Below are positions 1 to 64,000 of a DNA stretch of 64,000 nucleotides, in pieces. Position numbers and translations under genes: made by a program. The first letter of the stretch is position 1. Each line of letters begins with the position of its first letter. The notes beneath the pieces were generated by a model. It worked only from the letters and a program-made list of their open reading frames with translations, made no database searches and was not told the DNA's origin. This stretch comes from Rhodocollybia butyracea. Its lineage: Eukaryota > Basidiomycota > Agaricomycetes > Agaricales > Omphalotaceae. The stretch spans positions 1-64,000 of the forward strand of contig JADNRY010000247.1 of assembly GCA_015501585.1 (NCBI GenBank), read 5' to 3'.

Positions 1-2040
1 TAGTTTTGGCACAAGGCCTGGCAGACGTTCAATGAATTTTAATCTTTTGACCCCTCGCGGTGGGCTCCAGATGATATGCTAACTCGGGACTGCACACGAA
101 AGTGAGTGAAAGACTAAGTCCAACAAACACCAACACACACACACACTAAGAATCAACACAAGTTCGGAGGGGTGCACAAAAAGATGTCAAATTCAAAGTA
201 CAATCAAAGGTAATAGATTTTCTTTCACAAGTTCTATTGAACTTGGGCGTGTTCTGTTCTTTGGACCTAATAACTTTACTTTGAAAGACTCCTAATAGCT
301 TTACTTATATTACTTCTTTCTTTAATACAAGTCTAATTGCCTAATACTGTCTTTCTTTTTCTGTTACTAAATCTGACTTCAAAACAAAAACACTAGAAGC
401 ACCCTGAGCGCTACTAGCTGAGACTGTGAGCCAAAGCCAGAAGTGGGGGGTAAGAATGCTTCCTCCATTTCGTGTAGGGACACTCCTTATATTCTAAATC
501 TGATCATGTACAATTATCACAGCATAAATACTCCATACGAGCTGTGCGGGAGTACATATGCTCTTGTTATTCAATAAATAGCTCATGAAATATTTATTTC
601 ACGCGCTGTCTTAAATCTGCGGGACGCCGCGGCATGATCTCGGAATGGTCCGGAACCTCGGCACATCAATCTCCTCACATCAATCTCCTCGGGGTCGGCG
701 ATACATTAATCTCCTCACATCAATTTCTGATGGGAAGTCCCGCTTGGACCGTTTAACGTTGATACTTGTTCTTTCTTCTATAAATCTATTTGTAAGTCTT
801 CTAGTTGCAATAAGATATCTTAGGATCGCTTCAACAGTCTGAGTAATAGTCTTTATTTGTGGTGGGTTTCAGTATTCTTGTACTATCATTGATTACAACT
901 GTGTTCTGTTGCCGAGACTCAGTTTTGATGTCATCAGCAATTAACATCCGTGTGTTTTAGTGATACCGCGCGGTAACGGCGGATTTCTAGAATACTTTGT
1001 ATAGCACATGAGCTCAATGCAGTCTGATTTGATGCCGAAAACGCGCATACATTGCGCGTTTATGCCCAAATAATTATGGGTCGTATCATCCTCTATCCTT
1101 GAAAACCAAAATGCAGTGTTATAAGGCTAGGGAGTGGTTTCTCCAAGAGCTGTAGATTCTGTTTTAACAGGTGAGGGACCATCTTTAACACTCTCTCGAG
1201 TCTCATGCCTTGTGCTTATGAGATGGCAAAGGTAGGTAGCAGTAGTATTTTACAGGGAGACTCTCCCTAGGGCTCCAGAAATGACAACGAGCAAGCAAAC
1301 TGGCACAAACAAACAATCATGCGCGCAAGCAACAAATACACCAGGTATGGCAGTGGATAAGGTGGATACATGCATGGCAGGGGCGGCAACATGCAATGAG
1401 CGCGGTTACAACAGGAATCGAGTAGGGCAAGGACAGCGACGGGTAGAATGGGTAAAGATGATCAGAGACACAGAGCACAAAGTCTCATACACCCATAGTA
1501 GAGTAAATTATAATCTACTCTAGCTATGGAGTAAGTATATAGGCTGGCTACTTATTTACATAAGTGGCAAAACGCCTGAGCAACAACTACATACAGAATA
1601 TATGTACTCTAACAAAAAAAAAAAAAACACACAAATAGTGTCGTAGGTATCCGCCACAGTGGGGGATCGGAGCCGTGAGGCTCCCACAGGAGATTGGAGA
1701 TATGAGTGCTCTATTGCTCTTATGCTACTTGGCCTTTGTACCGAGCCTTATATACTACGGTACGGGTACTCTATGAGGTATCTACCGGCCCCCGGGTCTG
1801 TAAGTACTGTTGGATTAGGATTTGTCATTACAAGCTTGTAATCTAACGTAGGTATAAAGCTGTAGTCAGCGGATGCTTCTGCATCCATTTGTCTCTCTCT
1901 TCTGACCGTCACGGAGAGGACAACCGGAAATACACTCGTTGCTGTCTATTTACCTTCAGGAGCTTATCACAACAAGTACTTAGTAAGTATCTGAGTGAGT
2001 AGATCAGTAAGCAACATCAGAGGAATATCAGTGCCGGATT
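1..2040. other. Gene-poor region, no supported gene
   Basis: No convincing coding exon. It holds a short tandem repeat of a CATCAATCTCCT-like 12-mer at about 665-725, a 14-16 nt A-run near 1613, and an AT-rich stretch with TATATAGG at about 1537. The composition resembles degenerate retroelement or intergenic DNA, but no element ends could be placed. Confidence 0.4.
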
Positions 2041-2454
2041 GACATGATGTCATCATCGGCGCGGCAACTAAACCAAATAGATGGGGCTGGGTACAGCAAT
2101 TACCACCAGGACAACTATTTATTCACACAGAGTCACACTTCCTTGTCAATACTTATTGTCTTTGCCCACTCATGTGCTTACTATCCCTCAGTCACGGCTC
2201 ACCACAGTACACAAAGTGTCTGCATAAGTTACTATAACATGTATGGCAGTACTCTTTACTTGTGCAGCAACAGTGAGAGGCAGTGGTAATGAGGTACAAG
2301 TGCCACAAGTATCCTAATAAGTATCTGTCAGGTATGGGACAGTCAAGTTACTTAAAAGTTACTTGATTATATTGAAAAAGTACAAGGCTCAAAGTACGTA
2401 GACAAGTTACTTTGTCACCCACCCTCAAAAGCAGCCACTCAGTTAACGTCTCAT

Positions 2455-2625
2455 CTGGAATTCAGATCTTCCAACCACTAAAGCTGTATAACGACGATAG
2501 AACTATATTTGTTAAGTGCAGTGGTCAGGGCTTCATTGTCGCAGATTTTGATGGTACGACTCGCAACTATAGAACCTAGTGGCCACTGAGCCAAGCTTTA
2601 CAGGACATTGCAGTTCAGATTTGTG
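2455..2625 (+). pseudogene. Fragment of a PP2C-like phosphatase copy
   Basis: This stretch is clearly homologous at nucleotide level to 7630-7770 of the PP2C-like pseudogene further right: both contain the same run from 'CCAACCACTAAAGC' through the codons for FVECSG and the 'TTTTTGATGGTACG' exon-intron junction region. Here the frame is broken and the match ends after about 170 bp, so it is a relic of a duplicated or transposed PP2C gene. Which copy is older cannot be told from the window. Confidence 0.65.
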
Positions 2626-3059
2626 ATTGAAATATAAATAATCAACATCTCTTCGACTCAGAAACTAAGAGTCTTCATTGAGTCATAATTAAACACCGCC
2701 TTTCTGCCACACAAAAACTTCATTTTCTCTGGGCTCCACAGTCTTTGAGATGTTGATGGAAGTCTTGTTGAAAATCTTAGCTAGCCAGTAGGTACTAGGA
2801 GATAGAAAGGGAGGCATGGTAACAGCTTACAGTTGTTGCGTCATGGTCAGCGGCGAGCTGCTGCCTATTCATTGAAGGCTCAGGGCATGTTGCAATGGGA
2901 GCCTTAATACTGGATAGATGGATGATATTTGATCCAGAAGTTGCTCTAAACGCTCTAGCACGAGAGTTAATGCTAAGACAGTCATGAGCAAGCATCTCTT
3001 TTTATATAGAATAACTGCACTTGCGAGACCATCATTGAGTTTGAATATGCTGCACAGCT

Positions 3060-4276
3060 CAAATATCGGTGAAGATTAACCAAGAAACACATATTACTCA
3101 CACTTTGCGAGTATGGTGTATGTCAAAATCCACAGTGCTATATGCCCAGATGGGATCAGTGGCATTGCTATGGGTTTTTATGGACATACCATTATCTGGC
3201 ATGGTGACATACTGCGTGTGCAATTGTTCAGATTTACAGCCCAGAGATAGATGGACTCTGACGCACACAGATGACGGTTACAACGGAGACAAGACTGAGA
3301 ACGGAAAAGAGTTGACACTGAGGGTCAAATGTTTGAAAAATGGGCAAACCTTGTCAGCAGACCAGTTGCTTTGCAAGGTTTGAGTATGCATGTAGCAAGA
3401 TTGAAATTCACTCACTCAGTGTGAAGGCAATCAAGCGATCCAATAATGCATCAGTTCTGTTTCAATCATGAGCATGGCAGCATTAACAAAATGAAAACAA
3501 AAAGCTCACCTTGCAAAGCAAGTACCACGCTGGGAATAAAAGAAGAGACAAAGACAGAGAGAAATTCCGATATCAACAAATGCCCCCAAGGAGAACAGTG
3601 AAGTCAGAAGCCAGGACCAGTCTGCAACAAATGCGTTGAGACTGAGACTTTGGACTCCGAAAACAGTGAGGGAAACACTGGCAGCCAAGCGTAGAGCAGC
3701 ACAAAGGCTGAAAAAATAGATGATAATTTTGTGAACCTTGGAAAGACGATGGACCCGCATTATAAAGAAGGCCTGAAAAATCTTGCCATTAGCATCTTAG
3801 ACAAAATAATTCTCTTACAATTCAGAAGCCAAATCTACGGCACATATATTAAATCTGGAAAACTCACCTGGACCACAGTGGTAATTAGTCCCTCAAATAA
3901 CAAAGCCGCTTCAATACTATTTGGAAATTTTGCAAGTAGTTTGGGCTGTCCAAAATCGCTGACTGTGACCTTGTATGAGGTATGCGAGCTACTGATAACG
4001 TGTCCAAGGTCAAGAGCACTAAGAAGTAAGATGAAAATAAATTGCAATTGCAGCCCTTCAAGTACTCACAAAACTGTTGCAACCTTTGATACATTGAAGA
4101 ATGTGAATTTGTGAATGCTGGCGTGGAAAATAACTAACTGTATATTTCAACAGAGGCTTGTCTTCGGGGAAGTTTCGAAAGTAAAAGTATGTCTGAAAAG
4201 CTATAATCCCGGACAGGTAGGCTGAAACCACGTTGGCGATTTCCAGGGCACCAATGGTAGAGTCCAAGCTGCTCAT
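3060..4276 (-). CDS. DUF6534-type fungal seven-helix membrane protein
   Basis: Spliced gene on the minus strand. The start at 4276 (MSSLDSTIGALEIANVVS...) fits the usual DUF6534 N-terminus, with the first helix followed by a tyrosine/phenylalanine-rich FQTYFYFRNFPEDKP loop. Later exons encode ALDLGHVISSSHTSYKVTVS, then AFFIMRVHRLSKVHK and a hydrophobic block (about 3510-3760), then TDALLDRLIAFTL near 3440. The introns are short with GTGAG/GTTAG donors and CAG/TAG/AAG acceptors, and they put the family pattern in one frame. The C-terminal part, below about 3380, is less certain and may be degenerate; the lower boundary is a guess. The family is expanded in Agaricomycetes, is predicted integral membrane, and its function is unknown. 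No promoter motif was identified. Confidence 0.65.
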
Positions 4277-4524
4277 TTTGCTGAATGCTGAGGCAAAATG
4301 TACGTTCTCCAGAATCCAGTTCAATGCCGGGATACTTATAGATTGTGTCACCTTCCTTGCCAATAATGCGGATTTGGCACTGCAAGAATAGGAAAGCGCC
4401 AATACCATGTAACAGTTCCCTCGGAGCTGCTGCTTGGCTGAAGCTCCAAGCCTCTAGTCTAGCTAGTTACCCCATGTTTCATGCGCAAACATCAGACTGG
4501 GCCATCTGATAGCACAGTGCTTTG

Positions 4525-4725
4525 TGGCACAAAGTCCTCGGAGTTCCTTCTTGTGCTTGGCTGTGTGAATTGACTGGAGCTCCTGCATATTTCAAACCAT
4601 TCAGTCAGACCAGTGATTGCAACGAAGTCCTCGGAAGTCTTTCTTGTGCTTTGCGCCGGTGTGATTCGACTGAAGTTCCTGCATCTTTCAAGCCATTCAG
4701 TTAGACCAGCCCTGATTGCAACAAA
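4525..4725. repeat. Tandem duplication of a ~95-bp unit
   Basis: Two diverged copies in tandem, each running AAGTCCTCGGA...CTTCTTGTGCTT...TTCAAnCCATTCAGT and ending in GACCAG...TGATTGCAAC. A weaker third piece lies just upstream around 4415-4455 (CCCTCGGAGCTGCTGCTTGG). It lies upstream of the DUF6534 gene and could be part of its promoter region; no coding potential is evident. Confidence 0.6.
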
Positions 4726-5339
4726 AACCCAGATTTCTGCTATTTCTGCTTTGTGCCTGCCCAGCACAAACTGTCACATGCTGGCAAGAACTGCACCTCA
4801 TGATCAGGCAGGCTTCAGACAGAGCCCTTGTATAGCTTGGTAATTTGACACTAGGACTTTTGAAAGTGCAGTGATGTTGTACATTCATCTACAAATTCTG
4901 GGATGAACTATTGACTTTTATGGACTTCTCTCAGCCTCTCTGGAGCGCTTCATAGCAGCTATAGCAGCCAAAAAAGCCCTAGCAGCCCATAGCAGCTATG
5001 AGTGTTCTAAAGCCAGTATCCTTCATTTAAGGTGCTATGAAATGAATATCAGCTGAATAGCACTGCTTTCAACTTTAATCCAAACCCAGGTTTGCAGATC
5101 ATCACAGCAAAGTGTAGGTGGACTGGGAGCCGCTTTCCGGTACTGTACAGTGCTGGGAAGTCAGGACCGCTGGGAGCCACTGGAAACGGCAGCATAGCTC
5201 CAGACAACGCCCCCACGTTTTGCTGATATGACGATCATTGTCCTGATAGGTCAGACCCATGGTACTAAAGTTGGACTTTCACAAATGTGCACTTATCTGA
5301 TTCTCCTAGTCCTCGGACCTCCTAGGGACACAGCAATTA

Positions 5340-5500
5340 TATCAATATACATGGCTAGTGGTGGCTGCCTACCTCCTATGCCAAGATCCGGTGGCTACTC
5401 ACCTCCTAACATAAGGTCCGGTAGGGTCCGGTAGCTAACAGCCTTTTATCATGAGGTTCAACTGCCCCTCTCCTATCACTGTGAGGTCCGGTACTAGCTA
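5340..5500. repeat. Degenerate AGGTCCGGTAG/CACCTCCTA repeats
   Basis: At least four occurrences of (A)GGTCCGGT, or the variant ATCCGGT, followed by variable spacers containing GCTACC/CACCTCCTA. They form a short interspersed array in non-coding DNA. The rest of 4900-6100 contains TAGCAGC-rich sequence near 4950-5010 and no supported gene. Confidence 0.45.
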
Positions 5501-6110
5501 CCCATTTGTAATGATGTAGGGCAGCTGACTCCATAAACCTTTACATCCCCGTCAATGTTGAAGATGCACGTATTGTATTGCCGATCATACCATGGTTCTT
5601 GCATACACACTGCCTCTGAGCATCATACCGCCAAAAGCCAGCCATCTATCTTTCTCATTCATTGGACCAAAATAAAAGTGTAGTTATATAACTGGAAAGA
5701 AAAAATATTTGATCCTGATCTTAAAGTTCAGGACTGAGGAGTGGTTCGGGTTCGTAACATAACACAGCATCAGAGAATTTAAACATAGCCTGAAAACTAG
5801 AGATTGAGTACCTCGGCTTGGCAAAAAAGGAATGCAATCGCACGTACCTACTAAACCTCTGGCCCCTTGAAGTGACGCGGTCGGTTCTGGCAATGGTAGC
5901 GTATTTTCGCGATTGTATCCTCATAAGGTTCTAGTAGGGTCTTCAAGCGCTGCCGGGCAGCCGGGCTGCGCTCCCAGGTGCCCGGCTGCGTGTTCTCATC
6001 ATTCCAGCAAGGTTGCATAGTATATACACTTAGTTTTGAAGTTTCAAAGACTCTGTCCCAGATCCCCCAAACATCTTGTAAATGTGTCACATAACCGCTA
6101 CCTGTTAGCA

Positions 6111-6330
6111 TCAGGAAAAAGTCCTAAAGCCCAGGCTCCCCAGAGACACCCCCCAATCCTAGGCATCCTGGGGCAACCTGAGGCAGCCTGGGATACCCAG
6201 GGCTCCCCAGGTTGTCCTGGGCTGCCCTGGGGTTGATGGGATGACCTGGGGGAGACTGGGTATCCCAGGTTACCTCAAGTTGCCTAGGATTGGGGGGGTG
6301 TCTCTGGGGATTAGGAACTTTTTCCTAATG
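6111..6330. mobile_element. Short palindromic MITE-like element
   Basis: A foldback sequence of about 220 bp. The left end CAGGAAAAAGTCCTAA and the right end TTAGGAACTTTTTCCT are inverted copies. The next inward block (CCCCAGAGACACCCCCC, then CAATCCTAGGCA) is repeated in inverted orientation on the right. The middle is rich in CCTGGG/CCCAGG words. There are no ORFs. A half-copy of the same end (GCATCAGGAAAAGTACCTA) occurs alone at about 55308-55328. The superfamily is undetermined because no clear target duplication is seen. Confidence 0.65.
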
Positions 6331-7395
6331 TAAACCAAAAATCCCTGGCTCACAGCTTTGAAAAATACAGGCCGGGCCAAAAGCCGTCCCAGGCCAAGTG
6401 TTAGGGCTCGGCTTTTCACGGCCTGGCTTGGCTCGGCGTGGCCCGGCCCACAGCTTTCAGGCCGAGTCGGCACATTACTATGAATGGCATTGGAATGGCA
6501 ATACGGTGATCGAGGGGACTCGAGGGACCCTGTATATCATATCGCCGGGGGTGGGGAGCATCGGAGAGGACAGCCAGAGACGGACGCGGGTGTGAATAGA
6601 TCTAGTATAGATAGTAAATATGAAAGTAAATAATAAATATGTTCTTTCCCAGTCAAGCATCTCGATCAGCTCTGCAGGCCTAGTGACAGTCCCGGCTCAT
6701 GGGCCAAGCTCTTGAGCTTCAGCATTCCCAACAAGTATATTTGAAGTGATAAAAAAAATTGGCCCCAGATATGCGTCGGAGGAGGACATTAGAATTTAGC
6801 TGCATTCAGAAGACTGGGAGGCTTTTGCTTAGTCCTTGGTAGACCCACTGCTGCGTCATCCATTTGCATTTTCTGTCATGGCAAGCTTCGAAGACTTGGA
6901 GAGAAAGTTGTGGTCCTCATGAGCCCATGCCGACGTAGGCGCGCTAAGGCGCCAACAACAAGGCCGCTTACTAAGACTCTTCTTCCGAACCATTCAACTA
7001 AACGATTGCAGTACTACCATTTTTCAACTGTAAAAGAGCTACATCGCAAGATATCCTTGATATCCCTTCAGGCTTCAAGCTTCAAGTTCTGCTAGTCGCT
7101 ACCGGTCACGCGTCACGACTCGCTTACAATGGTAAACGCGTCTAGCTAGCACTCTCACGCGCACGCACGCGGTTTTTTCCTTCAGACCTCAGGCCTCCAC
7201 AAGGAGCTCCAGTTTGGGTTTTGAGGGTTTCAGGCCCGGGGCTTTCTCTGAGTCTTCCTGGCTTCGTCTTATTGTCTACCGGAAAAGGACGGATGGCGCA
7301 TATTGCAATTGTCGTGAAAGGAGGGAAGGACCATGGCATTGGCAGTGCGTTTGTATCCCAAGCTTTGAGCTTACAAACTTACAGGGCAATACTCA
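6331..7395. other. Intergenic, hAT-like GC-rich fragment
   Basis: Contains GGCCGGGCC/GGCCCGGCC palindromic words at 6370-6465, which resemble subterminal repeats of a DNA transposon end, then unremarkable sequence. No supported gene. Confidence 0.35.
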
Positions 7396-8205
7396 TTGGT
7401 TTGTTTACAGCATCTACATCCGTCGACGGTGTCCACAATAGGCTGTGATTGGTACATGATCTCTTCCCGAGTACCGAGTGTCCAACATGTTGTGGACCCT
7501 CTGCATCATGATCAAATAGAAGTCGTAGGCGCCAATTCACCCACTACCATCATGCCGCTATCATCCATCGAGCTCGATACCGCCTATTCTCTCAAAAGCA
7601 GCCAATCAATCAACGTCTCATCTGGAGCTCGGATCTCTCAAGCAACCTTCCAACCACTAAAGCCGTGTAACGAGGATCGAACTGTTTTTGTCGAGTGTAG
7701 TGGTTTGGGATTCATCGTAGGGGTTTTTGATGGTACGTTCGGTAACTATGGAACCTGGGGACAACTGAGAACTGAGAACCGTATTTTTGTTTGTACTCAC
7801 ATGCAGGACATTACGCTCACGAACTATCCGACTACGCATCCCGAACTCTCCCAAAACTCTTACTCGATCGCATTGCTGATGCCACCGCCACACCTGGGAC
7901 TAACTTCAGTGACGCAGTGACAGCTTCTTTCATCGAGGTCATCAAGGACTTCGACGCCTCATTATTGCAAAATTTACTTTCCCACTTTCCTGAGCTGGAC
8001 AAGCCCGAATGGTGGCTGAACCCGCGTTGGGATGATCATGCAGAAATCTACGGATGTATTGGTTACTCGAATGAAGATTCTAGGTTCCACAAAGCTCGAC
8101 GCGCTGTTGTCGGCTCAACTCTTTTGATTGGTTTCATGGGTGAGGGCAGAAAACATGTCTAGGTTGCATCGCTGGGTGATTCTGAAGCTAGTATGTCGGT
8201 AAAAT
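7396..8205 (+). pseudogene. Degenerate PP2C-family protein phosphatase
   Basis: The first exon encodes about 110 residues ending in FVECSGLGFIVGVFDG. A GTACG...GCAG intron (about 7733-7806) joins it to GHYAHELSDYASRTLPKLL, which together give the PP2C metal-binding DGH motif (normally DGHGG; the second GG is absent). A second exon ends near FMG at about 8140. A piece reading VASLGDSEASM follows a short GTGAGG...CTAG segment at about 8162, matching the PP2C GDS metal site, but it does not join in a consistent frame. Beyond about 8205 only weak similarity remains. By family this would be a mitochondrial-type Ser/Thr phosphatase (PDP/Ptc-like), which is inferred. The broken third junction and shortened glycine motif suggest an inactive gene, though an unusual splice form is possible. 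Confidence 0.55.
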
Positions 8206-8662
8206 TGCTATCGATCCCTCACTAAATTCAACATGCCGAGTGAATAAATTGTTGCTGCTGCAGGCTTGCAGTATCAGTATGTATTGTCATTTTGGACGAC
8301 GCGTCAGATTTGGCTTGGAAGATGTGGACCACCACCCTGCATAGCCCAGGCCCGTATAATGATCGTCACGGTACCGTATATACCTCAATTCATCCTTTAG
8401 GTCAACCGCAGGCCAGTGGTCTAAAGGTTGAATCAAAGCAGATGAATCGGAGTATATCTATGCAGTGCGATCAGAGGGAAGATGGAAAGGACCTACTCAC
8501 GTTCGTTTTTGCATCCTGGCTCATCTCGTTCACGACGGTCCTTCAACGGACTTCTCAGAACGCCTCGCAACTCTTCCTGGTTCGGCTAGTCTGGATAAGA
8601 TTAGCGAAATGGTCGAACAACGTCCTCTGGCTTACCCGTTGAAGCTTGTCTTCGTTGGACGA

Positions 8663-10712
8663 TGACCTCTCCCCAGCTCCGCATGCCCCCCTTAACTCAT
8701 GCATCATGCTTGAGTTGTCGCCGGTCGAAACCTCGGGATCGTCGATACAATTAGAATTGGGATATTATCGGCTGACGGTTTTCCTCTTGCTTTGAACAAC
8801 GGAAGTCTGGGATGACTTTTGCTCCCGGACGTCGCCGATGAACAAAAAATTGTGGTCTGTGGTGGAAGAACTGAGATTGGAAGTGGTGGACGAAGAGAAA
8901 TTGCTTGTGAGTGGCGCGACAGGTCGGACGAAAAGTAAACGTGATATTGCAGTTGCCTACACCGCAACAACTCGTGCCGCACTGCAAATGAATCTTAGTA
9001 GTTACTTTTTCCCTCGCCCATTGAAAAGAACAGGGCCTGACTTGTCTCACAAACAGGATAGATGAAAAGGATTGCTTTAGTAAGTTACATACCTGAGAAG
9101 CTTGTCAAGTACTCGACATCCAATACTCAAGCGTTTCAGCGCATCCAGGTAAACCCGCATATCCTCGAAAGCAGTACGCCGAATCGCCGCATACGTCACC
9201 CATGCATGTCAGAGAGTGGGTAATTCACTGGTTTCTGTAAAGGACATAGTCCACGTTAGAGCTAGCGCCAAAGCGCTACATTCCCAAAAGCCATGTTAAT
9301 GGTACAGAGCCGGCAGCACCGTACCCGCTAGTGGATAATCGTGGGCAGATAATAGGGACAGAGCGGTTTCTTTGAACATTCGGACACATTGCAGTGAGTA
9401 AACAAACCTGGTTGAACCGGCGCTAGAGGTGCCGGAAGTCGCGCGCCGATTCCAGCGTCAAGTTCCAGGTTAACGTGTAACAAACGTCCAGTTTCACGAT
9501 TGGTTCGTTCGCAGTGCGCAGGCATAGACGTGCTTAACAAGCTCCAGGATCCCCAATTGGCGAACACGATTGTCAAGTAATCTAACAGGAGATGTCCCTC
9601 CATACACGGCAAATCCACTTTACACTGTACAATCGACTCGCCTAGGCGAGGCTGGCTTATCACTGTCTAACAAAACATGATAAAATACCAGTGGAAAGTT
9701 GCAAAGATGAGCAAGAAGGAGAAGTGGAATCGTAAGAGCCCGTGCAAGGTGAATGTCACAGTCGCCCTACCATCTTACTCGTCTCACTCAAGATCTCTAA
9801 GGCCCAAGATCTGCTCGAAATATACTTAAATCAATCCTATCAACTTGGAACTTCTGGACCAATATCATGCAAGAGTCACCAGATAGTACTATAGTAGCCC
9901 AGAGATACATATGTATATGTGCTGCGAGCGAAGAGTCCTATGTTTATCATCTGGGTCGATATATTTGGAACTTGGAACTTATTTGAAACCTTGGAACAAT
10001 TGACAGACATTCCTGAGACTGGCTTCTTTCCGTGGTGAGGCCGAATACAGTACTAGGAGAACGGTTTTGAGAAGGTGAGTGAATTTTCGAATTTTGAATT
10101 AGCTTCTAAATGTTTGAGAACAACAGACAGATCAACGACCTGAAGAACGATGCGTTTGTGACACTTCACCCAACAAGACATTCGACGCGTCTTTGGCCGT
10201 ATCTGCGAATACATACATCAGTATGCTGCAATAATCACGGAAATTGTGCACAGTATAAACTCGACGTCCTTCGAATCTTAACCCGAATCTCTCCGATATC
10301 GAATGATCTGCAGCTGTCAACAAATGTAGATCCAATTCTACTTTGTCAATACTTATGGATCTCAGCCCTTCTCCACCGTAGTTAACTTAACTACGCTGTC
10401 TAATCCCATACCGTAATAGCCCGTCACCGTAAAGAGGACTTCAGCGCTTACGATCTCTTGCGGGGACGGATATTTACGGAATCCACGACTCAATCGCAGT
10501 AGTACATGAATTCAGTCACGAAACCTCTGCCGTTGGTCGAACTGTTATCTGATATCATGGGGATGTCTACCGATCTTGCAGCTTCCTGTAGCTTCCGCCC
10601 CAGTCCTACGGTTTGTCTTTCTCCTTTTAAACTGCATGTAAGTTTCGAAAGACCCAGCAGCTTGCTGCCAATCTTCGTTCCAGTTTTTCGTACTTGTATC
10701 CTTCCTTGTATT
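8663..10712. other. Intergenic stretch without supported genes
   Basis: Only short frames occur here. None shows a recognisable domain or a splice pattern that I could assemble. The last 200 bp before 10713 are pyrimidine-rich and may be the promoter of the following gene. Confidence 0.4.
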
Positions 10713-12099
10713 ATGGCTTTATCAGAACCGTCTGTGGCAGAGCTGGAGATGGCAGACGCGTATAACGTGATCCCAGGGATCGTGGTTCAGTCTGCGCTAA
10801 CTGGTATCAAACCTCTTTCTGCATCTATGACGATTGAAGACTAAATGAACTTAACAGGTATATTAACCCTTCTCATTTCTATCTCGACCTTTACTCTGTG
10901 GTACGTCTTCACCACATGTTTATCAGAAAACAATAACCTAATCATAAACGCAAAACTTGATCTAGGCGGCAGGGTATCAGGCATTCAAGGCCTCGACAAT
11001 TTATGCTGACAGCTAGTCTGTTAATGTACATTGCGTCTGGAACGCTCTGGGTCATGAATGTCTACGCTGCGGTGAGGGAGCTACAGGGCGGGCATGCCGG
11101 CATGGAAGCTTTCTCAATGCGAACCCTGTATGTTTGGTCGGAAGTGGCAAGTATCGCGCTGTTCTTCAATGTAAGCGAGTGTCTTTCACTTTGTGCGGAT
11201 AGCATTGACGAGATGTGATTAGTTCTGGATCAGCGATATGGTCGTTATGTGGCGGGCATGTGTCCTTTGGGGATGGTGCATACGTGTGAGGATCACGTTT
11301 GCCGTTTTTGTGATTGCCCCTGTAGGTTGTCGATGTTTATAGTAGGGAGTAAAGCTAATATCCGTTCCATAGGCTGTTCTTGTTATAGTTGATGTGTCCA
11401 CATCACATCCTGCAACCTCTGATACTATTTTCCAACCTAAGCTATGCGGTCTGGCGGCGATCCTCGTCTCTCTGATATCAAATGTATGGGCGACTTCGCT
11501 CATAGCATACAAGGCCTGGTCAGTCTACAGACTTCCTCTTATGAACTTTATATGGACTTTTTTTGTCAGGGTCACTCGCAAAGAAATCCTCGACCTTTGG
11601 GGACCAAAAGGAAAGATGCCACCTGCCCAGGGCGTTTTGGTGCTTCTTGCCGAATCTGGTTCTCTTTATTCCATTGTATGGGTGCGTATCCTCTTGGAGG
11701 ACTCGTCACTCGTATAATCATCACTTTCTCTAACATACATTCAGGTAACATTCATCGCTAGCACGACATATACCATGATAAAAGGCTCGACGCCCATCAC
11801 TCACGCCATCTCCTATTTTATTCCGTCGTTTGTGGTAAGTACGCCCGGGTGTATCATACGTACATATTTCTTCGCAATTGAACTCACTGATTTTGTAGGC
11901 GCTATACCCAACACTCATTATTGTGCTTGTCTCCCTCCGGATGACACACTGGAGGGAAGACTCGGGCCTCCTGGAACTCAGCATTCTTCTTATGACCGAC
12001 ATCCTGTTCTCACGAGTCTGGTTTTTAGTCCATCAAGCTCTTACAACGGGAGCCGGACGCGTGAAAGCATATCGAAAGCTAGTTCGGTCTTGGATGTAG
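10713..12099 (+). CDS. Multi-pass membrane protein, fungal family of unknown function
   Basis: Spliced gene starting MALSEPSVAELEMADAYN and ending ...KAYRKLVRSWM. Exons assemble to hydrophobic segments: VIPGIVVQSALTG, ILTLLISISTFTLW, QFMLTASLLMYIASGTLWVM, TLYVWSEVASIALFF, FWISDMVVMWRACVLWG, LAAILVSLISNVWATSLIAYKAW, LVLLAESGSLYSIVW and ISYFIPSFVALYPTLIIVLV. That gives about seven helices, with a conserved WRACVLW loop after helix 4 that is typical of uncharacterised Agaricomycete transmembrane families. Introns are about 50-80 nt. The protein is related in layout to the minus-strand gene at 15539-17000, and the two flank the AhpC/TSA-like gene. Exact exon borders were read by eye. No function is assigned. 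Confidence 0.65.
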
Positions 12100-12458
12100 A
12101 AAGTGGGTGGAGGTATTGGTCGAGCCAATGATAGTTTGGTCTCTTAGATATCTAACTGGTCGAGACTCTAACTTGTAGTCATTGAGAATAAATACAAAGT
12201 CCATTAAATTCGGTCTCAAACAGCCCCCAAGTGTCCGTAAGTCGTGATATAGTAGTACTTATTAGTGTCATGATTACCATGAGTAGTCAATTCACGTTGG
12301 TGCGATAAGACATTGAGTCTTGGACTAGGTGAGTCTAGGTCTAATAGACTAAGATACAAGTGCTCTTGACATCGACGAATTGATTCTGCTAACGGCGGAC
12401 TAACGTTTGGAGGCTGAGGCTAATGTTTGCAGGACCGTTTCCGGCCAAAACGTAGACC

Positions 12459-12463
12459 AAAAA
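12459..12463 (-). terminator. RNA polymerase III terminator of the tRNA
   Basis: A run of five T on the minus strand, about 21 nt downstream of the tRNA 3' end, suited to Pol III termination. Confidence 0.55.
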
Positions 12464-12484
12464 CAATACAATCGCTCAAGCTAG

Positions 12485-12574
12485 TGGACACACTGGGAAT
12501 TGAACCCAGCACCCCCCGCATTAAGCAACCCGAGCATGCTAAGCGGATGTGATAACCAACTACACCATGTGCCC
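12485..12574 (-). tRNA. tRNA-Ala (anticodon AGC) with intron
   Basis: A full cloverleaf can be drawn on the minus strand. The acceptor stem is GGGCACA/TGTGTCC and includes the G3-U70 wobble that marks alanine tRNAs. The D arm is GTG..CAC, the anticodon stem TCCGC/GCGGG, and the loop TTAGCAT reads AGC. The variable loop is GGGTG, the T stem CTGGG/CCCAG has loop TTCAATT, and the discriminator base is A. An insertion of about 16 nt (TGCTCGGGTTGCTTAA) sits just after position 37, the standard site of nuclear tRNA introns. Internal A and B boxes are present. The nuclear-type intron supports a eukaryotic chromosome. Confidence 0.92.
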
Positions 12575-13831
12575 ATGCTTAACAGTTGTTTTGAGCATAT
12601 TTGTTCAGGTTTAGGCAAGAAAAATACAATCTTGTCCAGATTCAAGGAATAGTCTGGAATAGTGCAAGACTCCAACAGTTGGTTGATATACTATCCAATA
12701 AAAATCGCGTTCCCTCCGCTTTGGCCACCACTTGATCGTCAGGATGGTTTCGATGAATGTACTACTACATCAGCTACATACAAGTACATACATAATAAAA
12801 ATTACAACTTGAAGGACTAGAACTAGAACTTGCGTGGATTTTATACCTACACGGTGGGTTATGCCAGACGCCCGGCGACGGTAACTCGACACTTTGATTA
12901 GGTCCAGGATTTCTTCGAGTCTTACGATAACAATGTCACCAAGAATGATTCTACTGACAAGAGACTGAGATTGATGTCTTAATCGATTGCAGGACCCTAA
13001 CTAGTAACGGTTATATCATGTCAGCTCCTCTGCAAATGTATGCGTAAATCCGCGAGTAAATCCGCTCCTGTATAAGACATACTGAGTCAAGTCCATACCA
13101 TTCAAATTCTTCTCTTAAACAAGTTCCATTTCCACTACCTCCACTACCTGAAGGCTGAAGAACATGAATTATACGTACATATCGATTCAAAAAGTGCTTG
13201 TTCAGTATACCGCCGATACTCAAAACCTGTCAGTCATCCTATCCCAAACCTTGGCAGACAGTGGCAGACAGCAAGCTTGGCCCATGGTGTGCCTATGTCT
13301 ATTCCGACTTCGGCTGCCCTGGTGTTAAGATCTTCGACTGTGCCGAGTAATTAACTTCCTTCCTTCCTTCTGACTTGGGGAGAGCCGAAGAATGGCGTGT
13401 TTGAATCTGATATCATCAGCCGATGTTGCAGAGAATAGACTGGGCCCAGGAGGACGTGCTTACAATCCGCCGACGTACGCTTGTGAGAATGTTTTTGATT
13501 TCAAGTACACAAGCAAAGCGGAACTTATTGGGCACCAGTTGGACCAGCACTCTTGAGCGTACTTGTCTCTAGAAATAAATTATGAGTGGTCAATATCTCC
13601 ATACCACTGCAATCCACTCACCCTCACTCACATTGTAAGTTTACAATAAGCACTTCAAGTTCAAGGCAAGCACGATGAGGGCATGTCAGTTGTTCAAAGG
13701 TCCCGAGGAAGGATGTAAAAAGCATTTAAGGAAGCAAAAGAAATTCAGACGCACGATCCGACATATGTCAAACTGAAGCAAGCTCTCGTTCAAGATGGTT
13801 ATAAAGCGGAAAACCGATAAGTAGTTGATTC
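12575..13831. other. Intergenic region
   Basis: Low coding signal. Microsatellite-like TTCCTTCCTTCC occurs near 13360. The last part, before 13832, should hold the promoter of the peroxiredoxin-like gene; no specific motif is claimed. Confidence 0.35.
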
Positions 13832-15138
13832 ATGCCTTTCCAAACTTTTCCTCGCTTCAGAGCCAATTCTTTGATATCGTCTGATGCGTTTTGGGAAAAA
13901 GGACATACTCGAGGGGATTCCAAGACGTCGAGGAACAAGTTTGAATGCAACAAACGGCCTGTGTCTACAGAGCCAATGGCTAGCCCCTCGTATCCATCGT
14001 CATCCTTCTCTATCGACCGACTTCCTACCATAGAAGAGACCGCTGATGCATTGCGTCTTCCAGTTTTAACCAAAGACGGATCGTCTATCCCTTTTGGCTT
14101 CGTGCTGTCCGATTTATCTTCGCCAATGGGGGAGCGACCAGTCAAAATCATTGTCTGCTTCATTCGACACTTTCTCTGTCCACTTTGCCAGGATTACATG
14201 TATTCCATTGGACAGAGTATAGACCCGGAAGCACTCGAGATGGCCGGAATAAGCCTGGTGATTGTAGGAAATGGAGGATGGGAGATGATCCAAAGTTACC
14301 GCCGTATGTAGTGAAACTGTTTAAAACTTCTCAGCTACTCACGCACTGTAAATTCACAGGTATCTTCAAACTACCATATCCCATCTACACGGATCCTACA
14401 GCAGCATTGCATACTGCACTTGGGATGACTATGCGTACCCTGGACCCGGGACCGAAATTCCATCCACCTTCTGTACCAGAATCTTTCGGTTCCGGAACCT
14501 ATGTCCAACATACCAGTCTTGCCTCTGGAATCTCCCTTGTCCTTCGAAACGCCGTAAAGGCACACATGCCAATCTGGAAATACATGGGAGATAAAGCTCT
14601 CCTTGGTGGTGAATTCATTTTTGTAAAATCAGCGAGAGACTCTGATATAAAGTGTGTTTGGGCTCATCGGATGCGGTATACAACGGCTCATGAAGGAATT
14701 GTCAATGTTGTGGAAGAAGCATCGCGGGTGGATTCGAGGATTCGTTTTCAGCCGGCATCAATGCTGACGGCGACTACGTCGTTGGGATGCCCCAGTTGTT
14801 TGAGTTTGGACGAGCCGGTGACGCCGAGAGAGTTGATGTGGGACCCAGATCCACAGGCAGAGTCTGAGACTGATAACACCTCGGTCTATTCCCAGTATTT
14901 GACGGATGACTCGTTTGCGCAATGGATGGTATTACGGGAGAAGGAGCTGCGGTCGATGAAGGAAAGAAAGAGGAGACGGAGATTAGTCGGAGTTGGAGAA
15001 CCCGAGCCAAGTATAATTTTCACAGCCGCGGTGTCAAGAGAACTGACAGCTGGTATGTTGGACTCGAAAACAGGGATGTCAAAAGAAGATGCGTATGAAC
15101 TTGATGGAAGGTGGTACAATCTGGCGATGCAGTTATAA
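13832..15138 (+). CDS. PRX-like2 / AhpC-TSA family thioredoxin-fold protein
   Basis: Two exons joined across a 56-nt intron (14304-14359, GTATG...CACAG), which restores the frame ...QSYR-RIFKLPYPIYTD. The core from about residue 85 carries IPFGFVLSDLSSP and then IIVCFIRHFLCPLCQDYM, the CxxC active-site-like motif at the end of the first thioredoxin strand. It continues with LVIVGNGGW, LPYPIYTDPTAALHTALGM, and GGEFIF with HRMRYTTAHEG near the fold's end. This matches the AhpC/TSA antioxidant enzyme family (PF13911, FAM213/PRXL2), predicted to act in cytosolic redox reactions. A charged C-terminal extension of about 120 residues (KERKRRRR basic patch) is longer than in the compact members. The N-terminal 80 residues are polar and probably disordered. 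Confidence 0.85.
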
Positions 15139-15538
15139 CTTCTGTGGACAATGTATGAATATCTGCATACTAGCAGAACATGGATTTAAAGTTTTAATAA
15201 GCGCCTGAAAACCTTCTGGTATGAACCGTGACGTTCATCATACTAAACACCCACGCAAAGAAGATGAATTGCGACAAGGATAGAAGGGATCTTCCTGGTT
15301 TGGATATACCATATATGATTCACTTAAGCCTTTGCTAAGATCTAAAATGTTTACCACAACCGAGTTCTCAGCCAGGAGCCTCTCCGGTGCCCCAAGTTCC
15401 AACGAAAATTTTTGGTATATATGTTTCTACTATCTAGCCTATTTATTCTGGCCTACTTACTTATCTACATAATTTACATAAAGTAATTCCAAAAAGCTAT
15501 GAGTCAACCCACAGCGGCATCACATGGAGAAGTTCTCT

Positions 15539-17000
15539 TCATACTGCCTCACAAGTCTTCACTGAATATGTGGTATCAGTGTCTTCATCAGTAGATTCCG
15601 CACCGGGGCCGATCACAACAACTGAATTCCAACTGGAAACCCTCCTGACCCTATCCACAAAACTCACCCCAATCCGTGGCATCTCGACAGTGGCCTGGCT
15701 ATTAGATGGTGGTTTAGCAAAATTCATATGAGTTTCGACCTCCAATCCTGATTGCCCAGAAAACACAGTGTTTATATCAAAGGACTTTTGTAAGGAGACG
15801 AGGATGACAGTTGACAGGTATATGCACTAGGGTCGCACCCAAACTGGTAAGTATACTTATTGGATCTGTTGGAATGCCTTTCACGCACCGAGAGCTGAGG
15901 GAGCACACACTCAAAAATTTCAGCTGCGAAATTGCCCATTATCGCAACGCTACTGAGCATAGACAGTATCTTCAAGGGGTCATTCAATGTTGAATTTGAA
16001 TAGATCCCACAAGAAAGACACTCACCCAGAAGAAACAATAAATGATTCCAGACTCAGTAAGCAGTACTAGGACCCGATTGACTGGCGATGTCCGCTCCAG
16101 CCGTCCAGAATAAACCTGATCAAGAATCTGTGTGCGGTACTCCCTGTATGCCAACTTAAGTCAGCAACTGATTACAACTTTGAAAGAGGGATAATCTCAA
16201 CCAGAATCTGGCTCCAACCAATATCGTGGCAACAACGTTGGTGAATAAAAGTGGGACATAGTAGGTGAGGTTGGATATAGTTGTCAAAGACCCTGATTTA
16301 GCCTTGTCCAATTGCTGAGTTTGAATGACAAGGGCGGTGACAATGGCCGCTTCAACCAAAAATCAGAACAATGATAGTTCGGATAAAACCAGAGAACCAA
16401 TACTTACTGACACTACCCAGCATACAAAACACAAGAAGCCCACGCGCCTTTTTGTTTCGTGGGTACAACACCCAAGCTCTCCAACATACTACTCCATCAC
16501 TCAAGAGAAACTAGGTTTGAGAGTTTAAGAAGCAGTTCTGCTTACTACTATAGAGAGTGATACTCACATTTATCCTGGTGAATATGTCCAGGCAAAAATA
16601 CTGTGGTCCAGGTTGAATCGGTGGCAGTGGAGGTCCTCCGAGATTGTTGATCTCGGCGATGAATTTCAGAATGTAGACGACTTCAGATACGCAGTCTCCG
16701 AAGTACATGCAAAAAACGACCGCAAGGAGCACTTGACGAGATCTTGACGCCATTAAACCTCGCGATCTAGAAATATAATCAATAACGAGTTTAGAACCGA
16801 ACCCGTACAGAAACAAAGCTTACATGAGTGAGTACATTGTAAGGGCCACCAGCGACGTATTGATGCCTGTAGAAGCAGAAATATCAGTGCGTAGATAGCA
16901 TCCTCAAGTCAATCAACGCACCCCACACGCCCATTCCAAACGCAACCTCGATGATATCCTGTTTAAGTAGTGTTTGGTCCATAGGGGTGATAGATATCAT
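15539..17000 (-). CDS. Multi-pass membrane protein, same family type as 10713-12099
   Basis: Minus-strand spliced gene. The start at 17000 (MISITPMDQTLLKQDIIEVA) gives a short N-terminus and a first helix FGMGVWG-INTSLVALTMYSLI once a GTGCG...CTACAG intron is removed. Next come SRSRQVLLAVVFCMYFGDCVSEVVYILKF, LFTNVVATILVGARFWL, and LKILSMLSSVAIMGNFAAEIFECV, then a polar tail ending TYSVKTCEAV. The order of helices parallels the plus-strand gene at 10713, suggesting an old inverted duplication around the AhpC/TSA gene. Introns are about 50-60 nt. The function is unknown; localisation in a membrane is inferred from hydrophobicity alone. Confidence 0.6.
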
Positions 17001-20000
17001 TTTTGAGGAAGTAGAAGTAGAAATTACAAGAAACGATCGAGAGCAAGAGAAGGATATTAAGGAGCGACTTTGTACGACTGACAACGGTTGGGGAACCAAG
17101 TTCCAACCGATCTGTGAAGCTACAGTTAAATAAATGGCTTGTAGCTCAAACTTATAGCACCCGGGCCTAGTGCCTAATCGTGAATTGAGATCCTGCATAT
17201 ATAATTAGATTTATGACGGAAAGCAGTGAGTAGCATTCAGTGCGTCCAACAGCGCCCATAATGGGCGGAACAGAATATCAGTTGTCAATGAAATGTCCGA
17301 GAAAAAGTCCTACAGGAAAGTAGTCCCGCTTTGTCACTGAGTCTGTCCGGGTCTGCTAAGCTACGAATGGACTTCCTCTCCCTCTACCTAAAAAACGGAC
17401 AAACAAAATTTAAAACACGGGCTTGTTATAGACGGGTCATGGTTCCTCGTTTGTTGCCTGCTAAAATTGTTGTGAGGTGAAACGCGGGAGATAGTGAGAG
17501 TCTATGTGTGCGGCAAGACCGGCAAGACTTGATCTGTGATATCGTCCCAATACCTCGAGGTTCACTTTGCGGCCCCATGTCCCCAGATCAATAAAGATCA
17601 TGATGTTGTATACTTAATGGCAAGGTTGAAATGGATACTTAATTGCTGACTCGCTCCCCAAAGTCATCACGATCTCAGTACTGCGAATTGCATCTCTAAA
17701 ATAATTCCTGTACCAACAGTGGAACTTGAAAGACGAAGGGCCTCAGTGCAAAGATCGTGAGTGAGCCATGTGGGACTTCGGAAGAGGTTAGTGGCTACCG
17801 ATGACAGATGATGGTTTGTTCATCTCATTGTACTCAAACGTCAAAATCCGAAAACCAATCCCCCGGCCATCATTGGGCACTTCATCTCGAAGGACCCGAT
17901 TGATTGAAGCTTCCCTGCCGCGTAATTGCCCATTTTGTGTAGGATTACCTTCCTGAGCCCAAGTTGTCTTATACTTTACCAATCACCTCTTCATCGATAC
18001 CGATGATTTCCGTTGCGCCAGGAACTATGCATCTCCTGATTGCATACCTCCCCTCAGGATCCTGGTAAGGGGGTCGATGATACAGCGCAATCTTACCATA
18101 CTATTTTCCTACGTATTGCGGTAGTAGGCTGGCACAGTTGTTCAGGCCAGCCCAGATATTTCAAAAGCGAACACTAGTGGTCAATAAATAGTATGAAAGC
18201 TCCTTCACAAGCTTCGTATCGCTCTTTCCGCATATTAAAAATTAAAGTCACGGTAGAACTCGGCAAATAAACATGTATCACTATATAAGGCATTATAAGA
18301 AGCAAGATAAGAAGCATCAAATCCGAGTCAACTTCTTATGGGATGGCGGCATCTATTGAACGATATTGACCTGATAGATGATTGATCTAGAAATCGGACA
18401 AAGACATGTCCTTTCCATCCGTGATTGATTGTCTCTCCCCCCTCGTTACACTGGAAAAATCCACGCAATTCATCTGTTGCTCCAAGGCCATTTTTTCATT
18501 CACCTGCTGCTTGTAAAGATGATGTGATCTGCCTTGACTCCTTCACCGAAACCGTAAAAACAGATACCGAGAAAGCCATGTTGTGGAGAGCCACTTCTAC
18601 GCACAAGGTTTCTGAAAGAGGTACGGCAGATTCATGAAGGGAAAACTGCTCCATTGCATCTTTAGTGCCGCCCCTAGGACGAGGATTTCGCACCGGACGG
18701 GAAAGGATTTATTCTTAAGCTTGGTGATGCGTGTCATTCACGCGCCCATACCACCGACCACCAAGTACCTCGTAGAAAGGGTTCAAGCTGGACTGGCGGT
18801 TCAATAACCTTTGCTCAGGCCGCAGCTCTCATGCAAGACCAACCATTATCCCAGTAGCGTCTTTTGGGTATCACGCCTTATGATGCGAGCTCACATCTAG
18901 TGGTAAGTAGCATCCCAATTCTCCTCAGGAGCAGGCGGTGAGTGCTGCGATTTGTGCTGCAGTGAGATAATGTGGCCAAATCAAAACGAGTTTATGATGC
19001 AGCCAGCTCCACGCAGAATCCCGGGATGAAAGAGACAAGACTTGCGAGTATATCGGTCAATGAATGGGAGGCGGACTGAGCGTTATAAAGTAATAAAGGT
19101 TTTGTGGTGGCCTGATGCAACATTGGGCTAGCCTGCACGTAGGTATATGCACACCAAGCAGTACGAACACATGACATAGACCAATACGCACTCAATTTTA
19201 CACACTAGTGCAAACTTGGTACGAAATGGATCATAGAACGACAATTGTTCACATCCTTCACAGTTGTGCGCTTTTGGGATATCACATCACCTAGCACTTT
19301 GCCTATCTGGACTGAATCTGGACTGAGAAGTTAGAACTCGTCGACGTGTAAGTAGTGATTGGGTTTGCACATCATGCGTACAGGGAGGTCACTCCGAATC
19401 TCCAAATCTCTGTACTTTGTATTGCGTACCAGAGACAGCCACAAAGGTGCCAATACAATGTGTTGATATTAACTGTGGGACTAAAATTGACCCAAGATGC
19501 AGGAGTAACCTTCCATAATCTGACCAAGGTGTGAATGAAGGTGAGGGAGTACACAGGAGGGACAGTGAGGGGCGGCTGTAGGGATGACCACAGCCAAAGA
19601 GATGATCATTAAAGCAGTGGGGATTCGGAGTTTACACAGATATCTGCGTTGATGGTTGACGTTCTCGTTTATCCGAACCAACAGAGAAAGCAACCGGAGT
19701 CAATATCAACTCCCTGAGCTACATCGAGGCTTGCACCAATTTCTACGGCTCCAAATCGACCCGTCTCTCGGAGAGCTTTTAAATCACATGTGAGTAGTAC
19801 CATCCTGTAAGATGGTGTTTTATGTCCCAGTCCGTACCTACTCTGGCCTTTGAAAAACGCTGCCATCAATTCTCGCAAGCGACGTTCCCATAATCCCGTT
19901 TCAACCCACCAAAGTAAAGTATAAGGTTGAACGACCACGGGTTACAGATTGAATTCGTTGGGATTAGACACCGAGACAACCATTTATACCTGTAGAATGA

Positions 20001-21433
20001 AGGGGCGAAACAAGAGTTCCTCGCTACCAACGGTACCTTGGCTTTATTATAAATTCTGAAAGAGCTATCACCTGGCGAAGTAGGGGTAATCATACATGTA
20101 CCGGCCGTCTCTTGGAGTTTCTAGTCAAGAGTTGGAGAGCGTTTCTACGGATGATGGAACTCGCTGAAGGCGCCAATGATGAGGAAAAGGTGGGCCCAAA
20201 TTCGAAGACCCAGGGCTCATATACATAGAGGATGAGATGGGGACTGGGAATGGGCATTGCCGTTGGAGGGTATATGAGGTGTTGCCTGAGCTTTCAAGAT
20301 TTCAATGTCGTTACTTCAGCGAGAGTTTAGAGTTGTAGAGTCGAACACGAGTACTCGAGTAACAGTATTGATCAACAATCAAAACCAGGCTGCTCCAAAT
20401 TGTCCCGCGCATTCACCCCAGAGAAAACACGCCTCAACGAACCCGCGAATCACTCTGTAACATCACTAACACCTCTGACTAGCATCTGGGGATGGCCTGA
20501 TTCGGAAACCAATTATTGGTCAAATGAGCGATAGTGATATCTGGAAGGACCGGGAGAGAGCTATAGGATTTGGATGAACATCATATCGTCCTTCTGGTAA
20601 TCACTAGTGCAGTAGGCGCTGCAGTGACTGGGTTGTTGAAAAGAGAATCAATCGACGCGTAGAAACAAGCACCTTTGAGTGATTTCTGATAGAGATACCG
20701 CGTTGGCACAAGATTTGGAAGAGGGGGAGATGCAGATGACGTGGGAGGGAGGTAGTCGATATAGGACTGATGTCGATGAGCGGTAGCTGGGTACAGAGAA
20801 ATCGAATGAACCGGTACGGCAGTATTCCTAGAAGCTTGAAGGAGGCAGATAGAGTGGTTGGGATTGAATGATGCAATGGTTCACGCAGATTCAGACCTAA
20901 AATTTTATGTATTAAGTCGTTGTACCACATTCAATAGCACAAAACTCAGTACTCACCGGCACCTCCGAGGCGTCGCAAAAACCCAATGACCTTTCCACGC
21001 TGCCACCGTTTTCATCCACCAGTGCATTTACCTCCTTGTGAATTCTTCCTTTAGGCAGTGTGTTCTTCCAAAGGCAGCAGACATTGACGTTGACGTTGAA
21101 TATTTGAAGACGAATGGTCAAAGCAAAGGTTGAGAAATAATAGGCGCCGTGTTGCCTAATTTGAACATGCCGTTGATGAGAGGTTCGGCGGAGTATCAAC
21201 ACTGCAAGCACTTTGCAAGCACTTCAAGTAGTCCAGCACGGTCCTCACTTGTACTCCGCTCATGTCTATAGCACTCCGAGTAGCCCTTTGAGGACATACT
21301 TGTTCATAGGTTTGTGTTGCCAACGAGGCGTGTCCTGCACAAGTAAATTTCAGCGAGTGCAAGTATAGTACATGCTGCAGCACTTACATTCAGAACTTGA
21401 GACACAGATTAATATCCAAGGAAATGAGGAAGA
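17001..21433. other. Long intergenic stretch, no supported gene
   Basis: Many short frames on both strands, but none could be assembled into a recognisable product. Minus-strand fragments between 19480 and 21380 include hydrophobic pieces and may be a decayed membrane-protein gene; this is too weak to annotate. No RNA gene was seen. Confidence 0.35.
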
Positions 21434-21440
21434 GATTAAC

Positions 21441-22733
21441 CCCAGTGAACATCGACCAGGCGGAAACAGGCTCAAACGAGCGCCAAACGGCTTCGAATGG
21501 GCAGAATTGGGCACTGCCAAAACTCGCCCAATATCGCCCGAATCTGCCCATTATGTCCGCTTTGCCGGGAAAAAGAGCGAGGTTTTTTAAGGGTTTTTAG
21601 CATCTTCCAGAACACTGCCCAATATCGAGCGGAAATGGGCAGAAATGAGTAAATGTAAGTGGGTTTGAGCTCAACTGAGCTCAATTCTCATTCGATTAGA
21701 AGGGTGATTTTTATTTGATTTCAGGCTCAAATGAGCGGAAACAGGCCAGATACCAGTACAGTACTACACTACTATATAGCTAGCCGTAAGCGCAATAACG
21801 ACGCCTCGTCGGAGTCGTACGCGTAAGTAATTACCAGAAACCTAAGTCATATGACAGCATATATGTAGGTCAAACTCATCGGAGAACCTGCGGTACAAAG
21901 TAGTGTCAACGGTGTTCGTATCGCGGAATGATTTGTTGTCCATTGATCATGCTACCAACTCTGCGCGAAAGCCAGTCAATAGTGAACAATATGACCGAGA
22001 ATAATAACAGACCAGATGATACTGTCTATTGAAGTAGCTTGAGCGAGTAGTAGCAAGTAGAATACGATCGTGAACAAGGCTAAAAAATCTTTTTCAGTTA
22101 GCTAGGCCGCTGGCAATGACCAATAACACACCTTTAGCCAAATTTTCATGCCTATTATCTAAGAGCCTCAAGAAAAAGGCGACCAAGTTGTGAGTTGGAT
22201 CTTGACTTGGCGTAAACAGAGAAATGACCTTAATGACAATCGATAAGGCTAGAAAAGACATAGTAAGTTCAAATAATAGACCATATACGCGATTTACGCA
22301 CCTTTTTGTAAACAATTTCCATCCTAAAAATATCTGCTTGAATACTGACGCTGTCAAACAGCCGAATGCATGAAAGTTATCGCGTTTGTAGAGCGTATGA
22401 ATAGTACTGAAAGTGGTACATCGAGAGCTTCGATGATGGAGATGGTGGCGGTAGCAGAAGAAGAGGCGGATTGATACTTCGTCACGGGTTCGGACTGTAT
22501 ATATCGGACACGACTCGGATTTAGAAACTTGAAAGCTTGAAGTTCCCCAGCAAGATTTGTGTATGTACTTTATCATACGCTGCAATGAAATCTTAACTCA
22601 GAATAGATTGAAGTCCTCAAAAACAGCAGTCTGATAGAACTACACCCGTTTCAGCTGGAAACTGCCCGTTTGAACCCGTTTCAGCTCAATCCTGCCCAAT
22701 CCTGCCCATTTCTGCCTGGTCGAAGTTCACTGG
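21441..22733. mobile_element. Non-autonomous inverted-repeat DNA transposon
   Basis: A 1293-bp element. The left end CCCAGTGAACATCGACCAGG and the right end (inverted) CCCAGTGAACTTCGACCAGG differ at one base, and similarity continues inward. A 7-bp direct repeat GATTAAC flanks it exactly (21434-21440 and 22734-22740). Subterminal regions are packed with GGGCAGAAATGGGC-like and GCTCAAA-like words on both sides, a pattern typical of transposase-binding arrays. No transposase reading frame is present. CAGTG-type ends fit hAT, but the 7-bp duplication is one short of the hAT norm, so the superfamily is left open. Confidence 0.8.
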
Positions 22734-23320
22734 GGATTAACTCCTTGACTGGGGGCTGAGGGTGTCTCTGATAACAACCCAAAGCTCCTATCCTCCGAGT
22801 CCAGTTCCCTCCCTCACTTCCCCATCGGGTTTCCACGGACTCCCACTGTAAATCCAGAGCTGTACAGCATGCCCATAGTTTTTAGCATTAATCACTGTTC
22901 CAGTGTCATTGAAGTATACAACTTGGCATTTGTGAACTTGCTTGAAGTTGTACAGGATAAGTAACTTCTAAGTTCTTGGACCAACACCCAACAACACCAG
23001 CGGGCTTGATAATCCAAGACTCATGTAAGCAAGGAGATTATTACATTGAGTGAGGCTGAATGGTAGTCAGAAGAGGGGCACAAATTTCAAGCTCTCGTAT
23101 GCGGGTATGGTGCTCTCAGATGATCTTGTTGTGCCGCTGTGAGCCAGCGTACTGAGGGCGATGCAAGGCAAGAACCTAACTACTGACGACAAGGGATCGG
23201 TCGGAGGACTCTAGCAATGTAAATCTACTTGGCATTCGATCCCCGTCGCTTCTTGGAGAGCCCAGGAGAGTAAGATACGAGAGATTATTACTATATAAGA
23301 TGCACCATTTAACACTGGGG

Positions 23321-24127
23321 TAGTGCACGAAAAGTTCAGTCCTGAACCTGCGTCCGGGCTGAACTTTTTGAGACGGGACTCAAAGTCCGGTTCATGGTCC
23401 AGCGATTTGCCGGACCGGACCTGAAGTCCCGTCCAGCGTCCGGCCAATCTCAGAGGTTTGGGACGCGTTCATAACGCGTTCAGACGCGTCCGGACGTGTC
23501 ATCAAGCTGACTATATTGCCGGCCATATGAAGTGATTCTATCACTCCTGAGGAGCAATGAGAACTGAGTCATGGCTGTGAGCTGTGACCAACAATTACAC
23601 TTAGATATATCAGTATTGCTACATATTTTAGGTATTAAACAACCTGGCATCAGAGCTCAGAAACAGTACCTGACTCACAACTTAAAGTGCCAATTCTGTC
23701 CAAGTTTCTTGGCAGTTTTTAGTATAATCTAGAAACTCCAGAGTCCATGGTTTAAATATGTAGCTAAGTAATCTACTATGGAGAAGGTGTAGATTCTTTG
23801 TGAGGTTTCAAGCTGGGTTAGCCACTCTGTAATACTTTTTAGACAACTTGCTATGTAGATAGTAGGGAGCATGAACCAGAATGGCTATCTTGAAGCTCAA
23901 GACTATTCATTGTATAACCTCCCCCCATTTGGGTATTTATCTGGTCAGTTAGGCTCACAATAGTATTTAAATCACAATAAATTTCGCGTTGGACGCGTCC
24001 AGAACCCGAACCGGACCAATGGTCCAGTCTTTTTCGTCCGCAAAATTTCTGAACCGGACCAGAAGTTCGGTCCTCAGCCCTCAAAAATTTACTGCAAACC
24101 GGACCGAACCGGACTTTTTGTGCACTA
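23321..24127. mobile_element. hAT-like MITE with CCGGAC-rich ends
   Basis: An 807-bp element with ends TAGTGCACGAAAAGTTC and (inverted) TAGTGCACAAAAAGTCC. It is flanked by 8-bp sequences CACTGGGG (23313-23320) and GACTGGGG (24128-24135), identical at seven of eight positions. Both subterminal zones are rich in GTCCGG/CCGGAC and GGACGCGTCC words. No coding capacity. The 8-bp duplication and short inverted ends fit the hAT superfamily. Confidence 0.75.
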
Positions 24128-24759
24128 GACTGGGGACTAGTGGGCAACCTCATCCGAACAGAGGGAGAATATGCATATGCAGGAGTGAATTATCAATGGG
24201 ATAGCTCCCCTATACTCCCATTCCAACTTGGTAATGTTTGGTACTTTGCAGAAGCTGTTACTAGTACGCTTGCTTAATGCAAGGGGCTCTAAGTAACTTC
24301 GGGTGTAACTGCTCTTGCAGTACTTTGAATTGCGTAGGACGAACAAGTCGGAATTTTTGCTTTCATAGGCGGAAAACTGATACGGTGAGGAGAGCACTGC
24401 TGGACTTTGGGTATGGTATATCAGAAAATATGGGCAGGCTAAAGAGATGGGATCCCAATGCTAATAGCTGGTATTCAAGAAAGATTTGCCACATCGCACC
24501 GTCGAACATGGTACTTCAACCTCACGAGGTGGCCACAGCTCAAGAGGCCCCATGTCGGCACTGTGTGGCACGGCACACAAATAAAGAGTATACCTCACAA
24601 TTACTTCAACTGGAGCTTAAGTAGTAAGGTCTATGAATGCACCAAGTCCATATCCTATAAAAATAGCCTAGGAGTATGAACTGGAACTATATGACATACA
24701 TAGCACATGAGTAAGTACCTGTCCCAGAATTCAAACAGAAATTAGTGTTCCTAGTCCAG

Positions 24760-27700
24760 TCATCTCACTCCTCCCATACTCACATCCCACAGCCGAATTG
24801 TGCCATCCTGTGAGCCTGAGGCAATCTGTTTGCCATCCGGCGAGAATGCCACAGAGTAAACCGGCCCAGTGCGTCCTTCAAAGACACATAACAGTTCACG
24901 CGTCTCCGCACTCCAAAGACGGACTGTTCTATCTGATGAACCCGATGCAATACTGTGCTCACCAGTTGGAGAGTAGGCAACAGACCAAACCCAATTTGTA
25001 TGGCCCTCAAGTGGTGCACCCACCTCTTCGCCTGTTCCTGCATCCCAGATACAGACTGTCTCATCCCTTGAGCCAGATACAATGCTGTTCCCATCTGGAG
25101 AGAATGCAACTGACTTGACCCAGTCAGTGTCTCCTTGAAGAACATGAAGTCTTTTCCCCGTCTCCAAATTCCAGATACGGATTGTTTGATCATCTGAACC
25201 GGATACAATCTTTTTGCCATCCGGAGAGCATGCAACAGAATTGACTTCACCACTGTGTCCTCGAAGAACTTTCTGTTCTCCACCTGTCTCTGAATCCCAG
25301 ACACGGATTGTTCTGTCATCTGAACCAGATACAATATATTTGCCATCTGGAGAGCTAAATGCAACAGATCTGACCACATCAGTGTGTCCTCGAAGCACCT
25401 GAAGTTGTTCACCTGTCTCTGAATTCCAAATCCGGGTTGTTCCATCCCATGAACCAGATGCAATACGCTTGCCATCCGGAGAGTATGCAACAGAGAGGAC
25501 CAACTCAGTGTGACCTCGAAAAACCTGAAGTTCTTTACCCGTCTTTGAATCCCAGATGTGGATATTATGATCAGATGAACCAGAGGCAATATGTTTGCCA
25601 TCTGGAGAGAATGCAACAGAATTAATGTCACCAGAAGTGAGACTCTGGATACACAACAGCTGTCCTGTGGCAGCATTTACGTGTTAGAAAGGATCAATGA
25701 AAACATTGGACATACCATATACGGTGAAGGCCCGAAGGAATTGTTCCGCAAGCGTCCGATCTGCTGGGGAGACACTTTTCCTTAGTTCAGTTATCGCAGG
25801 GGGCACTTCATTCGGAGCTTTTTTGGGGAGGGCGCCAGAGGGAAATTTTTTCAAGATGCTGATCATTGAATGAATAGCTTCAAGGTTGGTGTTTGTGCGT
25901 TCCGGCTCTGAAAACCATTTGGAGAGTACAGTTACCAGAGCAGAGTATAATTTAGCTCCAGCGTTGTTGATCTCCTGCAACGAGTTCACTCCTTGGGCTG
26001 AACAGGCCTTAGAACTGGTTCATTGGAGTCCAAAAAAAAAAAACAACTCACGTGAGGAAGAAATCTCCACCAGCATCTTAAGATGATCAAGAATGCTCTC
26101 ATCCACTTCAGTCATATTAAGCACAGGCTGCAAATTCTCCTGGACTTTATCAAATAAGTCCTCTTCTAACTTGGTTTTATCTGGTCTTTTGCCCTCATCT
26201 ACTCCCCATTCATTTGGTAAGCATGCTTTGAGCTTAACCCTGTCCTTGTCAGTATAGACTGATGCATGGATCAGTTGACCATCTACAACATGGCGCGAGG
26301 CACCCATGTGTGGCCTACAGTGTGTGAGCTCAGACTGTATGTCACATAAAGGAGTACATACCAGCGAGTTACGTCTTTCAAATCTTTGTATGACAGTCGT
26401 TTGATAGGAAGGATCTCAAAAAGCCACCACACCGAAGTCAAAGATCTACTTGGACTAGTAACAACCTTGCTGTCTGCAGTAGTAGTCTGGTACTGGAAAG
26501 GTTCCAATGCAAGGCCTGCAATAATACTCTCATGAATCATCCATCGCAGTGCAGGTCCATACGAGTTGAGACCTTTATTCACAGCGTTTCCGCCCCCTCT
26601 GAATCATCAAGTTCCCGTAAATTTGATAACACTTTAGAAATTAGAATGAAAAGTGGAAACTTACATGTCCGAATGTGTCCCCGAAAACCAGACCTCCTGT
26701 ATGATTCGTAAATACTAATGCCGGGGCTTGTGACTAACTAATGGGCTAACCTTTGTATTTCTATTTTTTAGAGGCTTTGCATTGTAGTCCATCTCAGGTG
26801 TTGCTGCTCCTCCATAACTATATTCAGGTAAGAACTTTACGCGCCGCTCATGAAGCGCAAGAGCATGACGAAAATGGCACACATGGTTCATGCCACATGT
26901 AGTCAAGGGCAGGTCTTTGTCAGGCCTAACAAGTCCTATCGACGACACTGTATCCCTAGAGGGTCATGGGTATAACACTTATGTTTCAGGCAAGGATACG
27001 TACCAAACACCTATGAAATGTACTCGGACGTCTTTCCTCGCAAAAGTGGATTTAAACCGCCAAGGCATATATTCATCATTCTCTTCGTCTGGCAGAGACT
27101 GGGGAGGTTCTTTATTAGGGGACCGAGCATAGAGCTCAAAAGCGCTGATACAGATGCCATTTCAGAACTCATAGCAAAGATGTAAGCGGATGGATGCAGA
27201 GATGGGACATACAATGGTATCTGGGCCTCATTCCCTTTGTGAATTAAGCCAACCTGCAGTATTGGAGATTCAACACAGCTGATATGACAAGATGGTACAT
27301 CCTCTTGCCTTTTCAATCATTCCCGCAAGCGTCCGGACTTGATATGCTCCTCGAGAAAATCCTGGCAGGATTCAGCTTGAACCTTGAATGGATAACATTG
27401 AAGGAGATATTATATACCGAAGAGAAAAATCCTGTCTCCTTCTTCATACATCTGAGACAGCCAGCGATATGCATCCAAGAGAATTTTTTCAAACCTCCTG
27501 TTCCGAACTGTCAGATCCCGTGTGTTATACCAAAAATGGGCGTACAATGCTAATGCGAGATCGAGTTTATTCATTGCTACCTGCTTCCAGTAAGCTGGCG
27601 ACTTCCAGGAGGGCTCGGCGTATGTTCCAATGCCACTGTTATAGAACGTGAGCTGATCTTTGGTCTTGACAAGTCGACTGTATAGTTCAACAATGTTTGT

Positions 27701-27934
27701 GTTCTAACAGCAAAGCCACAATGAACGGAGTCAAAATTCGTTTAGTACTGGCGCACCAACCTTGTTACCAAACTTGTTTGACGTCCCGTCGATGCAAACC
27801 ACTAAATTTCGTCTTTTTCCAGTGGTGCCCACACCGCAGCGGCATGATCCGGCTTCATCTCTGAGTACGTTTGGCTCGTTTGCGGGTTTGGCCCCAGCAT
27901 CATTGGCTTGTGCTGCTTGTGCTGAAGTAGACAT
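24760..27934 (-). CDS. DUF2235 (Tle1-like) hydrolase fused to a WD40 propeller
   Basis: Multi-exon minus-strand gene. Exon 1 (27934-27761) encodes an N-terminal tail and RRNLVVCIDGTSNKFGNK, the opening strand of DUF2235. Exon 2 (from 27703) continues NTNIVELYSRLVK and NSGIGTYAEPSWKS. GFSRGAYQVRTLAGMI at about 27310-27360 supplies the nucleophile elbow GxSxG, then FIGVWDTVSSIG, HALALHERRVKFLPEY, and VWFSGTHSDIGGGN (about 26570-26700) supplies the acidic residue. So the alpha/beta-hydrolase core looks intact. A helical linker follows (25684-26580). Seven WD40 units (SVAFSPDGKxIASGS..D.TIRIWD) end at 24760, enough for one propeller. The DUF2235 family includes phospholipases; the substrate here is unknown. 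WD units are very alike, as in fungal NLR-type receptors. Exon borders in the middle are approximate. Confidence 0.85.
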
Positions 27935-29236
27935 TAGCGCGAGAACCGTGAGTTGAGAGTCAAAAGCAGAGAGGAACGTTAGGAAACAATTGCCCCTGGC
28001 AGCAAGCTCTAAATATAATAAGGAAGCGCTCGGTGATCAGTTACATCCGGGATGCATACAGGCTGGCTGTCAGGCAATGTCTGAATCAATCGACCTGTCA
28101 TGTCCGTGTAAAAAACAGGCGGAACAACGTTGAAACAGCAACCTCTTTCCAAGCTTCAATGCATTTGAGTCTCTTGACTTTTCCTTGAGAGCTTTGGAGT
28201 GAATATCGGGCGGGGTTCAAAGTCTTTCAAAATTGTTCAAAACCCATAACCTTGTCCAACTCGTAATATCCAAAGGATAGTTCTATCAAGAGCTTGAATG
28301 CGGAAACGAAGCGCCGTACATGAGTGTTCCCATCATCGATTCTATATGATTTGTACTATATAGTACATTAGAGTTCAAGCAAAATGTCAGAGGCTAGCCG
28401 CTACACCGAGCGGCGAGCACAATCCAACCTGGCTTGGAGAGGAATGCATCTCCTTCCTCATGGTGTATTTCGTGGTACAGCCGCTAATGGATCGTGGCTA
28501 CAGCCTTCCTCTGATTTAACAAAGCCACTTCAGTCGATACAAAAACAGAAATGGGCAAGGAAACTACCTGAGTGACTTCATAGAATTGGTTGAATTGAAT
28601 TGAAGGAACGGAAAAGAGATGGTAAGTAGATGATGTTTTCCTGCACGTCTCTATTGAGCAAAGGAGACAGACCGCGTGAATGCCACAGAGCGAACAAATT
28701 ACGACTACGAGTTGAATTGTCTGGGGTTCGGGAGTGTTTCCAAGAAGTTTTTGGGACATCCAAGAGAGCGAATCAAGAGCGAATCGGACGAGCATGCTCA
28801 ACCTGAAAGCAGTTTGGGTGGACAAAAATATAAGTGTAATTAGTCACCTATATATACAAGTACCCAAGTACCCAGTACCCAGTATTAGCTACAGCAAAAA
28901 GAACATCATATCTTGATACATGTGAGCCTCCTCGTGCTAGAATCTTCCAACGGCTCTTCAGCGACGTCGCCGAAAGTAGGTGTGATATATCCTGTCTCCA
29001 CGCGGTTCCTTGTTCCTGATTCCACCAAGTAACCAAAGATCTGACTCTAATTGCGCTTCATTTTATGAGTGCTGGCGCTAACGAGCTAGAAAAGAGAGGA
29101 CTTGCGGTGAAAGATATCAAGAAGGTGGTGCATTAGAAGGGGAGGAAAGGGCACAAACAAGTGAACAAGGCATACATAGTGTTCTCCTATGGGCCGGGCC
29201 AACGCATTTAGCTTCACAAATATATGCAATGAGGCA
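27935..29236. other. Upstream region of the DUF2235-WD40 gene; no supported gene
   Basis: The first few hundred bases left of 28380 are the likely promoter of the minus-strand gene. Short frames at 28380-29040 on both strands have no recognisable domain. Confidence 0.35.
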
Positions 29237-29560
29237 CACTACGGGAAGAAAAAACAATTGATATGATTGTCTGAGTCAATCATTTTTTGAAAAAACAATC
29301 ATTTAGATGTTTTTTTGCCAAACACTCATTTTGATTGTCTTGAGCAAACAATCATTTAGAATGCCCACAATTCAAGACAATCATTTGGATTGCCTACTAT
29401 TGAGGACAATCATTTTGATTGCCTTGAGCAAGCAATCATTTAGAGTGCCCAATTCAAGACAATCAGTGAGATTGCCTACCATTGAGGACAATCATTTGGA
29501 TTGCCTTGAGCAAACAATCATTCAGAGTGCCTGTAATTAAGACAATCACTATGAAAGAGA
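29237..29560. repeat. Left subterminal palindromic repeats
   Basis: About ten copies of AATCATTTNGATTG or variants, separated by TGCCTTGAGCAA, TGCCCAATTCAAGA and similar spacers. Each copy is a short dyad (CAATC...GATTG), and the terminal repeat itself contains the same half-site. They are likely transposase-binding sites. Confidence 0.8.
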
Positions 29561-30457
29561 CAACATTTTGACTGATATCAGGCTAGACTAAAGGCAATTT
29601 ATCTAATCCTCAGTAAAAAATTAGAGACTATACTAATGACCTTGTAGATCCTTGTATTGGATCTACAAAATCAATCCATTTAAACCACATCCCTAAGGTA
29701 ATGAGCTTATCTAGTGAGCTATACCTAGGCATGAACAAACGAGCGAGGGTAGCCCACTTCAAAACATGAAGGCATGTCCAACTGAACAAGAGTAGAGAAA
29801 AAATATCCGAGAAAGCATGGACATTGGCCAGTATAGGAGTATATTGTGGTCCGTGAATTGTAGCGTGGGCAGCAATACTTCCCAATACACAAAGTACATG
29901 TCTCGAGGATAGTTCCCCGTTACTTGGAATCAAGAGACGGGGAACATGGATGAGTGGAGAATGAGTGTGTGGCTGGAAGAGTGTGCTGATGAAGATTGGA
30001 TGTAGAGAATAAGGCTTTGGAAGTTGTTATGGAGGAGTGAAGACAATGGTACTGGTTGCACCATCTCAGATTCCGGATAATCTCCACCTGAGGGTAGTCC
30101 AAATGTCAAATGTATGTATAACATCTCAGGAATGAGTGAATTAAGAGTGCTGAATTGGATGATGGATGCAACCCCTTGTGGAATTGCCGAAAGTCTGGCT
30201 AGGCAACACCGGATGTGCAAGAGTTCATCCAGATTCTGTCTAGTGCTCCTCCTGTCTTGCCAATAGCATTCTAGACCATCCCTAGTCTTCTAAGCAACTG
30301 ACACGCCAGAAGTATCGCATGCTAGAAGAGCACTGAGGTCTCCTTGTGTTTTCTCCCCAAAGCTAAGGTCTATCTTGCCCCAACACCATCCTAGCTCAAG
30401 CAAACCGGAATCAATTGATGATCCACAAAGGCGCAGATGGATGAACATTGAACACAT

Positions 30458-32530
30458 TATTTGGGTATTTACGTGTAGGTGTGTGAAAGGTGCTATAAAA
30501 CAACCTAACAAAAACACTACCGCACCTAACCGTAAGAGATTCCCTGAGGGAAAGTTTGATAGTATCGGAGGTATGCACGCGGTTGCTCCAGGTTCAAGAC
30601 CGTTGCGTTAACATGGGTAACTAAGCTTGGACAACTCTTAGAACTGAGTCGAGGGAAGCCCAGCTGGGTGTACATATGTACGAGGGAACGTCGGGATGTC
30701 CAAATCAATATAACCAAACCAAAACCAATAATGCGTATGTGTCCAAAACCAAATAATCAAAACCAAAACCAATACAACGAAACTAAGATTCTCCTAGGCA
30801 AACTCTGGCTCTAGCTAGAATAGTAATCTCGAGGTTTGTCAACAACCCTAGGCAAACTCTGGCACTAGCTGCTGTGACGCCGTAAAGTCCTCGACCAAAC
30901 TCTGGGCCAAGCTACGATATTGTGAGTGAACTTAATCACTAGGAACTCGTACCACAATATTAGTGGCTCGCCTAACTTCACAGGGAAGTCAACTAAGGAA
31001 CCCTCACTCTGGAGCCAAATAATTCCTTACTAGAAACCGTCCCCTCTAAGGAAGCAACTAGATTTAAGGTTGATCTGGAGTTCGAGGGAACTCGCACGCT
31101 CAAGACTCGATCAGATTCTCAAGTGGGCCAAAGGAAGTTTGTGAAATTCTATTACAGGCCAAATTCCGCCGAGCAAGTAATATGACAGTAAATCAAACTC
31201 CTTGAAGAAACTATCAGTCACTCCGCGGTAAAGCATCGAGACTGGCTAACAACTTCGTGAAGCAACTAACACTTCTCCGTGGGAACACGTAGAGAGGTGA
31301 CCAGCTACTTACTAGGTGAAGAAACTAACAACCAACTCGTAGTTAAGTAGAGAAGCGTCACGCTACTAGTCCTGAGGACGTTCTACGGAGCTCACTTCCT
31401 AACATACAAATCGAGGGAAAGATCCTCTAAGGTGAAGGAACACAACCAATCTCGTACAGGGGAGGTGGCAAGTAACTTGTCTTATTGAATAAATATTTCT
31501 GGCTTATATACTGAGTAGAGAGAGTTTAATACAAAAAATAGATGAAACAGATACGGAGAGAGACGGAAAGAGAGTGGAACAGAGGAATCTGGCTCGGAAA
31601 GGAAACTCCAGCCTATATATGGTACACACGATAAAGAAATAGTCCATTCTTGGGTATATATCAGAGGTAAAATATGATTTCGTGAGGATTAACATAGTTT
31701 TAGAGTGTTTTGATCCGAGCGAGGTTTCTCCGATTACTCCACAATTCTCCAGGGTCAGGAGTACCTTTACGCTTCATGATCACTTGCCGCCCGGTATCCC
31801 TTGGTAGAGTTTCATTCTATTCCTCGGATAGTTCTGTCCATCCTGAGTGTGATTAACATTCTCTCGAGAAGGCCTTTTGTCTAGCTTTCCAACGACACCA
31901 CTTATGATAAGCTCGAGCAACTGCGCTGAGTATGTACAAGTGATTCCCGATAGTCGGCTTTAACGGATAAGACCTTCCGTGTATGATTTCTAAGATCAAA
32001 TGTTTCGATTTGCCAAGGCTATCCCGGTGCATAGCTTTCCGTAGGACCGCTAAGCATGTTTCTACCGTCCTCACGGTTACGACCGGTGCCGCGAATAGAC
32101 CTCTACGGTTTCCTCGGGATCATTCTGGTCCATTGTTACGGACTGTAAAGTCCACATCTTAACATAGCTCATTGGGGGTCTTAGTGCGAGGGATGCCTTC
32201 CCTCATAATTCCTTCCCTCGAGTAACGCATTGGCTTAGTACTTATCCTGCTTCGAGATGTCCTGTAGTTTAGAGAGTCTACACTCTTGGGTATAACTAGA
32301 TTGACGATCTAGCGTTACATCTCCGGGCAGCCCAGGTATCCTCGCTAGCTTGGCTCTAGGCTACGCTTGTGGGCGTACCTTCACGGCTCGCTGAGTATTA
32401 TTGTTAAGTTCTTTGCCTCGGGAACAGCTATCACGCTCGGGCTCCGTATAACTCTCTTATTGCATTGTATAACACGTACAAAGTGTCAAAATGTACGGTT
32501 ACACGCCTTAGGCCGATTTTAGGCCTAATA
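30458..32530. mobile_element. Unclassified 2.07-kb repeat, copy 1
   Basis: Shares both ends (TATTTGGGTATTTACGTG ... GATTTTAGGCCTAATA) and almost all internal sequence with copy 2 at 41777-43619. It is about 230 bp longer because of a segment around 31120-31470 that copy 2 lacks or has replaced. Flanks are ACAT (left) and ACGT (right), a possible 4-bp duplication with one change. It contains TATAAAA near the left end and AATAAA near 31486, no long ORF, and weak terminal symmetry (TATTTGG / TATTAGG). It could be a solo LTR with unusual TA...TA ends or a non-autonomous element. Confidence 0.75.
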
Positions 32531-33671
32531 ACGTGGGAACTTCTGAGCATACATGCCATCAGTGAGTATGATTAAAGAGTTGGGAAGTGAGTGGTTGGAA
32601 GTCGAGAACAGGAGGATGTTTGGATTAAGCGCTCAGCCAGCACTCCAGAAATTTGCCAGAAATGGAGTACCAAAGAGCTAAAAGAGCGGGGAGAAGTTGA
32701 GAACAAGTAGTCCGAGAACTGAAGTAATGACACAATTGATAAACAACTCCAAACCAAGTGCTAGTGAGGTGCAGTCAAGCACTTTGGCACCCAAGTTAAG
32801 CAAGCGTTGAGCAAATTAGATAGACTGAATCCAGTAGTGAGACCCAATAGGGCCCAACTCAACTGCTATGACTTCATGCTGGAGTAGGGGATCGTGGCGT
32901 TCCGGGCCGGAGTTCACTGTCAGTATATAGCCTTTCACGCATGTTTGTAGCTACTCGGTCGTATTCACTCATGTTCTCTGCGATTACTTCTCACTGAGGT
33001 TGGGGTCTCCCACCTCAATGCGCAAAGCCAACACAATGTTGAATGTGGGAGAAAGGGAGCAAACTGAGGTGGAAAGGCAATCCAGATGCAAACACTTGTG
33101 AACAAGACATCACGTCAAGGGATAGCTGTGAATACTACCACATGTACAACCCACATACATCAAGTGCTAGAGAAGCACATTGAGTACTTCTGGAACTGTG
33201 TACGGCGACTGAATGAGGTTTGTTTCTTTGGTAGATAATAATACTGCCGCATGACTCGTGAAATCCAAGCTGAATCTTTTCAAGTGGGGAGGCATCGATT
33301 TCGATGAGTCCAGATGCATTACTGGGGCTCACTGCCCCCCAATCGTTGCTTTCGGGTTCTAAACAAGTCTCAATTGCACTGGGCATGGTGGATGGGCTCA
33401 AACATTTTCGGAAATATCCCTGCAACTTGTACTTAATAGTTGAATCGAAGGCTGAGTGTACATGTTGTACCCAAGTTGATAGTCTGACATGGGTGGAGGG
33501 AAATTGGGAAGAGTGAGGGGATGTGGAAGCTTCTGAAAGGACATGTTGCCAACAAATGTAGTTGTTGGGTTGGGAAAGTGAACAGAGTGGGATGGAATGG
33601 CCAACACGGAAGCTAAGGAATGAAGTTGGCTTGAGGCAAGCATATGCGAAACATTGTGGTAGTGCTATACC
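32531..33671. other. Host-element sequence between nested insertions
   Basis: Belongs to the 24-kb element. Minus-strand frames at 33135-33643 (PTMPSAIETCLEPESNDWGAVSP and LPHPLTLPNFPPPMSDYQLGYN regions) may be remnants of a passenger gene, but I recognise no domain. Confidence 0.35.
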
Positions 33672-33679
33672 TGCCTTAG

Positions 33680-35763
33680 CACCTCATATGCCCAGTAGGC
33701 CTAGATAGTAGCCTTTGACATGGGGGGTGTGATGGCATAGGCAGTTGTTATGAAGATCCGCTATTATACGGTAGTGCAATAAAAGCGCTATATTTTGCAT
33801 GGACTTTGATGTAAGATATCTCCCGAGTTAGTACCGAGATCACGCGTATGCGCCTCCCGCCTTGAGTTTGTGCCGCCTCCCGCTCATCTCCAGTTTTTCC
33901 TCACCCCCTGGAAGCTTAATATAACATTTACACCACTATAAGCTCTAAAAACCTCACAGCCATACATTTTATGTACACGACCTTGTACACGACCTTGTAA
34001 CATAAGTAAGCCTAATAAGGGCATGTAAAGTCGTGACTCCGCCATACAAATAACTCGTTCCATTGTTCTCTGTTGTTCTCCAATAATCATAAGTGGTTGA
34101 TGTATGAATAAACTCTCGCTCAACTGTTCAAGCTGCTGTTTGGCTTTGAGAATGTCTCCGATTCGGAGGCACAAGAGACTACCATCTCATCTTCAATAGA
34201 TACAGTTAATAACTGATACATTGGATACATATTTTAAGTCTCGAGTAGTAGTGTGCAGTGTATAGCAATTAGTAAGGTTGTCTATGTAGTCTATAGGGCT
34301 AAATACTATTTCGTGAATACGCTGAACGATGAAGAGAGCTGTGGATGGAGCGTGGGAACGTACCGGAAGTGTTTGCCGGTGCTTCCGCTCGCTGTTCTAA
34401 ACAGTGAACACAGGATGAAGACAATTTCTTATCAAGTGCGGACCTCACGGAAGCTCATGAGGATATAGAATCGTTCCTCCTCAAGCAAAAATTACACGCA
34501 AATACACGGGGAGTAGCTTGAAACACCTCTCCTTTGTAAAGGGATACAGTGCAGCTCATGCTCACGAGACAAAACAGTGTTCTCAAGAAGTAAAAAAATT
34601 ACCTATGGGCTTGATATACTGGAGATAGATTTTAGTATGCTATATTAAGATAATATGGCAAACTTAGAGTTATTGAACAAGTTTAGCAGTTTCAAGTGTG
34701 TAATAGGTCTTTAAGGATCAATGTACAGTACAACGACTCAAATGAATGTAAGTAAGGTCGTGTCAAGATCATCAGACCACTTAAGTGTGGCCAAATTTAA
34801 TGGATAATAGAAGGCTATTATACACTGTCCTACTGGCCAAGCTTGAAGGCCATAGTACAAGTCTTCCTTGCTTGACCTCGTTGTTTTAGATGGTGAGCAC
34901 GAGTTTTACCCCATCCCTTTACAAAGGAGAGGGTGTTTCAAGCTACTACCCGTGTATTTGCATGTAATTTTTGCTTGAGGAGGAACGATTCTATATCCTC
35001 ATGAGCTTCCGTGAGGTCCGCACTTGATAAGAAATTGTCTTCATCCTGTGTTCACTGTTTAGAACAGCGAGCGGAAGCACCGGCAAACACTTCCGGTACG
35101 TTCCCACGCTCCATCCACAGCTCTCTTCATCGTTCAGCGTATTCACGAAATAGTATTTAGCCCTATAGACTACATAGACAACCTTACTAATTGCTATACA
35201 CTGCACACTACTACTCGAGACTTAAAATATGTATCCAATGTATCAGTTATTCACTGTATCTATTGAAGATGAGATGGTAGTCTCTTGTGCCTCATCGGAG
35301 ACACTCTCAAAGCCAAACAGCAGCTTGAACAGTTGAGCGAGAGTTTATTCATACATCAGCCACTTACGATTATTGGAGAACAATGGAACAAATTATTTGT
35401 ATGGCGGAGCCACGACTTTACATTATTTGGCTTACTTATGTACAAGGTTGTGTACAAGATCGTGTACATAAAAGCATGTATGGCTGTGAGGTATGTAAAG
35501 CTTATAGTGGTGTAAATGTTATATTAAGCTTCGGGAAAACTGGAGGTGAGCGGGAGGCAGCGAAAACTCGAGGCGGGAGGCGCATACGCGTGATCTCGGT
35601 ACTAACTTTCCGGTACTCGGGAGATATCTTACATCGAAGTCCATGCGAAATATAGCGCTTTTATTGCGCTACCGTATAATAGCGGATCTTCATAACAACT
35701 GCCTATGCCATCACACCCCCCATGTCAAAGGCTACTATCTAGGCCTACTGGGCATATGAGGTG
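33680..35763. mobile_element. 2.1-kb foldback element with ~870-bp inverted arms
   Basis: Begins CACCTCATATGCCCAGTAGG and ends with its exact inverse. The two arms (about 33680-34555 and 34895-35763) mirror each other closely, including the same small frames in opposite orientation. The central unique segment is AT-rich, about 340 bp. An exact 8-bp duplication TGCCTTAG flanks it (33672-33679 and 35764-35771). The 8-bp duplication and CA...TG ends fit the hAT superfamily. No transposase is seen. The left arm is slightly diverged from the right by point changes and small indels. Confidence 0.9.
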
Positions 35764-35771
35764 TGCCTTAG

Positions 35772-38256
35772 CAGTAGCTAGTACTCCACTTGCTACATTT
35801 ACTATTACCTGTAAGAGCTAACAAAGTACGCAGTAAGCTACAGCTATGGACTTTGTCAGTAAAAGTAAGTATAAAGGAAGTAAGTAGGCTCACCTCAGAG
35901 ATAAGAGAACACTCTGAGGGGAGCCAATACGAAGTATCTACAAATATAAGTAAAAGATACGCGGCCTCCGCAGGCGGTGCGGAAATACAAATAGGCTATG
36001 AAACAAGGTACAAACATATAATAGTGCATGTTTAAAGATAGGATCAAGAAATATACCGCAGGATGAGACGCTTTGTGTAGTAATGGCCCGAAATATCTAG
36101 TCCGGCACTCGGAAAGTCCAATCCTAATGATCAATCCCGATGATGTCACCGCATTTATGGAAAATCGCGTGACGTCATAAGAATCAATTCCAACATTACC
36201 TTACTTTGATGTTCAGTTATACGCTAGCTTACATTTTACCACTTCATCCCCACACTTATATGCCTCTTTACTTACGTTCCATTTTGTCTCACTATCCTTA
36301 CTTACTGTTACCTACTATCTACTTGTTTGTTACTACACTTACTCTGTCCCCTTCCTATTCTTTAATTATGTGCATGTATATTTGTTCTATTGTGCTAGTG
36401 GCTGTCTTTTCCCTCTCTTTAGGTTCATCACACACCCAGCACTGTTTCTTATCTTATCCCAATGTTATCCGGTCCACATCGATCTCCTGGAGGTCTCCTC
36501 CTTCACGATCTCTTCACGCCGCATCACAATCCCGACAGTTAATTGATCGCAAATCATTAATTTGATTGGATTGCCGGACATACCGGGTATTCGTCCCTAC
36601 CACTTCTCCTACATCGTTCCAGCCATTCCGCACTCCCCTCTCTCCAGGATTGTATCCCAAGGACGCATTGCACCTACTCTTGCATTGGCCCAAACCGCTA
36701 GGCTGTACAAAAATCTAGTGCTCCGGAATCAGGTGTTCATTATTCCTTATGTTTCATCTCATCATTTATTTGATTTTACTATTTATCCTTTATCCACTAT
36801 CCCCCTCCTTAACCCGAAGCTTCTCCGTACCTCCTAGGGTGTAGGCAACAGTCGTCGGAGTACACCTGAGTCGTGACGCTTGGATTTGGTCGCTCCATTC
36901 TGTCCTCACTGACTGAGCTAGGTGGGAGGCTCTGTTTTCTAGTCTTGTGTGTATCCTGCACTGCTCTGTCAATCCCATTGGAAGTACAGAAGGCTAAAGG
37001 TATTTACCATTCAACCGGACCGTTCTGTTCCTCTATCCGATCTTCCCGCACAAGTTTGGCTATTTTATTAGCTTGGCAATTAGCTACATATAGATACCTA
37101 TGCAGACTTGTAGGGATCATCAATTAGTCCCCCCTCTCTTTTGATCACTTTTCTACCTTCTCCCAATTGATGCCTTATATTCTGTGACTCTTATATTGCG
37201 TGACTACGACCTTGCCAGCGAGTGCAACAAGTGTTGAGCTAAGTGTTAAGCTCTTTGTGTTATTATTATTATCTTCTTTAGCCCACTTCTTAGGTTTAAT
37301 ACCTTCAAAGTGAGATTTACCCTTACTTCTACATTGGACCCGACTGGCAGACTCGACTGGTCCACGCTAGGACCAACCTTTCTTACTTCACCGTCCGGGA
37401 AGTAAATACAAGAACCAAGTGCTAGATAAGCACCTTGGTGCGGTAGTATAATGGATGGCTTGGATGATGAGGCGAGTAGCCAAGCGCTAGAGAAGCACAT
37501 TGGCATTGTTCGAACTCATGGACAATTCCTTACGCGCATGGCACTTAGCGGCGCAGAATTTCGGGACAAGCACGCAACTTTAGGGCTCTTCACCGTAACT
37601 GTAGCCTACGGGAAATATTACGTACCGTATCAGATTTTTTCAATTTTGACCATACCGTATCCGGTACGGGAAGTTCCGTATTTTCCCGTACCGTATGTCC
37701 GTTTTACCCCGTATACGGTTGTACTGCGAGGTGGCTGTGCATTTTAGACAAATTTATTCAAACTTAACTGAAGAAGTACAAGTTCAACTATATACATTAG
37801 TAGTTAAGTACCAACAAAGTTGCGTGCCTTTATAAGTGAGCCACAAGCTGCCGTCAGGGAACGGAAACACTTCACCGATGTATTCCGCAGGTCACATGAC
37901 TCGGGCGGCCCACTTGAATAACAGCTTGCAACGCTGTTGCTTCCCCCAAGTACATCTTACCCCATCTTTAATACATACTTCCATGTCTGCATGCCCTTAT
38001 AAGCAGATATAAGTGACAGGAATGATAGAAATGAAATGAGTGTTATTCCTTTCTGGGCGCTCGACTCGATACATTTTATCTTTATCAAGTTTGCGAAGTG
38101 GAGTGAATGATTCGACATGATCTCAATGCCAGCTTTGCTTTCTTCTGGCGCTTCTTGAGGCACACCCACTGCAGCTTCGGCGACACGGAATGTGCGGGAC
38201 AAGCGGTACGAGCGGAACAAACGGAACACAAGTGACAGATCACATGATCATGTCAG
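35772..38256. other. Host-element sequence, no supported gene
   Basis: Sequence of the 24-kb element between two nested insertions. A pyrimidine-rich plus strand occurs at 36200-36840 with open but unrecognised frames. A cluster of CCGTACCG/TACGGT palindromic words lies at 37620-37720 (GTACCGTAT, CGTATCCGGTACGGG, CCCGTACCGTAT, CGTATACGG), possibly ends of another small element. Confidence 0.4.
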
Positions 38257-39051
38257 TTGAACTTAGGAAATCGCGCGCGCACAAAACTTCGTAAAGCGTA
38301 GCGCGTAAGCGATAGGGTAATGTTATTTACTAAAGGCGTGTGTAATACTTTCGCAAGAGCAGGTGACAGATAAGATAAATAGATAAGATAGATAGAAAGC
38401 AACGTGAACTCGGACTCGCCATCCGAATTGGTGATCTTCGTTTTGAAATCAGTAATCTTTGTTCCCAAATTGGCAGTGATGTGATATCCATAGCACTCTT
38501 CTACTCTAGTGCAAGTATCTTGGCTCCGATGTCACAACAACCTTTGTCTGGTTCATGTCAAGCTTTAAATATAACACTGGGTCAAGATCGCTCACTATCT
38601 GCGAGAGCTCCAGGGCAAATGAATACAAAAGCATTCTTTTCTTCTACTTAATCTATGTATTGCTTTTAAATCTGCAACCACTGGCCGAATTGAGCGCGGT
38701 CATGAGCGCAAGTGTGAGCGATAGGTTTTGATGGGATAGAAGTCGATAACTCTATCTGAGGGATTTACGGGGGCGCGGAAACGGGGGGCACAAATGATCC
38801 CTTTATTGGAAGTACGGTTGTCAATATAAATAGTAAAGTAATAACAAATACAGTCAGACACGGGGTGCTACTTGAGCCCGAAACAACCGTCGTCGGACCG
38901 GCGGTCCGTTCTCAACACTCCCACTTGTGAGGGCCAAGGTACACAGAACGTACCACATAAGAAGATAAATAAACAAAGAAACAGAAACAGTCCAAAGGAA
39001 TAGAATGAGACAGAACATACAAAAAAGGCTCCCACGACTTCAAGAACCCAG

Positions 39052-39957
39052 TTAGGCTTCATAATATTGAGTGAGCTCCCCAACATGAGTGGCAGGCTGA
39101 CCTGAAGTCAAAGCCATGAGCATTGTCGTACTAGCAGGATCTGGATTAGCATGAGGGGGCTCCCGACAGTTGGCTCGGATATGGCCACGTTTCCCACAGT
39201 TGAAACATGTGAGTTTGGAAACAGGGCGGCGCGTGCGAGCCATCAAGCCTTGAGTCTGAGCCATAGAAATATCCCCACCCGATACGATGGATGGAGACTG
39301 GTTCAGTCCCTTGCCATAGGTGACATCAAAGTTCTGCAAGCGAGCAGTAACGTAGTTGATATCTGAAATCCTCGGATCTCCATCGAGTTTCAAGATGATC
39401 GGTCGGTAGTCCTCTGGAAGAGAGACTAGAATACAAGCAACCATGAAGGATGTGGAGACAGGCTCGCCAAGGTTCTCCAAATGATCAACAAGTTTGCGAA
39501 TGGTGGATACATGGGAAGTGATGGAGATGGTTTCGTCCTTGTGAGACCGCATGATTTTCTCGTAGATGGAGACAATGGATCCAAGACCTTTAACGAGGTG
39601 ATACTCGGCAAGTGCTTCCCACATTGCGAGTGGGCTGTCATCAATTCCCCTGACAATAGTGTACTGGTCCGGGTCAAGACGTTCGAATATAAGTCCAGCG
39701 GCTTCATCACTCTTCTCCTTCCATGACTTCCAAGTCTTAGTACTAATTCCCATCATCGGCTCTGGCGCTTTCGGCTTTCCAATATCTTCAACATACTCTC
39801 CATTAGAATCTCTCTCTCTCTCCTCTCTCTCAACATATGCCAACAACTTCTTCTTCCTCAACACAGCTCTAGTCTGCATCTGCCAATTTCCAAACAAGTC
39901 CTCGGACTGGTCATCCTTCAGCATAATGGTGTTCAAGTCACGGCGAGTGTCCGGCAT
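39052..39957 (-). CDS. gag: Copia-type Gag with CCHC zinc knuckle
   Basis: Minus-strand frame open from 40122, but the typical Copia Gag start is taken as the internal methionine at 39957 (MPDTRRDLNTIMLKDDQSED), because the upstream part reads through the hairpin leader. The UBN2-like Gag core includes NWQMQTRAVLRKKKLLAYV, ARLIFERLDPDQY-like sequence (here AAGLIFERLDPDQY), AMWEALAEYHLVKGLGS and VSTIRKLVDHLENLGEPVS...LVSLPEDYRP. One zinc knuckle CFNCGKRGHIRANC follows near the C-terminus. It would form virus-like particles that package the element RNA. It ends 4 bp after the 39056 region and is not followed by pol. Confidence 0.85.
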   Translation of the reverse strand: MPDTRRDLNTIMLKDDQSEDLFGNWQMQTRAVLRKKKLLAYVEREERERDSNGEYVEDIGKPKAPEPMMGISTKTWKSWKEKSDEAAGLIFERLDPDQYTIVRGIDDSPLAMWEALAEYHLVKGLGSIVSIYEKIMRSHKDETISITSHVSTIRKLVDHLENLGEPVSTSFMVACILVSLPEDYRPIILKLDGDPRISDINYVTARLQNFDVTYGKGLNQSPSIVSGGDISMAQTQGLMARTRRPVSKLTCFNCGKRGHIRANCREPPHANPDPASTTMLMALTSGQPATHVGELTQYYEA

Positions 39958-39967
39958 TTCGGCGAAG

Positions 39968-40101
39968 CTCCCACAGGAGTCAGTAACGGTGCGGCGGTAA
40001 ACGGCTTCCCTCAGGAAGAGTCGATCTTCAATATAAACACGGGCGGCTTCCCACGGGAAGGGTCGGTACAACAAAAATAGCAAGCGGCTTCCCACAGGAA
40101 G
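39968..40101 (-). repeat. Hairpin array in the Copia 5' leader
   Basis: Four stem-loops between the primer-binding site and the Gag start: CTCC-CACA-GGAG (39968-39979), CTTCC-CTCA-GGAAG (40005-40018), CTTCC-CACG-GGAAG (40047-40060) and CTTCC-CACA-GGAAG (40088-40101), with a decayed fifth at about 40128. Spacing is 37-42 nt. Written on the plus strand; the RNA is the complement, giving UGUG-like tetraloops. Confidence 0.75.
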
Positions 40102-40177
40102 AGTTGGTGACGGTACGGGCAAACGGGCCTCCTCGGAAGCGGTGGTGATCGAGTACGTGGTTTAGTAAGCAGAGGCG

Positions 40178-40189
40178 GGGCCCATAACC
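40178..40189 (-). promoter_or_regulatory. Primer-binding site for initiator tRNA-Met half-molecule
   Basis: Directly next to the 5' LTR, the plus strand reads GGGCCCATAACC, which equals the anticodon-arm region of eukaryotic initiator tRNA-Met. The element RNA (minus strand, GGTTATGGGCCC) can therefore anneal to the 3' end of a cleaved 5' half of that tRNA, as known for Drosophila copia. Confidence 0.85.
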
Positions 40190-41776
40190 TGTGAGCAATA
40201 GGTTTTGATGGGATAGAAGTCGATAACTCTATCTGAGGGATTTACGGGGGCGCGGAAACGGGGGGCACAAACGATCCCTTTATTGGAAGTACGGTAGTCA
40301 ATATAAATAGTAAAGTAATAACAAATACAGTAAGACACAGGGTGCTACTTGAGCCCGAAACAACCGTCGTCGGACCGGCGGTCCGTTCTCAACAGCAAGA
40401 ACAACAATGGGGAATCAAGAACTAATCTGAGCTTCAACCGCGATAAACACAATGAAACGCTGCCCGTACCATGGCTCTAGGTACTAATTTTACGCACATA
40501 GATCCAGCGGAGCTCTCGCCGTTTGTCAATAATACGGCAATGTTCTCAATCGAAGAACCTAGCCCGTTTCTGAACCCCGTCAGTGCTGCCCATCTATAGC
40601 ATTTTTCAACGACTAACTTGAGCACGCAGGCTTCATTGAAACGGTCCCGGTCAGACAGTACTCCTACATCTCCCTGCCGTTCCTTTTCACTTCAAGACCT
40701 TCGTGCTCCATCAGTAAGTGCATTCCTAGATAATATGTTACAAATGGTATAAACAGAATAAACAGCCTTTCGTCCAAACCATAACCCCCTTTGACTCCTC
40801 ATTGTTCAAGACCCCAATAATTCCGGTGACAAACAAGCATGTACGTTCACTAAGTTTTTGAGAGAGAAACTCCGCCCAAGACTTCCCCAGGTTTTAATAA
40901 CCAGACTGTGCATTAACGAAGCGCAAAAAACTGCCATCAAAAATACCTACGCCTCATTCCATCACTTCTCAGAAGAATATTTGCTTGATCAACTGCAGCA
41001 ACAGAAAGCCCTGAAGAAACTACAAGAACTCAGGCTAGATTCAGATGCTCGCAAAGATCTTACCACGTGATGGAGCATTCGACATTCAGTAAAATGGTCT
41101 AATAACATGCAAAAGCGTACTTTGTTTCAATGGTTCGTACACCACTTCAGTTACTTACTTATACTAATCATATATCAGCCGTTGCGGATACGACCATATA
41201 TCTAGACAGAAACTGGAAGAGCGTAAAGGTGTCAGTCAATACAAAGAGGACTGGGAACGCTCTACGCCTTATCCGTTCACAAGCTGTCTTGCCCATGTAG
41301 AAATCATCGAGCATGATGGCAGCAGTATCAGCTGGATTGTGGGGATACTTGATCATAACGCAGCTTGCCAAAACGCTGTTCTTGAACGTCGCCCTCCGGT
41401 TCCGCTTCATGAACACGTATACGAAGTTGCTCTTGAACAGCTCTGTAATGGTGCAAGGTAAATTCAACTTCATGGGCTCAATCATTCAGCTTATTTGTTT
41501 CAGTATAACTGCAATTCAGGAAAAGAATCAAGAGATGCTTAATACCAAGCTGTATCGAGACATGAAGACTTACAACCCCACCACCGCTAATGTTTGTTAC
41601 ATATTCCTCCCGACGGACCATTCCTCTCTCTAATGCAAGGCTGCCAAAGGACTAGGAGTTGATACTCGGGAACTTCCGCAGTATAACGTGGACGATTGGC
41701 TCAATCCTCATAGCCCAAACTTCAGGTCAGAGATCTCAGAAGCTGTTTTCCACTATTCCCAACGTGCAGAGTGCGG

Positions 41777-43619
41777 TATTTGGGTATTTACGTGTAGGTA
41801 TGCGAAAGGTGCTATAAAACAACCTAACAAAAACACTACCGCACCTAACCAGACTATCGATATGTAAGGGAGCGAGGGCGGGTTGTCAGAGATTCCCCGA
41901 GGGAAAGCTTTGTAATATCGGATGTACGCGCGCGACTGCTCCAGGTTCAAGACTGTAGCGCTAACGTGGGTAACTAAGCTTAGACAACTCTTAGAACTAA
42001 GTCGAGAGAAGCCTAGTTGGGGTGTACGAGTGTACGAGGGAACCAGATGTGTATGTCCAAATCAATTAACCAAAACCAAAACCAATACAACGAAACTAAG
42101 ATTCTCCTAGGCAAACTCTGGCTCTAGCTAGAATAGTAATCTCGAGGTTTGTCAACAACCCTAGGCAAACTCTGGCACTAGCTGCTGTGACGCCGTAAAG
42201 TCCTCGACCAAACTCTGGGCCAAGCTACGATATTGTGAGTGAACTTAATCACTAGGAACTCGTACCACAATCTTAGCGGCTCGTCTAACTTCGTGAAGAA
42301 GTCAACTAAGGAACCCTCACTCTGGAGCCGAATAATCCCTTACTAGAAGCCGTCCCCTCTAAGGAAGCAACTAGATTTGAGTTGATCTGGAGTTCGAGAG
42401 AACTCTACACACTTAAATTCGATCAAGATATAAATGGGCTTTGCGAAGCGCGTGAAGTTTATTACTTTCTTAAGATAACCAAGTCAGGAGGCGTCACGCT
42501 ACTGATCCCGTGGGGACGTTCTACGGAGCACTGGTCTTAGCAGTCAAGTCGAGGGCAAGAAACTTGTCTTATTGAATAAATATATCTGGCTTATATACTG
42601 AGTAGAGAGAGTTTAATACGAAAAATAGACGAAACAGATACGGAGAGAGACGGAAAGAGAGTGGAACAGAGGAATCTGGCTCGGAAAGGAAACTCCAGCC
42701 TATATATGGTACACACGATAAAGAAATAGTCCATTCTTGGGTATATATCAGAGGTAAAATATGATTTCGTGAGGATTAACATAGTTTTAGAGTGTTTTGA
42801 TCCGAGCGAGGTTTCTCCGATTACTCCACAATTCTCCGGGGTCAGGAGTACCTTTGCGCTTCATGATCACTCGCCGCCCGGTTTCCCTTGGGTGAGTTTC
42901 ATTCTATTCCTCGGATAGTTCTGTCCATCCTGAGTGTGATTAACATTCTCTCGAGAAGGCCTGTTATCTAGCTTTCCAACAACACCACGTATGATAATCT
43001 CGAGCAACTGCGCTGAGTATGTACAAGTGATTCCCGATAGTCGGCTTTAACGGATAAGACCTCCCGTGTATGATTTCTAAGATCAAATGTTTCGATTTGC
43101 CAAGGCTATCCCGGCGCGTAGCTTTCCGTAGGACCGCTAAGTATGTTTCTACCGTCCTCACGGTTACGACCGGTGCCGCGAATAGACCTCTACGGTTTCC
43201 CTCGGGATTGTTCTGGTCCACTGTTACGGACTGTAAAGTCCACATCTTAACATAGCTCGTTGGGGGTCTTAGTGCGAGGGATGCCTTCCCTCATAATTCC
43301 TTCCCTCGAGTAACGCGTTGGCTTAGTACTTATCCCGCTTCGAGATGTCCTGTAGTTTAGAGAGTCTACACTCTTTGGGTATAACTAGATTGACGATCTA
43401 GCGTTACATCTCCGGGCAGCCCAGGTATCCTCGCTAGCTTGGCTCTAGGCTACGCTTGTGGGCGTACCTTCACGGCTTGCTGAGTATTATTGTTAAGTTC
43501 TTTGCCTCGGCAACAGCTATCACGCTCGGGCTCCGTATAACTCTCTTATTGCATTGTATAACACGTACAAAGTGTCAAAATGTACGGTTACACGCCTTAG
43601 GCCGATTTTAGGCCTAATA
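41777..43619. mobile_element. Unclassified repeat, copy 2, inside the MULE transposase
   Basis: A 1843-bp relative of 30458-32530 with the same ends. It is flanked by GCGG on both sides (41773-41776 and 43620-43623). Removing it with one GCGG restores the MULE frame (RAECGDRFKV), so both ends and the 4-bp duplication are exact. Repeated CAAACTCTGG cores flanked by pairing CTAG words occur near its left side. Confidence 0.9.
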
Positions 43620-44484
43620 GCGGCGACCGTTTCAAGGTCTGCATATCCACTCCAGAGATGTGTGAAGCATCTCACAAGTATGCTCACCACTCTCAAATGG
43701 TGTTGGATGGTACGTTTGGCGTATGCAGTTCCCGACTCTTGCTATTTATTTCATTGGCTATTGACGAAGATTGCAAGGGCCTTCCAATTGCATTTTTTCT
43801 ATTCTCAGCGTCCACAGGTGCCAAAGCGACTCATGCATCGTACAATACAGTAATACTTACCAAGCTCCTGGCCACTTGGAAGGCCGATATCATTCGCAGG
43901 TATGGTGCATTTGAGCCTCACTCGTGTATCACAGATACGGATACAAAGGAGCGCGGGGCTCTCTTGAACGTGTGGGCTTCAATCATTCTCCTCCTTTGCA
44001 AGTTCCATCTTCGACAGTGCTGGACAAATCATTGCAAAAAGGCAGTAAAGATCAAAGTATCGGAATCCATTGGTTCGTGGGGTAATAAAGTCAATAATAA
44101 TCTCTTTACTCTTGAGACCAAGTTCGTGCAGTTCTACCCTCATCTATTTTTATTAACGTATGATTTTAAGGCTTATCTTGATGGTAGAGCACTCTAGTGC
44201 TACTACTTTAATTGCAAATCAACGCAAGTACCTGACTGGCCTACTCATGAATAACACAGCAAAGCTGGCAGCAGAGGGTGGCCTTGCCCACTGTTATGAC
44301 CCGGATCTAAATCCTATACACCCAATCTTTTTTCTTCTGTAACCAACTATGAACACTATCATTAATACTTCTACTTAACATTTTACATTCATTAGTTATT
44401 CAACACCATTTGGGTTAATGCTGCACACATTCTTCCAGAACACCAGAATGATCTTTAACAGTCACTGCACAGTCTGCACAGTCA

Positions 44485-44755
44485 TGACATCATTCTAGCT
44501 CCACAACTATGATGTCATCTTGCTACTCCACAATCATGATGTCATTCCATTGCTCCGCAGTTATGATATCACATCACTGCTCCACAGCTATGACATCATT
44601 GCATAGCCTCTTTACATCAATGACTCAATATCAGTCATTGCACAGCCAGATATCTGAGTCAACTACGGTTCCGCATACATGACTCAATATTAGTCATTGC
44701 ACAGCATTACATAGTCAGACTGACTCATCTGCAGTATTTCCGCAGTTATGACTCA
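44485..44755 (+). promoter_or_regulatory. Array of bZIP-type binding sites in LTR U3
   Basis: Four ATF/CREB-like sites TGACATCA or TGATGTCA (44485, 44510, 44537, 44591), then five AP-1/Gcn4-like TGACTCA or TGAGTCA sites (44621, 44655, 44680, 44721, 44749). Several of the latter sit in wider dyads such as ATGACTCAATATTAGTCAT. All lie 50-320 bp upstream of the TATA box. Confidence 0.7.
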
Positions 44756-44801
44756 AATCTAGTCATTCCGCAGCATTTCCTAACTAGTACACATTGCACA
44801 G

Positions 44802-44808
44802 TATATAA
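44802..44808 (+). promoter_or_regulatory. TATA box of solo LTR 1
   Basis: TATATAA about 50 bp downstream of the last TGACTCA site and about 110 bp upstream of the first hairpin, so the hairpins would be in the transcript. Confidence 0.65.
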
Positions 44809-44909
44809 GTAGTCTAGATTTACCAATGTACGTTAGACGTATTATTTTTCTTAAATCCAAACCCCCACTTGTTTGCTGTTATCACTTGTGTGAATCACCA
44901 GACCAACTC

Positions 44910-45311
44910 ATTGTATCTTGTTGAGCTATCTCCAAGCTACAATACACATTTATACATCTTGTTGAGCTAACTCCAAGTTGTATCCACTAACATTCACCTG
45001 TTGAGCTATCTCCTAGTGAATACTTCTTTAATTGCCACTTGTTGAGCTATCTCCGAGTTGCAACTTCCTATTACTTGTTGAGCTATCTCCAAGTATTAGA
45101 CATCACACTCACTATTACTTGTTGAGCTATCTCCAAGTACTAGACACCACACTCACTATTACTTGTTGAGCTATCTCCGAGTACTAGACACCACACTCAC
45201 TACTACTTGTTGAGCCATCTCCGAGTATTAGTTCTGATTCATATTACTGCTTGTCGAGCCATCTCCAAGGGTAATCTTATTATTATTTGTCGAGCTATCT
45301 CCAAATAATAA
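44910..45311 (+). repeat. Ten-hairpin array with constant loop TTGAGCTATCTC
   Basis: Hairpins at 44910-44943, 44952-44983, 44993-45020, 45032-45063, 45068-45099, 45112-45143, 45156-45187, 45200-45231, 45243-45275 and 45280-45311. Each is a stem of about 8-10 bp closing a loop TTGAGCTATCTC (minor variants TCGAG, GCCAT, TAACT). Inner pairs are mostly CTTG/CAAG. Outer pairs differ between units but remain complementary, for example ATACA/TTGTAT, TTGC/GCAA and TTATTATTTG/CAAATAATAA. Confidence 0.9.
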
Positions 45312-46858
45312 CTTCTGTGAGTTTCGTATTACAAACTAGTTACTAACTTTACTTGAGCCTAGTTGTTTGAGTATATATTTTTTGCCTAGCGGTTTCAACG
45401 AACGGAAAGGCTTGCTCTATAATCTCATTAATTTCTCTTATCATTTTTACTGCCGAGTTACGTACTGTGAAGGTTTGGACGAGACTATTGATCGAGTCAT
45501 AACACCCACCTCAATTACCTTGATGCTAACTGGATGAGCCTTACACTCTGGCAGAGCTGGTCTGAGTGGGGTCAGTTAACCGCTGCAGCCGCAATAGGAA
45601 TCCCAGTCGAGGGCATCATCCCTACTACTAATCACCTTGAATCATTCAACGCAGTTCTAAAGAGAAAATATATTCAACAGCACGTACACTCTGGCCACCG
45701 TCTTCGGTTCGATATCCTTATCTTCCTTCTAATCACACAAATCCTCCCTCAAATATACAACCACCGTCATCTCCTACGGGAACATTGTCGTTTCCTTAAT
45801 GAACGCTTTTCCGTGGCTGCTGGGGGTCACAATCTCTTAGACTTACAAAAGAAGTTGGCCGAGTCCAAGGAAGAACGTTCCCGAGTTCTCCGAAGTGTGT
45901 GGATACCGCACGGGATATACAAGCAAAAGAGATTATTAGAACAAACAGGTTTCATGGTCTAGTTGTCACGCCCGAAAAGGATGTATTCTCCTGCCTTTGT
46001 AGTTCCTCTACACCAGACATTTCTCCCTACGAGGTCAAGCTCTATCAAAACGGAAATGGATCCTGCAACTGTCCGGATTTCTACAGTCGCGGGGGAGCTT
46101 GTAAACACTTGTGTGCGTTTTGAACTTCTATCGAGACGTGGGTGGCCCAGGGATTATGCGCTCCGCTGTGCTATCTGACAACTCTTGCAATTGCCCAAGG
46201 AATAAAACAGCGCACAGAACCTCCTAGAGAGTCTACTCCCTCACTTGAGGCGGTACTTCCGCTACCTCTGCCTGTGGAAACAGTCGATGTATCTGCTTGG
46301 CGAGCTCTGCAAGCACTTGGAGGTGATATGAGCGTATTAGGTGGTGAACTCAATCATGAGCCCGATGGTGAGCAGGGCAGTGATAGCGATTTTGATACGG
46401 GCGGTTCTGAACCCCTTGATTTGGTTTGTTCAGCTCATTCCTATAACAAATACGAATTTAATCCTGATCCCTTCTAGCCTGCAAATCTTCATGAAGGACA
46501 AAAAGCCTCGATTAATGCACAGATCCGTAATCTTATAACACACAAAGCTAGGTCCCTTCTTCCTCGACTATACGGAATGGAAAGCACATTGGCAGGAGCT
46601 TCCAATCTCAGTGAAACCCCTGAGATAATGGAGTTCATACATACGCTAGATTCTCTATCCTCCGCGCTGTCTAAGTTACTTGTTGCAGACACGAAAGCCT
46701 CTGACCCAGCTTCACCGCAGCAGCAGAACGATCCCATTCCCAGAATCAAGTCCCGGAAGCTCATTTGTGCACAATACGGTCCTATTCTTTGGGCTCCATC
46801 TCCGGAGATGAAGCAGATATGGAAGATCTCAAGGGGATACATTAGTTTATCTGTATAG

Positions 46859-47714
46859 GACAACGCCTTCAGACTACTTATAAACTACGGCGTAACTCAC
46901 AAGTAGCTTGTCTCCTCAATTTGAATCGTAGAAAACAGCACAAGCCGACCTATTAAAAGCGCATTTCATCCTTCTCCAGTCCGAGTATTTGGTCCTTTCT
47001 GGACTGTGAGTGGAGGAGGAGGCGGTCAATTAATAATGGTGATTGAATTAGCGCCCATCACGTGGGCGCGTAACAAGGCGCTAGATTCCGTTGACTACCT
47101 TTCTTCTACCAACTACAACGACTGATAACGCTGGAACTTAGTACAGTTAGCTTAAGGTAAGTCTCTGCCCATATTCCTCTTTATTTCAGCGCATATGAAT
47201 AAACCCCAGAAGCCTCAGAGCGGCGAATCAGAACTTCAGTTCTGGATCCCCTCTGGGGTGGACGGGGTAACATTCGATGCATATGGACGCGCCTAGGAAG
47301 CCCTGTGAGCTTTATGATAGGCTGTTAAGGATGCAGGGCTACTGGTCCGGACCCTATCGGACCTAACTGCGTCCTCCAGTCTAAAAGTTAAGCTTGGGGC
47401 TTCCGGCGTATCTTCCTTCCCTTTTCTCCAGGATTGACAGGCTGATTAGAGTTATACCCTCATCTAGACACGGATAATTTTAATACTTGATCTACCTATT
47501 AAATAACGCGGTAAGCAACAGACTGCGGTTCCCAGAGCCACCCGAATTGACGCTAGACTCTGCAGCGAGTTCAACCCCTTAGTGCCCCTCCTGGATTCGA
47601 CTTTCTGGCACTTACTCAAGCATCTATAGCAGATGCACCTCAGATTCCCATAGGCAGGGACCTAGGAATTGACGAAGAAGACGATTTGGGGGTAGACGAG
47701 GGGACGGGGTTCAA
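46859..47714 (+). other. Spacer between MULE transposase and TET/JBP gene
   Basis: Contains a frame starting at 47197 (MNKPQKPQSGESELQFW...) that ends after about 30 codons and continues in frame past stops (EAL, VKDAGLLVRTLSDLTAS). It may be a decayed short passenger gene. It also holds the likely promoter of the next gene. Confidence 0.35.
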
Positions 47715-49190
47715 ATGCGCGATAAACGCCGCTGCCAGACTGCTAACCGACGGGCTCGAGAACACGCAGTGTTACAAGCACAGCTTCCCTACTCCTACTT
47801 AGAACCTGCTTCGGATATTCTCTCTACTCCGCCGCCACTTCCGCCCTCCCCTTCCCTACTTTCAAAAGCCGCCACCTTACTCCAACCCCTCTTTTATAAG
47901 AAGCCCAAAACTCCTCCCCTCCCCTCCTGCCCCTATTCAAAGCCCAATCCCGCCGTTCAATCCCTTCGCAACTCCAAGCGACGGGAGGACCAAAAACAAA
48001 AAGCAGAGGAAGAACTTCCGGCCTCAGGGCCTTCAAAACGAACCCTTGCAAATGTTCTGTCAGAGGGTAACACTATCGAAGTCAATCTAAACGCCCCCGA
48101 CTTCGACGCTGCTCTGGGGGCCCACACCGCGAAACCAGGGACCAAAAAGCAACAGGGTTCCAAAGCAGATATGCGTCAGACTTATTCTCTGACTGAACTT
48201 CTTCAGCAGGGATTTCAGCATATCAAGTGGGATGGAATGTATGCCAATCTGTTGCCATTTGTCTCTTATTTTTCTAATTAGCCCCAATTACCTAGTACTC
48301 CGTTTCCCCTCATTGATTGCTTCAGCTGTATTGTTCGGGTTCTTGCAGGTCAACCTGGCTCCGGCTATGCTTCTGAGCTTAGCGATGCGTTTGAAGAGAT
48401 GATGCGAGAAGGTAGAGAAGCTGGACTAGAGGCAACCTCGCCCGAAGGTGCCAGTGCGCGGGGTTGGTTCCCGGCCTTCAATTGCGAGGCTAGCATGGGT
48501 ATGGGCAATCCCCATCCGTCCAGCTGGATCCAAAGAATATGACGGAAGTTTTGGAGCGCCTTGTTGGCCGCAAGTCTGTGCGTAGGATGGCGATGTATCA
48601 GAACAGTAAGTTTTTCTGTATCTCTCATATTTGGATATTCATTCTCAATAGCAGCATTTTCTCTTTGGGCCCCGAGGGTCTACAAGGTGTACGAAAATAC
48701 AACGAAGACCATGTTGGAGAAGATGCCTAGTCTCCGGAACAACTTCCCGGGTGGAGTTTTTGGCGCTGCTGCGTTTAACTTTGGAGGAAACGTATGGACA
48801 TTCAAGCACCGGGATTTCCAGAACTGGACTTTCGGCTGGTGCGCCATTACAGCACTGGGGAATTTTGATGCAACGCAAAGCGCGCAGCTCATTCTGTGGG
48901 AGTTGAAGCTCGTTATCGACTTTCCCCATGCATCCACCATTCTAATCCCCTCTGCCGTCATCACTCACTCAAACACCCTGGTTGCAGAAGGTGACGTTCG
49001 AACATCATTCACTCAGTACACCGCTGGAGCAATATTTCGTTGGGTTGAGAACAGATGTTTGACAGAGGATAAGTTAAAGAAGGCAGACCCTGCTCGCTAT
49101 CGCCAGATGATGCAGGACAAGGCAACAGCTGTTTTTCGATGCTTAGGTCTATATTCTACAGTAGACGAGTTACTTAGTGAAATACAATAA
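47715..49190 (+). pseudogene. TET/JBP-like 2OG-Fe(II) dioxygenase gene with a frameshift
   Basis: Three exons: 47715-48238, 48296-48605 and 48652-49190 (introns GTATG...CCTAG and GTAAG...ATAG). The N-terminal 120 residues are Pro/Lys-rich and disordered, with an NLS-like KRREDQKQK. The catalytic domain in exon 3 reads AAFNFGGNVWTFKHRDFQNW (Fe ligands in HRD), GWCAITALGNFD, LILWELKLVIDFPHAS, ILIPSAVITHSN (third Fe ligand H) and DVRTSFTQYTAG (2OG-binding R), as in the basidiomycete TET/JBP family that oxidises 5-methylcytosine. All these residues are present. In exon 2, however, the frame shifts near 48515-48535 between MGMGNPHP and DPKNMTEVLERLVG, so the gene is probably inactive unless this is an assembly error or an unseen splice. 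The true start may be upstream. Confidence 0.8.
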
Positions 49191-49490
49191 ACAATATTTT
49201 TAACACTTTTCAATGAGTTTGCATAAGTTACGATCAAGTTACAATTGCATTGGGTACGGTGATAAACGAGTGAGTACATACAGTCAATGATTTCTTTTTT
49301 AAGTATTAGAGCAATTAAGTAGTGAGGCACAATAAACACGCAGTGTTTTGTACACCATTAGCTAGCAAGGCACAGGTTTGAGTTTAACCGTCTCGAGTCA
49401 TACCAAAGCAGAGTTCCCAGTGATTATCAGAATCAACCCCCCAACTGCAATTGACGCAGATTTCGTCTGCTAAAAAATATGTTAGCTAGG

Positions 49491-50631
49491 TCAATGGGTA
49501 AATAGGATAGCATACCAGAATCTACATCGATAGGGTTGTCCGCCATCAAACCTGGTTGCTGTGTAAAAGTCAAGAACGGAGAAAGTCAAGGACATACCTG
49601 TAGCAAGCACCGGAGGGGGTCCAATCATTTCATTGTTCCTCCCAATTCCAGCGCCTGGGACGTCCTGGATCAAGCACATGAGCTCTGCAAATCAATCAGT
49701 GAACGCAAAAGCAACCCCAACGCCTAGGAAACTTACCAGCTCGAGTTCCTGGGAAAATCCTGTCTCTGAGCTGCTGGATAATAACCGCAATATCAACGGT
49801 AGGGAGGTGCGTAAGAATCCCAACAGAGGTTCCTGCAGAAAATCTGTTTATAACGCACGGTAGAGAGATAAATAATATAACGCTTACTGGAATCGTCGTA
49901 TATAAGTGTCCCCTTCATACCTACAGTTGCATCTTTCAGGTCGGTGAAAAATGAGATTATTTCTATATAAAACAGGTGAACAACCCATTCTCCTACTTGC
50001 AAAAGGTAGAAATACACACCGTCATCATTAGCGTCAGGTAGAAGGGGTCCCTTAAGCTCCAAGGGGGGGCTTGTAAAGTACGAGCCTTTCGGAACGTACA
50101 GAGAAGGAGGGTTGCTGGTAGCCGTAGCAGTGGTAGACAGATCCGGAGACTCAGGGACCTTCGACAATTTCTTCTGACGTTTCGTGGGGGTCGTATTGGT
50201 TTCTGAATTAACGGAGGGCCTCTTGCGTGAAGCGGGCGGAGATGGGTATGGACCGGAAGGTTTCGTTTGGATGACACGGTACTCTTTAAGAAGAGGAGCG
50301 TGGATATCGTCTATCTTAACTAAGAAACTATTCAAAACCTGCTTTAAAGGAAATAAAGTAACGACTTACGGTAAAGACCGCAACAATGATTCTTCTGGTT
50401 TGGACAGCAAAGAAAACTACTGGTCGGGTTAACGTACCACACTTTGCAGCATAGCCTATGCGCGCAGAATAGGTTTATTTCCTGCGCCGTTTGCATGTCA
50501 ACAATGCGCTTGGGGAGTTCAGGAAGGCCATTAGCTGCATACGGGCTAGAGAACAAATTTAACGGAAACATATAATAAAATAAACGAGGGAGAGGAAAAC
50601 ACGTACTAAGGAAAGTCAGTGGCTCTGCCAT
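49491..50631 (-). CDS. MULE passenger gene, Cys/His-rich protein of unknown function
   Basis: Minus-strand spliced gene, start at 50631. Exon 1 MAEPLTFLST joins across a GTGTT...CTCTAG intron to PYAANGLPELPKRIVDMQTA. A cluster of Cys and His follows (FCAHRLCCK and LCCPNQKNHCCG, about 50400-50470), which could bind zinc. Next comes a Pro/Ser/Lys-rich middle with KRQKKL (possible nuclear signal), then GPLLPDANDDG, DLKDATVGMKGTLIYDD, ILTHLPTVDIAVIIQQLRDR and DVPGAGIGRNNEM. It is convergent with the TET/JBP gene and lies between it and the right MULE end, so it is part of the element. I do not recognise the family. Exon borders are approximate. Confidence 0.55.
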
Positions 50632-51136
50632 CTGCGTCGTAGGCACTGATAAAACGATCTGCGGACATTTCCAGCGGATGGACGGAATGAATGAGAGCAA
50701 GAGCAAGAAAGCGAAAAAGCGAGAGGACGAGAACGCGAGGTTTTGAGAAAGCAAGAGGATAGAAAAGAGAAAAGAATGGGGGAAATCAGAACCCCAAATG
50801 ACGCCTATAAAGCATTCTGCAGGAGCGTTTCTCCCCGGTATCGGGCCCTTAGATTGCGATCTTTTGGGGACGGTTGACAGGTTTTTATTTTGTGATATCT
50901 GCAGAAGAGAAGCGTCCTGTCAATCCAAGGAACTGCGGCTGAAGAGCGGAGAGCACACCTAACTGATTGTGCGATTAATGATGCGACGCGACGGTAAAAC
51001 AATCTTATCTGTCTGTTATCTGTCTGTCACCTGCTCTTGAGAAATTCTTACACACACCTTTAGTAAATGACATTACCCTATCGCTTATGCATTGCGCTTT
51101 ACGAAGTTTTGTGCAGCCACGCTTTCCTTGAACTTA

Positions 51137-52829
51137 CCGCAGCACATCCACCAACGTACAACCTCGTACAGCCTATTCCTCTGGCCACGCTCTTAGCATC
51201 AAGACAATATGTTCCGCTTATGTTGTTTAATGGAGGTACAGATCCGGATGTGACCATCTTGTCTGGTGAGGCGAACATTTTTTTTGTGGGTCACTCTATA
51301 CTCAAACTAACGTGGAATTCTCAATTTTTTAGCCTCTTATCTGCTCTCATTGGACGTCTGAGTGTCCATGCGGTGCTTCACAATTACTTAGGCCGTCTCT
51401 TAATGTGCTGCATTACCGCCATGCACGCCTTCACACTCTGTTAACGCTAGCTCGTCTGCCCATGCCACCACCAAAGGTACGGCTTTACTATTCCCTCCTC
51501 TTAACAACAAGCTTACTCTGGTATTCCAAGAGTCGTTTCAACCCGGTTCACACTACCCACACTTCTCTTGTTACGCTGGCCTCCGCGAAACGACTACAAC
51601 GAGGTTATGGTTGAGTGCTACTACCCGCCGGTGCGCCGAAAATGTGGTGGCAAAGGGTTCTGACCGAGGTCTTGGGTACGCTCCCGATATCTCTCTTTTC
51701 CGCCGCCACAAACTTACCAATTCCTAGTCGTCTTCCTCAGGGGAACTCTGCCGGCGGCTGGATTGTCTTGACATAGTGCCAGCCGCCATTCAAAGCACCG
51801 CTCTAGCCAGAGGCAACAAACCTTACTTTCCTTAGAACCACCCCCGCCGCCCGGTCTCTCCTGGGCGCACAAGCTTGATACACCCTTGCCTCAGGGCAAG
51901 CAATGGCCCTTGCATTGCCGCTTATCGACTAGCAGCGGGTGTTGTGCGGCGACCGCCTCGGCCATTCTGACACATCCACGTCGCCGCTAACCACAAACTT
52001 CCGATCCTCACCAGCCTGTTCTCTCCACGTGCGTTCAGCGGGTCAACGCTGTTGTGCCGCACCTACTTAGGCCCTGACCCACGTCGACGTTGCTGCTAAT
52101 CACGACTTCGCCTCCCGTGGCCATGCCGGAAGCCAACCCCACAAAAAACTTTCCGCTCACCCATTCTCTCCACCTACGCTCAGCAGGCCGGCTCCCTTTG
52201 TGTGCGTTCAGCGGCCACATGTGTTCGGCAGGTCAACACCGTTACAGGGCGGTTACTTGGTTGGTCAACATTATGACTTCGCTACTCTCACCGGCGGCTG
52301 TGCCAGAAGCCATTGCTCACCCATTCTCTCCATGTCCGTTCAGCACCGCTGTTGTGTAGTGTAGTGGTTACTTGGGTCATTCCAACACACGTCCACCTTG
52401 CTATTAATCATGATTTTGCTATCCTCACGGGTGGCCATGCTGGACGACATTGCTCTTCCGAAAAATTCTGTGTGGCGCCCGTTCTCTCTACGTATGTTCA
52501 GTAAATTTCTTCTGAAGGCGGTGCGAAAGTTCTCTAATGGCCCTCCCGGCCTCAATTCTAGGTACCTTTTCTTATGGTGCGTGTGACCCATCATTCAAGC
52601 TGTAAGTTCTGCACATCTCTTTGTTCTACACCCCCAATAAGCACTTATTTATGCAGTTATGCTTCGTGATGACCTGTTACAACATTGAGCTGAGTTATTT
52701 TTTGCTTGGGCCTCAGTTACAGTAATCTTTTCTTGAGGGTATTCTAAAATTCAAGATAAGTCTCTCTCTTCTCATCCTGTACTTGTAGAACGTATATGTA
52801 GTGAATATACTTTACTGTCATATGAGCAT
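51137..52829. other. Right part of the 24-kb element with degenerate tandem repeats
   Basis: No supported gene. From about 51978 to 52510 there are four diverged tandem copies of a unit of about 130-150 bp with the words CACGTCGACGTTGCTGCTAA (and variants), CGGTGGCCATGCCGGA and CCATTCTCTCCACGT..GTTCAGC. Confidence 0.5.
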
Positions 52830-53394
52830 ATGAGACCTTTCAGAAGCACTTGAAAATCATCAAAGTGATTGTGTAAGACCCTCCAAATGATTGCTACATA
52901 CACTCAGAATAGTTGTCCAAGACACTTGAAAAGAGTGTCCAAAACAGCTCAAATGATTGCTGAACAATCCAAATGATTGTCTCAAGACACTGTGACCCAT
53001 TTCCAAAAACAATCATTTTGAGTGTCCTGAACAGTCAATTGGAGTGTTTGATACCATCATTTGGAGTGTTTTTGACAATCATTTAGATAGTTCAGAACTG
53101 TTATATAGAGTGGTTCAGACTATCATATTGAAAGACTAGGACAATCATTGAAAGTAGTTCAAACAACCTTTAAGAGTGATTTAGACAATCATTAAGATTG
53201 GTTCAGACAGTCAATAAGATTGGTTTAGACAATCAATAAGATTGGCTCAAACAATCAATATAAAGGTATAAGACAATCTTTTTCAGTAAACTGGACAATC
53301 ATTACAAATGGTTCAGACAATCAATATGAGTGCAAGACAATCATTTAGATTGTGTTTTGGACAATCATATTAATTGTTTTTCCTTCCCGTAGTG
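52830..53394. repeat. Right subterminal palindromic repeats
   Basis: About twenty repeats with AATCATTT/AATGATTG/CAATCAATAAGATTGG cores, the same family as at 29237-29560, ending in the inverted terminal repeat. Copies near the terminus alternate with GGTTCAGA spacers. Confidence 0.8.
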
Positions 53395-53398
53395 GGCA

Positions 53399-53926
53399 GA
53401 TATACATCCGTTAACGCGTCTATGCAAACTTGTATGTATGTGGGTGAAATCTTGGGATCAGAGTGGAAATGTTGGCACTGTAGGCGATGAGATCGATGAG
53501 ACTGGGCCCGGCTGGAAGTGGGTGTTGTAATCGGAGGTGTCGTCTGAGCCTTCAATCTCACACATTGTGAGAGCATATGCTTGAGGCCGAGGCTTAGCGC
53601 TTGCGCTTGTGCTCAAGTAACAGTATCAAAAGTAGGCGGCTACACACGATTGGTCCGCTCGCATTAGCTAGCCCGGGTAATAGGAAACACTTCTCAACTC
53701 ACCAGCACCTGCATATCTCTCTGAGAGTCCTCCTCTAGAGCGTCATTGCTTTTCAAACCAGGTCCGACCTTTCAAAAATTCCGGAGTGTTGTCAGGAAGC
53801 GTATAAGGCGTAAGGAAGGGAAACAGGAGTGCGGGAGCATTCATCTATACATTGCAGATACGATGGATCGGCATCAATCAATTAAGACAATTGATCAATC
53901 AAACAATCTAATCAGGGATGCTAATC
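53399..53926. other. Flanking DNA right of the 24-kb element
   Basis: No supported gene or repeat. Short frames only. Confidence 0.35.
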
Positions 53927-53990
53927 TGTGATTTAACATCTTCTGGGACTGTTTTTGGGACATCGTAACCGTCCCGCATTTGAGTCTAGA

Positions 53991-54093
53991 TGACTCGTAC
54001 ACCTAATCGAGTCATATAGACAGTTATCTAGTCATATATAGCTAGTAGTCAAGTACCGCTAAGTACATAGTCATTATTATACCTAACGAGTCA
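53991..54093 (+). promoter_or_regulatory. CGAGTCA-type sites in LTR 2 U3
   Basis: TGACTCG (53991) and CGAGTCA (54008, 54087), with further near-matches TAGTCAT (54030, 54067). They resemble the TGACTCA array in LTR 1 with one base changed. Confidence 0.5.
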
Positions 54094-54122
54094 TAGGTAG
54101 TAACCGGGACCCGCCGAAACAC

Positions 54123-54129
54123 TATAAAA
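54123..54129 (+). promoter_or_regulatory. TATA box of solo LTR 2
   Basis: TATAAAA located 30 bp after the last CGAGTCA site and upstream of the hairpin array. Confidence 0.6.
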
Positions 54130-54255
54130 GGGCCCGTTATTCGATTTCTAGTCCCTTAGACTTCTTATTTTGTAACCACCACTTCGTGAATATACACTCT
54201 GCATTCTGACTGCTATCTTGAGAGCATTACCTTGAGAATACATCCAATAACTAGA

Positions 54256-54539
54256 TACTTACTGAGCAAATACCAGATAAGTACACTGTTTTGAAGCCTA
54301 TATTGAGCACCATTCCAATATAGTGAATTTACCAGCATCCCTGACGAATTACTGAGCGTTTCCAGGAATATTTACGACTCCCACATTTATCCTGTGAAGA
54401 TTACTGAGCATATTCCAGTAATACTTACGACTCCATTACTGAGTGTTTCCAGTAATAACAACGACTTACAGCACTACTACTGAGTATTTCCAGTAGTACT
54501 CACGACCTATACCACTATTACTGAGCCTTTCCAGTAATA
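54256..54539 (+). repeat. Seven-hairpin array with AGC...TTCC loop
   Basis: Hairpins at 54256-54283, 54298-54323, 54348-54367, 54400-54422, 54435-54456, 54475-54498 and 54516-54539; a weaker one may start at 54213. Stems: CTATATTG/CAATATAG, ATTACTG/CAGTAAT, TACTACTG/CAGTAGTA and TATTACTG/CAGTAATA are perfect and differ by compensating changes. The loop is AGCATATTC, AGTGTTTC, AGTATTTC or AGCCTTTC. Confidence 0.85.
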
Positions 54540-54682
54540 CTTACACCCAATAAACCCATATAACAAGATTGTAGCCTACTCAGTATATATCAACCCTAAG
54601 GCTAATCTACTGCCTAGTAAACCCAGATCTGAGTATATAAAATACAGTGTTGGCAAAGGAGACTCGTATCCGACTCTTCACA

Positions 54683-55468
54683 AGTGTATGATTATTGCAT
54701 CTCAAAGGACAATAATATGGGTGGGCAAGCATTAACATTCTTGGATCGATGTCCTCGGATATTATATTATAGGGAGGTTGGCTGAATTGTGTACAGTTTT
54801 TAGTACCGGATTTGGAAAGAGGAGAGATTGGAGAGCGAGAGAGACGGATAGAGCGGCAGAAGTAAATGGGATGAGGGACAGAGCAGATGTAGAATAGACA
54901 AGCAGTGCACGTCGCTGGGTGTCATATATGTTATATTTGCATTGCCAAGGCCAGGTTTGCAGACACCAGTGTCGAATGAACCGGTTATCCTAGTTGAAGG
55001 AGCTTGAGGGAGATGGAGATGAATTGACGGGCAAATGTATTGTATGTGCATATCTAATGTTGTCCATGTTACTTTGTACAGAGAACAACAGCCATGTTGC
55101 CACAGTTGTACAATAGCACCAGACTCACCTCGTCGATTGTCGATCCTCGATCAACTCTGCATGACCATTCCAATACTACCACTTGCCGTCTATGTACCTC
55201 TTTGCGCAGTGCCTTCTTTGGGACTAATAGAATAGGCAGAGGTGTCATGCATCAGGCCAAGCATGTCAAGACTCTCTTTTGCCGCAAGAAAAAGGACGTC
55301 GTAAGAGATCACAGAATAGCATCAGGAAAAGTACCTATGAACTCAAGCCAACCCAGGTGAGCCTCAGGTCAACCAAGTTAGCTTAGGTTATCTTAAGTTG
55401 ACTTGATTCAACGCCGAGTTTGTTCTCAGCCTTCAGGCGCCTATTTGAATGCTGTTGATGCGGCAGGG
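54683..55468. other. Intergenic; stray MITE end
   Basis: No supported gene. At 55308-55328 there is a lone copy of the MITE end seen at 6111 (GCATCAGGAAAAGTACCTA). CAGGTnAACCnAGGTnA-like words follow to 55400. Confidence 0.4.
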
Positions 55469-55526
55469 CACTGCGGGAAGGAAAGACAGTAATATAGCGA
55501 CCCAAAAGACATTAAATATGACTGTA

Positions 55527-55760
55527 CAACACATTAGATAGTACTGTCTAGACAGGCAATCTTACTGTCTAGACAGGCAATCTTACTGTCTAGGACAGTA
55601 AACATTAATGGAAAAGACAGTTAGGATTCCTGACTGCATTCTTGAGAACTGTCTTTTGACAGTAATCCTTACTGTCCAGACAGTAGTCTTAACTGTCCCA
55701 GGCAGTAACATCGACTGTCCTAGGCAGTAACCTGAACTGTATCAGGACAGTCTTATTTAA
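55527..55760. repeat. Subterminal ACTGTC/GACAGT dyad repeats
   Basis: At least ten half-site pairs such as ACTGTCTAGACAG, ACTGTCTAGGACAGT, ACTGTCCAGACAGT and ACTGTCCCAGGCAGT. The half-site GACAGT also lies inside the terminal repeat at about 55485. Confidence 0.8.
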
Positions 55761-56414
55761 TGTACGAGGGCAGTCATGTCAACTGTATATCTAGGTGTAC
55801 AGTAAGAATCTGGTTATATTGGACATTACATGCCTAGTACTAGTAGTTACTAAAGACTACAGTGTACTCTCCCTCCACTTCTGTAGGTGTACACTCTGAC
55901 CATCCAAACACTTACAAAGAAATGACTCACCTATTCCCAAGATTACGAGTGCGTGAAGTGGAAGTTTGAGCTGACTTTAGCAGGTTGTCAGGGTCCTGGC
56001 GTAGCATAGTCATCAAGTATAAGTAAGTACGAAAAAGAGCGAGAAATGAAAGAAGAAAACTCACATATTCCTGAGATTAAATTTCTAGTCGACTTTCGGC
56101 TGTCAGTAGTATTGTCATTGGTCACAAGCGCAAAAACAACCAACCACGGTCGTCCTGATACACTCACAGCAGAGGTTGAGGTGCGGCACGCAACCTGATG
56201 TCCCTGCGGAGATTGGAGCTGTCAGCATTTCGTGGACAAAGATTGCTTGGATTTTCTCCATGGATAGGTGCTGTACGGAGCATCAGCCTGAGACTACCAG
56301 CGAAGAAGTATCTGAGTTGAACATGTACAGCTAGATGGTACCAGAACCAGTGTGCCAGGAAGGAGGGACAAGGAGCCTGTGGTCTGAGCCCAGTGTACCC
56401 ACTACATTCTGTAT

Positions 56415-56950
56415 GGCCTTTTAAAAGAATCATGATAGGTGTTGTGGGGGCCTTTGAAAAGGCCAGCAATGACACTTTGACCACCCCAAATACAGAAGTT
56501 ACAAAAGACTTACTAAGCACTGTTTTGGGCAGCTCTCGTTAGGGGTTGCCCTTGCCTAACATTAGAGAGCTGTCCAAAACAGTGCCAAAACTGGCCGAGT
56601 TAGGGTTTAGGGTTAGGGTTGAGAATATATTTGGGGTGCAGGGGCTTGCCCCTGCTGTTTTAAGGTTAGGTTTTGGTTAGGGGTTAGGGTTAGGATTTAG
56701 GGTTAGGGCTTTGGTTCCGGGTCAATGGCTAGGGTTAGGGTTAGGCAGATGGTGCCAATAGGTAGAGGTGACTGATGGGGGGGCAGGAGGGGGTGTCAAG
56801 TCTTCCTCAAAATGCCTTGTTCTTGAGATATAGAGCATTTATGATTCTCCCTATGAGGAGCAGGGCTTCTTAATTGGGGAGGTCAAAGCGCCATCGCTGC
56901 CCTTTTCAAATGCTCCCACAACACCCATTGGCCACCTTTTAAAAGGCTTT
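56415..56950. mobile_element. Inverted-repeat element holding TTAGGG-like repeats
   Basis: About 65-bp inverted arms: the left runs GGCCTTTTAAAAG...GGTGTTGTGGG...TTTGAAAAGG...CTTTGACC (to 56483), and the right (56879-56950) is its inverse with several changes. Within is a 21-bp hairpin (56517-56537 with 56565-56585, one mismatch) and, at 56596-56745, about ten TTAGGG or TTTAGGG units broken by other sequence. It is non-coding and nested in the Plavaka element. The border is approximate. Confidence 0.65.
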
Positions 56951-57629
56951 ACTGAATCAGCTGGTGTACCAGAGGAAACAGAGTTAGCGAAGGAACCAGG
57001 GACTGTAGCATGGGACCGATGTATGTGTAAGTGTGAAGGGAATGTACATGTAAAAGGAAGCAGAATTCACCTATGAACGTATCATTTTAGGACATATCTG
57101 GAGAGAGGACATAGCAAAATCCTGAATGGGAGGAACAGTCGCAGTGAGAAGGGAACCAACTGTTCCGCCAAGTTCATGCCAGTGGTGCAACAGTCATAAG
57201 GTGCCTTTTCTCCTGTGACTTGTTGCCTGTATTGAAGCCTGAAGGAGGCCCCATCATCACCACAAGACAAAAGTACCTGACCGGCAGTCAGCATTTCAAC
57301 CCGTTGTTCCACAATCTACAAAGGTCACCTGGAGTTGGACTGGGATGTAGGTGCTGCTGAAGGAGAATGAGAAAGACAAAAGTTGCTTGCGAATGCATCA
57401 TCAGGCAGAGGAATGCTCTTGTTCCTTGCTGGAGTAGGAGGGTGTATTTGCAATAGAGAGGATGAAGCACCTGTCAGAGTAGGCCGTACAGGCATCTTGA
57501 ATTCAGGTATACGAGAGGGCCCACCTACAGAGACTCACTGCGAGCATCCCCAGAAGGAAACAAGGTTGGAAGAGACACTTGAATGGGCTCTGGGGCTAGA
57601 GGGCAAGCTGGAGAGATGTAGGCGATCAC

Positions 57630-58509
57630 AAATACATTGCATTGCCTTTGAAGTCTTCGAAGGTGTTGAAGGAGCTGAAGAGGAGACCTGAATCTGAGGC
57701 AGTGGACCGTAAGTATAAAATAATGACAAGCCAAGAATCATTTACCTCATTAGACGGGAAGTCCACGTCCATCTCCTAGTCCTCATCCCCGATGTCACCA
57801 ACGATGCCCTTGTCCCCGACATCGGGGCCATCGCCTCCGTTGCTCTCATCATCCGAGTCACCTAAGCATGCAAATAGTTATGAGCTGCACAACTTTAATG
57901 ACTATGGACGTACCCTCAGCGAATGTCTCCTTGAATAAAAGAGCATCTGGGTCCTCATCAAGAGGGTATTCCAGAGCTTGGTCCTCCTTGTCAAGAGAAG
58001 GAGCCAGGGAATGACCATGACCGTCAAGGTCATGGTCACCAAGTCCATCAAGGTCATGGTCACCAAGTCCATCAAGGACTTGGTGGGATGCGATGTTGTC
58101 ATTGTCTTCGTCATCACATTGAGCGTTGCGCATGGCCTTGGCGTGTTTGCAAATCGCTACACATATTAGTTAGCTGCATAAACGAACAAAAAAATAAAAC
58201 CCCACCCTTGTCTTTGGCTTGCTGAGCCTGTTTTTGTGCTTCTTTCTTCTGACGAGGCGCCAAAGCCTTCTGGTCAACCTCCTTCCTGGTAGGAGGTTTC
58301 GCGGTGGCCTTTGGGACTGCTGCCTTCGCCACCGCTCCCCTGGTTTTTGGTCCAGGTTTGGCGGTGGCAACAGCAGCACGAAAACAAGTCAATAAACAAA
58401 AAAAGAAACCGAATGGTGTCTCTTACTTTGGATAGTAGCAGTTGAGGCTTTGCCAGGAAAAATTAATAGATTATTAAGTAAACATGCAAGAAAAAAACTT
58501 ACCAGGCAT
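57630..58509 (-). CDS. Plavaka passenger gene 1, charged low-complexity protein
   Basis: The start at 58509 gives MPASTATIQ after a GTAAG...CAAAG intron. Then an Ala/Lys-rich exon (TAKPGPKTRGAVAKAAVPK, KEVDQKALAPRQKKEAQKQA) suggests a basic, possibly DNA-binding region. Next is an acidic exon (NAQCDDEDNDN and a repeat DGLGDHDL in tandem at about 58023-58080) and a further acidic exon (GDSDDESNGGDG, GDIGDEDYEMDVDFP). Introns are short. Such basic-acidic accessory proteins commonly accompany Plavaka elements in mushrooms (recollection, not checked). The 3' end is uncertain. Confidence 0.5.
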
Positions 58510-58915
58510 ATTTGGTTCTGGTTGGCAGAGAGAAGAGACCGAGCGAAAAGAAAGTGGTTGAAAAAGTAAGAGGACAAGAGTGTCCAGGGTCGCGCACGCA
58601 CCTTTTATACGCCGCCGCCTTTCGGCAATGATAGGTCAGGGTCTCGCATTAGAGGTGTGAAATGTGCAAAACGCACTATCAAATTATAGCAAGTAAAAAA
58701 GAAACAAAAAACAGTGAAAGTAAGATAAAAGAAACAAAAGAAGAAACATCCGCCAGATCACAAAGTCGGACCCTCGGGACAGCAGAACAAAGAAATTGTA
58801 AAAGTAAATTACAGCGTCAAAGCATGTCACAGAAAATGTGGCATTGTCGGAGCGTGTCGAAAAAAGTTCGCGAAAGTGAAGATATAGTGAGCCGCAAGAT
58901 AAAAATCTGTGTCCT

Positions 58916-61013
58916 TTAGCTCCCCAGTGCCACGGACATGCGTTGAAGCCAGCCTCTCCCCAGCGACTTAGGTTGCATGCGGGAGTCCGACCTTGTCCAC
59001 CCCTTCATGAGCTGGAAGAAGGCATGCAGAATGTCTTGCCGCATGCTGGGATCATAATGATTGAATTCCGGGGGCCCATTGCCAAACAGAGCATCCTCAA
59101 TTATTAAGTTCCTGTCTGCTCGGGTAGAAGCATTGTATGCATTTCCGACCTCGCCTTCTTCATGCTGCGGTACGAGTCGGTACAGAAAACGATCCAGAAG
59201 GAGAAATTCTTGCTTGAACAAGATTTCAAAGATCTCTTGGAGAATCTCCCTTTGAACATCATTGGGAAGGTGTCCGGTGTACTGTTGGCCCTTTCCAGGT
59301 TGCCGGTGCTTGGGAAAGGTTGGTAAGATCAATGGACTAGAAGGATTGAGCAAGTATCTCAGGTAAAGTAAGAAAACACCTACAAATGTGCTTCCTGCAC
59401 ACGCAGCGACTTCATTCAGCTCTCGGCACAATTCCAACTTAGCCCCAGCTTCACGGGTGTCCGAGTTCAAAGAGCCATGCAACTCAAGTGACAGTAAATG
59501 GCGCCAATCCTTGGCAGAACGCTGACAGGCAATAGGACCAACAAGGTCAATGGCGGCGATGAAGACCGCACGTACTTTTAGATATGTGCGGAAATACTGC
59601 TGCTGAGAGGCCTTGTTGCTATGATTGGCAAAGAGTGCTGGTTCAGGCAGTACATACCCGCGATTGACATCTGTACGCGGTTGCTCATCTGGCTTGAACT
59701 TGTGTGAGAGGGAGACCGCCGCCTCGACCCACCGGGGGAACGCATGTGGCATGACAGGAGATTCCGGTTCTAAGAACTTGTTGCATTGGACCACAGGTGC
59801 ATTACCGGTTTTCTGTTTTTCTAACAAAATCCTAATCATTAGTGATATTTCTCGGAATATTGATAGAACCTTACTGCAAGGCTGAGGAGCGGAGGAAATC
59901 GACGAGGACCTACATGAGAAGAACGAGCGGAAGGCTGTGAGGAGCCAAGAGAAGGTGTTGGCGTTGGGTTAGAAGAACTTGAAGAAGAGGCAGATGTGTT
60001 GATTTTGACAGAGTAATCGACATCGTTTTGGATGAGATCTGCTCCGAAAATGGCAGCGGGGAAGGCAATAGTCCAACACTCCACTGCCATTTCCGGTATC
60101 GGTCTTGGGATGCTGCAACAGCCCCATGGTAGAGGGTAGGGCGTACAGGTGAATCATCTTCAAAATCTATCCAACTGTAGGGCAAGCGCAGAGGGACATT
60201 GGTTTCCTCCACCCATCTTTGAACTTTGACCGTGGACTCAAATGCCAGTAACCTATAGTACCAGACCGGTATTCCCGCCTGAGCAAAAGAAATTTCAGTC
60301 TTGACAAAGTAAAGGAAGATGATGAAAGGACTAACGCGATACAACCTTTCAACTGCCAATGGGTCCTCAGTAATTGCGCCAACTACGTTCCGGAGAGTAT
60401 GTACCCGCCATGCGTCTGGTTCGGTGAACGTTGGCATCACCTCAACCAGCCAAGTGATCCATGCCTCAATTAAGAGGATCATACGTTGGGCTATACGCCA
60501 TCTCATGATAGCCTGCTCGAATAGGGATGGGACAGAAAGCTGAGAGATCAGGTGGCAAACCCGAGGGCGTAATGTCTTGATCTCAATATCGCTCGTGAAA
60601 CGAGGGGAGGCTGATAATTCAAAGAGCAACAAAAACTCGGCAAGCAGTTGTTTGACCAACGTAGATGAGAGGCGGCCAAGGGGGGCTCCAGACAACTTCT
60701 GCCCATTGATAACTTCGAAATCATCTTCTTGGGGGAGACACCAGAAGATATACGTGGAATTTCCTGCACCCAGAAACCAAATAAGAGCGTGATGAGGAAG
60801 GGTGGGGTTGATAGGCTGAGCGTTCATGAGAATGTCGTGCTCGCCATAATGGAGCGTACGGCGCAGACGGACATGTTGGGGCGTGTCGACGGAATTAAGA
60901 ACCAGTGGAGGGATTGTCGTCATGTTCGGCAAGGTAACAAAGATCCCCTCTTGTATATGCGGGTAGCGTCTACCGACCAGTCCATCAAATGCTTTAAGTA
61001 TCGCATTCTCCAA
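58916..61013 (-). CDS. Plavaka passenger gene 2, large protein of unknown function
   Basis: A minus-strand gene. The first long exon runs from MENAILKAFDGLVGRRYPHI at 61013 to about 60085 (IWFLGAGNSTYIFWCLP, WITWLVEVMPTFTEPDAWRV, VPVWYYRL-like PVWYYRLLAFESTVKVQRWV). The last long exon (59839-58916) carries ESPVMPHAFPRWVEAAVSL, VGPIACQRSAKDWRHLLSLE, RELNEVAACAGS and LPNDVQREILQEIFEILFKQ and ends MSVALGS. A Ser/Pro-rich stretch (about 59920-60060) lies between in another frame, so an intron or a frameshift joins them. I recognise it only as a protein repeatedly seen beside Plavaka transposases; its role is unknown. Confidence 0.6.
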
Positions 61014-62798
61014 GGGCTGGATAATACTATGAAAATGAGACTCGGGGGGGGGATAAGTTTACTCACCATTGCAGTAGCAGGGTCCGGTGCAGACACTTAA
61101 AATGAGAAAACGCAGAGCATACAGGTGTTGACTACCAGAAACAAGCAAAAGTTAGTATACGAGCCAAAGAAAGGTCAAATCAATGCCTAACGTTCACAAA
61201 GGCTACCAGAAGCGGAAGTTAGTATATGAGCCGATAAATTGTTGAAAAAGTGCCTACATTCACGAAACAAGCCTAAGTTAATACGAGCTGCAGGACCTAC
61301 AGCCGCAATGGGTCGTCTGTTAAGAACGACACCACTTTATTGATAAGGAAAAAAACTCACTTGGGTGGGTTCCAGTTCAGCGCAAAGTCAGGTCTACAAC
61401 GTCAAGTTGAGCCGTGACTGTGTGTTGATACTGTGGTCGACGTAAAGTCATCCAAGAGAAGAACAAAGTATTGCAGCGTCACGCTGAATACCTGGGTCTT
61501 TGAATCAGCGTCAATGTCAAGTTGAACGCCGGGAGGTTGGGAGATCTTCTAGAGGGAGGGCACTGAGAGGAGTGGCAAGTGCCGGGAATAAGGAAGGTGG
61601 AAGTTAGAAGAAATACGTACCTTATAACCTTCATGAAGCGCCCAAAGTGACTCGGGCTAGTCTTGAAGCGCCCAAAGTGTCCCAAGCGCTCAGGAGCGCC
61701 CGGAATTGTACAGGTGACTGAGTGTCATCTGACTTTCACCTTTACAACCACCACCACCGTTCATCCCCCACCCTCAACTCGCCCTCAACTCGCCCTCAAC
61801 GTCTTCGACACCATCACTATCCAATTGATTTGGAAGCGACATGGATACTTGCATGAACTTGATGTTCATGCGAGCTCTTTAACTCGGTGTGAACTTGATG
61901 TTCAACCCAGTTATTTGCTTGTGACGTTTTCAAACGAGGTATTTTTCCTGGTGAGCACACTGTTTCGTCCTCGCCTTTTATCCATTGTTCTAACTATTTC
62001 CTTATTCCTTTTACGATTTCCTTTTACAATTGTCGGGTCAGTGGGATATAACTTCGTACGTTGTCGATGTCTTTTTATGGGCCGATTTCTGACCCATCTT
62101 TAGCTAGACCTCTGTATTGCGACATTTTGACTGGAGACCTACCACTTGGTGAGTGCACACCTTGTTCTCTCTTTGTGTCCAACACCGCTCTGACAACTTC
62201 CTTTTTTCCCTTTTCCTCTGTATTCCGACCTTTGATATTTAATGGCCTGTATGTACGCCTTTTGTTATGCGTCCGGCAACAACTTGACGGCTTGGTTTAG
62301 GGCACAGAACTTACCCTCTTGGTGAGTTCATGCTTATTTTTATTTTCGTGTGCGATAATGATCTGATGACTTCCGTTTATTCCCCTTTCCGGTATTTGAA
62401 CTTTCGGTATTCCGCAGAACTTGCTAATGCACCAAGACTGCTCGACATCACCATCAAGTTGATCTCCAAGAACTTGATGTTCTTGCACACACATGTCGGT
62501 ATGAGTTTGATACTCAGGCCGCCTGAACTCGATGTTCAGTCTCAGTCCTGGTTGAAGAACTGCCTCGTTTATTGTAGGTGAGTTTTTTGGTACTATTCCT
62601 TTCTTGTCCAATACTAAGACTTACCAGACTCTTCAGCTTATCGATCTTACACTTATCGGCTTATTACAGCGAAATCGGATCGATAAAGTACGGGGTTATC
62701 CCTGATTTTTATTTATTTTAGCTGATGCGTTTTCTCTCCAGTCACCTTTTCCCCTTCTCCTTTCACGTTTTTCTGCCTTCCTCCCATCCCAACTTGCC
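61014..62798 (+). other. Divergent promoter and leader region of the Plavaka transposase
   Basis: Non-coding spacer between passenger gene 2 and the transposase. Pyrimidine-rich before 62799 with several GTGAG-type donor-like sites (61948, 62141, 62320), so the leader may contain introns. Holds four hairpins described separately. Confidence 0.45.
61851..62539 (+). repeat. Four GAAC-TTGAT-GTTC hairpins in the transposase leader
   Basis: GCATGAAC-TTGAT-GTTCATGC (61851-61871), TGAAC-TTGAT-GTTCA (61890-61904), CAAGAAC-TTGAT-GTTCTTG (62467-62485) and CTGAAC-TCGAT-GTTCAG (62523-62539). The inner GAAC/GTTC and the loop are constant, and the outer stem bases change in complementary fashion. Confidence 0.75.
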
Positions 62799-64000
62799 AT
62801 GCCTCTCTGCCCTGCTGATTGTGGAAGGTGGTTTGACTTCGATTGTGGTCTAAACAGTCACCTTAACCAATCAAGGTCATGCGCATGGTATCGCAGCGCC
62901 CAGAAGTTGGCCGCCATCGATAATTTTACTGCTCAACTTGATCAGGAAGATTTAGGTGAAGACTTCATGGCAAGGGAGATCCACGGTGCTGACCCACCTG
63001 CCGAGATCAGTAATGGTGAGGCGGGAGAGCTCCTTCAAGAGATCGAAGAAGAGCATGATATCTTTTATTTCATTCCACTAGAGGAACCTCCACTTGGACA
63101 AGCTGGTCCTGGACCGTCAACCCAAGCCCATAGAGACAGTCTAGCTACTCGTCAACTTGGGGCGAAAGTACAGACGTTTGAAGCAGAGGACCTGAAGTTG
63201 TTTGAGGTCGAGCACCCCACTGCCGGTGCATGTATTCGCATGGACGAGTCATTGTATGAGCAATGGCATGCCTCCCATGACTTTTCCAATGATTCTCCGA
63301 TGGATGGTAGCAGCGATAAGCCCAATATATACGCTCCTTTCGCTTCTGAAATGGACTGGCGAATTGCGGACTGGGTGGTCAAGGACAATATTGGACATAG
63401 CTTGCTGAATCGGCTCCTTGCGGTGCCCGGGGTGAGTGGCTTGATCTCTTTACCTACGAATTCCTCTGATAGTTTTTCTCAGGTTGTAGAGAAGCTAGGG
63501 TTATCTTAGAAGAATATTGCCGGACTACACAAATATGTTGATTCAATACGTCCCCGGGCAGGCGAGTGGAATGTCCGTCGTTTGGCTTTCGTTGATCATC
63601 CAGATGAAGAGTTCATTCTCCGCCATCGTGATGTTGTCGAGGTCGTTAGGAGCCTCTGGGGTGACCCATTGCTAGCAAAACATCTGGTCTATCGCCCAAA
63701 GTCCATTTTCCAGGACAAGGACAACAAGCAGCGCACATATTCGGAGATGTGGACAGGTAAATGGTGGCAATTCACCCAGGTGCGTTTAAATACTTTGGTC
63801 ATCTACCTTTATTTACTTTTCTTAGGACAAACTTCCAAAAGGGTCTACTGTAGCCCTGCTCATTGTCGCAACAGACAAAACCCAGCTCACTCAATTTTCC
63901 GGCAGCAAACAGGCTTATCCTGTTTATCTGACTCTAGGCAACATCCCCCAGGCTCTTCGACGCAAACCGTCACAGCAAGCTTGCGTCCTCCTTGCTTACC
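62799..64000 (+). CDS. Plavaka transposase, N-terminal part (incomplete, in-frame TAG)
   Basis: Starts MPLCPADCGRWFDF. A C2HC-type finger (C4, C8, H and C within the first 30 residues) is usual at the N-terminus of Plavaka transposases. An acidic linker follows (EDLGEDFMAREIHG, QEIEEEHDIFYF). A 51-nt frame-preserving segment with GTGAGT...TCTCAG ends (63432-63482) is likely an intron. Then VVEKLGLS is followed by TAG (63507-63509) and, in the same frame, KNIAGLHKYVDSI...WNVRRLAFVDHPDEEFILRHR, KDKDNKQRTYSEMWTGKWWQ-like sequence. Another intron (63780-63825) leads to KLPKGSTVALLIVATDKTQLTQFSGSKQAYPVYLTLGNIP, a highly typical Plavaka stretch. It continues past the window. The stop codon suggests an inactive copy. 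Confidence 0.85.

What the first reader, a model, noticed from the sequence alone, without database searches (positions are those of the whole stretch)
44910..45311. Array of ten covarying hairpins with a constant loop in an LTR leader
Each unit keeps the loop TTGAGCTATCTC and inner CTTG/CAAG pairs, while the outer stem sequence changes from unit to unit and stays complementary: for example ATACATCTTG with CAAGTTGTAT, TTGCCACTTG with CGAGTTGCAA (one mismatch, one wobble), CTATTACTTG with CAAGTATTAG, and the perfect 10-bp TTATTATTTG with CAAATAATAA. Simple tandem duplication would keep stems identical; compensating changes argue for selection on structure. Spacing is 36-44 nt. The array lies about 100 nt downstream of the TATA box and so in the element's transcript. 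A repeated RNA motif read by Gag (packaging or dimerisation) or by the ribosome are the leading ideas; a structured insulator or small-RNA source is also possible. I know of no described family with this design.
Basis: partly seen in the sequence, partly recalled or inferred. Interest (0 to 1): 0.92.

Follow-up and report, generated by a model that had tools for sequence, protein, structure and literature searches.

The report
Hairpin array in a self-priming retrotransposon
A jumping element, probably of a mushroom, carries near the start of its RNA a row of about ten small hairpins whose stems differ but still pair and whose loops stay nearly the same, between the two sequences that would let the RNA prime its own copying; the pairing looks selected, and what reads the hairpins is unknown.

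Summary
In detail: ten 33-nt hairpin units lie at 44910-45311, in a 1213-bp solo LTR (44292-45504) with a CCCAC target duplication, inside a MULE-like gene; the host is probably an agaric near Rhodocollybia. The true pairing of arms is the best of all 5040 assignments for seven distinct units, and the covariation score beats 500 of 500 shuffles. The element is a chromodomain Ty3/gypsy retrotransposon whose predicted mRNA 5' end, AGACGTATTATT (44835-44846), is complementary to the primer-binding site of copies with an internal region, as in Tf1/sushi self-priming; relatives keep this complementarity with four other sequences. The hairpins lie between self-primer and primer-binding site in a leader with 0 ATGs (9.2 expected). 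A second LTR in the window (54158-54682) has its own array, and relatives of it show compensatory changes. Self-primed relatives without arrays exist, and predicted primer pairing hardly changes with unit number, so the array is an accessory. I favour repeated recognition of the loop by the element's Gag or RT, acting in cis; this step is inferred. New variant of a known kind.

The parts
44292..45504 (+). Solo LTR (TGTTATGAC...GTCATAACA), 1213 bp
   Evidence: Boundaries shared with copies elsewhere in the genome; one search lists 40 matches at 98-100% to 44830-45504, the window's own among them (capped list).
44287..44291 (.). Target site duplication CCCAC, left
   Evidence: of its 18 copies (window included) 12 are solo-type, and 11 of these 12 have an identical 5-bp duplication (L017: 4 of 5 bases).
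45505..45509 (.). Target site duplication CCCAC, right
44802..44808 (+). TATA box (TATATAA), starting 33 nt before the predicted mRNA 5' end
   Evidence: the same spacing in L023.
44835..44846 (+). Self-primer AGACGTATTATT, predicted first 12 nt of the mRNA; reverse complement of the PBS AATAATACGTCT that follows the 5' LTR in copies with an internal region
   Evidence: The PBS itself is absent from this solo LTR.
44856..44863 (+). TCCAAACC, 5' arm of a possible second leader duplex
   Evidence: Highest pairing probability 0.93-0.99 in 9 folded focal leaders; an 8-nt complement is reached in 78 of 2000 shuffles, so weak.
45472..45479 (+). GGTTTGGA, 3' arm of the possible second duplex
44910..44942 (+). 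Hairpin unit 1 (TTGTATCTTG / CAAGCTACAA)
44951..44983 (+). Hairpin unit 2 (ATACATCTTG / CAAGTTGTAT)
44990..45022 (+). Hairpin unit 3 (ATTCACCTG / CTAGTGAAT)
45031..45063 (+). Hairpin unit 4 (TTGCCACTTG / CGAGTTGCAA)
45067..45099 (+). Hairpin unit 5 (CTATTACTTG / CAAGTATTAG)
45111..45143 (+). Hairpin unit 6, recent 44-nt duplicate of unit 5
45155..45187 (+). Hairpin unit 7, recent 44-nt duplicate
45199..45231 (+). Hairpin unit 8, recent 44-nt duplicate
45243..45275 (+). Hairpin unit 9 (ATTACTGCTTG / CAAGGGTAAT, one bulge)
45279..45311 (+). Hairpin unit 10 (perfect TTATTATTTG / CAAATAATAA)
54158..54682 (+). R-U5 of a second LTR whose relatives are self-primed (primer AGACTTCTTATT 54158-54169); 0 ATG; no PBS follows in the window
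   Evidence: Near-identical to the L052 leader; ATG count; related by 74-79% to L055 in two pieces.
54257..54539 (+). Second hairpin array: loops of the type AGC(N)TTTC on stems such as ATTACTG/CAGTAAT and ACTACTACTG/CAGTAGT; one unit imperfect (ATTACTG/CAGGAAT)
43601..44197 (+). MULE-like transposase piece 5' of the insertion
   Evidence: Pfam MULE E 2e-05, 25.4 bits, below the cut-off of 27.6.
45492..45962 (+). Open frame 3' of the insertion, perhaps the rest of the same gene
   Evidence: No Pfam match; inferred from position.

Best explanation
The array is a set of RNA hairpins in the leader of a self-primed (Tf1/sushi-like) chromodomain Ty3/gypsy retrotransposon, probably of an agaric mushroom. 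The mRNA starts at about 44835; its first 12 nt fold back onto the PBS just after the 5' LTR and prime reverse transcription. Between these two sequences the leader carries about 7-11 hairpins, each showing a nearly constant loop on a changing stem. Selection keeps the stems paired and the loop nearly fixed, which suggests that a protein reads the displayed loop; the likeliest reader is the element's own Gag (CCHC) or RT/RNase H, binding several redundant sites to mark this RNA in cis for packaging and/or for the priming complex. Shown by sequence: LTR, target duplication, chromovirus pol, primer/PBS complementarity, covariation, ATG-free leader. Inferred: transcription start, actual self-priming, selection rather than mutation as the cause of pairing, loop recognition and its purpose.
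For: Stem covariation among units and compensatory changes between orthologous hairpins of the L055-type relatives, 296 of 297 cells paired in 9 aligned leaders. Loop identity 0.92 against 0.43-0.50 in outer arms. Primer/PBS complementarity of 12-15 nt in five sequence versions, found in 5 of 6 loci and 5 of 5; in the 12 loci laid out (11 of them chosen because a pair was known) ACAT precedes the PBS in 12 and a TATA lies 29-38 nt before the primer in 8. Leader without ATG: 0 in 670 nt against 9.2 expected, 0 of 1000 shuffles, while U3 has 15 against 11. Pol with RVT_1, RNase H, integrase, SH3_Tf2-1 and Chromo; Gag with Retrotrans_gag and CCHC. L019, with two LTRs and only a Gag-like frame between them, whose Gag is 67% identical to that of L023 (C1083), keeps LTRs 98.9% identical to the window's, as expected if the LTR with its leader is needed in cis. 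Distinct stem variants turn Watson-Crick pairs into G-U 14 times and A-C 2 times. Tf1 background: PMC4600332 (passages); PMC10085805 (passages; section 28 part 2).
Against: No experiment; Gag or RT binding is not shown. Self-primed relatives have no such array by eye on folds (L085, L087, L088, L089; L053, L054, L056), so it is not needed for self-priming as such. The G-U excess shrinks when fused units and CpG sites are taken out by hand (14:2, 12:2, 7:2; p 0.004, 0.013, 0.18). A covariance model of the focal units does not reach the other hairpins significantly (best E 0.69 over 19 loci, through the stem only), so a loop shared across families is not established. In the whole-leader ensemble of L023, units 6, 7 and 9 pair only 0.38-0.47 with their own stems, and the inner GAG/CTC pairing is 0.08-0.42 in 9 of 10 units. 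Two of the five measures are weak (pairs changed on both sides: 7 and 18 of 500 shuffles) or not above shuffles (pair types: 172 and 446 of 500). Pfam finds no family in the L019 frame.
Confidence: 0.45

Rival explanations
1. Structural spacer: the hairpins shorten and insulate a long leader so that the 5' self-primer meets the PBS and competing folds are avoided; loop sequence matters little.
For: The array lies between primer and PBS in the focal and the L052 leaders; predicted primer-PBS pairing is 0.89-0.95 in the 9 focal leaders folded.
Against: Primer-PBS pairing hardly changes from 7 to 11 units (0.95 in eight, 0.89 in the one with 11); leaders of 504 and 419 nt without an array reach 0.93 and 0.89 (L085, L088); the loop is more conserved than the stem, which a pure spacer does not explain.
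Confidence: 0.25
2. Translation control: weak hairpins plus an ATG-free leader tune scanning or shunting of ribosomes to the gag start just after the PBS.
For: ATG depletion in the sense strand (0 in the focal, L052, L055, L056 and second-window leaders, 1 each in L053 and L054; antisense ATGs in the same order 11, 10, 8, 3, 9, 3, 3); first ATG 10-46 nt after the PBS.
Against: Leaders without arrays also have no ATG before gag (L085, L087, L088, L089, expectation not computed), so this supports scanning, not a role of the hairpins; the constant loop is unexplained.
Confidence: 0.12
3. Mutational origin without selection: quasi-palindrome correction and template switching during reverse transcription make the arms match each other.
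For: Units are gained, lost and fused among near-identical copies; a copy with an inverted 5' R-U5 joined at the self-primer exists (1 inverted against 46 normal junctions).
Against: Correction should remove the recurrent pyrimidine-pyrimidine mismatches and would not keep the loop; G-U exceeds A-C in variants (partly at CpG sites).
Confidence: 0.1
4. DNA-level sites: an array of binding sites or an insulator, like the Su(Hw) array in the leader of Drosophila gypsy (recalled).
For: Position in the leader, repeated degenerate units, near-constant 12-nt core.
Against: A DNA-binding site does not need changing but complementary flanks; folding is more extreme on the transcribed strand (z -3.4 against -1.5).
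Confidence: 0.06

Closest known systems
Tf1/sushi group of chromoviruses (Tf1, Tf2, Tj1)
   Same: Chromodomain, 5' mRNA end complementary to the PBS next to the 5' LTR, a structured leader (PMC4600332, passages; PMC10085805, passages and section 28 part 2)
   Different: No array of constant-loop hairpins is mentioned in the passages and section part that I saw; the 'pretzel' three-duplex fold is at most partly visible here
Retroviral packaging hairpins (recalled: GACG-loop hairpins of MLV; for MMTV a purine loop, PMC8096270, listing and start of abstract only)
   Same: Leader RNA motifs read by Gag
   Different: Recalled as one to a few hairpins, not 7-11 homologous units; Gag binding untested here
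Drosophila gypsy Su(Hw) insulator array (recalled)
   Same: About a dozen degenerate repeats in the 5' leader of a Ty3/gypsy element
   Different: Read as double-stranded DNA by a host protein; not known for covarying stems
MS2-type coat protein operator arrays and the repeated coat-protein sites of alfamovirus RNAs (recalled)
   Same: Repeated small hairpins as multiple protein sites
   Different: Unrelated elements, other position

Membership tests
Tf1/sushi chromoviruses | Ty3/gypsy pol with chromodomain | tested here: met
   Copy L090: RVT_1, RNase H, Integrase_H2C2, rve, SH3_Tf2-1, Chromo in one 1204-aa frame; one copy examined
Tf1/sushi chromoviruses | mRNA 5' end complementary to the PBS beside the 5' LTR | tested here: met
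   Focal: PBS present in 18 of 19 normally oriented loci (L046 altered; L043 has one base changed at its end), primer found by regular expression in 15 of 19. Relatives: 5 of 6 (L057 none) and 5 of 5. Other 10-11 nt inverted pairs also occur in the scans; the position after the TATA and before gag is what counts
Tf1/sushi chromoviruses | Actual start site and RNase H cleavage of the self-primer | not testable with these tools
   Needs RNA
Tf1/sushi chromoviruses | 'Pretzel' leader with three duplexes | tested here: inconclusive
   A second duplex is predicted; its complement is reached in 78 of 2000 shuffles in the focal leader and in 319 to 2000 of 2000 in six others; a third was not seen by eye
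Tf1/sushi chromoviruses | Position in an RT-IN tree | not tested
   No reference sequences fetched
Tf1/sushi chromoviruses | -1 frameshift between gag and pol, predominant outside fission yeasts (PMC10085805) | not tested
   Junction not examined
LTR retrotransposon (Ty3/gypsy) | TG...CA ends and 5-bp target duplication | tested here: met
   11 of 12 solo-type copies among the 18
Gag packaging hairpin array | Specific Gag binding and packaging effect | not testable with these tools
   Only structure and conservation shown
Known Rfam RNA family | Match at the curated score | tested here: not met
   Only one tRNA at 12485-12574 in the window

The most novel reading that the evidence does not exclude
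Self-primed chromoviruses of mushrooms have evolved, in at least two families, multi-copy hairpin arrays that display a conserved loop between self-primer and PBS, as a redundant cis tag read by Gag or RT for choosing the RNA and starting reverse transcription; gag-only parasites keep the same tag.
Probability: 0.35. Interest if true: 0.8.

Novelty: new variant of a known kind. Interest (0 to 1): 0.62.

Why it matters
How Tf1/sushi elements pick their own RNA and hold a leader of hundreds of nucleotides so that its 5' end meets the PBS is, to my knowledge (recalled), little explored outside yeasts. This genome supplies comparative material: copies with different unit numbers, autonomous and gag-only copies with nearly one LTR, a second LTR type with its own array, and self-primed relatives without one. 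Covarying stems with a nearly fixed loop give a specific, testable binding site.

Tried and rejected
Rejected: simple tandem duplication of whole units (stems differ yet pair; only units 5-8 fit it). Dimerisation by loop palindromes (the loop GAGCUAUCUC is self-complementary only in AGCU, by eye). A known Rfam family. A loop shared between the focal and the second array as proven homology: the eye sees TGAGY...TCCA in both, but the focal covariance model gives E 0.69 at best on 19 loci, through stems only. An early thought that several copies have inverted 5' LTRs, because some matches start at query base 5 or 6: the inverted junction exists once against 46 normal ones. An assumption that the first copy examined, C750, carries pol: L084 has no frame of 200 aa; pol was then found through RVT_1 next to other focal copies. 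A look for arrays in folds of L085, L087, L088 and L089: none by eye. The protein search with the C-terminal part of pol (17 proteins) did not name the host. Paper searches; no description of a hairpin array in a self-primed leader in their listings; most subscription papers are not held.

Rows dropped or limits: one search used 9 of the 12 leaders; L063, L064 and the window's second LTR were left out because MAFFT shifted hairpins 3 and 4 there (seen). One search used 7 of 10 units in the exact test. One search found 595 pattern matches, some of them outside the element and some in overlapping loci counted twice; one search assigned 573 of them and counted distinct events from variants with at most 4 differences; the 12:2 and 7:2 counts were made by hand from its list. 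One search folded 9 of 19 focal leaders, because its exact search string missed 10; one search found the primer in 15 of 19. L068-L083 were fetched for diverged copies and used only.

Full report
What is there. They belong to a 1213-bp solo LTR, 44292-45504, with TGTTATGAC...GTCATAACA ends and a CCCAC duplication; of the 18 copies (window included) 12 are solo-type, and 11 of these have an exact 5-bp duplication. The LTR appears to split a MULE-like gene (below Pfam's cut-off). One search lists 40 matches at 98-100%, the window's own among them (a capped list); the loop-stem 15-mer occurs 623 times in the 95.6-Mb genome and its reversed control never. A neighbouring frame (48543-49187) has best matches of 84% and 86% identity over 85% and 74% of its length, the first in Rhodocollybia butyracea, the second unnamed, so the host is probably an agaric of that kinship; the species is not identified.

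Structure or chance. Swapping arms between units breaks pairing: the true assignment is the best of all 5040 for seven independent units, and 1 of 20000 random assignments reaches it for ten. Counting pairs on the ungapped alignment gives 6 of 13 pairs with changes on both sides (7 of 500 shuffles as high) and a covariation score of 0.321 against 0.138 (0 of 500); the number of pair types is not above shuffles (172 of 500). A covariance model of the units finds each of them on the + strand at E 7e-7 to 5e-10, by construction, and nothing else below E 0.3 in the 64-kb window. Shuffles do not keep relatedness, which is why the seven-unit test matters most. Folding is z -3.4 sense and -1.5 antisense. 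Distinct stem variants among 573 assigned unit copies turn pairs into G-U 14 times and A-C 2 times, the direction expected for an RNA of this strand; with fused units removed by hand 12:2, and without CpG sites 7:2, p 0.004, 0.013 and 0.18.

Downstream of the 5' LTR of copies with an internal region comes T, then AATAATACGTCT. Its reverse complement, AGACGTATTATT, lies at 44835-44846, 33 nt after the start of the TATA box. [quoted passage not shown] PMC10085805, passages and section 28 part 2). The exact LTR-PBS junction occurs 46 times. I then looked at relatives found by their Gag. Of six loci with 41-49% identical Gag (L052-L057), five show a primer/PBS pair with other sequences and L057 shows none. 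Of five with 32-37% identical Gag (L085-L089), all five do. Unrelated inverted pairs of 10-11 nt also turn up in those scans, so the position is what counts: in the 12 loci laid out (11 of them chosen because a pair was known) ACAT stands before the PBS in all 12, the first ATG follows 10-46 nt later, and a TATA 29-38 nt before the primer is seen in 8. Five sequence versions thus keep complementarity: covariation of the primer itself across families. One copy, L041, carries an inverted R-U5 whose start meets the PBS exactly at the primer sequence, a product that fold-back priming could make; its junction is unique.

The element. Focal Gag has Retrotrans_gag and a CCHC knuckle; copy L090 has reverse transcriptase, RNase H, integrase, SH3_Tf2-1 and chromodomain. 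Reverse transcriptase matches lie beside focal gag in C1012, C481, C611, C591 and C1185. L019 has two LTRs with only a 730-aa Gag-like frame between them (no Pfam family; a CCHC is visible by eye); its Gag is 67% identical to that of L023 over residues 1-455 (C1083), yet its LTRs are 98.9% identical to the window's. L049 and L050, upstream of similar 67% Gag frames, have leaders 98.6-98.7% identical to the window's over the aligned part; whether those copies lack pol was not checked.

The leader. From predicted start to LTR end there are 0 ATGs in 670 nt (9.23 expected, 0 of 1000 shuffles), against 15 in the 543-nt U3 (11 expected); the second-window, L052, L055 and L056 leaders have 0, L053 and L054 have 1 each. 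The leader is thus probably scanned by ribosomes. Leaders without an array also have no ATG before gag (L085, L087, L088, L089, no expectation computed). Leader length runs from 509 to 713 nt in the 15 focal loci measured, with lengths near 583, 626, 670 and 713 recurring, and a regular expression counts 7-11 units in nine focal leaders. Predicted primer-PBS pairing is 0.95 in eight of these nine and 0.89 in the one with 11 units.

A second array. The window's own second LTR (54158-54682) and L052 carry hairpins with loops such as AGC(N)TTTC on ATTACTG/CAGTAAT-like stems, one of them imperfect. L055-type relatives, with the same self-primer, have four such hairpins. In nine of their leaders 296 of 297 cells in the four hairpins form standard pairs, three pairs changed on both sides (C-G to T-A or back; 18 of 500 shuffles as high), 0 of 500 shuffles reach the covariation score, and the number of pair types is not above shuffles (446 of 500). 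Three leaders were left out there for misalignment. This is orthologous evidence that such hairpins are kept paired. Whether the two arrays are homologous is open: the focal model does not reach the other significantly (E 0.69).

How it probably works. Three facts bear on function: the loop is the most conserved part (0.92 against 0.43-0.50 in outer arms), the number of units is loose, and self-primed relatives do without the array. A nearly fixed loop on a free stem in a loose number of copies is what a redundant protein-binding tag would look like. Gag or RT of the element is the likeliest reader, since a gag-only copy keeps the LTR. A spacer that compacts the leader is the main rival; it does not explain the loop. 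Translation control, templated repair of quasi-palindromes and DNA-level sites are less likely (see rivals). None is tested by experiment.

Known or new. I file the element as Tf1/sushi-like by two met features (chromodomain, self-primer complementarity); the third, the pretzel fold, is inconclusive, and tree position and frameshift were not tested. I found no description of such an array in the listings, which cover open-licence papers only; of the original Tf1 papers one was looked up and is not held. I therefore call it a new variant of a known kind.

Noticed in passing
54158-54682: A second LTR in the same window, of a type whose relatives are self-primed, with its own hairpin array
   Followed up: yes
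L041 (C335:137110-138160): Copy with inverted 5' R-U5 joined to the PBS exactly at the self-primer; the outer end is a U5 end
   Followed up: partly
44831-44834 and the same place in L032-L051: The bases just before the self-primer vary between otherwise near-identical copies (CGTT, CGGT, CGTG, CAGT), perhaps a trace of strand transfer at the U3-R junction
   Followed up: no
38713-40394: Two 205-nt direct repeats (98%) around a copia-type Gag frame with CCHC on the minus strand (39052-40161): looks like a small gag-only copia element
   Followed up: partly
48543-49190: Open frame with relatives in many agarics, one named as a JBP1/TET-type oxygenase domain protein
   Followed up: partly
29283-29548 and 53008-53381: Degenerate 22-29 nt tandem repeats around ACAATCATT, perhaps ends of fold-back type elements
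   Followed up: no
55540-55760: Repeats of ACTGTCTAGACAGT-like palindromes
   Followed up: no
44474-44600 and 44610-44782 (U3): Two repeat sets in U3 built on ATGACATCAT and TGACTCA-like motifs, possible bZIP-type sites (naming recalled)
   Followed up: no
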